Origin: Clostridia bacterium
GTDB lineage: Bacteria; Bacillota; Clostridia; Oscillospirales; CAG-272
Assembly: GCA_017503105.1 (NCBI GenBank)
Contig: JAFVTS010000028.1
Span: 1 to 64,000, forward strand
DNA: 64,000 nt
Direction of reading: 5' to 3'
Shown here piece by piece: positions 1 to 64,000 of the stretch. Both the position numbers and the translations under genes were made by a program. The notes below the pieces were generated by a model that did not search any database, had not been told where the DNA came from, and saw only the letters and a list, made by a program, of their open reading frames with translations. Within the stretch, counting starts at the first letter, position 1. Each line of letters starts with the position of its first letter.

Positions 1-154
1 TACTTAATCTAGCTTTCTCTTACTTTTTTGAGTTTCTTTTTTCAAAGTGTTCTTAACGAGATTCTTCGCACTTTTCAGTGCTTCTTAATCGTTCTTGTTG
101 TTCAATTTTCAATGAGCAAGTTCGCGCTCCCTCGCGTGCTTCCCGCGAGTCAGC
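1..154 (-). other. rRNA operon 5' leader with boxA (partial)
   Basis: Read on the minus strand, this stretch has no convincing ORF. It contains a boxA-like antitermination motif TGCTCATTGAAAA (106-118) and a small hairpin with arms GCACT/AGTGC (69-82). Known Firmicutes rRNA leaders and spacers carry boxA followed by an A-rich stretch of the 'TTGAAAATTGAAC' type, as seen here. A strong promoter lies immediately upstream (161-189). I infer that this is the leader of an rRNA operon transcribed out of the left edge. The rRNA gene itself is not in the window, so the identification rests on the leader alone. Confidence 0.6.
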
Positions 155-160
155 TTGTTT

Positions 161-189
161 ATTATATAACAAATCGGAAGAAAAGTCAA
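161..189 (-). promoter_or_regulatory. sigA-type promoter reading leftward (probable rrn P)
   Basis: On the minus strand, TTGACT (184-189) and TATAAT (161-166) are separated by exactly 17 bp. Transcription would start near 154 and run off the left edge through the boxA leader. It is divergent from the htpG promoter. The stretch 190-319 between the two promoters is AT-rich and shows no other feature; a possible 82-residue reading frame over 28-276 is not credible. Confidence 0.7.
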
Positions 190-319
190 GCGTTTTTTTC
201 AAGTTTTTTTATTTTTTCCTATTATGTCAATATTAACATTTTCAGGTGCGCGTTTTTGTGCATAGTGCACAAATAACAATTTTGACGATTTTAATTTCAA
301 GTTTGTTCACATACGGGTA

Positions 320-348
320 TTGACAAAGCTTTTTATTAGTGATATAAT
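320..348 (+). promoter_or_regulatory. htpG sigA promoter
   Basis: TTGACA (320-325) and TATAAT (343-348) with a 17-bp spacer are perfect consensus hexamers. The CIRCE operator begins 4 bp downstream, so HrcA binding would block initiation or early elongation. Confidence 0.9.
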
Positions 349-351
349 GTT

Positions 352-378
352 TTAGCACTCAGGTGATGCGAGTGCTAA
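352..378 (+). promoter_or_regulatory. CIRCE operator (HrcA binding site)
   Basis: A perfect inverted repeat, TTAGCACTC-N9-GAGTGCTAA, matches the canonical CIRCE element. It sits across the predicted transcription start of htpG. In known systems HrcA represses CIRCE promoters (usually groESL and dnaK operons) until heat stress. Its placement before htpG indicates HrcA control of this gene. Confidence 0.95.
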
Positions 379-410
379 AGCAGATATAAAAAACGGAGGT
401 ATTATATAAA

Positions 411-2294
411 ATGAGAAAAAAGCAATTTAAAGCCGAGTCGCAAAAGCTGCTTGATATGATGATCAATTCGATCTACACGCACAAGGAGATCTTCTTGCGC
501 GAGCTCATATCAAACGCGAGCGACGCCATTGATAAGCTCTATTTCCGTTCGCTCACAGACACGGACGTTCACGTGAGCCGCGGAGATTACGCCATCAATA
601 TTATAATAGATAAGGAAGAAAAGACTCTCACGATTTCCGACAACGGCTGCGGAATGACGAAGGAAGAGCTTGAAAACAACCTCGGAACTATCGCGAAGAG
701 CGGCTCGTTCGACTTCAAGCGCACGAACGAGGGCGGCGAGGACGTGGACATCATCGGTCAATTCGGCGTCGGCTTCTATTCGGCGTTTATGGTGGCGGAC
801 AGGATAACCGTTCGCTCAAAGCCCTACGGAAGTAACGAGGCGACCGTTTGGGAATCCGAGGGTGTCAGCGGTTACACGACGGACACCTGCGACAAGAGCA
901 CGTTCGGAACGGAGATAATTCTTCACATAAAGGAAGACACGGACGACGAGCGCTACTCGGAATTCCTTGACGATTACAGAATAAGATCGCTTGTTAAGAA
1001 ATATTCCGACTACATCCGCTATCCCATCAAGATGGCTGTGGAAAAGAGCAGAAAGAAAGAGGGTACGGACGGCGAGTACGAAAAGTACACCGAGATCGAA
1101 ACGCTCAACAGTATGATACCTCTTTGGAAGCGCCCCGCATCCGAGGTGACGGACGAGGAATACAAGAGCTTCTACACGGAGAAATTCTTTGATTACGAAG
1201 CTCCCGCAAAGGTCATCACGCAAAAATCCGAGGGCACGGCAACTTACACCGCCCTGCTCTTCATTCCCTCTCACGTGCCGTTCAACTATTACACGAAGGA
1301 CTACGAAAAGGGACTCGAGCTTTATTCCTCGGGCGTTATGATAATGGACAAGTGCCCCGACCTTCTGCCCGATTATTTCGGCTTCGTTAAGGGTCTTGTA
1401 GACTCTGCCGACCTTTCGCTCAACATCTCGCGCGAGATGCTCCAGCACGACAGACAGCTCAAGGTTATGGCTAAGGCTATTGAGAAGAAGATCAAGAGCG
1501 AGCTTGAAAAGATGATGGAAAACGACCGCGAGAAGTACGAGAAGTTCTTCGACGCCTTCGGAATCCAGCTCAAGTACGGCGTTTATTCCGATTACGGAAT
1601 GCACAAGGACACGCTCCAAGACCTCCTTCTCTTCCGCTCGTCGAACGACAGAAAGTACGTTTCCTTGAAGGAATACACCTCATCTCTTAAGGAAGAGCAG
1701 AAGACCATCTACTACGCCGCGGGCGAAACGATCGACAAGATCGAGCTCTTGCCCCAGGTCGAGGCGGTCAAGAGCCGCGGATTTGAGGTACTCTACCTCA
1801 CCGACGACGTTGACGAGTTTGCGCTCAAGATAATCGGCAAGTACGCGGACTGCGACTTCAAGAACGTTACCGCAGAGGCGCTTGACCTTTCAAGCGACGA
1901 GGAAAAGGAAGCACTCAAAAAGGAGAATGAGTCCGCAGAGGCAATGCTCGGCGCTATGAAGGACGCGATAGGAAAGGTTTCCGCCGTTAAGTTCACCGCG
2001 TCCCTCGGCAAGCACCCCGTCTGCCTCTCAAGCGAGGGCGAGCTTTCCGTTGAGATGGAGAAGATACTCAAGAAGATGCCCGGCGTCGATGAAAACGCAC
2101 CGAAGGCGAGCGTCGTGCTTGAGATAAATATGAATCACCCGATTGCGGAAAAGCTTAAGAGCCTGCACGAAACCGATGCCGAAAAGCTCGGCAAGTACGC
2201 GCGAATCCTTTACGCGGAGGCTTGCCTCATCGGCGGTGTTTCGATTGAAAATCCCGCAGAGCTCACCGAGCTTATCTCGGAGCTTATGGTATAA
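411..2294 (+). CDS. htpG: molecular chaperone HtpG (Hsp90)
   Basis: ATP-dependent cytosolic Hsp90 chaperone, 627 residues, full length for bacterial HtpG. The GHKL ATPase domain shows E31, N35 and D39 in ELISNASDA, DNGCGM at 77-82 (ATP-contacting Asp) and the glycine-rich lid motif IGQFGVGFYSAF at 115-126. Middle and C-terminal dimerisation domains follow, with no eukaryotic MEEVD tail, as is normal for bacteria. The start is fixed by ACGGAGGT ending 10 nt before ATG. The gene is monocistronic, with a sigA promoter and CIRCE upstream and an intrinsic terminator just downstream. CIRCE control differs from Bacillus subtilis, where htpG is not in the HrcA regulon. Confidence 0.97.
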   Translation: MRKKQFKAESQKLLDMMINSIYTHKEIFLRELISNASDAIDKLYFRSLTDTDVHVSRGDYAINIIIDKEEKTLTISDNGCGMTKEELENNLGTIAKSGSFDFKRTNEGGEDVDIIGQFGVGFYSAFMVADRITVRSKPYGSNEATVWESEGVSGYTTDTCDKSTFGTEIILHIKEDTDDERYSEFLDDYRIRSLVKKYSDYIRYPIKMAVEKSRKKEGTDGEYEKYTEIETLNSMIPLWKRPASEVTDEEYKSFYTEKFFDYEAPAKVITQKSEGTATYTALLFIPSHVPFNYYTKDYEKGLELYSSGVMIMDKCPDLLPDYFGFVKGLVDSADLSLNISREMLQHDRQLKVMAKAIEKKIKSELEKMMENDREKYEKFFDAFGIQLKYGVYSDYGMHKDTLQDLLLFRSSNDRKYVSLKEYTSSLKEEQKTIYYAAGETIDKIELLPQVEAVKSRGFEVLYLTDDVDEFALKIIGKYADCDFKNVTAEALDLSSDEEKEALKKENESAEAMLGAMKDAIGKVSAVKFTASLGKHPVCLSSEGELSVEMEKILKKMPGVDENAPKASVVLEINMNHPIAEKLKSLHETDAEKLGKYARILYAEACLIGGVSIENPAELTELISELMV

Positions 2295-2312
2295 AATTTA
2301 ATTATCAAAGAA

Positions 2313-2347
2313 CGTCTGCCCATACCGCGGCAGGCGTTTTCTTTTTT
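2313..2347 (+). terminator. intrinsic terminator of htpG
   Basis: CGTCTGCC (2313-2320) pairs with GGCAGGCG (2329-2336) around an 8-nt loop, followed by a T-rich run. It lies 18 nt after the htpG stop codon. Confidence 0.85.
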
Positions 2348-2363
2348 GAGCTTAGCATAAATC

Positions 2364-2392
2364 TTGACTTTTGCAGGGTGTTGTGATAAAAT
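2364..2392 (+). promoter_or_regulatory. promoter of LRR lipoprotein gene
   Basis: TTGACT (2364-2369) and TAAAAT (2387-2392) with a 17-bp spacer lie 56 bp before the start codon. Confidence 0.65.
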
Positions 2393-2448
2393 TAAGTTAT
2401 ATTTGAAATTTCATAATTACAAGACGATACGTAGAAAGGACATACTCT

Positions 2449-5391
2449 ATGAACATCTTTAAGAATTTGTTTATCACGCTTCTTGCAATTGCGGCACTTT
2501 GCGTCTTTGCCGCTTGCGGCGGTGAAAGTATCGAAAACGATGGCGCGAACAGTGGCAATGGTATAGAAAACACCAATAGTGGCTCAGGAAACGCGGATAA
2601 CCCCTCCGTCCATACTCACACGTTTGGAGAATGGGAAACGACGAAGAGCGCGACCTGCACCGAAGCGGGCACGAAGATAAGAACGTGCTCCTGCGGTGAG
2701 AGCGAAAGCGAAGCTTTGGCTGCACTCGGTCACGATGAAGTGAGTCACGAGGCAAAGGAGCCAACCTGCACCGAGATAGGTTGGGATGCGTACGTTACTT
2801 GCTCGCGTTGCTATTACACTACTTATGCAGAAAAGTCAAAAACTGAACACAACCTTGTAAACAACATCTGCACGCAGTGCAACAAGGAAATATACGGCAT
2901 TTTGGTCGGAGAATGGAATATTTCCGCAACTTCACAAGATAACGTCACAGCATCACTGTACATAGATTTCAATGAATCAAGCAAATATATTCTCGCCGTG
3001 TCGGGCACGGGCAATATGTGTGATTGGTCTTCATATCCGTGGTATAGCTATCGAAATAAAATCACATCCGTTATAATTGAAGGCGGTGTGACTTCCATAG
3101 GGGAAAAAGCATTCTATGAATGCAAAAATCTCAACAGCGTTTCGATCGCCGATGAATTAACGAGCATTGGAGATGGTGCTTTTTCCGGATGCAGTAGTCT
3201 TACAAGCATCACCGTTTCCGAAGGAAATATGGCATACAAATCTGTAAGCGGTGTTTTATATACGAAAGACGGAAGCGTTTTGATACATTATCCAAGAGCA
3301 AAAGCGGATAGAGATTTTGCAATTCCGGACAGCGTATCTTCTATCGAATCGAGCGCATTTTCGCATTGTACCAATATACAAAGCCTCGCTTTCCCAAAAA
3401 GCATAACTCACGTTGGCAATTACGCCTTCAATGGGTGTGAAAACCTAAACGCGGTATACATCACCGATATTAAAGCGTGGTGCAATATAAGCTTCGGAAT
3501 TTACGGATATTACGGAGAAAATCCTCTTACTTACGCTAAAAATCTTTATCTTAACGGTTGTCTTATATCGGGAGAGTTGATTCTTCCCGAGGGAATCGAA
3601 CGAATATCTCCGTATGCGTTTTATTCATATACGCCTTTGACGAGTGTAATTATTCCTAAAAGCGTCACGTATATCGGAATAGGCGCGTTCAATAATTGCT
3701 CCAATCTCAGAAGCATAACTATTCCCTTTGTCGGAGAAACAAAGGACGGAGCTGAAAATGCACATTTCGCCCACATTTTCGGAGGAACGAACTTTTATGC
3801 GAGAATAATTCCCGACTCTCTTGAAACCATTATAATTACAGATGGAACGGTTATAGGTGAACGCGCCTTCGTCGATTGTGAAAATATTAAAAGCATCACC
3901 CTTCCCGACAGTCTGACGCTCATCGGCGCTCATGCTTTTTCAAATTGCAAAAAGCTTACACGAGTGGTCGTGCCCGATAGCGTAACCCAAATAGGCGCTT
4001 GTGCTTTTGCGAACTGTGACAGCATAGAAAGCATAGTTCTCCCCTTTGTGGGGTCTTCAAAAACAGAGCCCGAAAGTACCCTTTTCGGTCATATCTTTTC
4101 AACCGCTTCCGACGCCAACAGCTACACACCCCATAGTCTGAAAAGCGTCACCGTGACGGGAGGAGCTGTCGGAAGTGGAGCTTTTTCGGGATGCAGATTT
4201 CTTGAAGAGGTGATCCTGGGAAATGGGGTAACGACTGTCGGTTATAAGGCGTTCTTTGATTGCAGCAGCCTTAAGTATAATGAATATGACAATGCATATT
4301 ACCTTGGCAACGAGAATAATCCATATCTTTTGTTAGTTAAAGCAAAGAGTAATAATATAACTTCCGTAACTATACATAAAAACACGAGATTTATTCATTC
4401 TTCTGCATTCTCTTGGACATCTTTTTGCGATAGCCTTACGAGCGTTGTGATCCCCGACAGCGTAACGACTATCGGTGATGGGGCGTTTTATCTTTGCAGA
4501 AGCCTTACGAGCGTGACTATAGGAAAGAACGTAACGACTATCGGTGATGGTGCGTTCTTTGGCTGCTCCAGCCTTACGAGCGTGTATATTACAGATATAG
4601 CAGCTTGGTGCGGTATAGAGTTTGAAAGTTATGATTCAAATCCTCTTGATGACGCAGAAAATCTTTACCTTAACGGAACTCTTGTCAAAGATCTTGTGAT
4701 TCCCGACGGTGTAACTGCTATCGGTGATTATGCGTTCTATGATTGCGACAGTCTTACGAGCATTGTGATTCCCGACAGCGTAACTACTATCGGTGAAGAG
4801 GCGTTCTATTCTTGCGACAGCCTAACGAGCGTGTATATTACAGATATAGCAGCTTGGTGCGGTATAGAGTTTGTAACGTATAATTCAAATCCTCTTAGAT
4901 ATGCAAAGAATCTTTACCTTAACGGAACTCTTGTTGAAGATCTTGTAATTCCCGACGGAGTTGCAAATATCCCTGCGTATGCATTTAGCTGTAAAAACCT
5001 TACAAGCGTGGTGATCCCCGACAGCGTTACGACTATCGGTTTTTCTGCGTTCTATGATTGCGAAAGCCTTACGAGCGTGACAATTGGAAACAGCGTAACG
5101 ACTATAGGTGATTATGCGTTCTCGGGTTGCACCAGCCTTAAGAGCGTGACGATAGGAAACAGCGTAACGACTGTAGGTGAATATGCGTTCTATAATTGCG
5201 ACAGCCTTACGAGCGTTGTAATCCCCGACAGCGTAACGACTATTGGTGATGGGGCGTTCGAATATTGCAGAAGTCTTACGAGCATAAAGTACAGAGGCAC
5301 GAAAGATGAATGGAACGCTATATCAAAGGGCTCTTATTGGAATTATGGCACAGGTAATTATACGATAACCTACGATTACGACGGTGAATAA
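2449..5391 (+). CDS. secreted lipoprotein with BspA-type leucine-rich repeats
   Basis: A 980-residue surface lipoprotein. The N-terminus is a type II signal peptide with a lipobox ending in FAAC, so Cys about residue 23 would be lipidated. Residues about 50-150 hold Cys-rich repeats of the HTH-x-FGEWE...C.E.G...C.CG type, common in clostridial surface proteins. From about residue 200 to the end run many LRR_5 (BspA/TpLRR) repeats with the pattern IPDSVTTIG..AF..C.SLTSV. A submodule carrying ITDIAAWCGIEF and NLYLNGTLV recurs near 4582-4700 and 4831-4945, with a diverged copy near 3451-3570. Known BspA proteins mediate adhesion or host-matrix binding; the ligand here cannot be read from sequence. 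It has its own promoter and terminator. Repeat units near the 3' end are nearly identical in DNA, so copy number may vary. Confidence 0.85.
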   Translation: MNIFKNLFITLLAIAALCVFAACGGESIENDGANSGNGIENTNSGSGNADNPSVHTHTFGEWETTKSATCTEAGTKIRTCSCGESESEALAALGHDEVSHEAKEPTCTEIGWDAYVTCSRCYYTTYAEKSKTEHNLVNNICTQCNKEIYGILVGEWNISATSQDNVTASLYIDFNESSKYILAVSGTGNMCDWSSYPWYSYRNKITSVIIEGGVTSIGEKAFYECKNLNSVSIADELTSIGDGAFSGCSSLTSITVSEGNMAYKSVSGVLYTKDGSVLIHYPRAKADRDFAIPDSVSSIESSAFSHCTNIQSLAFPKSITHVGNYAFNGCENLNAVYITDIKAWCNISFGIYGYYGENPLTYAKNLYLNGCLISGELILPEGIERISPYAFYSYTPLTSVIIPKSVTYIGIGAFNNCSNLRSITIPFVGETKDGAENAHFAHIFGGTNFYARIIPDSLETIIITDGTVIGERAFVDCENIKSITLPDSLTLIGAHAFSNCKKLTRVVVPDSVTQIGACAFANCDSIESIVLPFVGSSKTEPESTLFGHIFSTASDANSYTPHSLKSVTVTGGAVGSGAFSGCRFLEEVILGNGVTTVGYKAFFDCSSLKYNEYDNAYYLGNENNPYLLLVKAKSNNITSVTIHKNTRFIHSSAFSWTSFCDSLTSVVIPDSVTTIGDGAFYLCRSLTSVTIGKNVTTIGDGAFFGCSSLTSVYITDIAAWCGIEFESYDSNPLDDAENLYLNGTLVKDLVIPDGVTAIGDYAFYDCDSLTSIVIPDSVTTIGEEAFYSCDSLTSVYITDIAAWCGIEFVTYNSNPLRYAKNLYLNGTLVEDLVIPDGVANIPAYAFSCKNLTSVVIPDSVTTIGFSAFYDCESLTSVTIGNSVTTIGDYAFSGCTSLKSVTIGNSVTTVGEYAFYNCDSLTSVVIPDSVTTIGDGAFEYCRSLTSIKYRGTKDEWNAISKGSYWNYGTGNYTITYDYDGE

Positions 5392-5426
5392 ATTTCAAAA
5401 CAAAAATCGAAACAAAGCAAAATCGA

Positions 5427-5456
5427 GCCGAGCGGTGAAATATCCGCTCGGCTTTT
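5427..5456 (+). terminator. intrinsic terminator after LRR lipoprotein
   Basis: Perfect 9-bp stem GCCGAGCGG (5427-5435) / CCGCTCGGC (5444-5452) with an 8-nt loop and TTTT. Confidence 0.9.
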
Positions 5457-5461
5457 GGTGT

Positions 5462-5590
5462 AATATGACCTTCTCCAGCGGGGAAGGCTTAGGAGAAACG
5501 GACCGCCGGGGACGTCGGTCCCTACGGATTTATCTTAATTTCTAATTCCGCATTCCGCATTCCTAAATTTGCATTCCTAATTCCGCATTT
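5462..5590. repeat. REP/MITE-like intergenic repeat element
   Basis: A non-coding stretch with two consecutive hairpins: CCTTCTCC/GGGGAAGG (5469-5476 with 5480-5487) and GGACCG/CGGTCC (5500-5505 with 5516-5521). It is followed by a run of short near-repeats of the types 'attccgcatt' and 'gcattccta' (about 5540-5590). The organisation resembles dispersed palindromic intergenic repeats of uncultured gut clostridia. No second copy occurs in this window, so dispersal is inferred. Confidence 0.45.
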
Positions 5591-5592
5591 TA

Positions 5593-7824
5593 TCATTGCG
5601 GTTTTTTTATTTTATTGAGCTTGGCGTTAATTTCAAGCAGCTCGTCCTTGGTCATTGGCTCTGCCATAGCACCGAGGGTATTTACGAAGCGCAGGACGGT
5701 AAAGCCGCCGAGCATTTTCATCATTCCGCCGTCAACGGGCACACCCGTGTCGAGTTTTTTCGCGAATTTCGACCAAAAGCCCGCAAACCAGAGGTTGCCC
5801 TTTACGGTGCTCATAATATCGGAGATGGTGTCGTTCAAGGAGAAATAGCCCTCGGGGGCGGTGACGTCGAACCAATTCAAGACTGCGCCCTTTTCCTTTA
5901 GGATATATTTTTCGTTCGGCTTTTCCGCTTTCAGAAAGACGGCGGTGTCGGAAAGGTCGCCCGCCGTGGCTTTTATGACGGTATACTCGGAGAGGGGGAC
6001 GTCGAATTTAAAGAAGCCGTAGGGGTCGCTCCTTTTGCCGAGGGAGATTCCGTTTGCGAAGAGCTCGACCTCGGAGAGGTTGGAATAGACCGTGACTTTT
6101 GTGGAGCTTTCGGCTCTTTCCTTATACCTTTTGCCCGCGATATGGACGAAGGGCTCGCGCGAGAGATTCGCCTTATAGGCATAGAAGGCGTCCTTTTTAT
6201 AGAGTCTGTCGAAGGTGACGAGGCCTTTATGATTCTGACCGTGCTCGCCGCCCTCGGCTCTTGCGTCGGCGCCGAAGTCGAACATATTCCAGACCCAAGT
6301 GGCGAAGATAAAGGAGCGCGAGAAGAGCTGTTTTATAAGCTCCTCGTGGTAATACGCCTGATACTCCTCGGTGTAGTCGCCCTGCTTTGGGTCGGAGGTA
6401 TGCCAATCGAGCGCTTCACAGCCGTATTCGGTGACGGCAACGGGGATATTCGGGTGCTTCTTGTGGAAGTTATCGAACCACGGACCGTTCATAGACACGT
6501 CGCCGCCGTACCAACCGAAATAATGATTATAGCCGACGACGTCGGGGATTTTCAGATAGGGGTGATCCTCGGGGCACATACTGACGGCGGCGATGCCCGT
6601 CAGCCTCGTCGGGTCGAGGGAGTGGGCGAGGTCGTTCAGCTTTTTGTGGCTTTCGGTTATTTGCTCCCCGTCTGCACCGCCCATAGTTATCTCGTTCGAC
6701 AGCCCCCAAAAGCAGATGGACGGATGATTGTAATTCTGAAGTATCAGCTCCTTTAGCTGGGTGGCGGCGTTTTCACTCGCACTTTCGGAATGCTTTGAGA
6801 TATACGGTATCTCCGCCCAGACGACGAGTCCGCGCTCGTCGCAAAGGTCATAAAAATATCCGTCGTGCTGATAGTGGGCAAGGCGCACCGTGTTTGCGCC
6901 GAGCTCCGAGATGAGCCGCACGTCGTCCTCGTGGTGGCGAGGAAGAAGGGCGTTTCCCCTTCCCTCTCTGTCCTGATGGCGCGAGACGCCGCGCAGAGGA
7001 TAGGGCTTGCCGTTTAAAATAAAACCGAGCTCGGGATCGACGGAAAACGTGCGTATTCCAAACCTACTACGCACAAGATCAAGGCATTCCTCACCGCGAA
7101 GGAGGCTCACCTCAGCGGTATAGAGATACGGTTCATCGACGCCTTGCCAAAGGTGCGGAGAGCTTATTTTGAAGCTCTGCCTGTTCGTTTTTGCGTCCGT
7201 TTCGGACTCGCAGACGCATTTTCCGAGCGCATCGGTGATCTTATATTTGAGAGTAAGCTCGCGCGACGCCTCCGTTACGTAGACCTCGATATCCACCTCT
7301 GCATTGCCACCGCTCACGGTGCTCGTAATTTTTATTCCCTCGGAGCCGTAGCAATCAAGCTCGAAATGCGAGCTTGGCACGGATATGAGATAAACGTTGC
7401 GGTAAATTCCGCCGTAGAAGGTGAAATCCGCCATAGCGGGATAGACCTCGCCATTGTCGGAATTATCCACCAAGACGGCTATCAGATTTTCCTTTTTAAT
7501 ATACTCGGTAATATCGGCTCTGAAGGTCGAGTAGCCACCTTTGTGCGAAGCGACGCGCACCCCGTCAACGAAGACCTCCGCCGTGGAATTTACTCCCCCA
7601 AACTCAAGGTAGTATTTATCGCCCCGTCCTATCTCGTCCTGCGAGAGCGGACGCATATAAAGGCACTTGCCTCTGAAGTAATCGTTGCCGCCGTCGGTGC
7701 CGTCCTCGGCATTCCAGGTGTGCGGAAGCTCCGTCGGCACAGCCCCATCGGGTATCGCCTCGGGAACACCGTCAAAGTCACGGACGAAAAACCATCCGTC
7801 GTTTATAAGCTTTATTTCTTTCAT
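5593..7824 (-). CDS. glycoside hydrolase family 2 (beta-galactosidase/beta-glucuronidase type)
   Basis: Retaining exo-glycosidase of 743 residues. An N-terminal sugar-binding jelly roll occupies about 1-155, an Ig-like domain about 156-262 and a TIM barrel about 263-560, with C-terminal beta domains after that. The acid/base is E378 in WGLSNEI and the nucleophile E466 in VTEYGCE, both at the standard GH2 positions. There is no signal peptide, so it acts in the cytoplasm on imported oligosaccharides. The start is set by AAAGGAG just upstream of ATG. It lies downstream of the uronate cluster but is separated from it by a terminator (7909-7967), so it probably has its own transcript. Beta-galactosidase and beta-glucuronidase cannot be told apart here; the uronate context makes glucuronidase plausible. 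Confidence 0.88.
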   Translation of the reverse strand: MKEIKLINDGWFFVRDFDGVPEAIPDGAVPTELPHTWNAEDGTDGGNDYFRGKCLYMRPLSQDEIGRGDKYYLEFGGVNSTAEVFVDGVRVASHKGGYSTFRADITEYIKKENLIAVLVDNSDNGEVYPAMADFTFYGGIYRNVYLISVPSSHFELDCYGSEGIKITSTVSGGNAEVDIEVYVTEASRELTLKYKITDALGKCVCESETDAKTNRQSFKISSPHLWQGVDEPYLYTAEVSLLRGEECLDLVRSRFGIRTFSVDPELGFILNGKPYPLRGVSRHQDREGRGNALLPRHHEDDVRLISELGANTVRLAHYQHDGYFYDLCDERGLVVWAEIPYISKHSESASENAATQLKELILQNYNHPSICFWGLSNEITMGGADGEQITESHKKLNDLAHSLDPTRLTGIAAVSMCPEDHPYLKIPDVVGYNHYFGWYGGDVSMNGPWFDNFHKKHPNIPVAVTEYGCEALDWHTSDPKQGDYTEEYQAYYHEELIKQLFSRSFIFATWVWNMFDFGADARAEGGEHGQNHKGLVTFDRLYKKDAFYAYKANLSREPFVHIAGKRYKERAESSTKVTVYSNLSEVELFANGISLGKRSDPYGFFKFDVPLSEYTVIKATAGDLSDTAVFLKAEKPNEKYILKEKGAVLNWFDVTAPEGYFSLNDTISDIMSTVKGNLWFAGFWSKFAKKLDTGVPVDGGMMKMLGGFTVLRFVNTLGAMAEPMTKDELLEINAKLNKIKKPQ

Positions 7825-7875
7825 ACGAGCTCCTTTCGTAATTCCTCCTTATTTTTACCGCCGCGAGCAAAAAAA

Positions 7876-7900
7876 TACGGGATAGTAAAATATTCCCGTA
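7876..7900 (-). promoter_or_regulatory. inverted repeat upstream of the GH2 gene (possible operator)
   Basis: TACGGGA (7876-7882) and TCCCGTA (7894-7900) form a 7-bp inverted repeat centred about 64 bp before the GH2 start codon. The AT-rich centre could host promoter elements. LacI/GntR-type operators have this form, but no regulator gene is adjacent, so the role is inferred. Confidence 0.35.
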
Positions 7901-7908
7901 TCAATTTA

Positions 7909-7967
7909 TAAAAAGACCCCGCAAGCGTTCCTTAAAACATCAGGACGCTTACAGGGTCTTCTTTTTA
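7909..7967 (-). terminator. bidirectional intrinsic terminator of the uronate operon
   Basis: A long imperfect stem pairs AAGACCCCGCAAGCGTTCC (7913-7931) with the segment at 7943-7960 ending in CAGGGTCTT. A/T tracts flank both sides. It ends the leftward transcript from the GH88 genes and isolates GH2. Confidence 0.85.
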
Positions 7968-7990
7968 TTGTTTTTTAAGTCAAACGAGCA

Positions 7991-9163
7991 TTACCAAGTG
8001 AAGAACTCGCTTCCGAGGAGCTTGAGTATAGCCTCGGTGTAGAAGTAATCTCCGTAGATGATGGAGATGTGCAAGCCCTTCTTCTGGCTTTCGTTGTTGG
8101 GATAACGGACGGTGCCGTAGCCGAGCATATGGTCGTTTGCGGGGTCGAAGTCGCAGAACTTCTTTTCCATTGCGCGGAGTATATTGATAGCACCGTTCAT
8201 ATACATTCCGCCCTCGCCCTCGGGAAGACGCTTTGCAAGTTCGATAAGTCCGCAAGCCGCGCAAGCGCCTGCCGTGGAGTCGTAGTAAACGGGTTCCTCG
8301 GGCGCACGGAAGTCAACTCTCGGAAGCCAATCGTCCGAGCAGTTTGCGATGAAGTAGTTTGCGACCTGCTTTGCGGCGTTAAGGTATCTTTCCTCTCCCG
8401 TGTGGATGTAGGAAATTACGAAGCCGTAAAGCGCCCAAGCCTGACCGCGGGACCAGGAAGAGCCCTCGGCAATACCCTGACCGCCGTAGGTCTTCTCAAC
8501 CTCGTGAGCGTTCGTTCTGTTGTGCTCGACGATGTGAACGACGGAGCCATCAGCGCGAAGGTGGCAGTCGATAGCCATATCCGCGTGAGCCATAGCGACT
8601 CTCTTGAATCTGTCGTCACCAAGTTCTCTTGAAGCAAAGTAGAGGATGGGGAGGTTCATAAGGCAGTCGATAATAGTCCAGTTGTCAACGGGATGACCGT
8701 CCCACGAAGGGCCGTTCCACGCGCGGATAAATCCGCCGACCTCGTCGCCCATTACGAAACGGGAGAAGAGAGAGGACGCCGCGAAGAGATTTCTCGTTCT
8801 CGACTCCTTGTTGCCCGTGAGCTGATAGGACGCACCGCAAACGAGATGCCACATAAATCCGACGTCGTGATGAAGGGCGTCGTAATTGGAAAGAGCCGTG
8901 TCCATCTTCTTCTCACTCGCCTCAGCGGTAAGTCTGTAATTCTCATTCTTCGTGTAGTTATAAAGAAGCCAGTTAAGACCGCCCCAGAAGCCCGCGGTCC
9001 AAGCACCGGGATTTATCTCCTTGTGCATTCCGTCCTCTCCCACACCGTCAACTATCTTGTTGCGGGAACGGACGGTGACCTCTGACATTTTCTTGTCGAT
9101 CTTTTTGAAAACCTCTTCTGCCCAAGCACGGTTTTCGTTAAGTAAAGTATTATAGCTTTTCAC
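7991..9163 (-). CDS. GH88 unsaturated uronyl hydrolase (copy 2)
   Basis: Hydrolyses unsaturated glucuronyl or galacturonyl residues left by polysaccharide lyases, giving 5-keto-4-deoxyuronate. It is 390 residues, normal for GH88, with no signal peptide. D100 in HHDVGFMW and D166 in NWTIIDCLMNLP correspond to the two catalytic aspartates of the family. GSSWSRGQAWALYGF is another GH88 signature. The start is GTG, preceded by GAGGA with about 9 nt spacing. It is the promoter-distal member of a tandem pair with the gene at 9227, and their C-terminal halves are nearly identical in DNA. It shares an operon with KduI and an SDR that act on its product. Confidence 0.92.
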   Translation of the reverse strand: MKSYNTLLNENRAWAEEVFKKIDKKMSEVTVRSRNKIVDGVGEDGMHKEINPGAWTAGFWGGLNWLLYNYTKNENYRLTAEASEKKMDTALSNYDALHHDVGFMWHLVCGASYQLTGNKESRTRNLFAASSLFSRFVMGDEVGGFIRAWNGPSWDGHPVDNWTIIDCLMNLPILYFASRELGDDRFKRVAMAHADMAIDCHLRADGSVVHIVEHNRTNAHEVEKTYGGQGIAEGSSWSRGQAWALYGFVISYIHTGEERYLNAAKQVANYFIANCSDDWLPRVDFRAPEEPVYYDSTAGACAACGLIELAKRLPEGEGGMYMNGAINILRAMEKKFCDFDPANDHMLGYGTVRYPNNESQKKGLHISIIYGDYFYTEAILKLLGSEFFTW

Positions 9164-9226
9164 TATTGAAAATCCTCATCAATCAAAATTGTTTAATTTG
9201 TAAAACTAAGCTTTGAGAGCACTGTT

Positions 9227-10375
9227 TCACCAAGGGAAGAACTCGCTTCCGAGGAGCTTGAGTATAGCCTCGGTGAAGAAATAATCGCCGTAGATGATGG
9301 AGATGTGGACCTCAGCCTTCTTCATATCTCCGTCAACGGGGAATCTTACGGTTCCGTAGTCAAGCATATGGTCGTTCGAAGGATCGAAGTTACAGCACTT
9401 CTCTTCCATAGCGCGAAGCATATTAACAGCACCGTTCATATACATTCCGCCCTCGTTTTCGGGGAGTATCTTCGCAAGCTCGATAAGTCCGCAAGCCGCG
9501 CAAGCGCCCGCGGTGGTATCGTACATTACGGGCTCCTCGGGTGCACGGAAGTCAACTCTCGGAAGCCAATCGTCACAGCAGTTTGCAATAAAGTAGTTTG
9601 CGACCTGCTTTGCGGCGTTAAGGTATCTTTCCTCACCCGTGTGGATGTAGGAAATTACGAAGCCGTAAAGCGCCCAAGCCTGACCGCGTGACCAGGACGA
9701 GCCGACAGCAGAGCCCTGACCGCCAAAGGTCTGAACTACCTCGCCCGTTTCTCTGTCGTGCTCTGCGATGTGAACGACGGAGCCGTCCTCGCGAAGGTGA
9801 TCCATAATAGCCATATCCGCGTGAGCCATAGCAACTCTCTTGAATCTGTCGTCGCCGAGCTCCTTCGACGCCCAGTAAAGAAGAGGAAGGTTCATAAGGC
9901 AGTCGATGATGGTCCAGTTCTGCTGGCTCTTGCCGTTCCACGCAACTATGTAGCCGCCGTCGAGAACGAATCTTGACATAAGCGTGGATGCCGCGAAGAG
10001 GTTCCTCGTTCTTGAGTCCTTATCGCCCGTGAGCTGATAGGAAGCGCCCGAGAGGATGTGCCACATAAAGCCAACGTCGTGGTGAAGCTTCTCGTACTGT
10101 GCAAGAGCTTCGTCCATCTTCTTTTCGCTTGACTTAGCCGTGAGCATATAGTTCTCATTCTTCGTGTAGTTGTAAAGAAGCCAGTTAAGACCGCCCCAGA
10201 AGCCGTTGGTCCACCAAGTGATGGACTTTTCCTTATGGAATCCGTCCTCGGTCACACCGTCGGGAATCTTGTCGCGGGAGCGGATAGTCATCTCGGACAT
10301 CTTCGCGTCGATCTTTTTAAAGGTTTCTTCCGCCCAAGCGCGGTTTTCCTCAAGTAAAGTTTTGTAGCTTTTCAT
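9227..10375 (-). CDS. GH88 unsaturated uronyl hydrolase (copy 1)
   Basis: Cytoplasmic GH88 enzyme of 382 residues, paralogue of the next gene. Catalytic aspartates are D100 in HHDVGFMW and D158 in NWTIIDCL. It differs from its neighbour mainly in the loop before NWTIID, where it lacks about 8 residues, and in the segment around residues 36-56. These are sites where substrate preference could differ (for example sulfated versus non-sulfated disaccharides), which is inference. ATG start with GGAGA upstream. It lies 34 nt after the SDR gene and 63 nt before the second GH88 gene. Confidence 0.92.
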   Translation of the reverse strand: MKSYKTLLEENRAWAEETFKKIDAKMSEMTIRSRDKIPDGVTEDGFHKEKSITWWTNGFWGGLNWLLYNYTKNENYMLTAKSSEKKMDEALAQYEKLHHDVGFMWHILSGASYQLTGDKDSRTRNLFAASTLMSRFVLDGGYIVAWNGKSQQNWTIIDCLMNLPLLYWASKELGDDRFKRVAMAHADMAIMDHLREDGSVVHIAEHDRETGEVVQTFGGQGSAVGSSWSRGQAWALYGFVISYIHTGEERYLNAAKQVANYFIANCCDDWLPRVDFRAPEEPVMYDTTAGACAACGLIELAKILPENEGGMYMNGAVNMLRAMEEKCCNFDPSNDHMLDYGTVRFPVDGDMKKAEVHISIIYGDYFFTEAILKLLGSEFFPW

Positions 10376-10409
10376 TTATTTATCTCCGTATTTTTTATCG
10401 TTAGCAGAA

Positions 10410-11216
10410 TCAGCCGGGGAACTTGCCGAAGTATGCCTGAATACCGCCGTCAACGTAGATGACCTGACCGTTTACGAAATCGGATGCCTTCGATGCAAGG
10501 AATACGGCGGTGCCGCCGAGGTCCTCGGGATCACCCCATCTGCCTGCGGGAGTCTTGGTGTCGGTGATAAACTGGTCGAAGGGATGCTTGGAGCCGTCAG
10601 CCTGCTTCTCACGAAGAGGTGCGGTCTGGGGAGTTGCGATGTAACCGGGGCCGATGCCGTTGCACTGAATGTTGTATGCGCCGTACTCGGACGCGATGTT
10701 TCTTGTGAGCATCTTAAGACCGCCCTTTGCGGATGCGTAAGCGGAAACGGTCTCACGGCCGAACTCACTCATCATAGAGCAGATATTGATGATCTTACCC
10801 GATCTCTTCTTCATCATAGAGGGAAGAACCGCCTTGGAAACGATGAAGGGAGCGTTAAGGTCAACGTCGATAACGGCTCTGAACTCGGATGCCGCCATCT
10901 CGTGCATAGGGATTCTCTTGATAATGCCCGCGTTGTTTACGAGGATATCGACCGAGCCGACTTCCTTTTCGATCTTTGCGACCATATCCATAACGGCGTC
11001 CTCATCGGTAACGTCGCAAACGTAGCCGACAGCGTCGATCCCGTCTTCCTTATATGACGCAAGACCTCTGTCAACGAACTCCTGCTTGATGTCGTTGAAA
11101 ACGATCTTCGCGCCTGCTGCGTTAAGTGCCTTTGCGATAGCGTATCCGATACCGTAGGATGCGCCCGTAACGAGAGCTACCTTGCCCTCAAGGCTGAAAT
11201 TCTGTGTGTAAGACAT
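10410..11216 (-). CDS. SDR oxidoreductase, KduD/gluconate 5-dehydrogenase type
   Basis: Classical short-chain dehydrogenase of 268 residues. The cofactor motif TGASYGIG lies at 17-24, NNAG at 94-97, and the catalytic triad is S147, Y160 and K164 (YASAK). It resembles gluconate 5-dehydrogenase and 2-deoxy-D-gluconate 3-dehydrogenase. Directly downstream of kduI and upstream of two GH88 genes, its likely job is NAD(P)H reduction of 3-deoxy-D-glycero-2,5-hexodiulosonate to 2-keto-3-deoxygluconate, as for KduD/DhuD. AAAGGAG precedes the ATG. Family membership is clear; substrate is inferred from context. Confidence 0.85.
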   Translation of the reverse strand: MSYTQNFSLEGKVALVTGASYGIGYAIAKALNAAGAKIVFNDIKQEFVDRGLASYKEDGIDAVGYVCDVTDEDAVMDMVAKIEKEVGSVDILVNNAGIIKRIPMHEMAASEFRAVIDVDLNAPFIVSKAVLPSMMKKRSGKIINICSMMSEFGRETVSAYASAKGGLKMLTRNIASEYGAYNIQCNGIGPGYIATPQTAPLREKQADGSKHPFDQFITDTKTPAGRWGDPEDLGGTAVFLASKASDFVNGQVIYVDGGIQAYFGKFPG

Positions 11217-11246
11217 TTTGTGTTCTCCTTTATATTTTTAATTTAA

Positions 11247-12893
11247 TTATCTAAGCTCTTTGGTTTCGATGTGGTCCATATCGGTGAATTCCTGGTTCTC
11301 GCCGCACATAGCCCAGATGAAGGAATAATTCTTCGTTCCGACACCCGAGTGGATGGACCAAGAGGGAGAAATTACAGCCTCCTCGTTGTGCATTACGATG
11401 TGACGTGTTTCCTTGGGCTCGCCCATCATATGGAATACCGCGTCGTTAGGACCCATATCAAGGTAGAGGTAGACCTCCATACGTCTGTCGTGGGTGTGGC
11501 TCGGCATAGTGTTCCAGTTAGAGCCGACTTCAAGCTGCGTAAGACCCATAGCGAGCTGGCAGGACTTCATTACCTCGGGGTGTATGTACTGATTGATAAC
11601 TCTCTTGTTGCAGTCCTCAACGGAGCCGCAGGGCACCTTTCTTGCCTTGGTGATGTCGATCTTGACCGTAGGATACTCGGTGTGCGCGGGGCAAGAGGTC
11701 ATATAGAACTTCGCAGGGTTCGTTTCATCCGTGCTCTTGAACTTAAGGTCCTTGTGTCCTCTTCCTATGTAGATACCGTCGCGGGGGTTCATCTCGTAAA
11801 CCTCACCGTCCACGGTGATAACGCCGGGGCCGCCGATGTTGATACAGCCGAGCTCACGGCGCTCAAGGAAGTACTCCGCAGCAAGCTCCTTGCCTGCCTC
11901 AAGCTTGAGCTCAAGCTTAATGGGCATCATTCCTATAACTATGATTCTGTCGATATGGCTGTAAACCATTCTGATGTTATCCTTAGTGAAGAGGTTCGCA
12001 ATGTGGAACTCCTCTCTGAGTCTGTCCGTGGTATAATATCTCACGTCTTTTGCGTTTGCCGCGTCTCTTACTTCCATTCCTTCATTCTCCTTTTTAATAT
12101 AAGTTCCGTAAACTTCCATTTGCGAGAGTGCCGCGAAGGACAAAGAACCGTCCTCGAGCCTCTGTTGCTTGAAGCCCGTAAGCTTCACGAATTCAGTCTT
12201 TTTAGGCGCAAATTCAATAGTCTGCCCCTCTGCGACGCCCTTGAGCTCTGCGTGGACCTTCTCGCCGTCCGAGAACTCAACGTCACACTCCTTCCAATAC
12301 GTGTCGTGCGGGAAATCGGCTCTTAAATAGAGCACGACCTTTGACGCCTCGACCTCGCATCCGAAGTGGATCTCGTATTCAAGATCCTCGCGAAGACCGC
12401 CGCCCCAAGAGTGGAAGGGGTAGCTGCCGTGACCAAGGTTATCCGTAATTCCGTCAATGGCGTTACGCTCAAAGAAGCACGGATCCTCTCTCGTAACGAA
12501 GTTCGCGGCAGCGTGCGGGAAATACTTCGGCACGTTGTGTCTGTCGTGCGAGTTCAGCGAGATCTTACGCTCGCCGTATATTTCCGCCTCCGTCGGCTCT
12601 TCGGCAATGATTCTGTGGCTGTCGCCCGAAAAAGCGCCCGGCGCATAACAGCAAGCAAGCTCTCTGCCAAAGGGAATAGCAAACTCAAACACTCCGTCGG
12701 GAACGTAAACGATGGACTCCGCAAGCGTTTCGTCAAGCTTTAGCCTTACGAACTCTCCGTCGTTAAGCTCAACTCGAAGCTTGTCGTCCTCCTCATAAAC
12801 GCCATCGAAGCGCTCGTCTATTTCCGCACCGTAAGCCTTGAACTTGACCTCGCCCTCGGCGTTGATCAGCTTTAAGTTTAAAATAACGATCAC
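11247..12893 (-). CDS. kduI: KduI isomerase with N-terminal galactose-binding-like domain
   Basis: The C-terminal 276 residues (11247-12077) are a complete 5-dehydro-4-deoxy-D-glucuronate isomerase, with PSHTHDRRMEVYLY (metal-binding His/Glu) and the conserved WSIHSG region. The first 272 residues are extra: about 140-268 look like a discoidin/galactose-binding fold (YLRADFPHDTYWKE, then a closing MEVYGTY). KduI alone is about 278 residues, so this is a fusion or an in-frame overlap. AAGGAG lies 9 nt before the internal ATG at 12075-12077, so a KduI-length protein may also be made. The upstream start is unclear: the GTG at 12891-12893 sits directly against AAAGGAG, and a better-spaced site would be ATT at 12882-12884. 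It lies second in the operon. Confidence 0.85.
   Translation of the reverse strand: MIVILNLKLINAEGEVKFKAYGAEIDERFDGVYEEDDKLRVELNDGEFVRLKLDETLAESIVYVPDGVFEFAIPFGRELACCYAPGAFSGDSHRIIAEEPTEAEIYGERKISLNSHDRHNVPKYFPHAAANFVTREDPCFFERNAIDGITDNLGHGSYPFHSWGGGLREDLEYEIHFGCEVEASKVVLYLRADFPHDTYWKECDVEFSDGEKVHAELKGVAEGQTIEFAPKKTEFVKLTGFKQQRLEDGSLSFAALSQMEVYGTYIKKENEGMEVRDAANAKDVRYYTTDRLREEFHIANLFTKDNIRMVYSHIDRIIVIGMMPIKLELKLEAGKELAAEYFLERRELGCINIGGPGVITVDGEVYEMNPRDGIYIGRGHKDLKFKSTDETNPAKFYMTSCPAHTEYPTVKIDITKARKVPCGSVEDCNKRVINQYIHPEVMKSCQLAMGLTQLEVGSNWNTMPSHTHDRRMEVYLYLDMGPNDAVFHMMGEPKETRHIVMHNEEAVISPSWSIHSGVGTKNYSFIWAMCGENQEFTDMDHIETKELR
12075..12092 (-). promoter_or_regulatory. internal ribosome binding site at the native KduI start
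   Basis: On the minus strand AAGGAG (12087-12092) precedes ATG (12075-12077) by 9 nt, inside the long open frame. The protein from this ATG (MEVRDAANAKDVRYYTTD) has the normal length and N-terminus of KduI. Confidence 0.7.
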
Positions 12894-12925
12894 TCCTTTA
12901 CTTTTATTTTTATTTTAAATTCATT

Positions 12926-13768
12926 TCAAATTTCAATATCAGCATACACGGGAGAATGATCCGACGTGTCAAGTGCCGATTTATCCGTGACTATTCTGTA
13001 CCGAAGCGCACGGAATCCGCCACCAAGGGCAACTATATGGTCGATAGAGTCGATTTGCGTTTTTGTCGGAGGATTGCCGTGCCATCCACCCTTTCCGTCT
13101 GAAACGGGGTCTGCGTGAAGAGTACAAATATCGTCCTTTTCGTCCGCGGCGCTGAAAAGATGCACAACACCGCTGTTTTTATAAACGTCGGTGAAAACTC
13201 TGCTTCTTGTCGTGCAGTTCATATCTCCAAAAGCAAAAACGGGACAGGAATATTCCTCGTGCAATCTCTTCATAACCGAAACGAGTGCACGCGCGTTGCT
13301 CGCTCTTACGTTTTCATGCTCTTCATTTGTAAAATAAGCAATGTCGCCAAGCCATTTGTGCTGATTTTGCTTTACCTCATCGGACTCAAATCCCGACATC
13401 CACCAGAAGTGCGTGTTGCATACCGCAAATACATTGCCGTCCCCGTCCCTGAGCACTGCAAAGCTTATCGCCTTCGAACCGTCGGGCGTGTCAGCAAAAC
13501 GCTTGAAGCCTTTTTCAAGTATTCTGTATTTCTTCTTCACCATAAGAGGAACGTGGTTTCCCGCATAGCTCTGCTCGGCACCAACGGTGTCGTATTCCGC
13601 AAGTAGCTTTTTAAACGCCGAGCTGTCATTCCACGCACGCGTGACCTCTTGGAAGCCTATTACGTCGGGAGAATACTCTCCTACGGTTTTGATAAGATAA
13701 TTAGCACGCTCCTCTACGGGATTGCCGAAATAACCGCCCCAGATGTTCGCCGTCATTATGCGTATCAT
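12926..13768 (-). CDS. endonuclease/exonuclease/phosphatase (EEP) family protein
   Basis: DNase I-like metal-dependent phosphodiesterase fold, about 280 residues. Motifs: MTANIWGG at the N-terminus, GFQEV (metal-binding Glu), NTHFWW, FGDMNC and the terminal SDHSPVYADIEI (catalytic Asp-His). The open frame extends upstream to 13834, but ATG at 13766-13768 has AAAGGGTGG about 8 nt ahead and gives the family-typical start. There is no signal peptide. It is the first gene of the uronate operon, 32 nt ahead of the kduI fusion. The substrate (nucleic acid, sugar phosphate or phosphodiester) cannot be told; a role in glycan use is only suggested by position. Confidence 0.8.
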   Translation of the reverse strand: MIRIMTANIWGGYFGNPVEERANYLIKTVGEYSPDVIGFQEVTRAWNDSSAFKKLLAEYDTVGAEQSYAGNHVPLMVKKKYRILEKGFKRFADTPDGSKAISFAVLRDGDGNVFAVCNTHFWWMSGFESDEVKQNQHKWLGDIAYFTNEEHENVRASNARALVSVMKRLHEEYSCPVFAFGDMNCTTRSRVFTDVYKNSGVVHLFSAADEKDDICTLHADPVSDGKGGWHGNPPTKTQIDSIDHIVALGGGFRALRYRIVTDKSALDTSDHSPVYADIEI

Positions 13769-13805
13769 ATCAATGCCACCCTTTACAAATTTAACGTACA
13801 AAATA

Positions 13806-13834
13806 ATGATACCATATTTGAAAAAATAAATCAA
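13806..13834 (-). promoter_or_regulatory. promoter of the EEP-kduI-SDR-GH88-GH88 operon
   Basis: On the minus strand TTGATT (13829-13834) and TATCAT (13806-13811) are 17 bp apart, 38 bp before the EEP start codon. No operator is obvious. Confidence 0.65.
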
Positions 13835-13859
13835 GGCTTTTGGGGGATTTTGTAAAAGA

Positions 13860-14156
13860 TTTTTCTCGCTCGCGTGCGCGCGCCCGCCCTCGCGCGTTCT
13901 TTTTTGGTGTTGGAGGAGGTGTAGTATTTATTATATCTTTATTGTTGGTGGACAAAATGTCTCCCACTTCGCGCCAATTTGGCTCGCCGTACGAGACATT
14001 TTGTCCTCTGTCAAAGTGACATTTTGTCTCATTCCTTTAACACTTTATCCCCTCGCTTCCCGAGATGATCGTTTCTGTCATTTTTCGTTTTTTCTCAAAA
14101 ACGTCAGGATTGCGCTTTGTTTTTCTCAAAAATTCGTCGGAATTTAAACAAAGGTA
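13860..14156. other. non-coding intergenic stretch with inverted repeats
   Basis: No supported gene. The sequence begins with a GC-rich purine/pyrimidine run (13868-13898, many CGCG steps), then carries three copies of a 13-14-bp motif described separately. Short leftward frames (14037-14222, 14104-14364) have no ribosome binding site and overlap the lysine riboswitch, so they are not genes. Confidence 0.5.
13950..14031. repeat. inverted repeat GGACAAAATGTCTC with third copy
   Basis: GGACAAAATGTCTC (13950-13963) is repeated perfectly inverted as GAGACATTTTGTCC (13993-14006). A third related copy TGACATTTTGTCTC (14018-14031) follows in the second orientation. The motif core is itself near-palindromic (GACAAAATGTC). 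This fits a transposon-end remnant or multiple binding sites for a dimeric regulator; no transposase or regulator gene is adjacent. Confidence 0.5.
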
Positions 14157-14185
14157 TTGACAAGCGCTGAAATTTGCTATATAAT
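14157..14185 (+). promoter_or_regulatory. promoter of the dapA-dapB-lysA operon
   Basis: Perfect consensus TTGACA (14157-14162), 17-bp spacer, TATAAT (14180-14185). The riboswitch aptamer starts about 15 nt downstream. Confidence 0.93.
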
Positions 14186-14198
14186 ATATTAAACTCGA

Positions 14199-14362
14199 TA
14201 TGATAGAGGTGCGTTTTGTCATAAAACCCGAAAGTAACGGTTGTCAAAAGACCGCGGGGAGGGGCAGGCGCCGAAGGCGACTTTCTTTTTGACGGGGAGC
14301 CGTTCTGGCAGTGTGGAATAAGATCTGTACTGTTGTCGCATTTTTGCGGAGGGCTATCTTTC
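14199..14362 (+). promoter_or_regulatory. lysine riboswitch (L box)
   Basis: The aptamer begins with the signature GATAGAGGTGCG and includes GGCGCCGAAGGCG in the middle. It closes with the conserved GTACTGTTGTCGC, TTTGCGGAGGGCTATCTT block. The 5' GATAG and 3' CTATC form P1. An intrinsic terminator follows at 14411-14437 before dapA. In the known mechanism lysine binding stabilises the aptamer and favours termination, lowering diaminopimelate and lysine synthesis. The operon content (dapA, dapB, lysA) agrees. Confidence 0.93.
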
Positions 14363-14410
14363 ACACGCTTTTATCCTTATTTTACGGAAAAATCAGCGGA
14401 CGTGCAAACG

Positions 14411-14437
14411 GTGGCCTCATTTGGGGGCTGCTTTTTT
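14411..14437 (+). terminator. riboswitch-controlled terminator
   Basis: GTGGCCTC (14411-14418) pairs with GGGGCTGC (14424-14431) through an ATTTG loop, using three G-T wobbles, followed by six T. It is the expression platform of the lysine riboswitch. Confidence 0.8.
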
Positions 14438-14491
14438 GTTATCCTCTTCTCTATAAGGATCGGGAAAATAAACGAACGGGAGAAAAACACA

Positions 14492-15379
14492 ATGAAAAAC
14501 ACGGTATTCAAGGGTGTCGCGACGGCGATAGTCACCCCTCTTACAAAGGACGGAGTGGATTACGAGAGCTACGGCAAGCTCATAGATTGGCAGATAGCCG
14601 AGGGCGTCAACGCCATCGTTGCCGCAGGCACGACGGGAGAGGGCTCTACCCTGACGGACGAGGAGCACAGAGAGGTCATCAGCTACACCGTAAAGCGCGT
14701 GGCAGGCAGAGTTCCCGTTATCGCGGGAACGGGCTCAAACGACACGGACTACGCCGTTGAGCTTACAAAACACGCGTGCGAGGCGGGCGCTGACGCTATG
14801 CTCGTCGTTTCTCCTTACTATAACAAGGCAACGCAGAAGGGCCTTATCGCGTCGTTCACGAAGATCGCGGACAACTGCACGAAGCCCATCATTCTTTATA
14901 ACGTCCCCTCAAGAACGGGCTGCAACATCTTGCCCGCGACGGCGGCGACACTCGCGGATCACCCGATGATAGTAGGTATGAAGGAGGCGAGCGGAAATCT
15001 CTCGCAGATCGCGGAGCTTCTCCACCTCGTCGGTGACAGAATGGACGTTTACTCGGGCAACGACGATCAGATAATCCCTATTATGGCGCTCGGCGGCAAG
15101 GGCGTTATCTCCGTTCTTTCGAACGTACTTCCTAAGAAAACAGCCGAGATGTGCGACAAGTTCTTTGCAGGTGATATTGCGGGCGCTGCAAAGATGCAGC
15201 TCGACTACATACCGCTCATCAGCGCGCTCTTCTCGGAGGTAAACCCCATTCCCGTAAAGGCGGCAATGGCGGCAATGGGCTTCTGCGAGGATTATTTAAG
15301 ACTTCCCCTCACTTCAATGGAAGATGCAAACAGAGAGAAGCTTCTCGCGCTTATGCGCAAGGAAGGCTTGAAGGTATAA
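14492..15379 (+). CDS. dapA: 4-hydroxy-tetrahydrodipicolinate synthase
   Basis: Condenses pyruvate with aspartate semialdehyde, the first committed step of lysine/DAP synthesis. It is 295 residues from ATG 14492, chosen because ACGGGAG lies about 10 nt upstream and the protein then starts MKNTVFKGVATAIVTP like the family; the open frame extends further upstream through the riboswitch. Seen: GTTGEGSTL at 46-54, Y136 in LYNVPSRTG, and the Schiff-base lysine K164 in VGMKEASG. It is the first gene of the riboswitch operon, followed 3 nt later by dapB. Confidence 0.97.
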   Translation: MKNTVFKGVATAIVTPLTKDGVDYESYGKLIDWQIAEGVNAIVAAGTTGEGSTLTDEEHREVISYTVKRVAGRVPVIAGTGSNDTDYAVELTKHACEAGADAMLVVSPYYNKATQKGLIASFTKIADNCTKPIILYNVPSRTGCNILPATAATLADHPMIVGMKEASGNLSQIAELLHLVGDRMDVYSGNDDQIIPIMALGGKGVISVLSNVLPKKTAEMCDKFFAGDIAGAAKMQLDYIPLISALFSEVNPIPVKAAMAAMGFCEDYLRLPLTSMEDANREKLLALMRKEGLKV

Positions 15380-15382
15380 TAA

Positions 15383-16126
15383 ATGAAGATCATAATTCAC
15401 GGAATCGGCGGCAGAATGGGTGCCGAGGTCGCAAAGCTCGCGCTTTTCGGTGTGCGCGGCTCGGAAGTGCTTGCCGGTGTCGACCCCTACGGCTCGTTTG
15501 ACGGGGCAAGATGTGTCGGAAGCTTCGACGAGCTTACCGAGAGGGCGGATTGCATAATAGACTTTTCACATCATTCGGCAACCAAGGGACTTCTCGATTA
15601 CGCTGTAAAAACGAAAACGCCCGTCGTCCTCGCGACAACGGGGCACACGGAGGACGAGCTTGAGGCTGTGCGCCTCGCGAGTGAAAAGATCGCTATTTTC
15701 CACGCGGCAAATATGTCACTCGGCGTAGCGCTTCTCATAGAGCTCGCAAAGATAACGGCAAGGACTATGCCCGACGCGGAGATCGAAATAATAGAAAAGC
15801 ACCACGACAGAAAGCTTGACGCGCCGAGCGGCACCGCTCTCGCGATAGCTAACGCGATAAAGACCGTCAGGGACGACGCGTTCTTCACCTACGGCAGAAG
15901 CGGTCAAGCGAAGCGCACCAAAGAGGAGATCGGCATTCACGCGATAAGACTCGGCAACATCGTCGGTGAGCACGAGGTCATAGTAGGCACGGATTCGCAG
16001 ACGATAACTCTCAAGCACGAGGCGCACACGAGAGCGCTCTTTGCAGAGGGGGCTTTGGCGGCGGCTGAGTTCATCGTGGGCAAGGACGCAGGCATCTACT
16101 CAATGCCCGATATGATCAAAATTTAA
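15383..16126 (+). CDS. dapB: 4-hydroxy-tetrahydrodipicolinate reductase
   Basis: NAD(P)H-dependent reductase making tetrahydrodipicolinate, 247 residues. The N-terminal Rossmann motif is GIGGRMG (7-13). The catalytic and substrate-binding block EIIEKHHDRKLDAPSGTAL, with HH and KxDAPSGT, is the DapB signature. The gene begins 3 nt after the dapA stop, so the two are translationally coupled. DAP from this route feeds peptidoglycan; lysA follows for lysine itself. Confidence 0.96.
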   Translation: MKIIIHGIGGRMGAEVAKLALFGVRGSEVLAGVDPYGSFDGARCVGSFDELTERADCIIDFSHHSATKGLLDYAVKTKTPVVLATTGHTEDELEAVRLASEKIAIFHAANMSLGVALLIELAKITARTMPDAEIEIIEKHHDRKLDAPSGTALAIANAIKTVRDDAFFTYGRSGQAKRTKEEIGIHAIRLGNIVGEHEVIVGTDSQTITLKHEAHTRALFAEGALAAAEFIVGKDAGIYSMPDMIKI

Positions 16127-16147
16127 ACGAAAGACTTTTTTGACAAA

Positions 16148-17479
16148 ATGGTAAAAAACAACGTTTCATCAGCGGAAAACCTGTGTGAAAACATAAGAAT
16201 TTCGAAAAACGGCACTCTGCTCTTTGCAGGGCGCGAGGCTGTGGAAATTATAGAGAAATACGGCTCTCCCGTCTTCGTTTTCGACGAGGAAAGAGTCAGA
16301 GAAAACTGTCGAAGATATAAGACGGCGCTCCGCGAGCACTTCGGTGCGGACGCCCTTCCCCTCTATGCGTCAAAGGCAGCGTCATTCAAAAGAATATACG
16401 AAATAATCGCCGAGGAGGGCTTCGGCACGGACGTCGTTTCCTCGGGTGAGATATACACGGCGAAACTTGCGGGATTTCCGCTTGAGCGCGCGTACTTCCA
16501 CTCGAACAACAAAACGGACGCCGACATTGCTTACGCTATCGAAGAGGGCGTCGGGTGCTTCGTCGTTGACAACGTAGAAGAGCTTGAGGTCATAAACGCG
16601 GCGGCGCTTGAAAAAGGCAAGAAGCAAAGGGTGCTCCTGCGTCTTACCCCAGGAATCGATCCGCACACCTATGCGGCCGTGGCAACGGGTAACGTCGATT
16701 CAAAATTCGGCTCGGCAATTGAAACGGGTCAGGCAATGAAAATCACGGGCGAGGCGCTCGCTATGACGGGCGTAGAGCTTGCGGGATTCCACTGCCACGT
16801 CGGCTCGCAGGTGTTTGACGCGGACGTTTTCTTGAAAGCGGCTGACATAATGCTCCGCTTCATACGCGACGTTAAGGACGAGTACGGCTTTGAGTGCCGT
16901 GAGCTCGACCTTGGCGGCGGCTTTGGAGTAAGATACACGGACGCTGACCCTACGCTTGACGTGAGTGAAGTTATAGGACAGATTTCCGAGAGAGTAAAAG
17001 CGCTTTCCGAAAAGCTCGGCATCACGCTTCCGAAGATGAGATTTGAGCCCGGCAGAAGCATCGTTGCCGATGCGTGTATGACGCTCTACACCGTCGGAAC
17101 GGTAAAGAAAATACCCGGTTATAAGAACTACGTTTCGGTCGACGGCGGAATGACGGACAACCCGAGATTTGCGCTTTACGGCTCGAAGTACACCGTGGCG
17201 CTTGCAAAAAGAATGAACGACGAGTGCGATTTCAAATGCTCCGTTGTCGGCAGATGCTGCGAATCGGGCGATATACTTGCCGAGGGCGTTATGCTGCCTT
17301 CGGGAATCAAGCGCGGAGATATTCTCGCCGTCTTTACGACGGGCGCTTACAACTATTCTATGTCGTCAAATTACAACAGAGTCGGAAGGCTGCCCGTCGT
17401 TATGATAGACAAGGGGGGGAACGACTACGTTGCCGTCAGGCGCGAGAGCCTTGAGGATATTGCGAGAAACGACGTCTGA
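16148..17479 (+). CDS. lysA: diaminopimelate decarboxylase
   Basis: PLP enzyme converting meso-DAP to lysine, 443 residues. The PLP lysine is K76 in LYASKA. HCHVGSQ lies near 215-221, EPGRSIVADAC near 300-310 and the active-site Cys is C371 in CCESGD, contributed across the dimer. It starts 21 nt after dapB with only a poor ribosome binding site, so coupling is likely. The genes for the middle of the DAP pathway are not here. A strong terminator follows. Confidence 0.96.
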   Translation: MVKNNVSSAENLCENIRISKNGTLLFAGREAVEIIEKYGSPVFVFDEERVRENCRRYKTALREHFGADALPLYASKAASFKRIYEIIAEEGFGTDVVSSGEIYTAKLAGFPLERAYFHSNNKTDADIAYAIEEGVGCFVVDNVEELEVINAAALEKGKKQRVLLRLTPGIDPHTYAAVATGNVDSKFGSAIETGQAMKITGEALAMTGVELAGFHCHVGSQVFDADVFLKAADIMLRFIRDVKDEYGFECRELDLGGGFGVRYTDADPTLDVSEVIGQISERVKALSEKLGITLPKMRFEPGRSIVADACMTLYTVGTVKKIPGYKNYVSVDGGMTDNPRFALYGSKYTVALAKRMNDECDFKCSVVGRCCESGDILAEGVMLPSGIKRGDILAVFTTGAYNYSMSSNYNRVGRLPVVMIDKGGNDYVAVRRESLEDIARNDV

Positions 17480-17540
17480 TGCGCCGCCGTTCTGCAAAAA
17501 GCAAACTTTTATTTACATTGCGCTATAAAATTTAATGAAA

Positions 17541-17584
17541 AAAGGTGCGTTTTCTTAACACGGGTACGCACCTTTTGTTTTTTT
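17541..17584 (+). terminator. intrinsic terminator of lysA operon
   Basis: GGTGCGT (17544-17550) and ACGCACC (17566-17572) with flanking A and T runs form the stem. A T-rich tail follows. Confidence 0.85.
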
Positions 17585-17594
17585 CGTTAGTATG

Positions 17595-17637
17595 CAAAAA
17601 GCAGAGAAAAAGCGTTTTTTTGCCTCTTCTCTGCTCT
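17595..17637 (-). terminator. intrinsic terminator of the LmbE-GH3 operon
   Basis: AGCAGAGAA (17600-17608) and TTCTCTGCT (17627-17635) form a 9-bp stem. On the minus strand a T run follows (A run at 17596-17600). It lies 57 nt after the GH3 stop. It converges with the lysA terminator. Confidence 0.8.
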
Positions 17638-17693
17638 TTTATTTGCTTTTTATTCGCAAAAATTGCTGTATGCGCTTCCTATCTCAAAGACTA

Positions 17694-19292
17694 TCACTTA
17701 AGCTTCACGTCGTAAGTGAGCACGCCATTTGCGGGGGCTTTACCTGCGAGGACGTTAAGTCCCGCTTCAACACCAAGCTCCGCACCCGTGCCAATTATAA
17801 CGCGCGAGACGTGCGAGAAATCTTCAAGCACGAAGGGGTTGCCGAAGTGAAGAACGGTGGAGATCCTGTTTGTGACCTGCATCGCGTTTACAAGAGAGAT
17901 AAGCGGGGGCGTGAATCTCTCCTCACCGCAGTAAGCGCCACCCATATAGAAGGTGACGAACACCGTTTCGTAGCCGTAGGAATTCTCAAGCAGCTTCCAT
18001 ACCTGTCCTGAGTGTGGGTAATCGGGAATAGAGTCGACTATGCTGTTCGGGAAGAGCTCTTTTAGCCTTTCGGTGATTTTGTTCGGATGATACCAAGGGA
18101 CTCTGAAGGTGTCAACGTCGGGCTTTGACTCATCCACGGCCGCGTGAGTTTCCTTTAAAACAACGAAATAATACTTTCCGTCCCTGTCAAGTCCTGTCGG
18201 CAGCCCCTCGTCGATCTTTGCATAGATGTAATCCGTGTTTATGCGGTTGAAGGTGGCGATATCCTCTTCCGTAACGTCGTCAAACTTCGGCAGCATAGCA
18301 TATACCTTATGCTGTGCTGCGAGAACGCGCTTTACGGAGGCGTCAAGCTTCTCGGGAGTGATCGTTCCGTTTTCGTAATACTCCTTTATCCAAGAAAGCG
18401 CATCCTCGTTATCCTTCGTCCAAGGAAGAGCAAGGTCCGTGGCATTCGCGACCGAAAGACCTACGCCGCCCTTTAATCCGAACTTCGCGACAACGCCCAT
18501 CATTGCAAGAGCGTCGGTGATAGCAAAGCCCTCAAAGCCCTGATCTCTGAATATCTTTATAAGCTCCTTTGAAAGGCTTGCAGGATAGTCGGGATCTATG
18601 TTGGGGTAACGTCCGTGGCGGAGCATAACGCCGTCAAGAAGCCCCTGTCTGTCAAGCTCCATATACGGGTAAAGGTTATATTCAAGGAGAGTTTCCACAG
18701 TGTCGGGCGAGGTGGTTTCCGCCATATGAGAGTCAACGGTCCTGTCGACCTCGGGAGAGCTGCCCGGATAGTGCTTTGCAACGGTGAGAACGCCTCCGTC
18801 GTGCATTCCTCTTGCGATAGCCGAGGCGAGCTTTGCCACCTTGTACTTATCGCCGCCGAGAGAGCGCGCCGTACCGTTGCAGGTAGCGTTGCCGTTCGTC
18901 ATATCAATAACGGGGTCGCAAACGACGTTGTAGCCTCTTTTACGAGCGGTAATAGCCGTGACCTTTCCGAACATATAAGCAAGCTCTTCGGAATCCGTCA
19001 TTCCTACCGAATTATGCTTGCCGATAAGATGAGGCGCCATTCCGCTTTCCGCATCGCAAATAATGAGAAGAGGGTAATCCGCGGCATTCTTGAGCCTTTT
19101 AAGAGTCGCATCGGTATCAGCGCCGGGTGTGATCCACAGAGCGCCGAGCGAGTGCTCTTTTATGAGCTTTTCGATAAAATCCACGTCCGTATCCTTCGGA
19201 CGGTTGCAGACCGCCGTCATAGTCATTCCGATTTTCTGCTCTGTCGTAAGTTCTTCGAATTTAAGTTCCTTGATTTCTTTTTTTGCGCTCAT
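17694..19292 (-). CDS. GH3 beta-N-acetylhexosaminidase-like (NagZ type), copy 2
   Basis: GH3 glycosidase of 532 residues, cytoplasmic. KHYPG at 173-177 followed by DSH at 187-189 matches the NagZ acid/base loop (KH-x-PG...D-[ST]-H, Asp-His dyad). D260 in ITDALAMM is the likely nucleophile. The TIM barrel fills about 1-330, and the remaining 200 residues look like the second alpha/beta domain. CGGAGG precedes the ATG. It is a tandem paralogue of the next gene upstream. Known NagZ-like enzymes cut N-acetylglucosamine from muropeptides or chitin-like sugars; the linked LmbE deacetylase supports an amino-sugar substrate. Confidence 0.82.
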   Translation of the reverse strand: MSAKKEIKELKFEELTTEQKIGMTMTAVCNRPKDTDVDFIEKLIKEHSLGALWITPGADTDATLKRLKNAADYPLLIICDAESGMAPHLIGKHNSVGMTDSEELAYMFGKVTAITARKRGYNVVCDPVIDMTNGNATCNGTARSLGGDKYKVAKLASAIARGMHDGGVLTVAKHYPGSSPEVDRTVDSHMAETTSPDTVETLLEYNLYPYMELDRQGLLDGVMLRHGRYPNIDPDYPASLSKELIKIFRDQGFEGFAITDALAMMGVVAKFGLKGGVGLSVANATDLALPWTKDNEDALSWIKEYYENGTITPEKLDASVKRVLAAQHKVYAMLPKFDDVTEEDIATFNRINTDYIYAKIDEGLPTGLDRDGKYYFVVLKETHAAVDESKPDVDTFRVPWYHPNKITERLKELFPNSIVDSIPDYPHSGQVWKLLENSYGYETVFVTFYMGGAYCGEERFTPPLISLVNAMQVTNRISTVLHFGNPFVLEDFSHVSRVIIGTGAELGVEAGLNVLAGKAPANGVLTYDVKLK

Positions 19293-19318
19293 AATTTTTC
19301 CTCCGTTTTTAATGATTC

Positions 19319-19324
19319 ATTATA
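19319..19324 (-). promoter_or_regulatory. possible internal promoter (extended -10)
   Basis: On the minus strand TGGTATAAT (extended -10) lies 27 bp before the second GH3 gene, without a clear -35. A small AT-rich hairpin precedes it (about 19346-19372). This could give the second GH3 gene separate expression. Confidence 0.3.
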
Positions 19325-19370
19325 CCATATAATTTCAAAAAAGGAAAGGGTAAAAAATATTTTTTCCCTT

Positions 19371-20966
19371 TTATTTTAGCTTCACGTCATACGTGAGCAC
19401 GCCATTTGCGGGGTACTCGCCCGCGAGAACGTCAAGACCCGCATCGACACCCATCGAAGACGCAGTGCCGATTATGACACGCGAGGTGTGCGGAAAGTCC
19501 TCGGCGACGTAGGGGTTTCCGAAATGGACGAGAGTTGAGATACGCTCGGAGACCTGCATCGCCTCGACCATAGAAACGATGCGCGGCGTCAAGCATTCCT
19601 TGCCCGCGTAGCAAGCGCTGTTAAGGAAAGTGATGAACACGACGTCACCGTGGTCAAGGGACTCGGAGAGGAATTTCGAAACTCTGTTCGGCGTGGGGTA
19701 CTCGGAGATAAACGTGCTCTTTGAATTTGGGAAGAGCTCCTTTAATCTCTCGGCAATTTTAAAGGGATTGTACCACGCGGTCTTCATCGTGTCAACGAGG
19801 ACCTTGTCGTTTTCCGCAGCGCCGAGCTCCGTTTCCGTAAGAATAGCGAAGAAATGCTCCGCCTCGCGGTCAAGTGCGACGGGAACGCCGTCATCGCATT
19901 TTGCAAAGACGGAATCCTTGTTTATACACTCGAAGAGCTTTTTATCCTCCTCGGTGATCTCGGTGAATTTAGGCTCCATAACGGCTACCTTATGCTGAGC
20001 GGCAAGGACGTCCTTTACGAGCGCATCGAGCGTGTCGTCGGGGATCATTCCCTCGGCGTAACACTCACGGAGCCAGCCCATAACGCGCTCCGTCTTATCA
20101 CAGAAAGGAAGCGAGAGCGCTCCTGCGTTTCCTACCGCAAGACCGACGCTGTTCTTCCTTCCGAACTTTGCGACAACGCCCATCATATTAAGCGCGTCCG
20201 TCATAGCAAAGCCGTCAAAGCCGCGGTCGCGTATAAGGTGCATAAACTTTGACGAAAGGCTGACGGGATAGTCGGGATCGACGCTCGGGAAACGGGAATG
20301 CTTTAGCATAACGCCGTCAATAAGTCCTTCCTTGATAAGCTCAAGGTAAGGGTAAAGATTGTAATCAAGAAGCTGCTCTTCCGTTTCGGGCGCGGTCGTT
20401 TCCGCCATATGCGAATCAATGGTATTTCCGCTCACGGACGAGCCGGGATAGTGCTTTGCAACGGTGAGAACGCCGGCATCGTGCATTGCTCTTGCCTCTG
20501 CCGCCGCCAGCGCCGCAACCTTTTCCTTATCCCCGCCGAGGGAACGGATGTTGCCGCCGCAAAGGCTTCTGCCGTTTACCATATCGAGGACGGGATTGCA
20601 TACCACGTTGTACCCATCGCGTCTTGCCCCGAGCGCCGTGAGCTTTCCGAATACGTAAGCCGCATCCTCCGAGCCCGTCATTCCGACAGCGTTCTGACGT
20701 CCTATCTTATACTCACCCCAACCGTTTTCCGCATCGGTGAAGAAGAGGAGCGGATAGTCGGCTGCCTCTTTTAACCGCTTCATAATATGCTTATTGGCGC
20801 CGTCTCTCGGAGTTATCCATACGCCGCCAAGGGAGTGATTTTTAATAAGCTGCTCTACGTAGTCGACGTCACAGTACACGTCGTCCCAGCAAAACGCTAT
20901 CGTAGACATTCCGAGCTTTTGATCTGTCGAAAGCTCCTCAAATTTTATTTCCTTGATCTGCTTCAT
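19371..20966 (-). CDS. GH3 beta-N-acetylhexosaminidase-like (NagZ type), copy 1
   Basis: GH3 enzyme of 531 residues from ATG at 20964-20966, where GAGGTG sits 4 nt upstream. The open frame continues to a TTG at 20981, but this abuts the LmbE stop and adds only five residues. It has the same catalytic motifs as its neighbour: AKHYPGSS, IDSHMAE and the nucleophile Asp in AMTDALNMMG. The paralogues share overall layout but differ throughout, so the duplication is old. It lies 15 nt after the LmbE gene. Two diverged enzymes may act on different linkages, which is inference. Confidence 0.82.
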   Translation of the reverse strand: MKQIKEIKFEELSTDQKLGMSTIAFCWDDVYCDVDYVEQLIKNHSLGGVWITPRDGANKHIMKRLKEAADYPLLFFTDAENGWGEYKIGRQNAVGMTGSEDAAYVFGKLTALGARRDGYNVVCNPVLDMVNGRSLCGGNIRSLGGDKEKVAALAAAEARAMHDAGVLTVAKHYPGSSVSGNTIDSHMAETTAPETEEQLLDYNLYPYLELIKEGLIDGVMLKHSRFPSVDPDYPVSLSSKFMHLIRDRGFDGFAMTDALNMMGVVAKFGRKNSVGLAVGNAGALSLPFCDKTERVMGWLRECYAEGMIPDDTLDALVKDVLAAQHKVAVMEPKFTEITEEDKKLFECINKDSVFAKCDDGVPVALDREAEHFFAILTETELGAAENDKVLVDTMKTAWYNPFKIAERLKELFPNSKSTFISEYPTPNRVSKFLSESLDHGDVVFITFLNSACYAGKECLTPRIVSMVEAMQVSERISTLVHFGNPYVAEDFPHTSRVIIGTASSMGVDAGLDVLAGEYPANGVLTYDVKLK

Positions 20967-20981
20967 AACGCACCTCAGCAA

Positions 20982-21833
20982 TTAAAGGTAAAACAGTTTA
21001 TTTACAAGCTCTTCGTCGGGCTGCTTTCCGTACTCTGAGAGCATAAACGCCTCAGCGTAGCGGATCTTCTTTCCCTTTTCCTCGCCGTATCTTTCGATAA
21101 GCGCCTGTCTGTGACGCGATGCGGTTTTTGCAAATCTCGCCTCGTAGCCGCTCTTGGTGGCGAGTATCTCTTCGTCCGTGGTCTTATCGGTTATCTTTAT
21201 TCCGCGCAGAAATTCGCGTCTTTCTTCCTTTCCTTCGGGAACGGTCTCTCCGTAAGTATAGGGAAGCCACTCGTACACCTGACTTACGTTGAAGTCTGCA
21301 ATATCAAGCTTTCTTTCCATCTCTTCCTCCGTAAGCTCGACGATGAACGTCGGCTCGAAGGGCGGATACCTGAAAGTGTCCTCGTTATATACGATAACGG
21401 GCATATATCTCATTGCGGGAACGTCGGGACAGGTGTGCGGAACCGTGAGTATATACGACGCGTCCTGAACGAGCTGAGCCGATGCTCTGTGGTCTGCGTG
21501 ATAATCGTTCGGTCTGTGAGCAACGATGAGATCGGGATTAAACTCTCTTATGTACCTGATAAGTCTTTCCCGCGTTTCAAGGTCCGCCATAAGGGTGCAG
21601 TCGTGAACGTCGCTCCAAACGTCGTACCGAATGCCGAGATACTCTGCGACCTTAGCCGATTCGCCCGCGCGTCTTTTCGTGGTTTCCTCCGGCGTCATTA
21701 TATGATGACCGCCGTCGCCGTTACACATAGAAAGAAAGCGGACCTCATAACCTGCCTTTACCCATTTTTGAGTGATACCGCCTACTCTGAATTCGTTATC
21801 GTCCTGGTGTGCGCCTACACAAAGAATTTTCAT
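20982..21833 (-). CDS. PIG-L/LmbE family N-acetyl sugar deacetylase
   Basis: Zinc-dependent deacetylase family (N-acetylglucosaminyl-PI, mycothiol and bacillithiol precursor deacetylases, and catabolic relatives), 283 residues. Zinc ligands sit in AHQDD (8-12) and HADH after HRPNDY. There is no signal peptide. AAGGAGG precedes ATG. It is first in the operon with two GH3 hexosaminidases, so deacetylation of an N-acetylhexosamine or its glycoside is the likely role. BshB-type bacillithiol synthesis cannot be excluded, but no bshA or bshC is nearby. Confidence 0.85.
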   Translation of the reverse strand: MKILCVGAHQDDNEFRVGGITQKWVKAGYEVRFLSMCNGDGGHHIMTPEETTKRRAGESAKVAEYLGIRYDVWSDVHDCTLMADLETRERLIRYIREFNPDLIVAHRPNDYHADHRASAQLVQDASYILTVPHTCPDVPAMRYMPVIVYNEDTFRYPPFEPTFIVELTEEEMERKLDIADFNVSQVYEWLPYTYGETVPEGKEERREFLRGIKITDKTTDEEILATKSGYEARFAKTASRHRQALIERYGEEKGKKIRYAEAFMLSEYGKQPDEELVNKLFYL

Positions 21834-21863
21834 TTTATTTTCCTCCTTAACATTTTTCAGGTA

Positions 21864-21892
21864 TTGACTTTACCTTGTACTTATTGTATAAT
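21864..21892 (+). promoter_or_regulatory. promoter of the araC-type regulator gene
   Basis: TTGACT (21864-21869) and TATAAT (21887-21892), 17-bp spacer. Its -10 box overlaps that of the divergent operon promoter almost completely, so the two promoters probably exclude each other. Confidence 0.75.
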
Positions 21893-21915
21893 ATTTTTAG
21901 CAAAAGCACAAGCAA
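21888..21915 (-). promoter_or_regulatory. promoter of the LmbE-GH3-GH3 operon
   Basis: On the minus strand TTGCTT (21910-21915) and TATTAT (21888-21893) are 16 bp apart. The weak -35 and short spacer suggest that an activator is needed, which fits the adjacent direct repeats. Confidence 0.55.
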
Positions 21916-21916
21916 A

Positions 21917-21948
21917 ATATTGATATTTTTTTGAAGTATATTGATATT
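21917..21948. promoter_or_regulatory. paired direct repeats, probable AraC-family operator
   Basis: ATATTGATATT occurs at 21917-21927 and again, identical, at 21938-21948, exactly 21 bp apart (two helical turns). Relative to the predicted leftward start near 21881 the repeats centre at about -41 and -62. This is the usual geometry for an AraC-family activator touching the -35 region. The araC gene adjoins. Confidence 0.65.
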
Positions 21949-21961
21949 CCGAGGAACTTTT

Positions 21962-22780
21962 ATGGATATAACGTATGAAACTCACTTAACTATAAAAAAA
22001 GACAAACTTTGTCCGTTCAAGCTTCTTATAGGAACGATAGACGGTGACCGCGGCATCTGCAATTGGCACGAAAACATCGAGGTGCTCCTCATAAATGGCG
22101 GTGACGGCCGCGTCCTTTACGGCAGCGAATACCTCGACGTGAGCGACGGGAGCATAATAGCCGTCAATTCGGGTGCACTCCACCGACTTTGCGGCGACGG
22201 ATACGACATTCTCGGATTTATAATAGACTCCGACTTCTGCAAGGAAAACGGCATTGACACATCGGCCCTTGTGTTTGAACGATGCTTTTTTGACGACGAA
22301 ATCGCGCGGATAATGAAGAGCACGGCAAGCACCGTGAAGTCATACACGGATGCGCCCACTTCTCTTGGCGGTGCAAGGGCACGGTGCGCCGTGCTTGAGC
22401 TTCTCATAAAGCTTACGGAAAGACATTCCGCCGTTTTTTGCGAGATAGGAAAGGAGCGGAGGAGCTCGGAGGAATACGTCAAGACCGTCATAAAGCACCT
22501 TAACGCTCACAGCAAGGAGGAGATGAGTCTTGACGAGCTGGCGGCTCTTTGCGGAATAACGAAATACCACTTATCGCGCGAGTTCAAGCGATATACGGGA
22601 AGCACGGTCTTCAGCTACCTGAACGTGCTGAAATGCAAAAACGCCGAGGGGCTTATCCTTCACGGAAAGTCGGTCTCGGAGGCGGCGTTTGAGAGCGGGT
22701 TTGAGAGCCTTTCTTATTTTTCAAGAACGTACAAGAAGATTATGGGACGCTCGCCCTCGGCTATAATACGAAGAAGATAA
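21962..22780 (+). CDS. AraC family transcriptional regulator
   Basis: An N-terminal cupin-like ligand domain (about 1-150, with a WHENIEVLLINGG start typical of sugar-sensing AraC proteins) is followed by a C-terminal double helix-turn-helix (about 170-270; LDELAALCGITKYHLSREFKRYTG, then the second helix pair ending in SYFSRTYKKIMGRSPS). It is 272 residues from ATG 21962, chosen over an upstream TTG because GAGGAA lies 5 nt ahead. It is divergent from the LmbE-GH3 operon and presumably activates it in response to a sugar inducer. Confidence 0.88.
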   Translation: MDITYETHLTIKKDKLCPFKLLIGTIDGDRGICNWHENIEVLLINGGDGRVLYGSEYLDVSDGSIIAVNSGALHRLCGDGYDILGFIIDSDFCKENGIDTSALVFERCFFDDEIARIMKSTASTVKSYTDAPTSLGGARARCAVLELLIKLTERHSAVFCEIGKERRSSEEYVKTVIKHLNAHSKEEMSLDELAALCGITKYHLSREFKRYTGSTVFSYLNVLKCKNAEGLILHGKSVSEAAFESGFESLSYFSRTYKKIMGRSPSAIIRRR

Positions 22781-22791
22781 AAAAATTATTA

Positions 22792-22820
22792 TTGACAAAT
22801 ATTCACAGATATTATACAAT
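22792..22820 (+). promoter_or_regulatory. promoter of membrane protein pair
   Basis: TTGACA (22792-22797), 17-bp spacer, TACAAT (22815-22820), 31 bp before the GTG start. Confidence 0.8.
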
Positions 22821-22851
22821 ATATTTGAAAAAGAAATAAGGAGGAGTCTTT

Positions 22852-23451
22852 GTGAAACGTTATTTTCACGCTCTGCTCTACGGCTTAGGGACGCTCTTGG
22901 CAGGATATGCAATATTCATAGTCGCAAGCATCGTCTGTCACTGGTTCTACGAGGCGCTGATAGATTGGTTTCCGACGCTATTCAAGGATTACAGTCCCGT
23001 GCTTAACTCGGATAAGTATTTTTTCGCATCTCTTGTCGAAAAGATGCTGGCATCCGTCTTGTCAATAGCCCTCGCGGCTATCCTCGTTACGAGGCACGAC
23101 AACGGGCGCGATGAGTATATAATACAAAAAACCGAGGGCTTCTACCGTATAAACGAAGTCATTCCGATGTATTATAAACGCTACGCCTTGCCCGACCTCG
23201 TAGCCTCCCTTATTGCGACGGTGTTAATTTCGGCTCTGATAATTCCCGCGCAACTTGCCGAATTCTCAGAGGTCAGCAAATTCTCAAATTTGGTCGGATC
23301 GTTCAAAAGCTTTCATATAGGCATCTTCTACGAGAAGTGGGGATTCGCCGCGGCGGCGCTTTTCGTCTTTGCCGTGTCATACGCATTCAAGCTTCTCGCG
23401 GGGCTTTTCGGACTGAAAAAGTGGCGTGCCGCTTGGCTGACGTATAACTGA
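22852..23451 (+). CDS. multi-pass membrane protein of unknown function
   Basis: 199 residues, not recognised. There are about four hydrophobic segments (roughly 8-30, 60-82, 112-135 and 166-190), with a charged cytosolic loop after the second segment (TRHDNGRDEY). The start is GTG with AAGGAGGAG ideally spaced. It is followed 13 nt later by a second unknown membrane-anchored protein. The pair shares one promoter and one terminator, so the products probably work together in the envelope. No enzymatic motif is visible. Confidence 0.7.
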   Translation: MKRYFHALLYGLGTLLAGYAIFIVASIVCHWFYEALIDWFPTLFKDYSPVLNSDKYFFASLVEKMLASVLSIALAAILVTRHDNGRDEYIIQKTEGFYRINEVIPMYYKRYALPDLVASLIATVLISALIIPAQLAEFSEVSKFSNLVGSFKSFHIGIFYEKWGFAAAALFVFAVSYAFKLLAGLFGLKKWRAAWLTYN

Positions 23452-23464
23452 CGGAGGGCATAAT

Positions 23465-24142
23465 ATGAGCGAGATCTTATTTTTCATCTTTATCGTTTTG
23501 CTGACCGTCCTTCTCTTCGGCGCGGTACGCTCGATAACAAAGCGCGTATTCCTTATGCTGAAGCTCCGAGAATTGAAAAAGATTACGGGAGCGAAAATCA
23601 AATACCACAGCCTGCCCTTTTTATCCTTAATAAAATTCTCCGATAAGCCGGAGATAAGCGTTGAAATGACCGACAGAGTTTATCTCATTCGCTTGATCGG
23701 CGCGAAATCGAAGACCAGAAGAGTGCATTTTGCAAACCCTGAGTTTACAGTTACGACAAAGGGGCGGCGCACCTCGGGCGGCGTCAAGATCTTAGCTATG
23801 GGGCGCGCGGGACTCAGACGCGGAAGATTCGTGCGCGTTCAGCCTCAATACTATTCTCCAAAGGTTGGAAAAGTGAGACTGCTTCCCAAGCTGAAAGTAA
23901 CGGATGAAGGCGCGCTTAACGGTAAGAAGGCGGTACCCGTGTTGATTTTTAACCCCGCACCGCACGACGTCACCTACGTTACACCCGAGAAAAACAAGGT
24001 GCTTGCGGCATTTACGGGCGATATGGTCTACGATCATATGATCTTTACGGCATCGACCTTCGTTACTTACGCCGAGAGACACGAAAGACAGGAAACGGAG
24101 CGTAGAAAAAGCTCCTCTTATTGGGACGAATATTTCTCATAA
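23465..24142 (+). CDS. membrane-anchored protein of unknown function
   Basis: 225 residues, not recognised. One N-terminal transmembrane helix (about 4-24) is followed by a very basic juxtamembrane stretch and a soluble, beta-rich cytoplasmic-type domain. ATG start with GGAGGG close upstream. The second half contains RVQPQYYSPKVGKVRLLPKL and ends in a charged tail. It is cotranscribed with the upstream membrane protein and ends at a strong terminator. Confidence 0.65.
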   Translation: MSEILFFIFIVLLTVLLFGAVRSITKRVFLMLKLRELKKITGAKIKYHSLPFLSLIKFSDKPEISVEMTDRVYLIRLIGAKSKTRRVHFANPEFTVTTKGRRTSGGVKILAMGRAGLRRGRFVRVQPQYYSPKVGKVRLLPKLKVTDEGALNGKKAVPVLIFNPAPHDVTYVTPEKNKVLAAFTGDMVYDHMIFTASTFVTYAERHERQETERRKSSSYWDEYFS

Positions 24143-24150
24143 AACAAAAA

Positions 24151-24208
24151 AGTACGGCAAGTCGCCACCCTGAAATTTAACACGGGGTACGGCTTGCCGC
24201 ATTTTTTA
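24151..24208. terminator. bidirectional terminator between convergent operons
   Basis: CGGCAAG (24155-24161) and CTTGCCG (24193-24199) pair, with an A run before and a T run after. It serves both the membrane protein pair (plus) and the valS-gpsA operon (minus). Confidence 0.75.
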
Positions 24209-24217
24209 TTCTGAAAT

Positions 24218-25180
24218 TTAAGCAAATTCGTATTTCAAGCTTCTGTCGAACAGCGCGCCTATTGCCTCTTTTGCGTTGCACTTTCCGTAAACTACGTCGT
24301 ACACAGCTCGGCAAATAGGGAGATCTACGTTATATTTACCGCCTATTTTAAGAAGTGCGAGAACGGTATAATAGCCTTCCGCGAGCTTATCAAACTTCTC
24401 TCCCTTGACGAACGCCTCGCCAAATCTGCGGTTGTGGCTGTAAGGCGAGAAAACGGTCGCCTCGTAATCCCCAAGATGGCAAAGACCGTAAACTGAAACG
24501 GGATTTCCGCCAAGGCTTTCGATAAGGCGCGAGATCTCTCTGGTGCCGCGTGACATCAAAGCCCCCTTCAAGGAAGAGAGTCCGAGTCCGTCAAGCACGC
24601 CTGCAGCGATTCCGACGACGTTTTTAGCCGCGGCGCCTATCTCGTTGCCGATAAGGTCGTTTCCGTAATAAAATCTGATAAGATTGCTTGAAAAGAGCTC
24701 AACGAGCCGAAGCTTGGTTTCGTTATCGCTACTGTCAATTACCATACAGTTGGGTCTGCCCGCGCAAAATTCCTCAACGTGACCGGGACCGAGCCAGACG
24801 GCTACCTTGTTCGACGGGTCAAGATGCTCCTCGGCGATCTCGGAAAGGCGCTTTCCCGTTTTTATTTCTATCCCTTTCATACAAAGCACGAAGGTCTTAT
24901 CTTTCGGGGCAAAGGTCTTCACCTCTTCCATAAGGTCGGAGAGATTCTGAGCTCCTATGGAGATCACGACGATTTCGGCATCGCGCATATCTGAAAGCTC
25001 GGTAGTGAGCTTCAGCGACTCGGGAAGAGGCATAAGCTCATTTTTCCTCTCGGAGATGAGTTGCTTCATTGCCGAAGACCCATCTCGCCCGTAAAGAGTT
25101 ACGTCAAGACCGACGTCGCATAAATATTTAGCTATAAACGTCCCCCATCTTCCCGGACCTATTACAAAAGCCTTTTCCAT
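24218..25180 (-). CDS. gpsA: glycerol-3-phosphate dehydrogenase [NAD(P)+]
   Basis: Reduces dihydroxyacetone phosphate to sn-glycerol 3-phosphate for phospholipid synthesis; 320 residues. The Rossmann motif is GPGRWGT (8-14), slightly off the usual GAGSWGT. CMKGIE, GNEIGAAAKNVVGIAAG with the catalytic Lys, and SHNRRFG are family signatures. It is last in the valS operon, 18 nt after the HAD gene. RBS AAGGAG precedes the ATG. Identity is firm despite divergence from model sequences. Confidence 0.93.
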   Translation of the reverse strand: MEKAFVIGPGRWGTFIAKYLCDVGLDVTLYGRDGSSAMKQLISERKNELMPLPESLKLTTELSDMRDAEIVVISIGAQNLSDLMEEVKTFAPKDKTFVLCMKGIEIKTGKRLSEIAEEHLDPSNKVAVWLGPGHVEEFCAGRPNCMVIDSSDNETKLRLVELFSSNLIRFYYGNDLIGNEIGAAAKNVVGIAAGVLDGLGLSSLKGALMSRGTREISRLIESLGGNPVSVYGLCHLGDYEATVFSPYSHNRRFGEAFVKGEKFDKLAEGYYTVLALLKIGGKYNVDLPICRAVYDVVYGKCNAKEAIGALFDRSLKYEFA

Positions 25181-25198
25181 ACAAGATCTCCTTTTTAA

Positions 25199-25861
25199 TC
25201 AAGCTTCGAACAAAAGCGCGCGCAAGTCGGACACGCTTTCCAAATAAAAATCGCAGTTTTTCTTCATAAAGGCTCTGATCTCTTCAACGTCGTAAGCCCA
25301 ACCCGCCGCGGCAAAATCGACCCCGGCCGCGCGAGCCATATCGTACCCCGGCTTTAAATCGTCAACGACGAGCACCTCGCGAGGGGAGAGAGAATAGCGC
25401 TCCATGAGGTCAAAGAGCGTATCGGGCGCAGGCTTGCGTTTTTCCTTAGGTATGTCCCAGCCGTAAATAACGTCGGGGCTCGGCAAGGAATTTTGCTTAA
25501 AATCGCGCTCGATATACGCGGTCATAGAGTGTGAATCAACGGCGATGATGCCACCCGTGTTGCGAAAATCACGTATTATATCGCCAATTCCCTCGTAAGC
25601 TGACGGCACGTGTCCCTTCACGTAATTCTCCCAATATTTCTGCTCGGCGACGAATTCCTCCTCCGTCATTCCTATCTCATCAAGAAAGAGCGAGGAAACG
25701 CCCGGATGAAAGTTCTTCACGAAATAGCTCTCAAGAGTATAATTCTTCACAAGCTCGGGATAGTATATTCCGAGAAATTCGATGAAGCACGGGTAATGTA
25801 TCGTAGCGGTGCTGTTGACGACCGTGTCGTCGTGATCGAGAACCAAACATTTATATTTCAT
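25199..25861 (-). CDS. HAD superfamily hydrolase
   Basis: Phosphatase-type haloacid dehalogenase, 220 residues. Motif I is LDHDDTVVNS (nucleophile D9, acid/base D11), with VDSHS as motif II, a Lys in the KRKPAPD segment as motif III, and DDLKPGYDMARAAG as motif IV. The helical cap between motifs I and II suggests the beta-phosphoglucomutase/phosphoglycolate phosphatase class. Its ATG overlaps the LRR gene stop as TAATG, so translation is coupled. The substrate is unknown. Confidence 0.85.
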   Translation of the reverse strand: MKYKCLVLDHDDTVVNSTATIHYPCFIEFLGIYYPELVKNYTLESYFVKNFHPGVSSLFLDEIGMTEEEFVAEQKYWENYVKGHVPSAYEGIGDIIRDFRNTGGIIAVDSHSMTAYIERDFKQNSLPSPDVIYGWDIPKEKRKPAPDTLFDLMERYSLSPREVLVVDDLKPGYDMARAAGVDFAAAGWAYDVEEIRAFMKKNCDFYLESVSDLRALLFEA

Positions 25862-26778
25862 TATTTAATATCCAAGAAAAGTATTTTCGGAGTATAGACG
25901 GAAAGGTCACTCCTTTGAACTCTGACGCCCGCACCGCGCGTCATGAGCCTCCAGCGCTCCTCCGAGCCGCCGAAGGATATTTCGCGAAGCTTGTCGCACG
26001 CGCCGAATATCTCGTTATCCTCGATTTCCGAAAGCTCCTTCGGAAGCGAGATGCGCACTAAAGACGAGCAGCCCGAAAATGCGTCAAAGCCGATAGATAC
26101 AAGGGTCTCGGGCAATATCACCGAAGCGAGCGAGGTACAGTCCTTGAACGCGCGTCTTCCGAGCTTTATAAGCCCCGACGGGAGCTCCACCTCGACGAGC
26201 GAGCGGCAGCCCTCGAAGAGCGATTCGTCAACGAGGCGCATTCCTTCGGAAAGCCTTGCGCGCTCAAGAGAGAAGCAGGACGAAAAAGCACAAAACTCTA
26301 TTAAAACGCACGAATCGGGAACGTATATCTCACGAAGATTGAAGCAAAAAGCAAATGCCGAGGCGCCTATCATCTGTATATTTTCGGAGAGCTTGACGTA
26401 TCCGAGCGAGGCGCAAGCCTCAAAGGCTCCCTCTCCTATGCGAAGGCAAGTGTCGGGAACCGTGATCTCGGTGAGCGACGGGCAGGATGAAAACGCCTCG
26501 TCACCGATCTCGGAAAGTCCTGCGCTAAGGATGACGCGTCTAAGATTTTTACAGCCCGCAAAGGCGGCGGCGGAAATCCTCTTAACGCTTGACGGGACGT
26601 AAAGCTCCTCAAGATTCTCAAATTCTCGGAAAGCGTTTTCGCCGATCTCCTCCACACCGTCCTCGATTTTCACGACACGGGTGCCCACATCGTCGGAATA
26701 ATCGCCCGATATGACGACCTTTATTTCTTCTTCCCCCTCTTCTTTCCGAAGAGGGGGTTCTGTAAACTTAAAATCCAT
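25861..26778 (-). CDS. cytoplasmic BspA-type leucine-rich repeat protein
   Basis: 305 residues almost entirely made of LRR_5 repeats (about ten units of IG..AF..C.SL..V.LP). There is no signal peptide, lipobox or transmembrane helix, unlike the secreted LRR protein at 2449. It begins with an acidic 25-residue segment. It starts 6 nt after valS and overlaps the HAD gene by one base, so it is tightly embedded in a housekeeping operon. The role is unknown; an intracellular protein-binding scaffold is the simplest reading. Confidence 0.8.
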   Translation of the reverse strand: MDFKFTEPPLRKEEGEEEIKVVISGDYSDDVGTRVVKIEDGVEEIGENAFREFENLEELYVPSSVKRISAAAFAGCKNLRRVILSAGLSEIGDEAFSSCPSLTEITVPDTCLRIGEGAFEACASLGYVKLSENIQMIGASAFAFCFNLREIYVPDSCVLIEFCAFSSCFSLERARLSEGMRLVDESLFEGCRSLVEVELPSGLIKLGRRAFKDCTSLASVILPETLVSIGFDAFSGCSSLVRISLPKELSEIEDNEIFGACDKLREISFGGSEERWRLMTRGAGVRVQRSDLSVYTPKILFLDIK

Positions 26779-26784
26779 AACGGC

Positions 26785-29421
26785 TTAACCGAGCTTTGCA
26801 AGAGCAGCCTTCAGCGACTCTCTCGTTTCAAGATACTTCGCAAGCTTCGCGCGCTCGCCCTCGATAACGGCGGCGGGAGCTTTGGAAACGAAGCCCTCGT
26901 TTGCAAGCTTCTTCTCTATTCTTTCGATCTCGGAGTCGTTCTTCTTTGCCTCCGCGGTAAGACGGGCACGCTCCTTTTCAAAGTCTATTACCTCGGCAAG
27001 AGGAATATACACCGTTCCCGCGTCGGTCGCTATCGCCACCGCGTCGTCGGAGTCGTAAGAATCGGTTACGATGACCTCGGATGCCGACGCGAGCTTTTCA
27101 AGAATTTTCGCGGTGGTCTTGAAGGTCTCCTCGTACTTCGTTACGACGAAGAGCTTTGCCTTCTTCGACGGGGGCACGTTCATCTCGCTTCTGCGAGCGC
27201 GGATAGCGACGATGCAGCCGATAATTCTGTCAACGTCCTCTTCCTCGGTCTTGTACGAAAGCTTTTCGTCATACTTCGGGAATGCGGATATAACTATCGA
27301 CTCGTCGGTATGCGGAAGAGCCTGATAGATCTCCTCGGTGATAAAGGGCATATAGGGGTGAAGGAGCTTGAGAATATCGGTTAGCACCTTGACGAGCACG
27401 CGCTTTGCGGTAAGTGCCGCGGGGCTACCCGTGTCAAATATACGGCTCTTTGCCATCTCTATATACCAGTCGCAGAACAGATCCCAGGTGAAGGAATAAA
27501 TATCGCCGAGAGCTATTCCGAGCTCGTAGTTATCTATATTGGCGTTTACGCTCTTCGTGAGCTCGTTAAGACGAGCAAGTATCCACTTGTCCTCTATCGT
27601 AAGCTCGGAGTCCTTGGGAGCTTTGAGAAGCTCCTCGTCCTCTTCGGTGAGATTCATAAGAACGAAGCGCGAAGCGTTCCAGAGCTTGTTGGCAAAGTTT
27701 CTTGCCGCCTCGATCTTCTCATCGGAGAAGCGCATATCGTTTCCGGGGGCGTTACCCGTAGCAAGAGCAAATCTGAGAGCGTCTGCGCCGTACTCATCAA
27801 TGACCTTCAAGGGGTCTATACCGTTGCCGAGGGATTTTGACATCTTGCGTCCCTGCGCGTCTCTTACGAGTCCGTGAATGAATACGGTCGAGAAAGGCTT
27901 CTCTCCCATATGCTCCATACCCGAGAAGATCATTCTCGCGACCCAGAAGAATATTATATCGTAACCCGTGACGAGCACGCTCGTGGGATAATAGCGCGCA
28001 AGGTCCTCGGTCTTTTCGGGCCAACCCATCGTTGAGAAAGGCCAAAGAGCCGACGAGAACCACGTGTCAAGCACGTCCTCCTCCTGTCTTACGGGAGCTC
28101 CGCACTTCGGACAAACGCTTATATCCTCTTTCGAAACGGTCATCTCGCCGCACTCATCGCAGTAGAAGGCGGGAATTCTGTGACCCCACCAGAGCTGACG
28201 GGAAATGCACCAGTCGTGGCAATTCTCCATCCAATTAGTATAAGTCTTGGTAAATCTTTCGGGCTCAAACTTGATCTCGCCGCTCTTGACGACCTCAAGC
28301 GCGGGCTTTGCGAGGGGCTCCATCTTTACGAACCACTGATCGGACGTCATAGGCTCAACGGTGGTCTTGCAGCGATAGCAGGTGCCGACGTTATGAGCGC
28401 AGGGCTCGACCTTTACGAGGAATCCGCCCGCCTCAAGATCGGCAACCATTACCTTTCTTGCCTCGTATCTGTCCATACCCGCGTATTTTCCGCCGTACTC
28501 CGAGTTGATGGTAGCGTCGTCGTTCATAACCTTTATTATTTCAAGGTTATGGCGCTTTCCGACCTCAAAGTCGTTGGGGTCGTGCGCAGGGGTGATCTTT
28601 ACGCAACCCGTTCCGAAATCACGCTCAACGTACTCGTCGGCGATGATCGGTATCTTTCTGCCAACGAGGGGAAGCGTGAGAGTCTTGCCGACGAGGTGAG
28701 CATATCTTTCATCCTCGGGATGAACGGCAACGGCAGTGTCGCCGAGCATAGTTTCGGGTCTTGTCGTCGCAACGGTGAGATATTCGTCAGTGCCGTCGAT
28801 GGGATATCTTACGTGCCAGAAGGAGCCGGGCTGCTCTGCGTACTCGACCTCAGCGTCGGAGAGAGCCGTAAGGCATCTCGGGCACCAGTTGATTATTCTG
28901 TAACCGCGGTAGATGAGCCCCTTGTTGTAGAGGTTAACGAAGACCTCACGCACAGCCTTGGAGCAGCCCTCGTCCATAGTGAAGCGCTCACGGTTCCAAT
29001 CGCAGGACGCGCCGAGCTTTTTGAGCTGATTTATAATTCTCGTGCCGTACTGATTCTTCCAATCCCAAACGCGCTCAAGGAACTTCTCACGTCCGAGATC
29101 GTATCTCGTGAGTCCCTCGTTTACGCGAAGGTTTTCCTCAACCTTGATCTGCGTCGCGATGCCCGCGTGATCTGTGCCGGGCACCCAAAGGGCGGAATAC
29201 CCCTGCATACGCTTAGTTCTTACGAGAATATCCTGAAGCGTTTCGTCAAGGGCGTGACCCATATGGAGCTGACCCGTTACGTTTGGCGGGGGAATTACTA
29301 TCGAAAAAGCGGGCTTTTTCTTGTCGGGGTCGGGTGCGAAATAGTTCTTATCGCACCAATTTTTGTAGATCCTGTCCTCAAATTCGCGAGGAGCATAATT
29401 CTTTGCGAGTTCTTTTCTCAT
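26785..29421 (-). CDS. valS: valyl-tRNA synthetase
   Basis: Class I aminoacyl-tRNA synthetase of 878 residues, full length. HIGH appears as HMGH in [14 protein letters not shown] (47-60 region) and KMSKS in [11 protein letters not shown]. An editing domain lies between them, with zinc-knuckle-like CDECGE and CPKCG, then the anticodon-binding domain and a C-terminal coiled coil from about residue 810. A T-box leader upstream senses uncharged tRNA-Val. It is first of a four-gene operon with LRR, HAD and gpsA, so these genes inherit T-box control. Confidence 0.97.
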
Positions 29422-29455
29422 TTTTTCTATATCCTTTCTGAATTAAAAACAAACA

Positions 29456-29714
29456 AAAATCCCCGAGGCGAAATTCGAAAATATCGCCTCGGGGCGTTAA
29501 AAACGCGGTACCACCCGATTTCGGGAGAAATTCTCCCCTCAAAAATTCCTTAACGCGGAAAACGACGCCGAATTCTAATAAGCTAAGGGGAGCTTCCCCG
29601 CACCGTTCTTTTCGGAATTAACCAACAAGCGACCTTCGGGACACCGACTCAAAGACTTGCACCAACCGTCTTCTCTCTGCGCGAATCAAGCCACCCCTAC
29701 TCCTCTTTTGGACT
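29456..29714 (-). promoter_or_regulatory. T-box riboswitch controlling valS
   Basis: Minus-strand leader of about 255 nt. The antiterminator core TGGTACCGCG is at 29504-29513. The terminator is CCCCGAGGCGA/TCGCCTCGGGG (29461-29471 with 29484-29494) followed by a T run. The stem I apical loop GGTTGGTGCAA is present near 29657-29667. Several GUC valine triplets occur on the 3' side of stem I, one at 29631-29633 after CCGAAG; which one is the specifier is not resolved. All agree with valS downstream. Uncharged tRNA-Val would promote readthrough. Confidence 0.93.
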
Positions 29715-29721
29715 TTTTATT

Positions 29722-29750
29722 ATTTTACCACAAATCACGCGTTTTGTCAA
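29722..29750 (-). promoter_or_regulatory. promoter of the T-box/valS operon
   Basis: On the minus strand TTGACA (29745-29750) and TAAAAT (29722-29727) with a 17-bp spacer. It is followed directly by the T-box leader. Confidence 0.85.
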
Positions 29751-29818
29751 TATATAATAAAAAGTTTATTCCGTTTTCTATCTTGTTCGTTTTTTACAAT
29801 TTCGGATATGAAAATTTA

Positions 29819-31297
29819 TTATTTTGCGAGTTTCGCCTGTGTTTTTGAAACTTCCGAAATCGCTCCGTTTACGGCACCGTCAAACATATTTGAGAACGTT
29901 TTTTGAGCTGTTTTGTAACAACTACCATATCCGTATATATTATTCAATTCGGACAATATATCTTTTCCCTTTGAACATTTTTCTATTATTTTTACTATCT
30001 TTCCTCCGTACGTATCCATCAACGTATTACACATTGCTGACAAATATGTTTTAAGGGAGTTTAACGTTGCCGCTCTCTTGCTTGTATATCCGCTTGCAAG
30101 ACCCTGCATACAATCTGTTCCCGCGATAAGAAAAGCTGCTCTTGCGTTTACCAAAGAAGTCTCTACTTTTTCGGCTTCTTCAAAGGATGATATTCCATCC
30201 TTGCAATAATTTTTCACCTTATTGCTCTCGCCAAGCGCCGTGTTTGTAATTCCATCTAAATATATGGCGGTCATAAGTGTCATATAAGATTCTTTTGTTA
30301 AATATTTGCCCGACGAAATGAGTCCCATAGGATTGGCGCTTACCATAGTGCTCACAACGGAGCCGGAAGCAGAACCGATAAATTTCTGAGTAAGCTGAGC
30401 ATCAAGAATTTTTTGACAAACGTCATTTAATACTTTTACATTAGCATAATTATTTCTAAGACTTTCAAAGCCGTTGGTCTTGCTGCTTAAAATGTCAACT
30501 GCATAGGTGAACATAAGTTTTTCGAGCACTGCAGAATTGGTGACCGCTGTATAGTTCGAATTCAAAAATACCATTGAGCCTTTTTTTACTCCGTTATATC
30601 CCGTCTTTAACGTCGCATAATAGTATTTCGTGTTTCCGATCTTATAGGTTTTCACAATATTACATTTTGATGAAAGATTTACCGCTTTTGCCGTGTTTGT
30701 GCCCCTGCTGCTATTTTGGTTAGAAGCCGAAACATTACTTACCTTAAGCGCCGAGCTTGTCCATACCTGATACTTGTCTTTGGGATTGTATTTTTTCAAA
30801 CATACATTGCTTGAATTTTTAGATCCGGTAGCCGTTAGAACATAATTCTGATTATTTGCCGAGCGAATCACAAAACCGCTAAACGAAGGATTATAGTCTA
30901 TTATCCAAGACTGTGTGTTATGTCCGGTCTTGCTCCAGAGGCAAACGTTAGAATTATTCTTTGCAGAATTACCGTATACGTTGACAGCGCGAGACGTAGC
31001 GCAACGCGGAACGATAACATATGCATTACCTTTCTTTACAAACTGAAACAGCTGTCCTGTTGTTCCATCCGCTTGATAGACGGTTACATTAGCGTTGTTT
31101 CTATTTTGATTTCCATATACGTTTAAAAGTTTTCCACTTCCAACGTTCTTGATAGTTACGTATTTTCCGGTTGTAACGTTTTCTGTATATCTGTCAGAAG
31201 ATGACGCCGCAAAAGCGGGAATTGTCATAGCACACAGCGTGGAAACGATAATTAAAAAACAAATGATAGCCGAAAAAATTCTTTTTGTTTTAATCAT
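29819..31297 (-). CDS. secreted protein with ricin-type beta-trefoil lectin domain
   Basis: About 492 residues from ATG 31295-31297, which has GGAGG 8 nt ahead; an in-frame ATG at 31324 lacks a site. A Sec signal peptide (about 1-31, cleaved after PAFA) is followed by a ricin B-like beta-trefoil (about 37-185) with three repeats ending in Q-x-W/F motifs (GQLFQF, TQSWII, YQVWTS). A 300-residue, mostly helical C-terminal region of unknown fold follows. The lectin part probably binds carbohydrate outside the cell. No catalytic motif is visible. A candidate structured RNA with its own terminator lies directly upstream. Base composition is more AT-rich than the neighbours, which may mark transfer. 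Confidence 0.75.
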   Translation of the reverse strand: MIKTKRIFSAIICFLIIVSTLCAMTIPAFAASSSDRYTENVTTGKYVTIKNVGSGKLLNVYGNQNRNNANVTVYQADGTTGQLFQFVKKGNAYVIVPRCATSRAVNVYGNSAKNNSNVCLWSKTGHNTQSWIIDYNPSFSGFVIRSANNQNYVLTATGSKNSSNVCLKKYNPKDKYQVWTSSALKVSNVSASNQNSSRGTNTAKAVNLSSKCNIVKTYKIGNTKYYYATLKTGYNGVKKGSMVFLNSNYTAVTNSAVLEKLMFTYAVDILSSKTNGFESLRNNYANVKVLNDVCQKILDAQLTQKFIGSASGSVVSTMVSANPMGLISSGKYLTKESYMTLMTAIYLDGITNTALGESNKVKNYCKDGISSFEEAEKVETSLVNARAAFLIAGTDCMQGLASGYTSKRAATLNSLKTYLSAMCNTLMDTYGGKIVKIIEKCSKGKDILSELNNIYGYGSCYKTAQKTFSNMFDGAVNGAISEVSKTQAKLAK

Positions 31298-31333
31298 AGC
31301 AAATTCCTCCAAATTAAATGTCATATGCAGTAA

Positions 31334-31339
31334 ATTATA
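31334..31339 (-). promoter_or_regulatory. possible -10 box for the lectin gene
   Basis: TATAAT on the minus strand 37 bp before the lectin start, without a convincing -35 at 16-18 bp. If it is not used, expression depends on readthrough of the upstream RNA terminator. Confidence 0.3.
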
Positions 31340-31387
31340 AAACCTATTAAACCTCCTTTAAACAAGCTACACTTTCTATCCTGCATA

Positions 31388-31599
31388 AATAAAAAGTGCG
31401 CGCAACCGAAGTTACACGCACCAAAAACGCAAACTCCGATTGTCGCCAAACAAATTTAAATAGAGTTAAGGCACTAAAACCATAATCATTTAAATGGAAT
31501 TTGCATTTTATGCAACTACAAAAATGATTATGGCTAAAAAAGGTATAATTATCCCCTAAGAAAAAATACCTTAATCTCTATTATTAAATTTGTTTGGCG
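31388..31599 (-). ncRNA. candidate structured ncRNA, copy C
   Basis: About 212 nt on the minus strand. Outer helix: CGCCAAACAAATTTAA at 31584-31599 pairs perfectly with its complement at 31444-31459, extended by AGAG and TTAAGG pairing. Inside are a GGTAT/ATACC hairpin and a 12-bp helix CCATAATCATTT/AAATGATTATGG (31480-31491, 31522-31533) capped by TTGCAT-AAA-ATGCAA. The RNA ends in a terminator GTGCGTGTAAC-TTCG-GTTGCGCGCAC (31396-31421) plus T run. It shares the segment CCTTTTTTAGCCATA and the overall layout with the tandem RNAs at 38298 and 38591. There is no conserved ORF. It could be an independent RNA or an attenuator of the lectin gene. Confidence 0.7.
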
Positions 31600-31604
31600 A
31601 GAAT

Positions 31605-31633
31605 ATTATAGCACAAAAAAGAGAAACTTACAA
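31605..31633 (-). promoter_or_regulatory. promoter of ncRNA copy C
   Basis: On the minus strand TTGTAA (31628-31633) and TATAAT (31605-31610), 17-bp spacer. The predicted start falls at the first base of the outer helix, the same arrangement as copies A and B. Confidence 0.75.
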
Positions 31634-31778
31634 GCATTTTCCGAAAATATATAAAATATTTTTTTACAAGTAGTCGCCCGCAAATTATTGTGAAGCAAAA
31701 GCGTTACCCTTCAGAGGCACTTTCCTTGGTATACAGAAATTCAACACATAAATACTTCTCCAAATATCCGAAAATATA

Positions 31779-31807
31779 TTGATTTTTTGCGTGTTATGTG
31801 GTAAAAT
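31779..31807 (+). promoter_or_regulatory. promoter of the DUF1858-trmK-nif3 operon
   Basis: TTGATT (31779-31784) and TAAAAT (31802-31807), 17-bp spacer, 40 bp before the first ATG. The stretch 31634-31778 shows nothing else. Confidence 0.7.
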
Positions 31808-31847
31808 AAGTGTAATAAAAAAAGAAAAAGGAAAAGGTATTTTCAAA

Positions 31848-32048
31848 ATGAAGGTAACGAAAAACACACTTATCGGCGATATTCTTGATTTCGACGTTGA
31901 AACGGCGAGATTCTTCTTTGAGATCGGTATGCACTGCCTCGGCTGTCCTCATTCAAGAGGAGAGTCCATCGAGGACGCGTGCGCCGTTCATGGCACGGAT
32001 GCTGACGAGCTCGTAAAGAAGATCAACGACTATCTTGCGAGCAAGTAA
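31848..32048 (+). CDS. DUF1858 domain protein
   Basis: Small cytosolic protein, 66 residues, of the DUF1858 (hybrid-cluster-associated, ScdA_N-like) family: MKVTKNTLIGDIL, then FFEIGMHCLGCPHSRGE with a CxxC pair and the usual terminal DELVKKINDYL helix. The CxxC suggests a redox or metal role. The open frame extends upstream to 31779 but that part overlaps the promoter, and the family starts at MKVTKN. It is followed at once by trmK (1-nt gap). Confidence 0.85.
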   Translation: MKVTKNTLIGDILDFDVETARFFFEIGMHCLGCPHSRGESIEDACAVHGTDADELVKKINDYLASK

Positions 32049-32049
32049 T

Positions 32050-32751
32050 ATGAAGACGTCTGCCCCGGGGCAAAGGCTCCTGTCGGCTGTTAAGTACGTC
32101 AGGCAGGGCGCTCGGTTTGCCGACGTTGGCACAGACCACGCGTACCTGCCTATTTATTTACTTAAAGAGGGGCTCATCGAAAGCGCGGTGCTTTCGGATA
32201 TAAACGAGGGTCCGCTTGCTTCGGCAAGAGAGAATGCTCGCGCCTCGGGGCTTGCCGACAGGGTGGAGCTCGTCCTTTGCGACGGAGCGGCGGCACTTGC
32301 GGACAAGCGAATTACGGATATGGCTATCTTCGGTATGGGCGGCGAGCTTATCGCGCAGATAATCGAAAACGCGCCGTTTTTAAAAACGGATGGCGTCAGG
32401 CTCATACTCCAGCCGATGTCGAAGCAGGAGCACCTTTGCGAGTATCTTTTAAAGAGCGGTTTTTCGATAATCGGCGAGACTTACACCAAGGACGGCGGAA
32501 AGTTTTACAGAACTCTTTGCGCCGAGTACGGTGGCGCGTACGATGCGGAAGAAAACTTTGCATATATCGGCCCAAGTGACACCCCGTGTGAAGAAATCGA
32601 CGCAAAGATAGGATATCTCAAGGCACACTTAAGCGGTCTTTTGCGAGCGCTTGACGGCAAGACCTTGGCAAATCTTGACGCATCGGACGAGCTTGAAAAA
32701 ATCGATATTATAAAAAAGGAACTCTCACGGCTCGGAGCGAGGTCCGTGTGA
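32050..32751 (+). CDS. trmK: tRNA (adenine-N1)-methyltransferase TrmK
   Basis: Class I SAM methyltransferase for m1A22 in tRNA, 233 residues. SAM motif FADVGTDHAYLPI, then SDINEGPL and IFGMGGELI, typical of TrmK/COG2384. Start ATG 32050 is right after the upstream stop; an in-frame TTG at 32035 inside the preceding gene is less likely. There is no Shine-Dalgarno, so translation is coupled. The trmK-nif3 order matches yqfN-yqfO in Bacillus subtilis. Confidence 0.92.
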   Translation: MKTSAPGQRLLSAVKYVRQGARFADVGTDHAYLPIYLLKEGLIESAVLSDINEGPLASARENARASGLADRVELVLCDGAAALADKRITDMAIFGMGGELIAQIIENAPFLKTDGVRLILQPMSKQEHLCEYLLKSGFSIIGETYTKDGGKFYRTLCAEYGGAYDAEENFAYIGPSDTPCEEIDAKIGYLKAHLSGLLRALDGKTLANLDASDELEKIDIIKKELSRLGARSV

Positions 32752-32766
32752 GCGAGGAGAAAACGA

Positions 32767-33528
32767 ATGACTGTTAAAGAGCTTTACGAAGTATTTGAGG
32801 CGCGCATTCCCGCAGAGCTTCGCGAGGAATGGGATAACGACGGACTTATGTGTTGCCCCGACTCATCAGCGGAGGTTGAGCGCGTTTTCGTTGCCCTTGA
32901 CGTGACGGAAGAGATCGTCGACTACGCGATAGAAAGAGGCTTCGACCTTATAGTTTCGCACCACCCCCTCATCTTCAAGCCGATAGGTGCCGTAAACGAA
33001 TACGAAAACGTCGGCAGAAAGCTCATAAAGCTCATCGGCAGCGGAATCAGCGTGTTTTCCTTCCATACGAGAGCCGACAAGGTGGCAGGAGGGGTCAACG
33101 ATATGCTCTCCGACGCTCTCGGCTTTACGGACACGGAGCCGTTTGGCGAGGGGATGATGGGCAGAATAGGCGAGCTTGAAGAGGAGATGAGCATTGACGA
33201 CTTTGCCTTTAAGGTGAAGGTGGCGCTCGGTGCCGACTCGGTCGCTTATTCCGACGGCTATAACGCGGTAAAGCGCGTGGCTATGCTCGGAGGTGACGGC
33301 AAGAGCTTTGTAAAGGACGCGATCGAGGCGGGCGCTGACACTTACGTTTCGGGAACTATCGGCTACAATATGATGGAAGAGGCGGCCGAGCTCGGAATAA
33401 ATCTCATTGAAGCGGGACACTACTCCACCGAATGTGCCGTGACCGAATTCTTCACGAGCGTGATAAACCACGCAGACCCCGATATTTACGTCGAGAGCAT
33501 TGACTCCAATATGATAAAGGTGATATAA
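32767..33528 (+). CDS. Nif3-like dinuclear metal centre protein
   Basis: NIF3/YqfO family (annotated as GTP cyclohydrolase I type 2 homologue), 253 residues, without the extra PII-like insert found in some Firmicutes. Metal-binding residues appear in SHHP (64-67), HTRAD (100-104) and GHYSTE near residue 220. It starts 15 nt after trmK; GCGAGGAG is the likely ribosome binding site. The exact function of the family is unsettled. Confidence 0.92.
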   Translation: MTVKELYEVFEARIPAELREEWDNDGLMCCPDSSAEVERVFVALDVTEEIVDYAIERGFDLIVSHHPLIFKPIGAVNEYENVGRKLIKLIGSGISVFSFHTRADKVAGGVNDMLSDALGFTDTEPFGEGMMGRIGELEEEMSIDDFAFKVKVALGADSVAYSDGYNAVKRVAMLGGDGKSFVKDAIEAGADTYVSGTIGYNMMEEAAELGINLIEAGHYSTECAVTEFFTSVINHADPDIYVESIDSNMIKVI

Positions 33529-33600
33529 AGGGGCGATGATGATCTGCGCCGCAGGGCGAGAGTTTGGCTCCCGCCTATACCGTTATTATTTTATACCATA

Positions 33601-33641
33601 AAAAAAGAACCAAGTCCGCGGCGTAGGACTTGGTTCTTTTT
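33601..33641. terminator. bidirectional terminator
   Basis: AAGAACCAAGTCC (33605-33617) pairs perfectly with GGACTTGGTTCTT (33625-33637), with A and T tracts on both sides. It serves nif3 (plus) and the exonuclease (minus). Confidence 0.93.
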
Positions 33642-34608
33642 ATTCGCCCTTGGGCATACTTTTTCTTCCGCGAGATTTGCCGCGGTAGATCTTGCGTCTG
33701 ATATTAGAGCGTTCAAGCCCCTTTTTATATTCCTCGACCTCCTCGGGCGAGGCGGGCTTCATCATACGGCGTGCGCGCCAGGTGTCGTTGAAGTTCTTAT
33801 GAAGCTTAAGTATCTCAAAAATATCGCCGTCGTTTTTGCATTCGAAATAGAAGGTGTATCTCTGCCCCTTGGAATGGAGGGTCTTGCCCTTTTGAGAAAG
33901 CGGCTTTCCGCAGATCGGGCAATCGGGCGCCTTTACCATATCGTCATCAAGCATTTCGTTGATGGTAACGTAGCCGTCATCTCCCGCGTCGGCATCGCCG
34001 ATAACGCTGTCGGAGAGGTATTCGCCGCGATTTTCGTTATATCTTTTCACACCGCCGTCAACGTCAAGACGCTCCGCTACGAGAGCCGTGAAATACGCAT
34101 CGTTCAGCGCGTCGTGCGCAGGGAGATTCTGCGGGATCCCGAAATACTCCATAACGTATTCAAGCGAGCGCTGCTTCGATGACTGCTCGACCTCGGTGGC
34201 ATAAATGCGCTGAAGATCGTAAACGCTGTCAAGCCACGAATGCTCGATTCCGTGCGCGTGGAAATTCTCCCTTAGCATAGGAACGTCATCAGGTCCCCAG
34301 GTGAGAAAGGCAAAATCCTTGCCGCACCACTTCTTGAAGCGCTGCGCCGCCTCTGTGAGGGATATTCCCATATCCATCTGCTCTTGAGTTATACCCGTAA
34401 GAGCGGAGACGTGTCTGTGGAGCTTTTTATAAAACTTCGGCTTTACTATCACCTGATAAGAGCCGCAGGGCTTCAGGTTCTTGTCAAGCTTTACCGCGCC
34501 TATTTGAATGACCTCGCCGCGCAGACGGCACGAGAGCTGCTTTTGGACGGCAAGCGCCTTTTGCGCGTATGCCTGATTCCACTCGAGGTCAAGTGTTATA
34601 TACGTCAC
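33640..34608 (-). CDS. DEDDh 3'-5' exonuclease family protein
   Basis: 322 residues. An N-terminal RNase T/DnaQ-like exonuclease domain (about 1-180) shows DEDDh residues: D7 and E9 in LDLEWN, D107/D108 in WGPDDVPML, and H165...D170 in AHDALND. The insertions resemble the KapD/ERI-1 exonuclease group. The C-terminal part has a zinc-ribbon-like CPICGKPL and a strongly basic tail, suggesting nucleic-acid binding. The start is GTG with AAGGA about 10 nt upstream. The promoter lies 107 bp upstream, leaving a 100-nt leader with a palindrome. The substrate (RNA or DNA) is not determinable. Confidence 0.85.
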   Translation of the reverse strand: MTYITLDLEWNQAYAQKALAVQKQLSCRLRGEVIQIGAVKLDKNLKPCGSYQVIVKPKFYKKLHRHVSALTGITQEQMDMGISLTEAAQRFKKWCGKDFAFLTWGPDDVPMLRENFHAHGIEHSWLDSVYDLQRIYATEVEQSSKQRSLEYVMEYFGIPQNLPAHDALNDAYFTALVAERLDVDGGVKRYNENRGEYLSDSVIGDADAGDDGYVTINEMLDDDMVKAPDCPICGKPLSQKGKTLHSKGQRYTFYFECKNDGDIFEILKLHKNFNDTWRARRMMKPASPEEVEEYKKGLERSNIRRKIYRGKSRGRKSMPKGE

Positions 34609-34638
34609 TTTTATACGGTCCTTACGTTTTATTTATAT

Positions 34639-34652
34639 ACGTATCAATACGT
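34639..34652 (-). promoter_or_regulatory. palindrome in the exonuclease leader
   Basis: ACGTATCAATACGT: 6-bp arms around a 2-bp centre, 31 bp upstream of the start codon and downstream of the promoter. It is a possible operator or mRNA hairpin. Confidence 0.25.
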
Positions 34653-34714
34653 CGATTTACGTCAAGATAAACGAGAGGTGCCAAAAAGCGCTTTTGCTTT
34701 TCGTCACACTATTT

Positions 34715-34743
34715 ATTATACCATCAATAAGGTTAAAAGTCAA
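34715..34743 (-). promoter_or_regulatory. promoter of the exonuclease gene
   Basis: On the minus strand TTGACT (34738-34743) and TATAAT (34715-34720), 17-bp spacer. Predicted start near 34708. Confidence 0.8.
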
Positions 34744-34804
34744 GTGCGGAGGTATAAGTTGCCTTATTTTATTCTCGGGCTGAAAAAGCACACGAGCCTA
34801 TGGC

Positions 34805-34846
34805 TATAAAAAATGCTTTCCTTTTTGAGAAAAGCATTTTTTATAT
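34805..34846. terminator. terminator after the M14 operon
   Basis: AAAAAATGCTTT (34808-34819) and AAAGCATTTTTT (34831-34842) form a 12-bp stem rich in A/T at its base. It is downstream of the leftward carboxypeptidase genes. Confidence 0.75.
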
Positions 34847-34867
34847 TTAAAATAAGCAAGTTCTCAC

Positions 34868-35923
34868 TTATTTCGCGTACTTATCCGACGCCCACTCGCA
34901 CAGCGCTTCCATCATTAGCATATGAGAGAGGTATATCTGATCGTTATTGAATATCAGCTTTCCGTGGTCGCAAAGCCCTTGATTTGACTCAAAGGTGATG
35001 CAAGGCGCACCGCAGCAATGATGCATCGCCGAGATAAGATTGAAGGATGCGGGAGTTTCAGCATCCTCCCCCGCCCTGCTTTCAAGACCCGCGCCGAGCT
35101 TTTCAAATCCGACAAGACCTGCCGCCTCGTACTTAGGACGGATGTACTTCGCCATCTCTATCATCTCACGCTTGGAGTTGCCCGATGCGTATTCAAGATT
35201 CGTAAAGAGCGGCGGACAGTTGCTGCCGCCGTGGCAAAGCACTGCAACGTCGGGAGCGTATTCCGCGCAGACGTCAAGGACGTTCTGCGTTTCGTTCGCG
35301 TTATGACCGAAGAAATTGTCGTGCATCATATTAACGCCGTCGTCGTTGAAGTAACCGCCAAGGTAAGCGACGTGGTCCTTGATGGGATGAACCTGCTTGC
35401 ACTCGGGCCAGCCGCAGAGCTCGCCGTTTTTCCAGATTCCCTGATTGTAATATCTGAGGTCGTAGAAGGTGTGACCCACGAAATTGTCGAACGGAATGTG
35501 GCTTCTGCCGTCGGGGTTGCACATAGGGGTGAGGATGAGATGCACCTTTTCCGCCGCGGAGAGAAGCTTGTCGTTCTTATTGCCTGCGAGATCTACGCCC
35601 GTTTCAAGAAGGCTGATGAGGTTCATTATTGCAACGGTACCCTCGAACTCACCGCCGTGGATACAGCCCGCAAAATATACCGTCGGAACGTAGTCTGCGC
35701 CGCGCTTATCTGCGTAGCAGTTGAAATCCTTACCGCCGAGGGCGCTCGAAAGATTCGCCTTACGGGGCGGAAGATTGCTCTTGCCGTACTCGACCATATA
35801 AATAGGTCTTCCACCTGCGGAGGGAAGAAGCTCCTTTACGGTGCCACGCTTTACCTTTTTAATTCCTTCGTTTACAAGCTCAACGCTGCCGTGCCAATAA
35901 ATCGGAAGTGCCGCTTCTGCCAT
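34868..35923 (-). CDS. M14 family zinc carboxypeptidase-like (copy 3)
   Basis: 351 residues, zinc metallopeptidase of the M14 fold. Zinc ligands H89 and E92 in IHGGEFE and H231 in LCHGG; NPDGR at 136-140 supplies the substrate-binding Arg; the catalytic Glu is E312 in TFESNQG. There is no signal peptide, so it acts in the cytoplasm. It is the last of three tandem paralogues, 11 nt after the second, and very close to it in DNA. Possible roles are trimming of peptides or of peptide-bearing cell-wall fragments; the family also includes DAP-specific peptidases and deacylases. Substrate unknown. Confidence 0.85.
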   Translation of the reverse strand: MAEAALPIYWHGSVELVNEGIKKVKRGTVKELLPSAGGRPIYMVEYGKSNLPPRKANLSSALGGKDFNCYADKRGADYVPTVYFAGCIHGGEFEGTVAIMNLISLLETGVDLAGNKNDKLLSAAEKVHLILTPMCNPDGRSHIPFDNFVGHTFYDLRYYNQGIWKNGELCGWPECKQVHPIKDHVAYLGGYFNDDGVNMMHDNFFGHNANETQNVLDVCAEYAPDVAVLCHGGSNCPPLFTNLEYASGNSKREMIEMAKYIRPKYEAAGLVGFEKLGAGLESRAGEDAETPASFNLISAMHHCCGAPCITFESNQGLCDHGKLIFNNDQIYLSHMLMMEALCEWASDKYAK

Positions 35924-35934
35924 TGTTTTTCTCC

Positions 35935-36990
35935 TTATTTTCCAAACTTAGAGAGTGCCCACTCACAAAGAGCCTCTATCATAAGCATATGCGAAAGGTA
36001 GATCTCGTCGTTGTTAAGAACGTAACTGTTCTCTTTTATAAGACCCTGGTTAGACTCAAACGTGATACAAGGCGCACCGCAGCAGTGATGCATTGCCGAG
36101 ATGAGGTTGAAGGATGCGGGACGCTCAGCGTCCTCGCCTCTGCGATTTTCAAATCTGTCGCCAATGTTTTCAAATCCGCGAAGCTCGGTAGAGTCGTACT
36201 TCGAACGAACGAGCGTTGCTATCTCCGTCATCGCGCGCTTCGCGTTGCCCGACGCATATTCAAGGGGCGTAAAATGCGGAGCAGAATTGTCACCGCCGTG
36301 GCAGAGCACCGCAATGTCGGGAGCGTATTCCGAGCAGACGTCAAGGACGTTCTGCGTTTCGTTTGCGTTATGACCGAAGAAATTGTCGTGCATCATATTA
36401 ACGCCGTCATCGTTGAAATAACCGCCAAGGTAAGCGACGTGGTCCTTGATGGGATGAATCTGCTTGCACTCGGGCCAGCCGCAGAGCTCACCGTTCTTCC
36501 AGATTCCCTGATTGTAATATCTGAGGTCGTAGAAGGTGTGACCCACGAAATTGTCGAACGGAATGTGGCTTCTGCCGTCGGGGTTGCACATAGGGGTGAG
36601 CACGAGATGAACGCGCTCGGCAAGGCTCTTAAGCTTGTCGTTCTTGTTGCCCGCGAGGTCTACGCCCGTTTCAAGAAGGCTGATAAGGTTCATTATTGCA
36701 ACGGTACCCTCGAACTCGCCGCCGTGGATACAGCCTGCTATGTACACGGTGGGAACGTAGTCCGCGCCGCGCTTGTCTGCGTAGCAGTTGAAGTCTTTTC
36801 CGCCGAGGGCGCTCGAAAGATTCGCCTTGCGGGGCGGAAGATTGCTCGTGCCGTACTCGACCATATAAATAGGTCTGCCGCCCGCGGAGGGAAGAAGCTC
36901 CTTTACGGTGCCCTTTTTAATTTTCTTGAGATCCTCGTTTACGGCATCGACGCTGCCGTGCCAATAGATTGGAAGTGCTGCTTCTGACAT
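35935..36990 (-). CDS. M14 family zinc carboxypeptidase-like (copy 2)
   Basis: 351 residues with the same active site as copy 3: IHGGEFE, NPDGR, LCHGGDN and TFESNQG. In the central part (about 36390-36610) the DNA differs from copy 3 at only a handful of positions, so the duplication is recent or kept alike by gene conversion. Differences concentrate in the C-terminal third (residues about 236-290), which lines the substrate pocket in M14 enzymes. Middle gene of the three-gene operon. RBS AAGGAG precedes ATG. Confidence 0.85.
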   Translation of the reverse strand: MSEAALPIYWHGSVDAVNEDLKKIKKGTVKELLPSAGGRPIYMVEYGTSNLPPRKANLSSALGGKDFNCYADKRGADYVPTVYIAGCIHGGEFEGTVAIMNLISLLETGVDLAGNKNDKLKSLAERVHLVLTPMCNPDGRSHIPFDNFVGHTFYDLRYYNQGIWKNGELCGWPECKQIHPIKDHVAYLGGYFNDDGVNMMHDNFFGHNANETQNVLDVCSEYAPDIAVLCHGGDNSAPHFTPLEYASGNAKRAMTEIATLVRSKYDSTELRGFENIGDRFENRRGEDAERPASFNLISAMHHCCGAPCITFESNQGLIKENSYVLNNDEIYLSHMLMIEALCEWALSKFGK

Positions 36991-37007
36991 TTTATTTTTC
37001 TCCTTAA

Positions 37008-38084
37008 TTATTTATTAGACTTTGCCGCTCTCGCCGCCGCGCTCTTATTATCAAGAGTCCACCTAAGCGCAACTTCCATAAAGAGCATATGGCAGCGGTA
37101 TATTTCATCGTTGTTAAGACAATAGCTGTTCGGCTTGACAAGACCCTGATTAGATTCATAAGTAACGCAGGGCTCGCCGCAGGTGTTGAACATTGCCGAG
37201 GTGAGAGTGAACGGAGGAAGGCCCGTGTCCTCACCGCCTGACTTTGCAAACGCCTCGCTGATGGTAAAGATGAAGCCCTCTTTTGCGAAAGCCTCGGTAG
37301 TGAGATTCGCGACCTCCGTCATCTGACGGCGCGCCTCTGCCGTAATATAGCTTACGGGGAAGAAATGGTTTCTCGAATTGTCACCGCCGTGGAAGAGCAC
37401 GCTGAAATCGGGTGCGTAATCTCTCGTTACCTCAAGGACGTTCTTCACCTCGTTACAGGGGTTCATGAAATAATCGTCGTGCATCATATTTACGCCGTCG
37501 TCGTTAAAGTAACCGCCAAGGTAGCTTACGTACTCCTTGATGGGATGACGCGTCTTGCATCCGGGCCAACCGCAGAGCTCGCCGTTCTTCCAAGCGCCTT
37601 GGTTATAATAACGGAGATCCTCGAAGGTGTGACCCACGAAATTATCAAACGGAATGTGGCTTCTGCCGTCGGGATTGCACATAGGCATAAGTATGAGATG
37701 GAGCTTTTCTGCTACGGAAAGAAGCGCGTCGTTAGGCTTTCCCGCAAGGTCGACGCCCGTTTCAAGAAGGCTGATGAGATTCATTATTCCGACAGTACCC
37801 TCAAACTCGCCGCCGTGGATACAGCCCGCAAGAAATACGGTAGGTACGTAATCCGCGCCCGTCTTGTCAGCGTAACAGTTATAATCCCTCGCTCCGAGGG
37901 CGCTGGAAAGCGACGCTAAGGACTTGGGAAGAGTGTTTTTGCCATACTCGACCATATAAATGGGTCTGCCGCCCGCCGACGGACGAAGCTCCTTTACGGT
38001 GCCCTTCTTCACCTTTTTAAGGTCCTCATTGACGGCATCGACGCTTCCGTGCCAATATACGGGGAGCTCTATGATTTCCTGCAT
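37008..38084 (-). CDS. M14 family zinc carboxypeptidase-like (copy 1)
   Basis: 358 residues, first gene of the triplet and the most diverged. Ligands are conserved (IHGGEFE, NPDGR, LFHGGDN, TYESNQG). It has an extended, Ala/Lys-rich C-terminus. It sits 17 nt ahead of copy 2 behind the only promoter found. AAAAGGAG precedes ATG. As with its paralogues the protein is cytoplasmic and the substrate unknown. Confidence 0.85.
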   Translation of the reverse strand: MQEIIELPVYWHGSVDAVNEDLKKVKKGTVKELRPSAGGRPIYMVEYGKNTLPKSLASLSSALGARDYNCYADKTGADYVPTVFLAGCIHGGEFEGTVGIMNLISLLETGVDLAGKPNDALLSVAEKLHLILMPMCNPDGRSHIPFDNFVGHTFEDLRYYNQGAWKNGELCGWPGCKTRHPIKEYVSYLGGYFNDDGVNMMHDDYFMNPCNEVKNVLEVTRDYAPDFSVLFHGGDNSRNHFFPVSYITAEARRQMTEVANLTTEAFAKEGFIFTISEAFAKSGGEDTGLPPFTLTSAMFNTCGEPCVTYESNQGLVKPNSYCLNNDEIYRCHMLFMEVALRWTLDNKSAAARAAKSNK

Positions 38085-38123
38085 AAAAAGTCTCCTTTTT
38101 TCTTTTTTTAATCAACTATACCT

Positions 38124-38152
38124 ATTTTATCACAAGAGTGCCCGTTTTGCAA
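38124..38152 (-). promoter_or_regulatory. promoter of the M14 triplet
   Basis: On the minus strand TTGCAA (38147-38152) and TAAAAT (38124-38129), 17-bp spacer, 39 bp before the start codon. Confidence 0.65.
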
Positions 38153-38264
38153 TAGATATTTTAGATTTTTTATAAAATGATAAAATAAGTAAGTAATATA
38201 ACAAAAAGCAGGGTGACGCTTACTTTTAAACCGCGGCGTTTTGTTTCTTTCTTCCGATTTTATC

Positions 38265-38293
38265 TTGAAAAATGAATAAATAAGTGTTATAAT
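38265..38293 (+). promoter_or_regulatory. promoter of ncRNA copy A
   Basis: TTGAAA (38265-38270), 17-bp spacer, TATAAT (38288-38293). The predicted start falls at the base of the outer helix. Confidence 0.8.
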
Positions 38294-38297
38294 ATAA

Positions 38298-38479
38298 GTG
38301 CCACACTAATTGAATAAAAACATCTTATGGGCGCATTGCGCCTTTTTTAGGGTGTACTATATCTTTTGGTAGATATACCATATCGCAAATATCCCCCTCA
38401 AAGGATGTTTTATTAGTGTGGCAACTATGCGAGAGGTATTCTGCGGTGTCATCTCACTCTGGGGTGGCACCTTATTTTT
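38298..38479 (+). ncRNA. candidate structured ncRNA, copy A
   Basis: About 180 nt. Helices: P1 GCCACACTAAT/ATTAGTGTGGC (38300-38310, 38412-38422); P2 AAAACATC/GATGTTTT (38317-38324, 38404-38411); P3 GGCGC-ATT-GCGCC (38330-38342); P4 AGGG/CCCT (38349-38352, 38395-38398); P5 TATATC/GATATA (38358-38363, 38372-38377). A linker ACTATGCGAGAGGTATTCTG follows, then a terminator GGTGTCATCTC/GGGGTGGCACC (38445-38455, 38461-38471) with T run. No shared ORF exists with copy B. No co-directional gene lies downstream, so it is probably trans-acting rather than a riboswitch. Family unknown. Confidence 0.8.
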
Positions 38480-38557
38480 GCGAGATTGCTTCCGAAATTT
38501 ATGAGCCTTATAATTGCATAATCGTTAAGCAAAAAAGTTTTTTCTTCCGATTTTATC

Positions 38558-38586
38558 TTGAAAAATGAATAAATAAGTGTTATAAT
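38558..38586 (+). promoter_or_regulatory. promoter of ncRNA copy B
   Basis: TTGAAA (38558-38563), 17-bp spacer, TATAAT (38581-38586); identical to the copy A promoter including the spacer. Confidence 0.8.
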
Positions 38587-38590
38587 ATAA

Positions 38591-38775
38591 GTGCCACATC
38601 ATTTTAATACAAATAACCTACGCAAGGGTGTATTATACCCTTTTTTAGCCATACTATTTCGGTAGAAATACGTTATCGCAATAATCGGCTGAAAAGTAGG
38701 TTATTATATGGTGTGGCAACTATGCGAGAGGTATTCTGCGGTGTCATCTCGCTCTGGGGTGGCACCTTATTTTTT
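38591..38775 (+). ncRNA. candidate structured ncRNA, copy B
   Basis: About 185 nt with the same architecture as copy A but different bases in the helices. P1 GCCACATCAT/ATGGTGTGGC (38593-38602, 38708-38717); P2 AATAACCTA/TAGGTTATT (38612-38620, 38697-38705); P3 GGGTGT-ATT-ATACCC (38626-38640); P4 AGCC/GGCT (38647-38650, 38687-38690); P5 TATTTC-GGTA-GAAATA (38655-38670). The linker and terminator are as in A (38740-38775). Helix pairing is retained while sequence changes, the mark of a selected RNA structure. Confidence 0.8.
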
Positions 38776-38940
38776 GCGAGATTGCTTCCGAAATTTATGA
38801 GCCTTATAATTGCATAATCGTTAAGCAAAAAAGTTTTTTCTTTTGAATTTATCTTGAAAATAAAGCATATAAATACGCAGAACAAAAAAAGCACGCAAAT
38901 ATCGTGAACCTTTGGAAATAAAGACCTATATATTGGTAAA

Positions 38941-38976
38941 CAAAAAGCACTGAAGAAAAATCTTCAGTGCTTTTTT
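38941..38976. terminator. terminator of the ribosomal superoperon
   Basis: AAGCACTGAAGA (38945-38956) pairs with TCTTCAGTGCTT (38961-38972), with A and T tracts on both sides. It lies 35 nt after the rplQ stop. Confidence 0.92.
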
Positions 38977-39010
38977 ACGGTGATTATCACCGATTCGGTT
39001 CAAAAGCAAA

Positions 39011-39382
39011 TTACTTGCTCTCTTCGGTTCCCTTTGCTGCGGGTGCTGCAGAAACGAGCTTTACGATTGCCATTTCCGCACCGTCTCCGCGACGGGGACC
39101 CATCTTATAAACCTGAGTATATCCGCCGTTTACGTCTGCATATGCAGGAGCGATAACGGTGAAGAGCTTCTTCGCTACGTCTTCCTTCGTGATATAAGCA
39201 AGCGCTGCGCGGTAAGCCGCGAGATCACCCTTCTTACCGATAGTGATCATCTCGTCAACCTTTGCGGAAACTTCCTGCGCTCTGGTATATGTTGTTTCAA
39301 TCTTGCCGTTTTCAAGAAGAAGGGTTACCATGCCTCTGAGCATAGCCTTACGCTGAGCTGTGGTTCTACCAAGCTTTCTCAT
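39011..39382 (-). CDS. rplQ: 50S ribosomal protein L17
   Basis: 123 residues, starting [18 protein letters not shown] as in bacterial L17, ending in an Ala/Lys tail. It lies at the subunit base near the tunnel exit. Last gene of the alpha operon, 21 nt after rpoA, before a strong terminator. Confidence 0.97.
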
Positions 39383-39403
39383 TTGTATGTGTTCCTCCTT
39401 AAA

Positions 39404-40381
39404 TTATTCTTCGTCACGCTTAAGGGCGAGTCCGAGAGAGCTGAGCTTCTGGATCACCTCTTCAAGTGACTTGTGTCCGAGGTTACGAACCTTTATCATA
39501 TCTTCCTCGGTGCGGTTGATCAGATCTTCGACCGTGTCGATGCCGGCGCGCTTCAAGCAGTTGAAGCTACGGACAGACAGATCAAGTTCCTCAATGGTCA
39601 TCTCCAGGACTTTTTCCTTCTTTACCTCGGGTCTGTCTACGAGAATTTCTCTGTTCTTCGCGTCGTCAGACATATCGATAAAGAGCTTGAGGTGCTCGTT
39701 GAGAACCTTGGCGGCGAGTGAGACCGCTTCCTTGGCTTCTATTGTTCCGTTCGTAAGAACTCTCATTGTGAGCTTATCAAAGTCGGTAATGTTACCAACA
39801 CGGGTATTTTCTACGTTATATAAAACCTTGTAGATAGGTGTGAATATAGAATCGACGAAAATAAGTCCGATAGGTGCTCCGACGTTTGCTTCCGCGTTTG
39901 CGAGGTAGTTCTGCTTATTGACCTCGGAGGGGACGTAGCCACGGCCCTGGTCAAAAGTGATCTCCATATAGAAACGCGCGTTTTCACTTACCGTGCAGAT
40001 GTGGTGATCGGGATTAAGGATCGTAAGATCTGCGTCGGGAGTGATATCTCCTGCGGTAACGTTGCGGGGACCTGTTACGTCGATCACGACGGTCTTGGGC
40101 TCCTCGCACTCAAGCTTTACGATAATACCCTTTACGTTAAGAACGATCTCGGGAACGTCTTCCTTTACACCGCTGCAAGCGGAAATCTCGTGAAGAACAC
40201 CGTCAATCTTAACGCTGGTAGCCGCATAACCGGGGAGAGTGGAAAGGAGAACTCTGCGAAGAGAGTTTCCGAGGGTGATACCGTAGCCTCTTACAAGGGG
40301 CTCAGCCACGAAGACTGCTTCGCTTCCGTCCTCGGAGATTTCCGTTGCCGTAATGTTGAACTTCTCCATTGCGTTCATCAT
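39404..40381 (-). CDS. rpoA: RNA polymerase alpha subunit
   Basis: 325 residues. The N-terminal dimerisation domain (about 1-235) has [17 protein letters not shown] linker is followed by the C-terminal domain (about 255-315) with [23 protein letters not shown] and [11 protein letters not shown], which binds UP elements and activators. AGGAGG lies 10 nt before the first of two ATGs. It follows rpsD after an unusually long 129-nt gap and precedes rplQ by 21 nt. Confidence 0.98.
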
Positions 40382-40510
40382 AATATAAATTCCTCCTGTA
40401 AATAGTTTTTTTATGCTTCTCCCATTCAGAGAGACAAACTTGTAACTGATACTTTGCGAAGAATATGAAAGCCTCGGCTCTCAATATTCTTTCGCGCGGC
40501 ATCGGAGGGA
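40382..40510 (-). other. 129-nt intercistronic gap rpsD-rpoA with hairpin
   Basis: No gene. On the minus strand AGAATATTGAGAGCC and GGCTTTCATATTCT (about 40462-40492) form an imperfect hairpin without a T run. It may be a processing or autoregulatory site. Confidence 0.4.
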
Positions 40511-41137
40511 TTACTTGGAATAAAGTTCGACAATGAGCTGCTCTTCGAACTCGAAGTCAATGTCTTCTCTCTCGGGAAGAGCAACAACGCGAGTCTGTGC
40601 GTTTGCAGCGTCATTTTCAAGCCACTTAGGAGTAGCGGTGGTAGCCATAGCCTCGATGAGAGCCTTGATCTTCTCGCTTTCCTTGCTTGTTTCCTTTACG
40701 GCGATAACGTCACCTGCCTTAACGAGGATAGAGGGAATGTTAACCTTCTTACCGTTAAGAGTGAAGTGAGCGTGAAGAACGAGCTGACGAGCTTCCTTTC
40801 TGGATGCAGCCATACCCATTCTGAATACTACGTTGTCAAGGCGTCTTTCAAGAAGGCTGAGAAGGTTGGCACCGGTGATGCCCTCCATCTTTTCTGCCAT
40901 TTCATAATAGTGCTTGAACTGACCCTCGAGAACGCCGTAATAACGTCTTGCCTTCTGCTTCTCACGAAGCTGCTTGCCGTATTCTCCGACCTTCTTACGT
41001 GCCGCGCCGTGCTGACCGGGAGCTGTGCTTCTGTGGTCAAATGCGCACTTGCCGTTGGTGCAACGCTCGCCCTTGAGGTAGAGCTTGCAGCCCTCGCGAC
41101 GGCACATCTTACAGTTAGGACCTGTATATCTTGCCAT
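40511..41137 (-). CDS. rpsD: 30S ribosomal protein S4
   Basis: 208 residues, primary 16S rRNA-binding protein with a C-terminal S4 domain (about 97-160; [20 protein letters not shown]). The N-terminus has four cysteines, C9, C12, C26 and C31, the zinc-binding (C+) form of S4. In many Firmicutes S4 is zinc-free and encoded elsewhere; here it is the alpha-operon copy. Confidence 0.97.
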
Positions 41138-41159
41138 TTTTCATTTACCTCCCTTAAGA

Positions 41160-41552
41160 TTAAACGCGTCTGCGCTTAGGAGGACGACAACCGTTGTGAG
41201 GAATCGGTGTTACGTCCTTGATCATAGTTATTTCAAGACCTGCGGTAGCAAGAGCGCGGATAGCGGACTCACGGCCGGCTCCGGGACCTCTTACAAGAAC
41301 CTCTACGGTCTTCATACCCTGGTCAACAGCGATCTTTGCAGCGTGCTCTGCAGCAGTCTGAGCTGCGTAGGGAGTAGACTTCTTGGAGCCCTTGAAGCCC
41401 ATCTCGCCTGCGGTGCCCCACGCTACCGCGTTGCCCTGCATATCGGTGATGGTAACTATTGTGTTATTGAAAGTAGAACGGATGTGCGCTACGCCTTTTT
41501 CAACGTTCTTGCGCTCACGACGCTTTTTTACAACTTTTTTTGCAACTGCCAT
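41160..41552 (-). CDS. rpsK: 30S ribosomal protein S11
   Basis: 130 residues; [18 protein letters not shown] and the C-terminal [18 protein letters not shown] are diagnostic. It binds 16S rRNA on the platform near the E site. 14 nt after rpsM, 22 nt before rpsD. Confidence 0.98.
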
Positions 41553-41566
41553 GTCGTTCTTCCTCC

Positions 41567-41935
41567 TTACTTCTTCTTATTAGCGATGGTCTTTGCGGGA
41601 CCTTTTCTTGTTCTTGCGTTTGTCTTGGTACGCTGACCTCTTACGGGCAAGCCCTTTCTGTGTCTGATACCGCGATAGCAGTTTATTTCTACCATATTCT
41701 TGATGTTGAGAGCAACCTCACGGCGGAGGTCACCTTCTACATGATAGTTTGCCTCGATCTCATCACGAAGAGCTGCGATCTCATTCTCGGCAAGGTCCTT
41801 TGCACGGGTGTCGGGATTGATGCCTGTCTTTGCAAGTATATCCTGAGCACTCTTAAGACCGATACCGTAAATGTATGTGAGCGCGATTTCTATGCGCTTG
41901 TTGTTGGGAATATCAACACCAGCTATACGAGCCAT
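41567..41935 (-). CDS. rpsM: 30S ribosomal protein S13
   Basis: 122 residues; begins [21 protein letters not shown] and ends in the basic [17 protein letters not shown] tail that contacts the P-site tRNA. It follows rpmJ after 65 nt. Confidence 0.98.
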
Positions 41936-42000
41936 TTCGATATATACTCCTTTTTTAATTTAATGTCGTCAGAATTGCGAAAGTTCTCTCTCTGCACGGA

Positions 42001-42114
42001 TCAGCCCTGACGCTGCTTGTGCTTGGGGTTCTCGCAGATGACCATTATCTTACCGTGTCTCTTAATGATCTTGCACTTTTCACAAATTCTTTTGACGGAA
42101 GGCTTAACTTTCAT
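42001..42114 (-). CDS. rpmJ: 50S ribosomal protein L36
   Basis: 37 residues, short gene identified by translation: [20 protein letters not shown], then [17 protein letters not shown] and TGA. The Cys/His set (CEKC...C...H) is the zinc-binding C+ form. AAAGG is upstream. 26 nt after infA. Confidence 0.95.
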
Positions 42115-42140
42115 TATTTAATACCTTTCCTTTCAAGAAA

Positions 42141-42362
42141 TTATTTCTTTCTCCAAGTGATACGGCCCTTCGAAATATCGTAGGGTGAAACCTCAACGGT
42201 AACCGTATCTCCCGCGAGAATTCTGATAAAATTCATACGAAGCTTACCCGATATGGTCGCTGTTACAATGTGACCGTTCGGAAGCTTTACCTTGAAGACC
42301 GTGTTCGGAAGCACTTCGACTACCGTGCAGTCCTCAAACTCAATCAAATCGTTCTTTGCCAA
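42141..42362 (-). CDS. infA: translation initiation factor IF-1
   Basis: 73 residues, a single OB fold that binds the 30S A site; GRITWRKK is the normal C-terminal end and [20 protein letters not shown] is typical. The start is TTG at 42360-42362 (reading M-AKNDLIEF): GGGAGG sits 8 nt before it, and there is no ATG. An upstream in-frame TTG is only 2 nt from the site. A TTG start on an initiation-factor gene is noteworthy because IF levels bias start-codon choice. It follows map after 39 nt. Confidence 0.95.
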
Positions 42363-42401
42363 GAACAAATCCTCCCTTTATTAACCGGTAATAGTTGTTT
42401 T

Positions 42402-43154
42402 TTATCCTATTTCGGTAAGCAGAATCGGGTCCGTGTCGGTGATGGCAACACTGTTTTCATAATGGGCGGAAAGCTTTCCGTCCTCGGTGACCACCGTCCA
42501 ACCGTCTCCTCGTACTTTAACGTTCGCCGTACCTGCATTTACCATGGGTTCGATGGCAACTGTCATTCCCGAATATAGCCTTGCTCCTCTTCCGGGGCGT
42601 CCGAAATTGGGAACCTCAGGCTCCTCGTGGAGCTCAGCTCCGACTCCGTGACCGACGTAATCTCTGACAACGGAGAAGCCATTTGAAATGACGAAACTTT
42701 CCACCGCGTGTCCGATATCCCCGACGCGACAGCCTGCTTTTGCAAACTTTATCGCCTCATAGAAGCTTTTTTCAGTGACCGAAATGAGCCTCAGAGCCTC
42801 ATCGCTTACCTTGCCGACAGGAAAAGTTCTTGCACTGTCGCCATTATAGCCGCGGTAGCGAGCCCCGACATCGACCTTCACGATATCCCCGTCCTTGATT
42901 ATCACTTTAGAGGACGGAATTCCGTGTATGACCTGTTCGTTGATGGAGATACACGCGCTTCCGGGGAAGCCGCCGTATCCGAGAAAAGAGGGCACCGCTC
43001 CGCACTTTTCTATAAAAGCGCGAATCTTCGTATCGACCTCTTTCGTTGAGATGCCGGGACGTATAGCCTCTTTAGCAACAAGAAGCGCCTCGGCGGTAAT
43101 ACGTCCCGCCCGTCTCATAAGCATAAGCTGTTCGGAATTTTTTATGATTATCAT
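42402..43154 (-). CDS. map: methionine aminopeptidase, type I
   Basis: Removes initiator Met; 250 residues. Metal-binding residues appear in VDVGARYRGYNGDSART (two Asp), GHGVG (His), IEPM (Glu) and SAHYENSVAIT (Glu). It overlaps the adk stop by 4 nt (ATGA), so the two are translationally coupled, the usual Firmicutes adk-map-infA order. Confidence 0.97.
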   Translation of the reverse strand: MIIIKNSEQLMLMRRAGRITAEALLVAKEAIRPGISTKEVDTKIRAFIEKCGAVPSFLGYGGFPGSACISINEQVIHGIPSSKVIIKDGDIVKVDVGARYRGYNGDSARTFPVGKVSDEALRLISVTEKSFYEAIKFAKAGCRVGDIGHAVESFVISNGFSVVRDYVGHGVGAELHEEPEVPNFGRPGRGARLYSGMTVAIEPMVNAGTANVKVRGDGWTVVTEDGKLSAHYENSVAITDTDPILLTEIG

Positions 43155-43786
43155 ATTATTCCGAGAGCCTCTAAAGTACGTTTTGAAGTTTCCTCCAGCT
43201 CCTCGGCACCGTATACCAAAGCAAGGTTGCCCACTTTGCCGTAGTATTCTTTAAGCGGTTCCGTTGTGGAGTGGTAAACCTCAAGGCGAGATTTCACAAC
43301 CTCGGGTGCGTCGTCAGAGCGCATAGTGAGCTCGCATCCGCACTTATCACACGTCTTTACGTCCTTAGAGGGTTTGTAAACGACGTGGTAGGTTGCACCG
43401 CAATCCTGACAAACGCGTCTTCCCGACATACGCTCCACTATCTTCTCATCAGAGACTTCTATGGAAACGACCTTGTCGATCTTAACGCCCATCTTGTCAA
43501 GCGCTTCTGCCTGGGGGACCGTACGGGGGAATCCGTCAAGGATAAATCCGTCCTTGCAGTCCGACTGTTCAAGACGCTCTTTGATGATGCCGATAACGAC
43601 CTCATCGGGTACGAGCTGTCCTGCTTCAATAAATTTTTTGGCTTTAAGCCCCATTTCCGTGCCGGATTTCAGAGCCTCGCGGATTATCGCTCCGGTAGAG
43701 ATGGCAGGGATGCCAAGTCTTGCCGAAACGAGCTCCGCCTGAGTTCCTTTTCCCGCACCCGGAGCGCCAAGAAAAATTATTTTCAT
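43151..43786 (-). CDS. adk: adenylate kinase
   Basis: Interconverts ATP+AMP and 2 ADP; 211 residues. P-loop GAPGAGKGTQ at 7-16, DGFPRTVPQAEAL for AMP binding. The LID carries a zinc site C126, C129, C146, C149, the Gram-positive long form. It lies between secY and map as usual. Confidence 0.98.
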   Translation of the reverse strand: MKIIFLGAPGAGKGTQAELVSARLGIPAISTGAIIREALKSGTEMGLKAKKFIEAGQLVPDEVVIGIIKERLEQSDCKDGFILDGFPRTVPQAEALDKMGVKIDKVVSIEVSDEKIVERMSGRRVCQDCGATYHVVYKPSKDVKTCDKCGCELTMRSDDAPEVVKSRLEVYHSTTEPLKEYYGKVGNLALVYGAEELEETSKRTLEALGII

Positions 43787-43818
43787 ATAATTTACCTCGA
43801 ATGCGTAAGAATAAAAGC

Positions 43819-45240
43819 TTAATTAAGGAAGCCCTTGTAGTTACGCATTGTAAGCTGTGCCTCAATTTCTCTGAACGTTTCAATAGCAACGCCGACCATA
43901 ATGAGAAGCGTCGTTCCACCGAAGGTGAACACGCCCGAAAGCTCCGAAACCTTACCTGCGATAAGGCTCGAAACGTATTCGGAGTCGGGGTTTGCCCACA
44001 TTGCTCTTTGGATCCAGGTGAGAAGGTGTTCGATAGCGTGAGGTCCGAGGATAACGGGAAGAACCGCGATGATACCAAGGAAGAGAGCTCCGACAAGAGT
44101 TACCTTGCTGAGTACCTTCTTGATATAAACCGACGTAGGTCTGCCCTGTCTGATTCCGGGGATCGCGCCACCCTGCCTCTGGAGATTGTTCGCAACTTCC
44201 ATAGGATCGAAGGTGATCTGAGTATAGAAGTAAGCAAACGCGATAATGAGAACGAAGAGAAGCGTAGGATAAACGAATCCGTCCGCGCTGAGAACTTCGT
44301 TGACCTTAAACCAGAAGGTGCCTTCTGCGGGCTGGCAAAGCATAATGATAGTGGGAACGAGAGAAACTATCGAGCTTGCGAAGATGATAGGCATAACGCC
44401 CGTCATATTGAGCTTGAGAGGAAGATGTGAGCTTTGACCGCCGTACATCTTACGTCCGACAACCTTTTTCGCATACTGAATAGGAAGTCTTCTCTCAGAG
44501 CCTGTAACGAGTACAACGAATACTATGAGCGCTACCATAAACACGATGAATATTACGGAGAATACGATCGCGATAAGGGGGTAGAGCCAAGGTCTTACGA
44601 GAGTTTCGTTGTAATCCTTGTAGCTGAAGGTTTCAACTATAAAGTTAACGAGCTTGATTATGAAAGAGGGAACGACGGAAACGATGTTCGCAAAAAGAAT
44701 GAGCGAGATACCGTTGCCAATACCCTTTTCATTGATCCTCTCACCAAGCCACATAATGATAGCTGCGCCTGCGCAGTAGGATGCAATGATCACTATTGCG
44801 TAGAGCCAGCCTCTCGGGCTGTGAAGAGCGGTGATCGAAAGAGCGCCGCTGTTCTTAAGCAAGTAATAATATCCGATAGCCGTTACGAGGGCAAGGATCA
44901 TACTTACTATTCTGGTGATGAAGTTCATCTTCTTCTTATCGTTTTTCGCGATCTCACCGAGCTTCGGGAAAACGACAGCGAGAAGCTGAATAATAATCGA
45001 AGCGTTAATATACGGGGATACGCCGAGAGCAAACAAAGTTGCAGCACCGAGAGCACCACCCGAAAGAGTGTTCATAAAATCGAGAATGGTACCACTGAGG
45101 TTGCTAGAGAATTCGTTTGCGTCTACAAAAGGAACGGGAATAACTGTGCCTATACGATAGAGCAGAAGGATGAAGAGAGTGAAGATGATCTTACTTCTTA
45201 TTTCCTTCGTTCTCCAAGCATTCTTAAGTGTTTGAAACAT
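43819..45240 (-). CDS. secY: preprotein translocase subunit SecY
   Basis: 473 residues, ten transmembrane helices, the Sec channel. Begins MFQTLKNAWRTKEIRSKI; the plug region follows helix 1, and GAAIPGIRQGRPT-type cytosolic loop sequence lies near residue 365. It is somewhat longer than the common 430 residues through loop insertions after helix 5 and near 300. Its ATG follows the rplO stop with no gap, so translation is coupled. Confidence 0.97.
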   Translation of the reverse strand: MFQTLKNAWRTKEIRSKIIFTLFILLLYRIGTVIPVPFVDANEFSSNLSGTILDFMNTLSGGALGAATLFALGVSPYINASIIIQLLAVVFPKLGEIAKNDKKKMNFITRIVSMILALVTAIGYYYLLKNSGALSITALHSPRGWLYAIVIIASYCAGAAIIMWLGERINEKGIGNGISLILFANIVSVVPSFIIKLVNFIVETFSYKDYNETLVRPWLYPLIAIVFSVIFIVFMVALIVFVVLVTGSERRLPIQYAKKVVGRKMYGGQSSHLPLKLNMTGVMPIIFASSIVSLVPTIIMLCQPAEGTFWFKVNEVLSADGFVYPTLLFVLIIAFAYFYTQITFDPMEVANNLQRQGGAIPGIRQGRPTSVYIKKVLSKVTLVGALFLGIIAVLPVILGPHAIEHLLTWIQRAMWANPDSEYVSSLIAGKVSELSGVFTFGGTTLLIMVGVAIETFREIEAQLTMRNYKGFLN

Positions 45241-45684
45241 TTATACCACCTCGGTCTTTCCACCTACTGCTTCAATCTTCTCTTTAGCAGTTTGGGAGAA
45301 GACCGCGGCTTTTACAGTGAGTTTCTTTGTGAGTTCGCCCTCACCAAGTACCTTAACGCCATCGAATTCAGCGTTAATTACGCCCATTGCAAGAAGTGCT
45401 GCGCTATCAACTATTTCACCGTCGTCAAACTTATTAAGAGACTGTACGTTGATTACAGAATACTTTGTGCCGAAGCGAACGTTCTTAAAACCTCTTTTCG
45501 GAAGTTTTCTGTAAAGCGGGAGCTGACCGCCCTCAAATCCGGGTCTTACACCGCCGCCGGAGCGTGCGTTCTGACCCTTGTGGCCCTTACCGGCCGTCTT
45601 TCCGTTGCCGGAACCTGCGCCTCTGCCCTTACGGAAGCCAGCCTTTACGGAGCCTTCCTTGGGAGAAAGTTCATGGAGCTTCAT
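45241..45684 (-). CDS. rplO: 50S ribosomal protein L15
   Basis: 147 residues; [26 protein letters not shown]-type Gly/Arg-rich N-terminus. Start ATG 45682-45684 has AAAGGAGG 9 nt ahead; the open frame runs to a TTG at 45702 inside that site and is not used. Confidence 0.97.
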
Positions 45685-45708
45685 TTTGCGTCCTCCTTTC
45701 AATTCCGA

Positions 45709-45888
45709 TTAAACGGTCTCAACCTTAACAAGGTGAGAAATAACTTTTATTTTTCCCTGCAAAACAGCATCGTCGTTCTGAACGGTAACATCACCGGGTC
45801 TCTGAAGACCGAGGGTCTTTGCCGTAGCGATCTGATTCTTCTTGCAAGCTATAAGGCTCTTCACGAGAGTAACTTTTACCTGTGCCAT
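45709..45888 (-). CDS. rpmD: 50S ribosomal protein L30
   Basis: 59 residues found by translation between rplO and rpsE: MAQVKVTLVKSLIACKKNQI, then ATAKTLGLQRPGDVTVQ and a VISHLVKVETV end. AGGAGG precedes the ATG. 13 nt after rpsE. Confidence 0.96.
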   Translation of the reverse strand: MAQVKVTLVKSLIACKKNQIATAKTLGLQRPGDVTVQNDDAVLQGKIKVISHLVKVETV

Positions 45889-45901
45889 TGTCGTTACCTC
45901 C

Positions 45902-46405
45902 TTATGCCTTTACGTTTTCCGCGTCGATTCCGCGAAGAGCAGCAACCTCTTCAACGGTTCTGAGTGCCTTAAGACCCTCGAACGTAGCCTTAACTACGTT
46001 GGTGGGGTTGTTGGAACGAAGGCACTTAGCACGGATATTCTTAATTCCGGCGAGAGCGAGGATGGTACGAACAGTACCGCCTGCTATAATACCGGTACCG
46101 GGGCCGGCGGGCTTAAGGAGAACCTTGCCTGCGCCGTACTCACCGATTATTTCGTGGGGGATCGTAGAACCGTTAAGGGATACCTTAATGAGGTTCTTCT
46201 TTGCATCCTCTATTCCCTTGCGGATAGCATCGGGAACTTCAGCTGCCTTACCGAGGCCGAAGCCTACATGTCCATTTCCGTCGCCTACTACCATGATAGC
46301 TGCAAAACGAGCGATACGTCCGCCCTTTACGGTCTTGGATACACGGTTCAAAACTACGAGCTGCTCCTGAAGATCAAGCTCAGCTGCATTGATTATCTTT
46401 GCCAT
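45902..46405 (-). CDS. rpsE: 30S ribosomal protein S5
   Basis: 167 residues; double-stranded RNA-binding N-domain ([19 protein letters not shown]) and the C-domain with [17 protein letters not shown]. Acts in decoding accuracy. 51 nt after rplR. Confidence 0.98.
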
Positions 46406-46456
46406 GTTAAACTCCTTATAGAATGTTTCTTTGTGAAACAGTGTACAAACCGGTGA

Positions 46457-46816
46457 TTAGAACTTAAGGCCGCCTTCTCTTGCGCCTTCAGCCAATTCCG
46501 ATACACGTCCGTGATAAATGTAGCCACCGCGGTCAAATACTACTGCGGAAATGCCCTTTTCTGTTGCTCTTTCTGCAAGAGTCTTACCAACCTTGCGAGC
46601 AGCCTCCTTGTTGGAGCCGATGCCCTCAAAGTCCTTCTCGTAAGTATTAGCGCTTACGAGGGTTACGCCGTTAACGTCGTCAATGATCTGAGCCGAGATG
46701 TGAGCGTTGGAGCGGTAAACAGCAAGACGAGGTCTTTCGGGAGTACCGGAAATCTTGCCACGAACTCTCGTGTGTCTCTTAAGACGCTGAGCGTTTTTGT
46801 CAATTCTCTTAACCAT
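46457..46816 (-). CDS. rplR: 50S ribosomal protein L18
   Basis: 119 residues; binds 5S r[22 protein letters not shown] and the terminal [17 protein letters not shown] are typical. Confidence 0.98.
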
Positions 46817-46834
46817 ATCTTTGTGCTCCTTTCA

Positions 46835-47374
46835 TTACTTACCGGTTTTTCCGGCCTTGCGGCGAATTCTCTCACCGCTGTACTTAACACCCTTGCCAAG
46901 GTAGGGCTCGGGAGGTCTCTTGGATCTGATAACCGCAGCTATCTGACCAACTGCCTGCTTGTCGATACCCTTTACAATGATGGTGTTAGAGTCGGGGCAC
47001 TCAAACTTAACGCCGTTACCCTCTTCGAAGATAACGGGGTGAGAATAACCGAGACCGAGAACGATCTTAGCACCCTGCTTCTCAACTCTGTAACCGACAC
47101 CGACGATCTCAAGCTTCTTCTCAAAGCCTTCCTTAACTCCGACAACCATATTGTTGAGAAGAGTTCTGGAAAGACCGTGAAGTGCGCGATTTTCTTTTTC
47201 ATCGTTAGGACGGGTAACCGTAAGGGTTTCGCCCTCCTGAGCGATGGTCATATTCTGGTTGAAGGTTCTGGTGAGCTCACCGAGAGGACCCTTAACCGTT
47301 ACTACATTGCCTGCTGCAATGGTTACTGTTACGCCTGCGGGAACCGCGATAGGCTGTCTTCCTATTCTTGACAT
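46835..47374 (-). CDS. rplF: 50S ribosomal protein L6
   Basis: 179 residues, two L6 domains; begins [15 protein letters not shown] and contains [16 protein letters not shown] near the C-terminus. It lies near the GTPase-associated centre. Confidence 0.98.
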
Positions 47375-47391
47375 ATCTTCTTACCTCCTTA

Positions 47392-47790
47392 TTACCAAAC
47401 GAAGGCGAGAACTTCGCCGCCTACGTTAGCCTGTCTGGCCTTTTTGTCGGTCATAACACCCTTGGAGGTGGAGACGATTGCGATTCCGAGACCGTTCATT
47501 ACTCTGGGCATATCCTCGCAGTTAGAGTAGATACGAAGACCGGGCTTCGATACTCTTCTGAGTCCGTGGATAACCTTCTGCTTGCCGGGCGCATACTTGA
47601 GAGTTACTCTGATGATGCCCTGCTTGCCGTCCTCAACGATCTGGAAATTCTTGATGTAGCCCTCTTCGAGAAGGATCTCGGCGATGGACTTCTTAAGGTT
47701 AGATGCAGGAATGTCAACAGTCTCGTGCTTCGCATCGTTTGCGTTTCTGATTCTGGTGAGCATATCTGCAATTACGTCTGAAATTTGCAT
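47392..47790 (-). CDS. rpsH: 30S ribosomal protein S8
   Basis: 132 residues; begins [18 protein letters not shown], ends GGEVLAFVW. Binds 16S helix 21 and in Escherichia coli represses the spc operon. It is preceded by a 164-nt gap after rpsN, far longer than other gaps here. Confidence 0.98.
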
Positions 47791-47954
47791 TGTTTTATCC
47801 TCCTATATGCAAGCATTTCTTGTTCTTGCTGTCACCCGTTCGGATGGCGGCTTATCGGGGGTTAAAACGAGGGGTGCTGCTTAAAATTTTAACAGCCCTT
47901 CCGTCGTTTTCCTACCGGTAGTTTAGAAGAAATTTAATTTTGTTGAAAATTAAA
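47791..47954 (-). other. 164-nt structured gap between rpsN and rpsH
   Basis: No gene. On the minus strand, directly after the rpsN stop, AATTTAATTTT-CAAC-AAAATTAAATT (about 47931-47955) forms an 11-bp AT hairpin. A near-palindrome GCTGTTAAAATTTTAAGCAGC follows at 47876-47896, then GC-rich sequence up to the rpsH site AGGAGG. It may be a ribosomal-protein binding, processing or attenuation site. Confidence 0.45.
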
Positions 47955-48140
47955 TTACCAGGATGCCTTTCTTACACCCGGGATCTCGCCCTTGTATGCG
48001 AGCTCGCGGAAGCATATACGGCAGATTCCGTACTTACGGAGGTAAGCGTGGGGTCTGCCACAGATCTTGCATCTGTTGTAAGCGCGAGTAGAGAACTTAG
48101 GTTCCTTCTGCTGCTTGAGTACCATAGACTTCTTAGCCAT
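47955..48140 (-). CDS. rpsN: 30S ribosomal protein S14, zinc form
   Basis: 61 residues, the short type Z S14, with CKIC (24-27) and CRIC (40-43) as zinc ligands. Ends in the conserved [11 protein letters not shown]. 17 nt after rplE. Confidence 0.97.
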
Positions 48141-48157
48141 GTCTTATCCTCCTTAAA

Positions 48158-48697
48158 TTACTCTGCAAAGGGAGCGCCCATAAGTGCGAGCATCTCTTTT
48201 GCCTCTGCGTCAGTGTTTGCGGTCGTAACGAACACGATGTCCATACCGCGGATCTTCTCAACCTTATCGTACTCGATTTCGGGGAAGATGAGCTGCTCCT
48301 TAAGACCGAGAGCGTAGTTGCCTCTGCCGTCGAAGCCGTTGGGGTTGATACCCTTGAAGTCACGGACACGGGGAAGAGCGAAGCTGAAGAGCTTATCCAT
48401 AAACTCATACATCTTCTCGCCTCTGAGAGTTACCTTAACGCCGATCTTCATTCCCTCACGAAGCTTGAAGTTCGCGACGGACTTGTGAGCGTAGGTGGGA
48501 ACTGCCTTCTGACCCGAGATGAGGGTGATCTCATCGATCACGTTGTCGATGACCTTGGAATTTTCCTTTGCGTCGCCGCAGCCAACGTTGATAACTATCT
48601 TGTTGAACTTCGGGATCTGCATTACGGAAGTGTAGTTGAACTTTTTCATGAGTGCGGGAGCAACTTCATTTGCGTACTTTTCAGCGAATCTTGACAT
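48158..48697 (-). CDS. rplE: 50S ribosomal protein L5
   Basis: 179 residues; binds 5S r[21 protein letters not shown] and [22 protein letters not shown] are diagnostic. 18 nt before rpsN in transcription order. Confidence 0.98.
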
Positions 48698-48715
48698 TGT
48701 TACTTTCCCTCCTCA

Positions 48716-49042
48716 TTATATTTCCGCGCCGCACTTAGCGCAGACGCGAACTTTAGTCTTTCTGTCACCGGGGGTCTTGTAAACGACCTTGGTGCGAACG
48801 CCCTTGTCACACTTGGGACAAACGAGCTGAACCTTGGATGCGTAAATAGCGCCCTCGGTCTTAACGATCTGGGAATTTTCACCCTGCTTGCGAGCCTTGG
48901 TGTGCTTGGAAACGATGTTCGCTCCCTCAACGATCACCTTGCCCTCTTCGGGCGAAGCTGCAATAACCTTACCGCGAGTACCCTTGGAATCACCGGAGAT
49001 AACAACGACGGTATCATCTTTTTTAATATGAAGCTTATCCAT
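48716..49042 (-). CDS. rplX: 50S ribosomal protein L24
   Basis: 108 residues; KOW motif DTVVVISGDSKGTRGKV near the N-terminus. The C-terminus has two CxxC pairs (CPKC and CAKC), a zinc-ribbon-like extension. Two ATGs are possible; ATG 49040-49042 is 9 nt from AAGGAGG and preferred to the one at 49048, which is only 3 nt away. Confidence 0.96.
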   Translation of the reverse strand: MDKLHIKKDDTVVVISGDSKGTRGKVIAASPEEGKVIVEGANIVSKHTKARKQGENSQIVKTEGAIYASKVQLVCPKCDKGVRTKVVYKTPGDRKTKVRVCAKCGAEI

Positions 49043-49063
49043 TTTCATTATCCTCCTTGTGAA

Positions 49064-49432
49064 TTAAAGTACTTCGGGAGCAAGGGACATGATCTTGGTG
49101 AACTCGTGCTCACGAAGCTCTCTTGCTACCGGGCCAAAGATACGGGTACCTCTGGGGGTCTTGTCTTCCTTTATAATAACGGCAGCGTTCTCATCAAACT
49201 TGATGTACGAGCCGTCCTGACGGCGAATTTCCTTGACAGTTCTTACTACGACTGCCTTAACAACGTCGCCCTTCTTTACAACGCCGCCGGGAGCTGCCTT
49301 CTTGACAGCGCAAACAACGATGTCTCCGATGCTTGCATAGCGACGTCCCGAACCGCCGAGAACTCTGATGCACATAAGCTCTTTTGCACCCGTGTTGTCA
49401 GCGACTTTCATTAACGATTGCTGTTGAATCAC
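49064..49432 (-). CDS. rplN: 50S ribosomal protein L14
   Basis: 122 residues from GTG at 49430-49432 ([18 protein letters not shown]), which sits 8 nt after AAAGGAGG and gives exactly the family length. The open frame runs to 49456 through the ribosome binding site itself, so that longer form is rejected. Confidence 0.97.
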
Positions 49433-49495
49433 TGTTTTTTCCTCCTTTTTCGGCAAGCTTTATGACCTGCGTACTGGTTTAGTGATGTTCAAAAA

Positions 49496-49756
49496 TTATT
49501 TTGCCTTCTCGATGATTTCGACGAGGCGCCATCTCTTCGTCTTGGAGAGAGGCTTGGTCTCCATTACGGAAACCTTATCGCCAACGCCGCAGGTGTTGTT
49601 CTCGTCATGAACGTGGAGCTTAAGAGTTCTCTTCATGATCTTACCGTACTTGGGGTGACGAACGTTGTCCTCGATCGCAACGACGCAGGTCTTATCCATC
49701 TTGTCGCTTACGACCTTACCAACTCTTACTTTTCTCTGATTACGAGTTTCAGTCAT
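49496..49756 (-). CDS. rpsQ: 30S ribosomal protein S17
   Basis: 86 residues ([20 protein letters not shown]); binds 16S rRNA early. ATG 49754-49756 lies 8 nt after GGGAGG; the ATG at 49762 is only 2 nt away and unlikely. Confidence 0.97.
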
Positions 49757-49771
49757 TTTCATTTCCTCCCA

Positions 49772-49960
49772 TTATGCATTCTTCTCGCGAAGAACTGTCA
49801 TCACGCGAGCAATGTCATGCTTAACATCTGTGATCTTGTGAGGATTGTCAAGCTGCTTGATTTCAAGCTGGAAACGAAGATTGAAAAGCTCTTCCTTGAG
49901 TTCCGCGAGCTTTGCGTTGAGCTCGTCGGGTGTCATCGTTCTAAGTTCTGCTGCTTTCAT
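49772..49960 (-). CDS. rpmC: 50S ribosomal protein L29
   Basis: 62 residues; MKAAELRTMTPDELNAKLAE and LFNLRFQLEIKQLDNPHKI are typical. Sits at the tunnel exit. 3 nt after rplP. Confidence 0.97.
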   Translation of the reverse strand: MKAAELRTMTPDELNAKLAELKEELFNLRFQLEIKQLDNPHKITDVKHDIARVMTVLREKNA

Positions 49961-49963
49961 TGC

Positions 49964-50395
49964 TTAAGCCTCCTCGCCATTTTCAAGGTCTGCTTTCTTT
50001 ACAAACTTGCACTTGATAGGAAGTTTGTTCGAAGCCAGACGCATTGCTTCTTTTGCCTGTTCTTCGGTAACACCGTCCATTTCGAACATTACACGGCCGG
50101 GCTTAACAACGGCTACCCAATACTCGGGAGAACCCTTACCTGAACCCATTCGAGTTTCAGCAGGCTTTTCGGTGATGGGCTTGTCGGGGAAGATCTTGAT
50201 CCAAACCTTACCGCCACGCTTTACGTATCTGGTCATTGCTATACGGGCTGCCTCGATCTGGTTGGAAGTGATCCAAGCGGGCTCAAGAGCCACAAGACCG
50301 AAGGAACCGTTAGAAACCGTATTACCGCGAAGGGCTTTACCTTTAAGTCTTCCGCGATGAACGCGTCTGAACTTAACTCTCTTAGGCATTAACAT
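49964..50395 (-). CDS. rplP: 50S ribosomal protein L16
   Basis: 143 residues; begins [20 protein letters not shown] and contains [23 protein letters not shown]-type sequence. Its ATG overlaps the rpsC stop by one base (TAATG). Confidence 0.97.
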
Positions 50396-51150
50396 TATTT
50401 ATTGCCCTCCTCTTTTCTGAAATTACGGCGTGCGCCGTCTCTGTTCTGAGGACGTCTGTTTCCGTTATCGTTTCTTCTGGGGCGTCTTTCGCGTCTTTCT
50501 CTGCTCTGAGCTGCGGCATTCTCGGAGAATACCTCACCCTTGTAGATCCAGACCTTAACGCCGATCTTACCGTAAGTGGTGTTTGCCTCCCAGAAACCGT
50601 AATCGATGTCGGCTCTGAGGGTCTGAAGCGGAATAGTTCCCTCGTGATAATGCTCGGTACGAGCGATTTCCGCACCGCCAAGACGGCCGGAGCAAGAAAC
50701 CTTGATACCCTTAACGCCGAGTCTCATAGTTCTGCCGATAGCAAGCTTCATTGCGCGGCGGAAGGAAACTCTCTTCTCAAGCTGAGCCGCGATGGACTCT
50801 GCAACGAGCTGAGCGTTAACGTCGGGGTTCTTGATCTCTATTACGTTTACTACTACGGGGCAGCCTGCCATAGCCTCGAGTTCTGCTCTGAGCTTTTCGA
50901 TCTCAGCGCCGTGGAATCCGATTACAACACCGGGCTTCGCGCACTGGATGAATACTCTGACGCGTGCTGCGTCACGCTCGATCTCGATCTTGGGAACGCC
51001 GGCACCCTGAAGCTTCGTCTTTACATATTCTCTGATCTTCTTGTCCGAAACGATGTTATCGCCGAACTTCTTGTCGGAAACGAACCATCTGGAATCCCAG
51101 TTCTTGATTACGCCGACTCTAAGACCGTGGGGATTTACCTTCTGTCCCAT
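50395..51150 (-). CDS. rpsC: 30S ribosomal protein S3
   Basis: 251 residues; N-terminal [24 protein letters not shown] domain with [14 protein letters not shown], and S3 C-domain. A 35-residue Arg/Asn-rich C-terminal tail ([15 protein letters not shown]) makes it longer than usual. Starts 1 nt after rplV stop. Confidence 0.97.
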
Positions 51151-51151
51151 C

Positions 51152-51493
51152 TCAGCCTACCTCCTTTTCCTTTACTACAAGTGTTACATGGCTGGTTCTC
51201 TTAAGAATCTGGAATGCTCTGCCCTGAGCTCTGGGCTGTACCCTCTTAAGCGTGGGTCCGGGGCATACGAAGCATTCGGAAACATAGAGGTTAGCAGCGT
51301 CCATGTTGAAATTGTGCTCTGCATTTGCTACCGCGCTCTTAAGAAGCTTGATAAGATGCTCGCTTGCGATCTTGTTGGTGTTCTTAAGAATAGCCATTGC
51401 CATATCGGTATCCTTACCTCTGATGAGGTCAAGAACGATCTGAACCTTGCGCGGAGAAATTCTCACATATTTAAGATGTGCTTTTGCTTCCAT
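51152..51493 (-). CDS. rplV: 50S ribosomal protein L22
   Basis: 113 residues; [20 protein letters not shown] and the beta-hairpin segment near [18 protein letters not shown], which lines the exit tunnel (macrolide site). Confidence 0.97.
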
Positions 51494-51535
51494 TGTTGGA
51501 ATTGCCTCCTCTCGCTTAACTGCGACTGTTCGTTA

Positions 51536-51811
51536 TTAGTTGTTCGATGTTTTAGAACCCGAGTGTCCTTTGAAGGTACGGGTAAGTGCGAATTCGCCGA
51601 GCTTGTGGCCGACCATATCCTCGGTAACGTATACCGGAACGTGCTTTCTGCCGTCGTGAACAGCTATTGTGTGTCCAACGAACTCGGGGAATATAGTAGA
51701 AGAACGGGACCAGGTCTTAAGAACCTTCTTCTCATTCTTTTCATTCATTGCAACTACGCGATCGAAAAGCTTCTTTTCGACGTAGGGTGCTTTCTTTAAG
51801 CTTCTGCTCAT
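51536..51811 (-). CDS. rpsS: 30S ribosomal protein S19
   Basis: 91 residues; [19 protein letters not shown] and the conserved [18 protein letters not shown]. Located in the 30S head. 23 nt after rplB. Confidence 0.98.
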
Positions 51812-51834
51812 AGTCTGTTGTTCTCCTTCTTCAA

Positions 51835-52665
51835 TTACTTAGCGTTTCTGCGCTTAATAATGAATTTGTTGGTTCTCGCCTTCTTGTTTCTGGTCTTATA
51901 ACCGAGAGCAGGCTTGCCCCAAGGAGTTACAGGTCCGGGTCTGCCTACAGGAGACTTACCTTCACCACCACCGTGAGGGTGATCACAGGGGTTCATGACG
52001 GAACCGCGAACAGTAGGACGGATGCCGAGGTGGCGGGTCTTACCTGCCTTACCGAGCTTGACCGTCTCGTGCTCAAGATTACCAACCTGACCGATAGTAG
52101 CCTTGCAATCAAGACGAACGATACGAACTTCGCCGGAGGGAAGTCTTACCTGCGCGGTGCCGTTCTCCTTAGCCATAAGCTGTGCAAATGCGCCTGCGGA
52201 ACGAACGAGCTGCGCACCCTTACCGGGATAGAGTTCAATGTTGTGGATAATAGTACCTACGGGAATTGCGGAAATGGGAAGCACGTTACCGGGCTTGATA
52301 TCAGCTTCCGCACCGGAGCTTACTACGTCACCGTCGGTGAGTCCAACGGGAGCAACGATGTAGCTCTTCTTGCCCTGATCGTTTTCAAGAAGCGCGATGT
52401 ACGCGGTTCTGTTGGGGTCGTACTCGACACCGATAACCTTTGCGCTCTCTTCAGCGTTTCTCTTGAAGTCGATAATTCTGTACTTCTGCTTGTTTCCGCC
52501 GCCGTGATGACGAACGGTGATCTTACCGTAGCTGTTTCTTCCCGCGGTCTTCTTCTTCTTTGCAAGAAGGCTCTTTTCGGGAGAAAACTTGGTTACCTCG
52601 TCAAAAGAGGGGCTCATCATATTTCTACGCGACGGGGTCGTCGGCTTAAATTTAACTGTTGCCAT
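51835..52665 (-). CDS. rplB: 50S ribosomal protein L2
   Basis: 276 residues; [19 protein letters not shown] with the functionally important His near the peptidyl transferase centre. Typical full length. Confidence 0.98.
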
Positions 52666-52685
52666 TCTGCTTTACCTCCTCTGAC

Positions 52686-52982
52686 TTAGTTCATGCTCTC
52701 GAAGAAGGCGATGGGAGCAGAGTCCTCGGAAAGAGTGACTATTGCCTTTTTCCATTCAGAGGAGAAGCCTCTGTGTACGCCGTATCTCTTGGGCTTTTTC
52801 TTCATATTTATTACGTTGACCTTTACGACCTTGGTCTTCTTGAACATAGTTTCAACCGCCGTAGCGATATCCGCCTTGGTCGCATCCTTAGCAACCTCGA
52901 AGGTGTAGCACTTGGAAGCTACGCCGTCCATGCTCTTTTCGGTGATAAGAGGTCTTACGATGACATCTGCATAGCATTTCAT
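52686..52982 (-). CDS. rplW: 50S ribosomal protein L23
   Basis: 98 residues; DVIVRPLITEKSMDGV is typical. It docks trigger factor and SRP at the tunnel exit. Its ATG overlaps the rplD stop by 4 nt (ATGA). Confidence 0.97.
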   Translation of the reverse strand: MKCYADVIVRPLITEKSMDGVASKCYTFEVAKDATKADIATAVETMFKKTKVVKVNVINMKKKPKRYGVHRGFSSEWKKAIVTLSEDSAPIAFFESMN

Positions 52983-53605
52983 CTTGCATATACCTCCTCG
53001 ATTTTCGCAACTGCTTCCTTAGCTACGATGAAAGTATCGCAGTTGAGGATGTCGTATACGTTAATGGTGTTCCACTGAGTGGTCTTTACGCCCTCGATGT
53101 TTGCACAGCTCTTGATTACACAGCTGTCAACCTCGGGAAGGACGATAAGAGTTTTCTTTGCAGCGCCGACAGCCGCGAGCATAGCAACCATATTCTTGGT
53201 CTTGTACTCAGTGCTGGTGATGCTGTCGATAACGATCATTTCGCCGCCTGCTACCTTAGAAGAGAGAGCGCTGAACATTGCGGTTCTCTTGGTGTTCTTG
53301 TTAAGAGATACGTGATAGCTGCGGGGCTTGGGACCGAGTGCGATACCGCCGTGGGTCCACTGAGGAGCACGGGTGCTTCCCTGTCTTGCGTGACCGGTAC
53401 CCTTCTGCTTCCAGGGCTTTCTGCCGCCGCCGGAAACTTCGGTACGAGTGAGAGTGGACTGTGTGCCCTGTCTCTGATTTAAGAGGTATGCTCTTACTGC
53501 GGTGTGGAGGACTGCTGCGTTAACTTCTGCGCCGAAAACCTTGTCGGACAGCGCGAGCTCGCCAACTTCCTTGCCCGCCATATCTACAACTTTAATATTA
53601 GGCAT
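52979..53605 (-). CDS. rplD: 50S ribosomal protein L4
   Basis: 208 residues; GGGRKPWKQKGTGHARQGS loop extends to the tunnel. In several bacteria L4 autoregulates the S10 operon through the leader; a long leader is present here. Confidence 0.97.
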   Translation of the reverse strand: MPNIKVVDMAGKEVGELALSDKVFGAEVNAAVLHTAVRAYLLNQRQGTQSTLTRTEVSGGGRKPWKQKGTGHARQGSTRAPQWTHGGIALGPKPRSYHVSLNKNTKRTAMFSALSSKVAGGEMIVIDSITSTEYKTKNMVAMLAAVGAAKKTLIVLPEVDSCVIKSCANIEGVKTTQWNTINVYDILNCDTFIVAKEAVAKIEEVYAR

Positions 53606-53623
53606 TGTGTGTTCCTCCTTCCG

Positions 53624-54256
53624 TTATGCTTTAACCGAATCGCGGATAAAGACGATGCCGCCCTTTGCGCCGGGAACTGCACCCTTTACTGCGATGAGAT
53701 TCTTTTCTGCGTCAATTTTAACTGCAACGAGATTAAGGATGGTTACCTGCTCGTTTCCGTACTGACCCGCCATCTTCTTGTTCTTGTAAACACGAGAAGG
53801 ATCGGATATGGGACCCATAGAGCCGCATTGACGGTGAACGGGGCCTGTACCGTGAGTCATTCTGAGGATCTTGTGACCCCATCTCTTTACGCAACCCGAA
53901 TAGCCGCGGCCCTTGGTAATACCTGTGATGTCGACCTTGTCGCCCTGGGCGAAGGTATCGACGGTTACTACCGAACCTACGTTGAGTGCGGAACAATCGT
54001 CAAGTCTGAATTCCTTGAGATGTCTTTTGGGGGTGATGCCTGCCTTCTCGAAGTGACCGAGGCGCGCCTTGGTGACGTTCTTCTTGGAAACGTCCTCGAA
54101 TGCGAGCTGAACCGCTTCGTAGCCGTCGTTCTCGACGGTCTTCTTCTGTGCTACCGCGCAAGGACCTGCTTCAATCAGGGTTACGGGTATTACGTTGCCT
54201 TTTTCGTCGAAGATCTGAGTCATGCCCAGCTTCTTGCCGATAATGCCTTTTTTCAT
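53624..54256 (-). CDS. rplC: 50S ribosomal protein L3
   Basis: 210 residues from ATG 54254-54256 (MKKGIIGKKLGMTQIFDEKG), with AAGGAGG 9 nt upstream. The open frame continues to 54331 but the extra N-terminus is not L3-like. Contains GHKILRMTHGTGPVHRQCGS-type core. 134 nt after rpsJ. Confidence 0.97.
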   Translation of the reverse strand: MKKGIIGKKLGMTQIFDEKGNVIPVTLIEAGPCAVAQKKTVENDGYEAVQLAFEDVSKKNVTKARLGHFEKAGITPKRHLKEFRLDDCSALNVGSVVTVDTFAQGDKVDITGITKGRGYSGCVKRWGHKILRMTHGTGPVHRQCGSMGPISDPSRVYKNKKMAGQYGNEQVTILNLVAVKIDAEKNLIAVKGAVPGAKGGIVFIRDSVKA

Positions 54257-54390
54257 TTTCTTTTCCTCCTTAAGGTTATTGGTTGACGAACGTGATTTTC
54301 CGCGTAGGGCGGTTTTCGCCAACTTGACCACGAGGCCGTGGTGATCCGGGGATTGAAGCCCCTTCTTGTGAAAGTTCCGTCTCGCAGAAC
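54257..54390 (-). other. 134-nt structured gap between rpsJ and rplC
   Basis: No gene. On the minus strand there are three small hairpins: GGGGCTTCAATCCCC, ACCACG-GCCT-CGTGGT and GGCGAAAACCGCC. It may carry a post-transcriptional control site. Confidence 0.4.
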
Positions 54391-54699
54391 TTAAGCCTTG
54401 ATCTCGATCTCAACGCCTGCGGGAAGCTCGATGCTCATAAGAGCCTCAACGGTCTTCTGCGCGGGGTCGATAATGTCGATCAATCTCTTGTGCGTGCGCA
54501 TTTCGAACTGCTCACGGCTGTCCTTGTACTTGTGAACCGCTCTGAGGATCGTAACGATCTCCTTGTCGGTAGGAAGAGGAATAGGACCGCTGACCTTGCT
54601 TCCGTTTCTCTTTGCAACCTCTACAACCTTCTGCGCTGCGGCGTCGATGATCGTAGAATCATAGCTCTTGAGTCTCACTCTGATTTTTCCCTGTGCCAT
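54391..54699 (-). CDS. rpsJ: 30S ribosomal protein S10
   Basis: 102 residues; [20 protein letters not shown] and [20 protein letters not shown] are typical, also the NusE antitermination factor. First gene of the superoperon; AAAGGAGG precedes ATG. Confidence 0.98.
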
Positions 54700-54955
54700 T
54701 TGTTTTGTCCTCCTTTTACGTATTGCTCGTGCCGTTTAAGAAGGGCGATGAGGTTTTACACTGTGCCGAGCGTATCAAATCCGCCCCATTAAAATCAGTT
54801 CACAAATCCTACCGCAGAGGAAAAGCGAACCGAAAATAAAACACAGCTGCCGCAAGCGGCATAACTCTTGTTTCGCCCGGTTAAATATCGGACATACTCC
54901 ACGGAAATTCCCTACCTCTTCGGGTAGCCACCTCCCGCTTCATCGCATATCAAGC
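54700..54955 (-). promoter_or_regulatory. long structured leader of the S10 operon
   Basis: About 255 nt from the predicted start to rpsJ. On the minus strand it includes the hairpin CTACCCGAAGAGGTAG (about 54915-54930) and GCCGC-TT-GCGGC (about 54851-54862), but no ORF with a ribosome binding site. Leaders of this kind often bind L4 or another r-protein; no known motif was matched with certainty. Confidence 0.5.
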
Positions 54956-54961
54956 CCTTAT

Positions 54962-54990
54962 ATTATACACTAAAAGTTATAAAAATGCAA
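54962..54990 (-). promoter_or_regulatory. promoter of the S10-spc-alpha superoperon
   Basis: On the minus strand TTGCAT (54985-54990) and TATAAT (54962-54967), 17-bp spacer. No other strong promoter was seen until the terminator at 38941. Confidence 0.8.
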
Positions 54991-55271
54991 TAGTTTTTTC
55001 AAAAAAAGCAAAAAATTTCTTCCGAATTTTTTATGAAAAACGGAGAATTTATTTGTATAATATGCACAAAAATAATTCTTTTCCGTATTTTTCGCGGCTT
55101 ATTTTCGTTTTTTTCTCGGAAAGTTCTGTTTTGTTTGCAAATTATTCACATTTGTGTTGTACAATATATGTATGTGCCTCACGCGCGCGTATTTAATAAA
55201 AGGAAGAATTCCGTTTTTTCGCGCCGATAAGCACTCAGGAGAAAGTAAATCAAACCGAGCCGAGGAGCATT
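54991..55271. other. intergenic region between divergent operons
   Basis: AT-rich, no supported gene. A rightward TTGCAA (55135-55140) with TACAAT (55160-55165) has a 19-bp spacer and is at best a weak promoter for the membrane protein-polA operon. Confidence 0.35.
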
Positions 55272-56174
55272 ATGAATACGAAGGATAAAAGACTGATCAT
55301 TTTTCTGATAAGCGTGTTTACGCTTACCGCAGGGGCGTGCGTTATGAGGGTCCTTGCGCTTATAAACCATTTCGACACCGTGACCAATTACTTTACCAAA
55401 AGCGGGCTCATAATCGCCGCATCGGTAGTGATCTGCATCGCCACCTTAGTTGCGATCTCTTACCTGTTCTTAGGAAAATCGAACGAAAATCTCATTCCGC
55501 ATTTCCACGGCGCGGCAACCTTTATCCCTTCGGGACTCTTAGCGCTCGCGGTCATTTTCGCGCTCAGGGATTTCTTCTCAGCAAGCGCGATCCTTGCGGC
55601 GGCGACGGTTATCGCGGCGGTATGCTTCGTCATCTACCTTTTCCTGAACCCATTCCTCGGGAAGTGTTACAGCACGCTGCGAGGAGCCTTTGCCTTAGCA
55701 CCGATAATTTTTCTTCTTCTCTTCGCGGTTGCCATCTACACCGACACCACCCTTCCGATAAACGCGCCCAACAAGGCCGTTGACCTTTTCGCGGCCGTTT
55801 CGGCTACGCTCTTCTTCACGGGCGAGGCAAGACTTTCACTCGGACGGGAAAAGTGGAATCTTTACACGGCTCTCGGACTTATCAGTATATCCCTTACCGC
55901 GTACTCGTCCGTTCCCGCTATAATAGTTTACTTTGTGAACGGAGCCGAGCTTTCGCTCAGCATTATTCAAAGCGTGCTCATATTCGCTCTGTTCGTATTT
56001 TCTTCTTCAAGAGTGATACTCACGCTCTTCCTTTCATCCGACAAGGAAGGAGCGCTCGCGGCGATCATTTCCAAAGAAACGAAGCAAGAAACCGAGTATT
56101 CCGAAGATGAAAACCAGATGAGCTTTGACGACTTGATGGGCATTGGGCTCGACGAAAGTGAGAACGGCAAATGA
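55272..56174 (+). CDS. multi-pass membrane protein of unknown function
   Basis: 300 residues with about eight predicted transmembrane helices filling residues 8-255 and an acidic cytoplasmic tail (KETKQETEYSEDENQMSFDD) to the end. Not recognised. GAGGAG sits 4 nt before the ATG. It overlaps polA by 4 nt (ATGA), so the two are translationally coupled. No transporter motif is visible. Confidence 0.75.
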   Translation: MNTKDKRLIIFLISVFTLTAGACVMRVLALINHFDTVTNYFTKSGLIIAASVVICIATLVAISYLFLGKSNENLIPHFHGAATFIPSGLLALAVIFALRDFFSASAILAAATVIAAVCFVIYLFLNPFLGKCYSTLRGAFALAPIIFLLLFAVAIYTDTTLPINAPNKAVDLFAAVSATLFFTGEARLSLGREKWNLYTALGLISISLTAYSSVPAIIVYFVNGAELSLSIIQSVLIFALFVFSSSRVILTLFLSSDKEGALAAIISKETKQETEYSEDENQMSFDDLMGIGLDESENGK

Positions 56175-58699
56175 AGAGGATACTCGTAATAGACGGAAAC
56201 AGCATAATCAACAGAGCGTTCTACGGCATAAAGCTCCTCAGCACCAAGAGCGGCAAGTACACGAACGCGATCTACGGGATGATCAACATAATCTCAAAGC
56301 AGCTGACCGCTATAAAACCGGATTTCGCCGCAGTCGCCTTCGACCTCAAAGCTCCAACCTTCAGACACAAGATGTACGAGCACTACAAGGAGGGCAGACA
56401 CCCTACGCCTCCCGAGCTGCTGTCACAGTTCGACGATGCCAAGGAATGTCTCTCTCTTATGGGACTTCACGTTTTGGAGCTGCCCGGATTCGAGGCTGAC
56501 GATATTCAGGGAACGGTCGCAAGATTTGCGCACGCGGAAGAGGACACGGAGAGCTACATTCTTACGGGTGACAGAGATCTTCTTCAGCTCATCGACGAAA
56601 AGACGACCGTACTGCTCGTTACCACGGGTGACACCGTCGCTATGCGAAGAGAGCAATTTCTTGAAAAATACGGCGTTGAGCCCGAGTGCTTCGTCGATAT
56701 GAAGGCTCTTATGGGCGACTCGTCGGACAACATCCCCGGCGTTGGCGGAGTAGGAGAAAAAACTGCCGCCGCCCTCATCGCAAAATTCGGCACTCTTGAA
56801 AATCTTTACGCGTCCATCGACGATCCGTCTATCAAGCCGGGTGTCAGAGAAAAGCTCACGAGGGATAAAGAACAGGCTTTTCTTTCAAAAAAGCTTGCCA
56901 CCATAGAGACCTGCGCTCCGATAGGAAAAGAGCTCGACGAGCTTTCGTACAAGGGCTTTAACAACGCAGGACTTTACAAGAAATTCTCAGAGCTTGAGCT
57001 TAGCTCGTTTATCACGAAATTCGGACTCAGCCCGTCATCCGAGGACAGCACCGCAGAATGCGAAAACGACTCGGCGGCGACGTTTGCCTCCGTGAGTGAA
57101 AGCGAGCTTATATCAATCAGCGCAGGACGCTTGGCATCAGAGATAAAAAACGGCATCTTATATATAAATATTGAAGGAAAAAATTTTCAGATCGCGCTGA
57201 AAGACTTGCACGACCGCGCATTTTTCAAAGGCAAAGAGCTCGTCTGTTACGACGGAAAAAGCCTTTGGCACGAGCTTGACAGCTTGGGGTTTGAGCTTGA
57301 CGGAACCGTATTTCTCGACCTTATGATGTACGCGTACGTCTTAAACCCCGGCGGAAAGGAAAGCGAGCTCAGCTCCCTGCTTGCAATGTTCCTTGGAAAA
57401 AGCGTAGGCGCTGACGCGCCAGCAGCACATCTTTTCCCCGAGCTTGAAGCGAAAATGCTCGGAAAGATAAAGGACGACGGACTTTGCGATATACTGTTCG
57501 AGCTTGAGATCCCACTCATAAACGTACTTGCCGAGATAGAGAAAACGGGCTTTAAGATCGACCCGAAGGGGATCACGGAATTCGGCGAAGCCCTTCTTGG
57601 CATAGAGAGGGAGCTTGCCGAGAGAATATATATGCAGGCAGGGCGCGAGTTTAACATCAACTCGCCGAAGCAGCTTGGCGAAATTCTTTACACGGATATG
57701 GGGCTTTCGCACGGAAAGAAGAATAAAAGCGGTTATTCCACCGACGCGCAAACGCTCGAGGAGCTCCGCTCCGAGTCACCTATAATAGACGATATTCTCG
57801 AATACAGACAGGTCACAAAGTTGAGGAGCACGTATACCCTGCCCTTGACCGAGGCGGCAGACGAAAACGACCGCATTCATACGGATTTCAAGCAGGCGCT
57901 CACCGCGACGGGCAGACTCTCAAGCGCCGAGCCCAACCTTCAGAACATTCCGATAAAAACGAAGCTCGGGCGCGAGCTCAGACGCTATTTCATAGCGAAA
58001 GAGGGCTACACGCTTGTTGACGCCGATTATTCGCAAATAGAGCTAAGACTTCTCGCCCACGTATCGGGGGACTATACTATGAGCGAGGCGTTCGCCTGCG
58101 GAGAGGACATTCACAGAAAGACCGCGGCAGCCGTATTCGGTGTCAGGGAAGAATACGTCACCGAAGAAATGAGAAAAAAGGCGAAAGCGGTAAACTTCGG
58201 TATAGTATACGGCATCAGCGGTTTTTCATTGGCAAAGGACATAGGAACGAGCACCGCAGAGGCGACCCGTTATATTAAAAATTATCTTATGAACTACCCG
58301 TCAATAGATCTTTACCTTGAAAAGGTCGTTAGCGACGCGAAAGAGAGCGGATACACGGCAACGCCGATGGGAAGGCGCAGATATATTCCCGAGCTTCGCT
58401 CTCAAAACGGCAATCTTCGCGCGTTCGGTAAAAGAGTCGCGATGAACGCACCGATACAGGGCGCGGCGGCTGACGTTATGAAGCTTGCTATGATAAAGGT
58501 CGCAAAAAGACTGAAGGCGGAGGGCCTTGACGCAAAGATAGTAATGCAGGTCCACGACGAAATAGTTATAGAAACGGCGCACTCCGACAAAAAGCTGTGC
58601 GCGACTATCGTTAAGGAGGAGATGGAAAACGCCGTAAAGCTCTCCGTTCCCCTTACCGTAGACGTTACCTCGGGCGACAATTGGTTAGAGCAATATTAA
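56171..58699 (+). CDS. polA: DNA polymerase I
   Basis: 842 residues. N-terminal 5' nuclease (about 1-290; LVIDGNSIINRAFYGI, GFEADD, DRDLLQL, MGDSSDNIPGVGGVGEKTA). The middle 3'-5' exonuclease domain is degenerate: the DxE motif is replaced by YINIEG, so proofreading is probably lost, as in many Firmicutes. The polymerase domain has motif A DYSQIELR (D619), motif B RKKAKAVNFGIVYGIS and motif C VHDE (D796). It is coupled to the upstream membrane gene and followed by a terminator. Confidence 0.97.
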   Translation: MKRILVIDGNSIINRAFYGIKLLSTKSGKYTNAIYGMINIISKQLTAIKPDFAAVAFDLKAPTFRHKMYEHYKEGRHPTPPELLSQFDDAKECLSLMGLHVLELPGFEADDIQGTVARFAHAEEDTESYILTGDRDLLQLIDEKTTVLLVTTGDTVAMRREQFLEKYGVEPECFVDMKALMGDSSDNIPGVGGVGEKTAAALIAKFGTLENLYASIDDPSIKPGVREKLTRDKEQAFLSKKLATIETCAPIGKELDELSYKGFNNAGLYKKFSELELSSFITKFGLSPSSEDSTAECENDSAATFASVSESELISISAGRLASEIKNGILYINIEGKNFQIALKDLHDRAFFKGKELVCYDGKSLWHELDSLGFELDGTVFLDLMMYAYVLNPGGKESELSSLLAMFLGKSVGADAPAAHLFPELEAKMLGKIKDDGLCDILFELEIPLINVLAEIEKTGFKIDPKGITEFGEALLGIERELAERIYMQAGREFNINSPKQLGEILYTDMGLSHGKKNKSGYSTDAQTLEELRSESPIIDDILEYRQVTKLRSTYTLPLTEAADENDRIHTDFKQALTATGRLSSAEPNLQNIPIKTKLGRELRRYFIAKEGYTLVDADYSQIELRLLAHVSGDYTMSEAFACGEDIHRKTAAAVFGVREEYVTEEMRKKAKAVNFGIVYGISGFSLAKDIGTSTAEATRYIKNYLMNYPSIDLYLEKVVSDAKESGYTATPMGRRRYIPELRSQNGNLRAFGKRVAMNAPIQGAAADVMKLAMIKVAKRLKAEGLDAKIVMQVHDEIVIETAHSDKKLCATIVKEEMENAVKLSVPLTVDVTSGDNWLEQY

Positions 58700-58702
58700 G
58701 AA

Positions 58703-58740
58703 CACCCCGTGTCAATTTCTTGACACGGGGTACGTTTTGT
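58703..58740 (+). terminator. intrinsic terminator of polA
   Basis: ACCCCGTGTCAA and TTGACACGGGGT form a 12-bp stem (58704-58731) with a TTTC loop; the T run is short. Confidence 0.8.
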
Positions 58741-58770
58741 ATATTATAGTTTACATTTTTAAAGTGCAGT

Positions 58771-60333
58771 TCACAAGCTCTTGATTATCAATTTATCAAC
58801 GGCCGCAAGCGACGCGGGAGAATTTTTGGCGCTGACCGTTTCCTCCGTCAGAGCGTTATCCGACGCAATTTTCATAGGAGAGGTCTTGAAGCGCTTTGCC
58901 ACCTCAAAGAGAGTGTCGCCCTCCTCGGGATAATAAACGCTGACGACGTTTGCCGAGCGTGATACCGTCGGCTCGCTGAGCGCCTCTGAGCTTACGAGTC
59001 TCATCACCTCGCGCTCACAGAACGCGCTGACTCCGATACATACGTCGGACTCCGCGTAAAAACTGTTTTCGCCCGCGGAGAGCTTCGCGTCAAAGCTTTT
59101 AACGCTCCATTCAAGCGCCGCCCCTTCGGGAAGAGACGCACCGAAGCTTACGCTCTCGGTAAAAGGAACGGAAAGCTTAAGGGGCGTATACGCAGGTGCG
59201 GCGTCGTCGAACACCTCGCACGCTACCGCGCCAAAGCGCACCTCGCCGCTCAAGGTGACGGTATTATCCTCAAGCTTTACGCTCTCCGTCTTGACGGTGG
59301 TAGCGAGGTAAACGATGTCGCTTGCGTACTCGGCGTCGGTTTCTTCCTTGGGGATCTGAGCAGACACTTTCACGTTTTTACTCTTTGAGTCGACGAACTC
59401 GTCGTAAGAGGTAAATTCATACTCGTTATTGACCTCGGCAAGCGGTGTGAACGCGTCGCAAACGATCTCTGTACGTCCGTTACCAAAGGCTTCCGCATCA
59501 ATATCCAATATAGCGGATACGTTCACGCGCACGCCGTCGTCGGTAGGCTCAGAGCGGCATTCAAGCGAGCTCACGGCAGCCGAAGCGACCGCCTGCATAT
59601 CCGCACGGACGTCCGCCGCTTGCAGGCATTCTTCAAACGGTATGCGCTTTTCCTTGTTGCAAGGCGCGCCACCCGTCTTTACGAGCGAGAAAACAGAGAT
59701 CTCACCGCAGACCCTGACGCACCCATCCTCACAAACGGCGGAATCGACCCTCGCCTCCGCGCGCTTGGCTATGACCTCAACGTCGTCGAGCGCCGCGCCC
59801 GAAGCGAAGAAGAATTCCTCCGCAAATTCTCTTGCGCCAAGACTTGCGCGAACCGAACGCACGCTCTCTATCGGGCAGGTGCACACCTCGGGAGAATACT
59901 CCTCGGAAAGGGCGCTTCCTTCAGAAAGAGCGGCCGCCTCGGATATCATACGCACGTTTCCCTTTACGGCGCAACGCGCCATCATTTTTCTCGGCCCCGG
60001 AAGCCTGACGCTTGCGTTTTCCGCAGAGAAATCCGCAAATACGTCGCAAAGCTCCTCTTTCATCGGCACCTTGAGAGAATAATCCGCGGAAAAGCTGACC
60101 GACGTAAGATTGTTTTCCGCATCGAGATAAAGCACGTCAAAAACGGCTATCCCCGTCATTTCCGCTTCGTCGGCGTCACGGAAGCTGCCCGACGGCAAAA
60201 CGCTCGCCTCGGTGTGAAGTATCCTTTTGACGTCACCCTTGTAATCGGGTAAAACGTATTCAGCCGAGCACTCGGTATATAATTCCGAAAATCTTCTCAC
60301 CGCTATTCCCTTGCATTCATTCATATTTTCCAT
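58771..60333 (-). CDS. SPOCS (DUF3794) and LysM domain protein, spore coat/SipL-like
   Basis: 520 residues. Repeated DUF3794/SPOCS beta domains (about 1-130, 145-300 and 320-450) are followed by a C-terminal LysM (about 465-515; YYPEEGDTLFEVAKRFKTSP). Known members include SipL of Clostridioides difficile, which ties the coat basement layer to the spore. It implies an endospore-forming lineage. AAGGAGG precedes ATG. The gene stands alone on the minus strand. No clear sigma-E or sigma-K promoter was recognised upstream. Other spore-coat SPOCS-LysM paralogues are possible identities. Confidence 0.8.
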   Translation of the reverse strand: MENMNECKGIAVRRFSELYTECSAEYVLPDYKGDVKRILHTEASVLPSGSFRDADEAEMTGIAVFDVLYLDAENNLTSVSFSADYSLKVPMKEELCDVFADFSAENASVRLPGPRKMMARCAVKGNVRMISEAAALSEGSALSEEYSPEVCTCPIESVRSVRASLGAREFAEEFFFASGAALDDVEVIAKRAEARVDSAVCEDGCVRVCGEISVFSLVKTGGAPCNKEKRIPFEECLQAADVRADMQAVASAAVSSLECRSEPTDDGVRVNVSAILDIDAEAFGNGRTEIVCDAFTPLAEVNNEYEFTSYDEFVDSKSKNVKVSAQIPKEETDAEYASDIVYLATTVKTESVKLEDNTVTLSGEVRFGAVACEVFDDAAPAYTPLKLSVPFTESVSFGASLPEGAALEWSVKSFDAKLSAGENSFYAESDVCIGVSAFCEREVMRLVSSEALSEPTVSRSANVVSVYYPEEGDTLFEVAKRFKTSPMKIASDNALTEETVSAKNSPASLAAVDKLIIKSL

Positions 60334-60498
60334 AAAAACCTCCTTTTTTGCTGTTCAAGAATATGCAGACGGCTTTGCGTTTATTCCACCGAGCCCGTTT
60401 TTTTAAAAAATGCGCCGCCGAGCAAAATTTCTTTGTTTTATTATATTTTTGAGCAAGCAAGGCTTCCTCGACAGCTCCCAAGCCCGCGTGCGTTTGAC
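60334..60498. other. intergenic region between divergent genes
   Basis: No gene seen. Mixed GC-rich and poly-T stretches; nothing recognisable apart from the plus-strand promoter at its right end. Confidence 0.4.
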
Positions 60499-60527
60499 TT
60501 GACAAGGCGCGGGAAATGTATTATAAT
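60499..60527 (+). promoter_or_regulatory. promoter of second AraC regulator
   Basis: Perfect TTGACA (60499-60504), 17-bp spacer, TATAAT (60522-60527), 39 bp before the ATG. Confidence 0.9.
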
Positions 60528-60566
60528 TATTGAGATCCAACTAAAATTACGGGGTTGTTTTGCAAA

Positions 60567-61382
60567 ATGAAAAGTGATATTTTCGCTACCTCAGCCTTTC
60601 CCGTCGTTTTTGCGGAACGCAGACGGGTGGGCGACGAATGGAATAAAATAATCTGGGACAGGCACCACAAGGATATTATGTGCCACCGTCTTTATCTTCC
60701 TATGTCGGGCTCGGGCAAGCTCACCCTTTCTCACGCGGAGATAGAGCTGAAGCCCGGAAATCTGTATTTCCTCCCTGCCTTCTCGGTTATGAAGAGCAGT
60801 ATAGAAACGGAGATAGATAAGTATTATATACATTTCAGAAGCTCGCTTACAATACTTGAGATGTACGGATACCTTTCAAGGCGCTATTCGGTGGCGGCTG
60901 ACGAAAGCACGGTGGCTCTCGTCGATACGGTACTGAAAAATTACACCGACCGTTCCGTCAGCGCGAGTATGAAGGTGGCGGGCGCTATGTCTATACTCCT
61001 CTCAGATTTCCTTGACGGAATAGGGGCAAGCGAGGCGAATATGCCGAAATTTCAGAGCGTGCTCGACTACATCGACGGGCACTACACGGAAAATATCAAG
61101 CTTGATACGCTCGCAGAGATAATGAACATCAGCACGATGTATTTCTCAAACGCCTTCAAAAGCACCTTCAACATAAGCCCGAAGCAGTATATATTGAACA
61201 AGCGCCTTGCGAAAAGCCAGCAGCTTCTGATAGAGAGCGAGCTTTCAATAAAAGATATCGCCTACGCCGTCGGATTTGAAAACGAAAATTATTTCTCGGA
61301 ATTTTTCTCATCAAAAATGGGAATATCCGCTCTGAAATTCAGAAACAGAAAAATAAATCGAGAGCGCGAATCCATCCTTTAA
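60567..61382 (+). CDS. AraC family transcriptional regulator
   Basis: 271 residues from ATG 60567; the frame opens at a TTG 12 nt upstream but the ATG is likelier. The ribosome binding site is weak. An N-terminal cupin-like sensor domain precedes a double helix-turn-helix (about 170-268; KLDTLAEIMNISTMYFSNAF and IKDIAYAVGFENENYFSEFF). No target operon is adjacent: the neighbours are the spore protein and rRNA modification genes. The ligand is unknown. Confidence 0.85.
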   Translation: MKSDIFATSAFPVVFAERRRVGDEWNKIIWDRHHKDIMCHRLYLPMSGSGKLTLSHAEIELKPGNLYFLPAFSVMKSSIETEIDKYYIHFRSSLTILEMYGYLSRRYSVAADESTVALVDTVLKNYTDRSVSASMKVAGAMSILLSDFLDGIGASEANMPKFQSVLDYIDGHYTENIKLDTLAEIMNISTMYFSNAFKSTFNISPKQYILNKRLAKSQQLLIESELSIKDIAYAVGFENENYFSEFFSSKMGISALKFRNRKINRERESIL

Positions 61383-61455
61383 CATAAATTTACGGGCGCG
61401 GAAAAACACCCGTGTTCATTAACTTTAAAAAAACCGAAAAATATAAGATTTTCTC

Positions 61456-61484
61456 TTTACAAACGAGAAAAAATATGTTAGAAT
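61456..61484 (+). promoter_or_regulatory. promoter of the rsuA-like gene
   Basis: TTTACA (61456-61461) and TAGAAT (61479-61484), 17-bp spacer, 25 bp before the ATG. Confidence 0.65.
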
Positions 61485-61509
61485 AATTGAGTATGAAAGG
61501 CGGTTCCGA

Positions 61510-62226
61510 ATGAGAATAGATAAATTTATTTCCGAATGCGGCATCGCTTCAAGGAAAGAGGCGGCAAGGGCAGCAAAAGCAGGGCTCGTCACAGTCGACG
61601 GACAAGCCGTACGCGATCTTTCCCGACACATAGATCCCGAGAAGCAACGCGTTACCTTTGGAGGAAAGCTGATAGAATACAGGCGCTTTACCTACGTTAT
61701 GCTGAACAAGCCCGAGGGCTACGTCAGCGCGACCGAGGATTCAAAGCTGCCCGTCGTGACGGAGCTTCTCTCCCCCGAGCTTCGGAAAATGGAGCTCTTC
61801 CCCGTCGGGCGTCTTGACCGCGACACGGTAGGTCTTATGATACTCACAAACGACGGCGCGCTCGCGCACACGGTCCTCTCACCAAAAAAGCACGTAGCGA
61901 AGGAATACCGCTTCAAGTGCGACGAGCCTATGGTAAAGGGCGCGGAGGAGCTTTTCGAAAAAGGCGTGACGCTCTCTGACGGATACGAATGCAAGAGTGC
62001 CCTGCTCTCGCTTGACCCTGACAGGCTCGGCGGCATCATAACCCTGACGGAGGGAAAATACCACCAGATAAAAAGAATGGTGGCGTCGACGGACAACCGC
62101 GTGACCTTTCTTGAGAGGATAAGCTTTGCGGGAATACCCCTTGACACGTCCCTTGGGAGAGGAGAGTGGCGACTTCTTTCCGAGGAAGAAGAGAAGAAGC
62201 TCAGGGAAGCTGCAAATATACAATGA
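61510..62226 (+). CDS. rsuA: 16S rRNA pseudouridine synthase, RsuA/RluB family
   Basis: 238 residues. An N-terminal S4 domain (MRIDKFISECGIASRKEA) is followed by the catalytic domain with GRLDRDTVGL, where D103 is the nucleophile. EGKYHQIKRMVAS near the end favours the RsuA (Psi516) branch over RluB. GGCGG lies 9 nt before ATG. It is followed by tex 38 nt later. Confidence 0.9.
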   Translation: MRIDKFISECGIASRKEAARAAKAGLVTVDGQAVRDLSRHIDPEKQRVTFGGKLIEYRRFTYVMLNKPEGYVSATEDSKLPVVTELLSPELRKMELFPVGRLDRDTVGLMILTNDGALAHTVLSPKKHVAKEYRFKCDEPMVKGAEELFEKGVTLSDGYECKSALLSLDPDRLGGIITLTEGKYHQIKRMVASTDNRVTFLERISFAGIPLDTSLGRGEWRLLSEEEEKKLREAANIQ

Positions 62227-62264
62227 TCATAAAGCCCCACGGCATATAATATAAGGAGAAACCA

Positions 62265-64000
62265 ATGGACATTTTAAAGACCCTTGTGGAAGAATTCAAA
62301 ATTGAAGAGGACAAGCTTGTCAAGACGATAGAGCTCATTGACGAGGGAAACACGATCCCCTTCATTTCAAGATACCGTAAGGAGGTTACGGGCGGACTTG
62401 ACGACGCGACGCTCCGTGATCTCGTTGACAGACTTCAGTATCTGCGCAACTTTGAGGAGCGCAGAGAGCAGATATCCAATCTCATCGACGCACAGGGCAA
62501 GCTCACCCCCGAGATCACCTTCGCTCTTAACAACGCGAAGACCCTCGTTGAGCTTGAAGATATATACCTCCCCTACAAGCCTAAGAGAACGACCAGAGCT
62601 TCCATCGCAAGAGTAAAGGGACTTGAGCCGCTTGCCGAGTATATTCTTGAGCAAAAGGAGGCTTACGACCCCGCGATAGACGTGTACGCCGAGCAGTTCA
62701 TAAGCACCGAGGAGGGCAAGGAGGTCCCCGACGTTCAGGCAGCGCTCCAGGGCGCGTCCGACATTATAGCGGAGGATATTGCGCAGAACGCTGAGATCCG
62801 TAAAATGATGCGTGAATATACTATGGAGAACGCATCCCTCACCACCAAGGGTCTTACGGAAGAGATCACGGTCTACGAGAACTACTACGACTTCTCAGAG
62901 CCCATCTCAAAGCTCAAGGAGCACAGAGTCCTCGCCATCAACAGAGGCGAGAAGGAAGACATCCTCAAGGTCGATGTCACTCTCCCCGAGGACGACGGCA
63001 TAGCTCAGATAGTATCCAAAGTAATCACCAATCCCGAGTCCGCAGCCGTGCCTTATCTTATGGAAACCATCAAGGACTGCTATGAAAGGCTTCTCTTCCC
63101 CGCTACGGAAAGAGAGATCAGAACAGCCCTCTTTGACACGGCGGCAGAAGGCGCGCTCAAGCTCTTCTCGGAGAATTTGAGAAACCTTCTTCTTACCTCG
63201 CCCATCAAGGGCAAGACCGTCCTCGGCTACGACCCCGGCTACGCTCACGGCTGTAAGCTCGCGGTAGTTGACAAAACGGGAAAGGTTCTTGACACGGCTG
63301 TAATTTATCCCACGAAGCCGAGAGAGGACATCGAGCGCTCTACGAAGATCGTTCTCGACCTTATCACGAAGCACGGCGTCGATATAGTTTCGATAGGTAA
63401 CGGAACGGCGTCGCGCGAATCCGAGAAGTTCATCGCCGACGTTCTTCACAACCCGAAGTGCCCTGCAGGCGTAAAATATACCATAGTATCCGAGTCGGGC
63501 GCATCGGTCTACTCCGCCTCTCAGCTTGCGATGGAAGAATTCCCCGATTACGACGTAATGCAAAGAAGCGCTATCTCCATTGCGAGAAGACTTCAAGACC
63601 CCCTTGCCGAGCTCGTTAAAATAGAGCCGAAGGCAATAGGCGTCGGTCAATACCAGCACGATATGAAGCAGGCAAGACTCACCGAGGCTCTCGGCGGTGT
63701 CGTTGAGGACTGCGTTAACGGCGTCGGCGTCGACGTCAACACAGCGTCCTACGCGCTCCTCTCCTACGTTTCGGGAATCAATATGACCGCGGCTAAAAAC
63801 ATTGTAAAGTACAGAGAAGAAAACGGCGAATTCAAGTCAAGAAGCCAGCTTCTCAAGGTTCCGAAGATCGGAGCTAAAGCGTTCACCCAATGCGCGGGCT
63901 TCTTAAGGATCCCCGGCGCTAAGGAAGTTTTCGACTCAACGGGCGTTCACCCCGAGTCGTACGCAATAGCAGAGGACCTTCTCAAGCGCTTCGGCTTCAC
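62265..64000 (+). CDS. tex: transcription accessory protein Tex (3' end outside window)
   Basis: At least 578 residues, open to the right edge; a complete Tex is about 720-780. The N-terminal helix-turn-helix region contains TIPFISRYRKEVTGGLDD, followed by the YqgF/RNase H-like domain (LGYDPGYAHGCKLAVVD) and the helix-hairpin-helix region (GVGVDVNTASYALLSYVSGI). The S1 domain would lie beyond the edge. AAGGAG is 7 nt before ATG. It has a probable RNA-binding, transcription-linked role. Confidence 0.95.
   Translation, partial: MDILKTLVEEFKIEEDKLVKTIELIDEGNTIPFISRYRKEVTGGLDDATLRDLVDRLQYLRNFEERREQISNLIDAQGKLTPEITFALNNAKTLVELEDIYLPYKPKRTTRASIARVKGLEPLAEYILEQKEAYDPAIDVYAEQFISTEEGKEVPDVQAALQGASDIIAEDIAQNAEIRKMMREYTMENASLTTKGLTEEITVYENYYDFSEPISKLKEHRVLAINRGEKEDILKVDVTLPEDDGIAQIVSKVITNPESAAVPYLMETIKDCYERLLFPATEREIRTALFDTAAEGALKLFSENLRNLLLTSPIKGKTVLGYDPGYAHGCKLAVVDKTGKVLDTAVIYPTKPREDIERSTKIVLDLITKHGVDIVSIGNGTASRESEKFIADVLHNPKCPAGVKYTIVSESGASVYSASQLAMEEFPDYDVMQRSAISIARRLQDPLAELVKIEPKAIGVGQYQHDMKQARLTEALGGVVEDCVNGVGVDVNTASYALLSYVSGINMTAAKNIVKYREENGEFKSRSQLLKVPKIGAKAFTQCAGFLRIPGAKEVFDSTGVHPESYAIAEDLLKRFGF

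Follow-up and report, generated by a model that had tools for sequence, protein, structure and literature searches.

Three copies of one structured RNA, A, B and C, are harboured by the window, the whole 64,000-nucleotide stretch of DNA from a Clostridia bacterium (contig JAFVTS010000028.1) analysed here. That this RNA family is real is near certain. Computation reveals a family characterized by an outer helix, P1, and a pseudoknot that covary, by an antiterminator pairing that coevolves, and by a position between a promoter and a gene. A, B and C are quite probably promoter-proximal leaders, predicted transcription attenuators that most likely represent a riboswitch-like class; for the family at large, a cis-acting attenuator is the likely reading. 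Copies A and B are orphan copies of the family's switch.

Copies A and B stand in tandem on the plus strand with a period of 293-296 bp, and consist of the following parts.

38265..38293, plus strand: promoter of copy A, TTGAAA-17-TATAAT, 11 of 12 consensus matches
38298..38478, plus strand: copy A, whole RNA (putative 5' end), with P1 strands at 38299-38310 and 38412-38423
38368..38387, plus strand: internal strand of the copy A pseudoknot, GGUA...UCGCA, including the TATCGCAA of the initial annotation
38428..38444, plus strand: switch strand of copy A, 3' of P1, whose partner is 38368-38387 or the terminator 5' arm
38445..38471, plus strand: intrinsic terminator stem-loop of copy A, -16.4 kcal/mol, followed by TTATTTTT
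38558..38586, plus strand: promoter of copy B, TTGAAA-17-TATAAT, 11 of 12 consensus matches
38591..38774, plus strand: copy B, whole RNA (putative 5' end), with P1 strands at 38592-38602 and 38708-38718
38661..38680, plus strand: internal strand of the copy B pseudoknot
38723..38739, plus strand: switch strand of copy B, pairing in the pseudoknot or as antiterminator GCGAGA/TCTCGC
38740..38766, plus strand: intrinsic terminator stem-loop of copy B, -16.0 kcal/mol

The initial annotation had described a tandem pair of structured RNA genes with compensatory base changes, each comprising TTGAAA-17-TATAAT, a multi-helix core and a terminator. Both copies are indeed real and so composed, the promoter being of the sigma-70 type, and the terminator stem is counted here as 12 pairs in each. 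The folding energies, -65 kcal/mol for A (z -6.0) and -67.3 kcal/mol for B (z -6.5), were equalled by 0 of 200 shuffles in either case, and the compensatory changes are confirmed. The two copies agree in 80 of 131 columns of the core and in 54 of 56 columns 3' of P1. Among the proposed helices, P1, P2 and P3 are present, with 98.5, 75.0 and ~93% of cells paired in six sequences, and so, judged by eye, is P4. P5 (TATATC/GATATA in one copy, TATTTC/GAAATA in the other) can form, but not as the sole state: it competes with a longer pseudoknot that had been overlooked, in which GGUAGA...UAUCGCA of copy A pairs with UGCGAGAGGUAUUCUGC, copy B being similar. The supposedly fixed single strand TATCGCAA belongs to this alternative pairing.

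The third member lies on the opposite strand. The initial annotation had named a copy C and given no place for it, and the RNA listed below may or may not be the one meant. Three leaders that reached Rfam gathering scores in the window are included.

31387..31599, minus strand: copy C, third family member, in canonical form
~31605-31633, minus strand: promoter of copy C
31496-31510 and 31423-31438, minus strand: pseudoknot strands of copy C, -17.9 kcal/mol
31395-31422, minus strand: terminator of copy C
29822..31297, minus strand: gene behind copy C, encoding a 492-aa protein, with its start 97 nt past the terminator and GGAGG before it
29487-29722, minus strand: T-box leader (RF00230)
14196-14364, plus strand: lysine riboswitch
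54873-54952, minus strand: S10-Clostridia ribosomal leader

The protein encoded behind copy C carries a ricin-type lectin domain and, by eye, an N-terminal signal-like stretch. No co-directional gene follows A or B, as the initial annotation had recognized. The pair is flanked on one side by a run of minus-strand ORFs (34868-38084) and on the other by two minus-strand ORFs that we take, by sequence, to encode ribosomal protein L17 and RNA polymerase alpha. A meaningful association with these ribosomal neighbours was rejected, as relatives of A and B adjoin other genes (by eye). The run comprises three similar tandem ORFs of 351, 351 and 358 aa (34868-35923, 35935-36990 and 37008-38084, minus strand), presumably M14-type carboxypeptidases judging by their sequence. 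The stretch past each terminator (38475-38564 and 38771-38860) is also duplicated, with 97% identity over 90 nt; it holds no plus-strand ORF of 60 aa or more and is possibly what is left of a vanished gene.

The extent of the family was surveyed with two covariance models. R1 describes A, B and four relatives, without the pseudoknot or the antiterminator pairing; R2 describes 27 diverse copies, and its pairs are those of P1 and the terminator only. Copy A matches R1 at 38299-38479 with E 3.2e-35 and copy B with E 7.8e-42, both copies having served to build that model; against R2, in whose construction neither took part, the values are 9.4e-9 and 3.5e-8. Copy C scores 1.4e-3 with R1 and 2.6e-23 with R2, which was built with it. 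Of the 196 genomes searched in the family, 51 contain the RNA by R1 (E up to 1) and 120 by R2 (E up to 0.001); in the class, R2 finds it in 98 of 391 (E up to 0.01). In a phylum draw of 299 genomes, which takes in some members of the class, R2 found only the window's own genome positive. The family, class and phylum counts each include that genome, and some copies counted in the family and own-genome searches also served in model building. Copy numbers per genome are lower bounds, at most 12 candidates having been scored in the family, 6 in the class and 7 in the phylum. The window's genome accommodates 11 copies at E 3.5e-8 or better with R2, A and B included; copy C alone among these entered the building of R2. 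Homologues with covarying helices in related gut Clostridia genomes, which the initial annotation had proposed to look for with covariance models, thus exist.

An exact 28-base pattern matched at least 117 stretches among 84,980 species genomes. Among the 80 matches listed, the single isolate is Pumilibacter intestinalis CLA-AA-M10, a cultured carrier of a copy (L175); the other 79 are metagenome-assembled genomes, many from named animal gut samples and with names such as Clostridia or Oscillospiraceae. When the family was searched in the manner of blastn, mainly close copies were recovered. A weak match of this kind, L008, proved to be a diverged copy; another candidate, L007, was discarded because by eye it resembled coding sequence. 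From a set of 88 matches we removed eight that were antisense to a true one and six truncated at a locus end, and from a further 80 five antisense matches and L084, a fragment of 87 nt. Of the 148 copies kept, 146 are distinct; removal of L108:1168-1364, in which P1 was misassigned, leaves 145, of which 74 were found through the 28-base pattern and 71 through the model. Tandem copies also occur elsewhere, at L053, L106 and L108 and at G297:C70 and G449:C42; at L106 a related ORF, of 51 and 78 aa, lies behind each tandem copy.

As would be expected of a sensor, the family displays a conserved and covarying fold, made up of P1 and the pseudoknot. In the 27 diverse copies P1 comprises 12 bp and the pseudoknot 14 bp; across these two elements and the terminator base, 97.1% of cells are paired, although the pairing of P1 was partly selected by R1, which models that helix. 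Double-sided changes affect 19 of 32 pairs, and the covariation score of 0.394 compares with 0.056-0.106 when partners are slid by 1 to 3 columns and was reached by 0 of 500 shuffles. In the pseudoknot, a loop enclosed by P1 (typically GGUAAAAAYGCAAAUUCC) pairs with the strand immediately 3' of that helix (typically GGAGUUUGCGUUUUU). Directly after P1 come six bases that read RRCDWY (the last is A in two copies), with C at the third place in all 71 of 71. Covariation is thin when the six A/B-type sequences are taken by themselves: the score is 0.168 against 0.027-0.115 for slid partners, with six double-change pairs against seven at a slide of -3 and none in the pseudoknot. This weaker support is due in part to the misalignment of P2 by MAFFT.

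The strand 3' of P1, the switch strand, has a second possible partner besides the loop, namely the terminator 5' arm. Because both pairings share this one strand they are mutually exclusive, as in attenuators: either the pseudoknot coexists with the terminator, or an antiterminator forms. Coevolution of the two pairings was assessed on the 71 model-found copies, collapsed to 52 distinct switch strands, with A standing for B; the 74 pattern-found copies were left out because the 28-base pattern fixes the switch strand. Over the 52 switch strands, pairing with a copy's own loop region yields -18.6 kcal/mol, as against -14.7 with the loop regions of other copies, and pairing with its own terminator 5' arm -11.5 as against -8.7. 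For each pairing, permutations attained the own-pair energy in 0 of 5000 cases, in tests that ignore the relatedness of the copies. Controls with the region upstream and the region downstream gave 2736 and 3910 of 5000, and controls of the loop region with the terminator 5' and 3' arms 1310 and 2588 of 5000. The switch strand with the terminator 3' arm, a control that was expected not to pair, was also low at 9 of 5000, a weak signal that may reflect relatedness.

Folding of the nascent 3' region, before the terminator 3' arm is made, points in the same direction. It attains z below -1 relative to plain shuffles in 62 of 71 copies, a score that counts any fold of the segment; among the 11 folds that were printed and inspected, 10 contain pairs between the switch strand and the terminator arm, the exception being copy A. 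The finished terminator averages -15.2 kcal/mol and the nascent fold -13.0. Copy C is characterized by a nascent antiterminator with z -2.4. In copy B the antiterminator fold of the nascent segment is weak (-9.8 kcal/mol, z -0.5), and in copy A, with z +0.7, the antiterminator is lost or nearly so. By computation, then, the family possesses an expression-platform strand that overlaps the sensor, as in riboswitches; in copy A this arrangement is not intact. With the antiterminator lost or weak in A and B, switch function may fail there.

The RNA begins at a nearly constant distance from a promoter. In 139 of 143 copies it starts 5 or 6 nt after the end of the best -10 box, both hexamers score at least 9 of 12 in 125 of 143 (vs 7.7% of plain shuffles), and the spacer, for which 16 to 18 nt were allowed, measures 17 nt in 130 of 143. 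Downstream, among the 137 copies with enough sequence, a start codon with a Shine-Dalgarno element lies within 120 nt of the terminator in 104 and within 45 nt in 76. The same rule yields 13.1% and 4.4%, respectively, at 2650 random places, and 21 of 129 and 9 of 129 on the divergent side; a slightly different gene-start rule detects a gene behind 102 of 145 copies. Some of the 33 copies without a gene start by the first rule have a gene with a weaker ribosome site. The RNA therefore occupies the 5' UTR of a co-directional gene in those 104 copies, as a riboswitch would; A and B are not among them. The initial annotation had regarded A and B as genes for a probably trans-acting RNA. The RNA does possess its own promoter, by consensus matches, and its own terminator, but it lacks the gene-free downstream region of a small-RNA gene, so that this description fails for the family: the order is leader, own terminator, then gene. 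Action in trans, at odds with the exchange of terminator and antiterminator across the family, may at most apply to orphans such as A and B.

The downstream genes are heterogeneous. A set of 104 proteins, a number equal to the 104 gene starts by chance, was compared with Pfam; it comprises the genes of the second rule together with the YpsA-like ORFs of two loci, L004 and L005, that of L006 being taken at an upstream start. These proteins match 77 families (E up to 0.01). Among the 25 families listed, BspA-type leucine-rich repeats lead with 10 of 104, followed by zinc ribbons and the copper amine oxidase N-terminal domain (five each), SHOCT and MazE/AbrB-like domains (four each) and ricin-type lectins (two). 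No common pathway emerges among the 25 listed of the 77 families, so that no ligand can be named. A defence role was rejected: four PADLOC families were matched, each by just one of the 104 proteins.

Several small proteins recur behind the leader. A cysteine-rich protein of 59-72 aa (..GIELTPG..C.GNG..ECCCDECDY..) follows it at six loci (L053:1501-1714, plus strand, L074, L077, L081, L095 and L107), three of them in the window's genome; three of these proteins, scanned singly, matched no Pfam family. Small AbrB/MazE-like proteins with a cysteine-rich C-terminal region are encoded at L078, L104, L142, L144, L191 and L196, four of which entered the Pfam set. Similar proteins lie behind the leader at L179, L181 and, by eye, L234, and the match of one of the 104 proteins to an EcoRI-type methylase (9.5e-132) is presumably that of L179.

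The nearest relatives of A and B illustrate what the pair lacks. Three of the four (L004, L005 and L006, one in the same genus and two in other genera) run directly into an ORF that starts 1-4 nt past the match; behind the fourth, L003, lies a convergent ORF. The L005 protein is 69 and 64% identical to those of L004 and L006, and the three are tentatively YpsA/SLOG-like: two of them had no Pfam match at E up to 0.001, and PF06908 is matched by two of the 104 downstream proteins, not individually named, with a best E of 1.1e-4. In the window's genome, 96.5% complete in 44 contigs, no close homologue of this gene was found, the relatives detected being 29-30% identical and on other contigs. A decayed YpsA-like gene behind A or B was considered and, by eye, was not convincing. 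Since no gene lies behind A and B whereas their relatives mostly have one, the pair is taken as a tandem duplication that lost its gene. A and B are probably relics, or at most decoys.

The initial annotation could not match the RNA to any family, and no family of Rfam 15 fits the copies tested. At the gathering threshold nothing was found on A, B or C, whereas the same search recovered the T-box, the lysine riboswitch and the S10 leader in the window. A looser search of the A/B region, at E up to 10, gave seven weak matches, the best at E 0.78 and all far below thresholds; weak matches also numbered eight for copy C (best E 0.14) and two for one other locus, L072 (best E 3.6). At E up to 0.1, twenty related loci had no match on the RNA itself, the matches being a tRNA and two to Gut-1 in L070. 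At that locus a Gut-1 RNA (567-641, plus strand) lies near one copy, and a weaker, inverted match (660-739, minus strand) falls below threshold. Neither raiA nor 6S RNA was matched on the copies tested. No description of the RNA appears among the full-text literature matches listed; the one match for a motif string was a human cancer paper.

T-box RNAs are clostridial leaders with a terminator and an antiterminator. The present RNAs resemble them in all these respects, and differ in that they have no RF00230 match and that the gene families listed behind them are not amino-acid genes. With riboswitches that use transcriptional platforms they share the leader position, a covarying sensor domain, an intrinsic terminator, a strand common to sensor and antiterminator, and tandem pairs at some loci. 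Unlike the riboswitches of Rfam, they match no model, have a promoter fixed directly at P1 and show no pathway theme in the genes listed. In tandem riboswitches a promoter between two leaders has been described for one adenine/T-box pair (PMC9481103); A and B likewise form a series of two terminator-bearing leaders, but each has its own promoter and no gene lies behind them. Fremin and Bhatt (2021; PMC8040213) reported 3161 structured RNA candidates from human microbiomes, with which the present family shares the gut habitat; the abstract and sections 6 and 7 of that paper do not describe the RNA, and the supplementary tables, which hold the candidates themselves, may already include it.

In the scheme that we favour, transcription would start at the 5' strand of P1, which is predicted to enclose a sensor domain comprising P2, variable hairpins and the loop of the GGUAAAAAYGCAAAUUCC type. 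In the OFF state the switch strand GGAGUUUGCGUUUUU would be held in the pseudoknot with this loop, leaving the terminator free to form; in the ON state it would leave the pseudoknot and form an antiterminator with the terminator 5' arm, allowing transcription of the downstream gene. The balance would be shifted by a signal, probably a small molecule and possibly a protein or a physical cue. That this exchange occurs in the cell, that it runs in this direction and that a signal governs it, we infer. Copies A and B would mostly yield terminated RNAs of ~180 nt, because A can hardly form the antiterminator. A riboswitch-like class is favoured because orphan classes associated with mixed genes have proved to be ligand sensors: the GEMM, crcB and ydaO riboswitches began as orphans with varied genes and were later shown to sense the widely used ligands c-di-GMP, fluoride and c-di-AMP (PMC7266159). 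A bolder version, which we hold tentatively as a possibility short of an even chance, takes the RNA for a new riboswitch class, very abundant in largely uncultured gut Clostridia; this class would respond to some global signal and command a large regulon, with orphans of the A/B type as signal decoys. That regulon might, on the same tentative footing, embrace surface, lipoprotein, lectin, zinc-ribbon and YpsA/SLOG-like genes, under a signal such as a second messenger or a gut-derived metabolite.

The architecture is silent on the kind of signal, and instead of a metabolite an RNA-binding protein, a tRNA or a small RNA could govern the same exchange. That no pathway is evident in the downstream genes is compatible with a global regulator and with a global metabolite alike, while the absence of a T-box match on these RNAs speaks against this alternative, which we consider rather unlikely. 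For A and B in particular, a different fate can be envisaged, namely constitutively terminated leaders kept as trans-acting small RNAs or as decoys that titrate the signal. Both copies retain promoter, P1, pseudoknot and terminator, the terminators are strong (-16.4 and -16.0 kcal/mol) and A no longer has its antiterminator; in Listeria, the leader Rli51 is reported to act in trans as well (PMC11394854). Such retention for a function is nevertheless unlikely, as gene-less copies are a minority of the family and the stretch past each terminator is duplicated too, as a plain tandem duplication would give.

It is distinctly unlikely that the promoter, leader and terminator constitute a mobile cassette, spread by recombination, that provides accessory genes with an insulated promoter and senses nothing. 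In accord with such a cassette, as many as 12 copies were counted in a genome (12 being the number scored), the genes behind them are unrelated, several genomes have tandem copies, those of the A/B type have different neighbours in other genomes (by eye), and two unverified phage scaffolds carry copies; a mere promoter, on the other hand, needs no coevolving pseudoknot and antiterminator. Four exact-pattern scans of viral contigs returned no match, and a blastn search with one copy found none in plasmids. Among phage records, blastn with the same query gave partial matches in two, both unverified scaffolds that hold the RNA; a phage origin was rejected. One, L235 (MT835845.1, named Bacteriophage sp.), may be mislabelled, as its ORFs look bacterial, presumably ClpB- and YicC-like by their sequence; the other, L234, has an ORF that resembles the L179 and L181 proteins by eye. 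Type III toxin-antitoxin systems of the ToxI kind display the same order of promoter, structured RNA, terminator and toxin gene, but this identity is hardly credible here, given downstream genes in many unrelated families, with no ToxN-type toxin among the 25 listed of 77, and an RNA that forms a single folded unit with a terminator/antiterminator exchange.

The riboswitch-like attenuator thus remains the preferred reading, and its switch model makes a sharp prediction, cheap to test, as to which strand pairs with which. Carried by 120 of 196 family genomes and 98 of 391 class genomes, and with no Rfam 15 family matched by the copies tested, the RNA would rank as a major RNA regulator in uncultured gut Clostridia. 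Judging by the 145 copies examined, it would link many accessory and surface genes that are otherwise unexplained, and its signal, once found, would tell what these bacteria sense.
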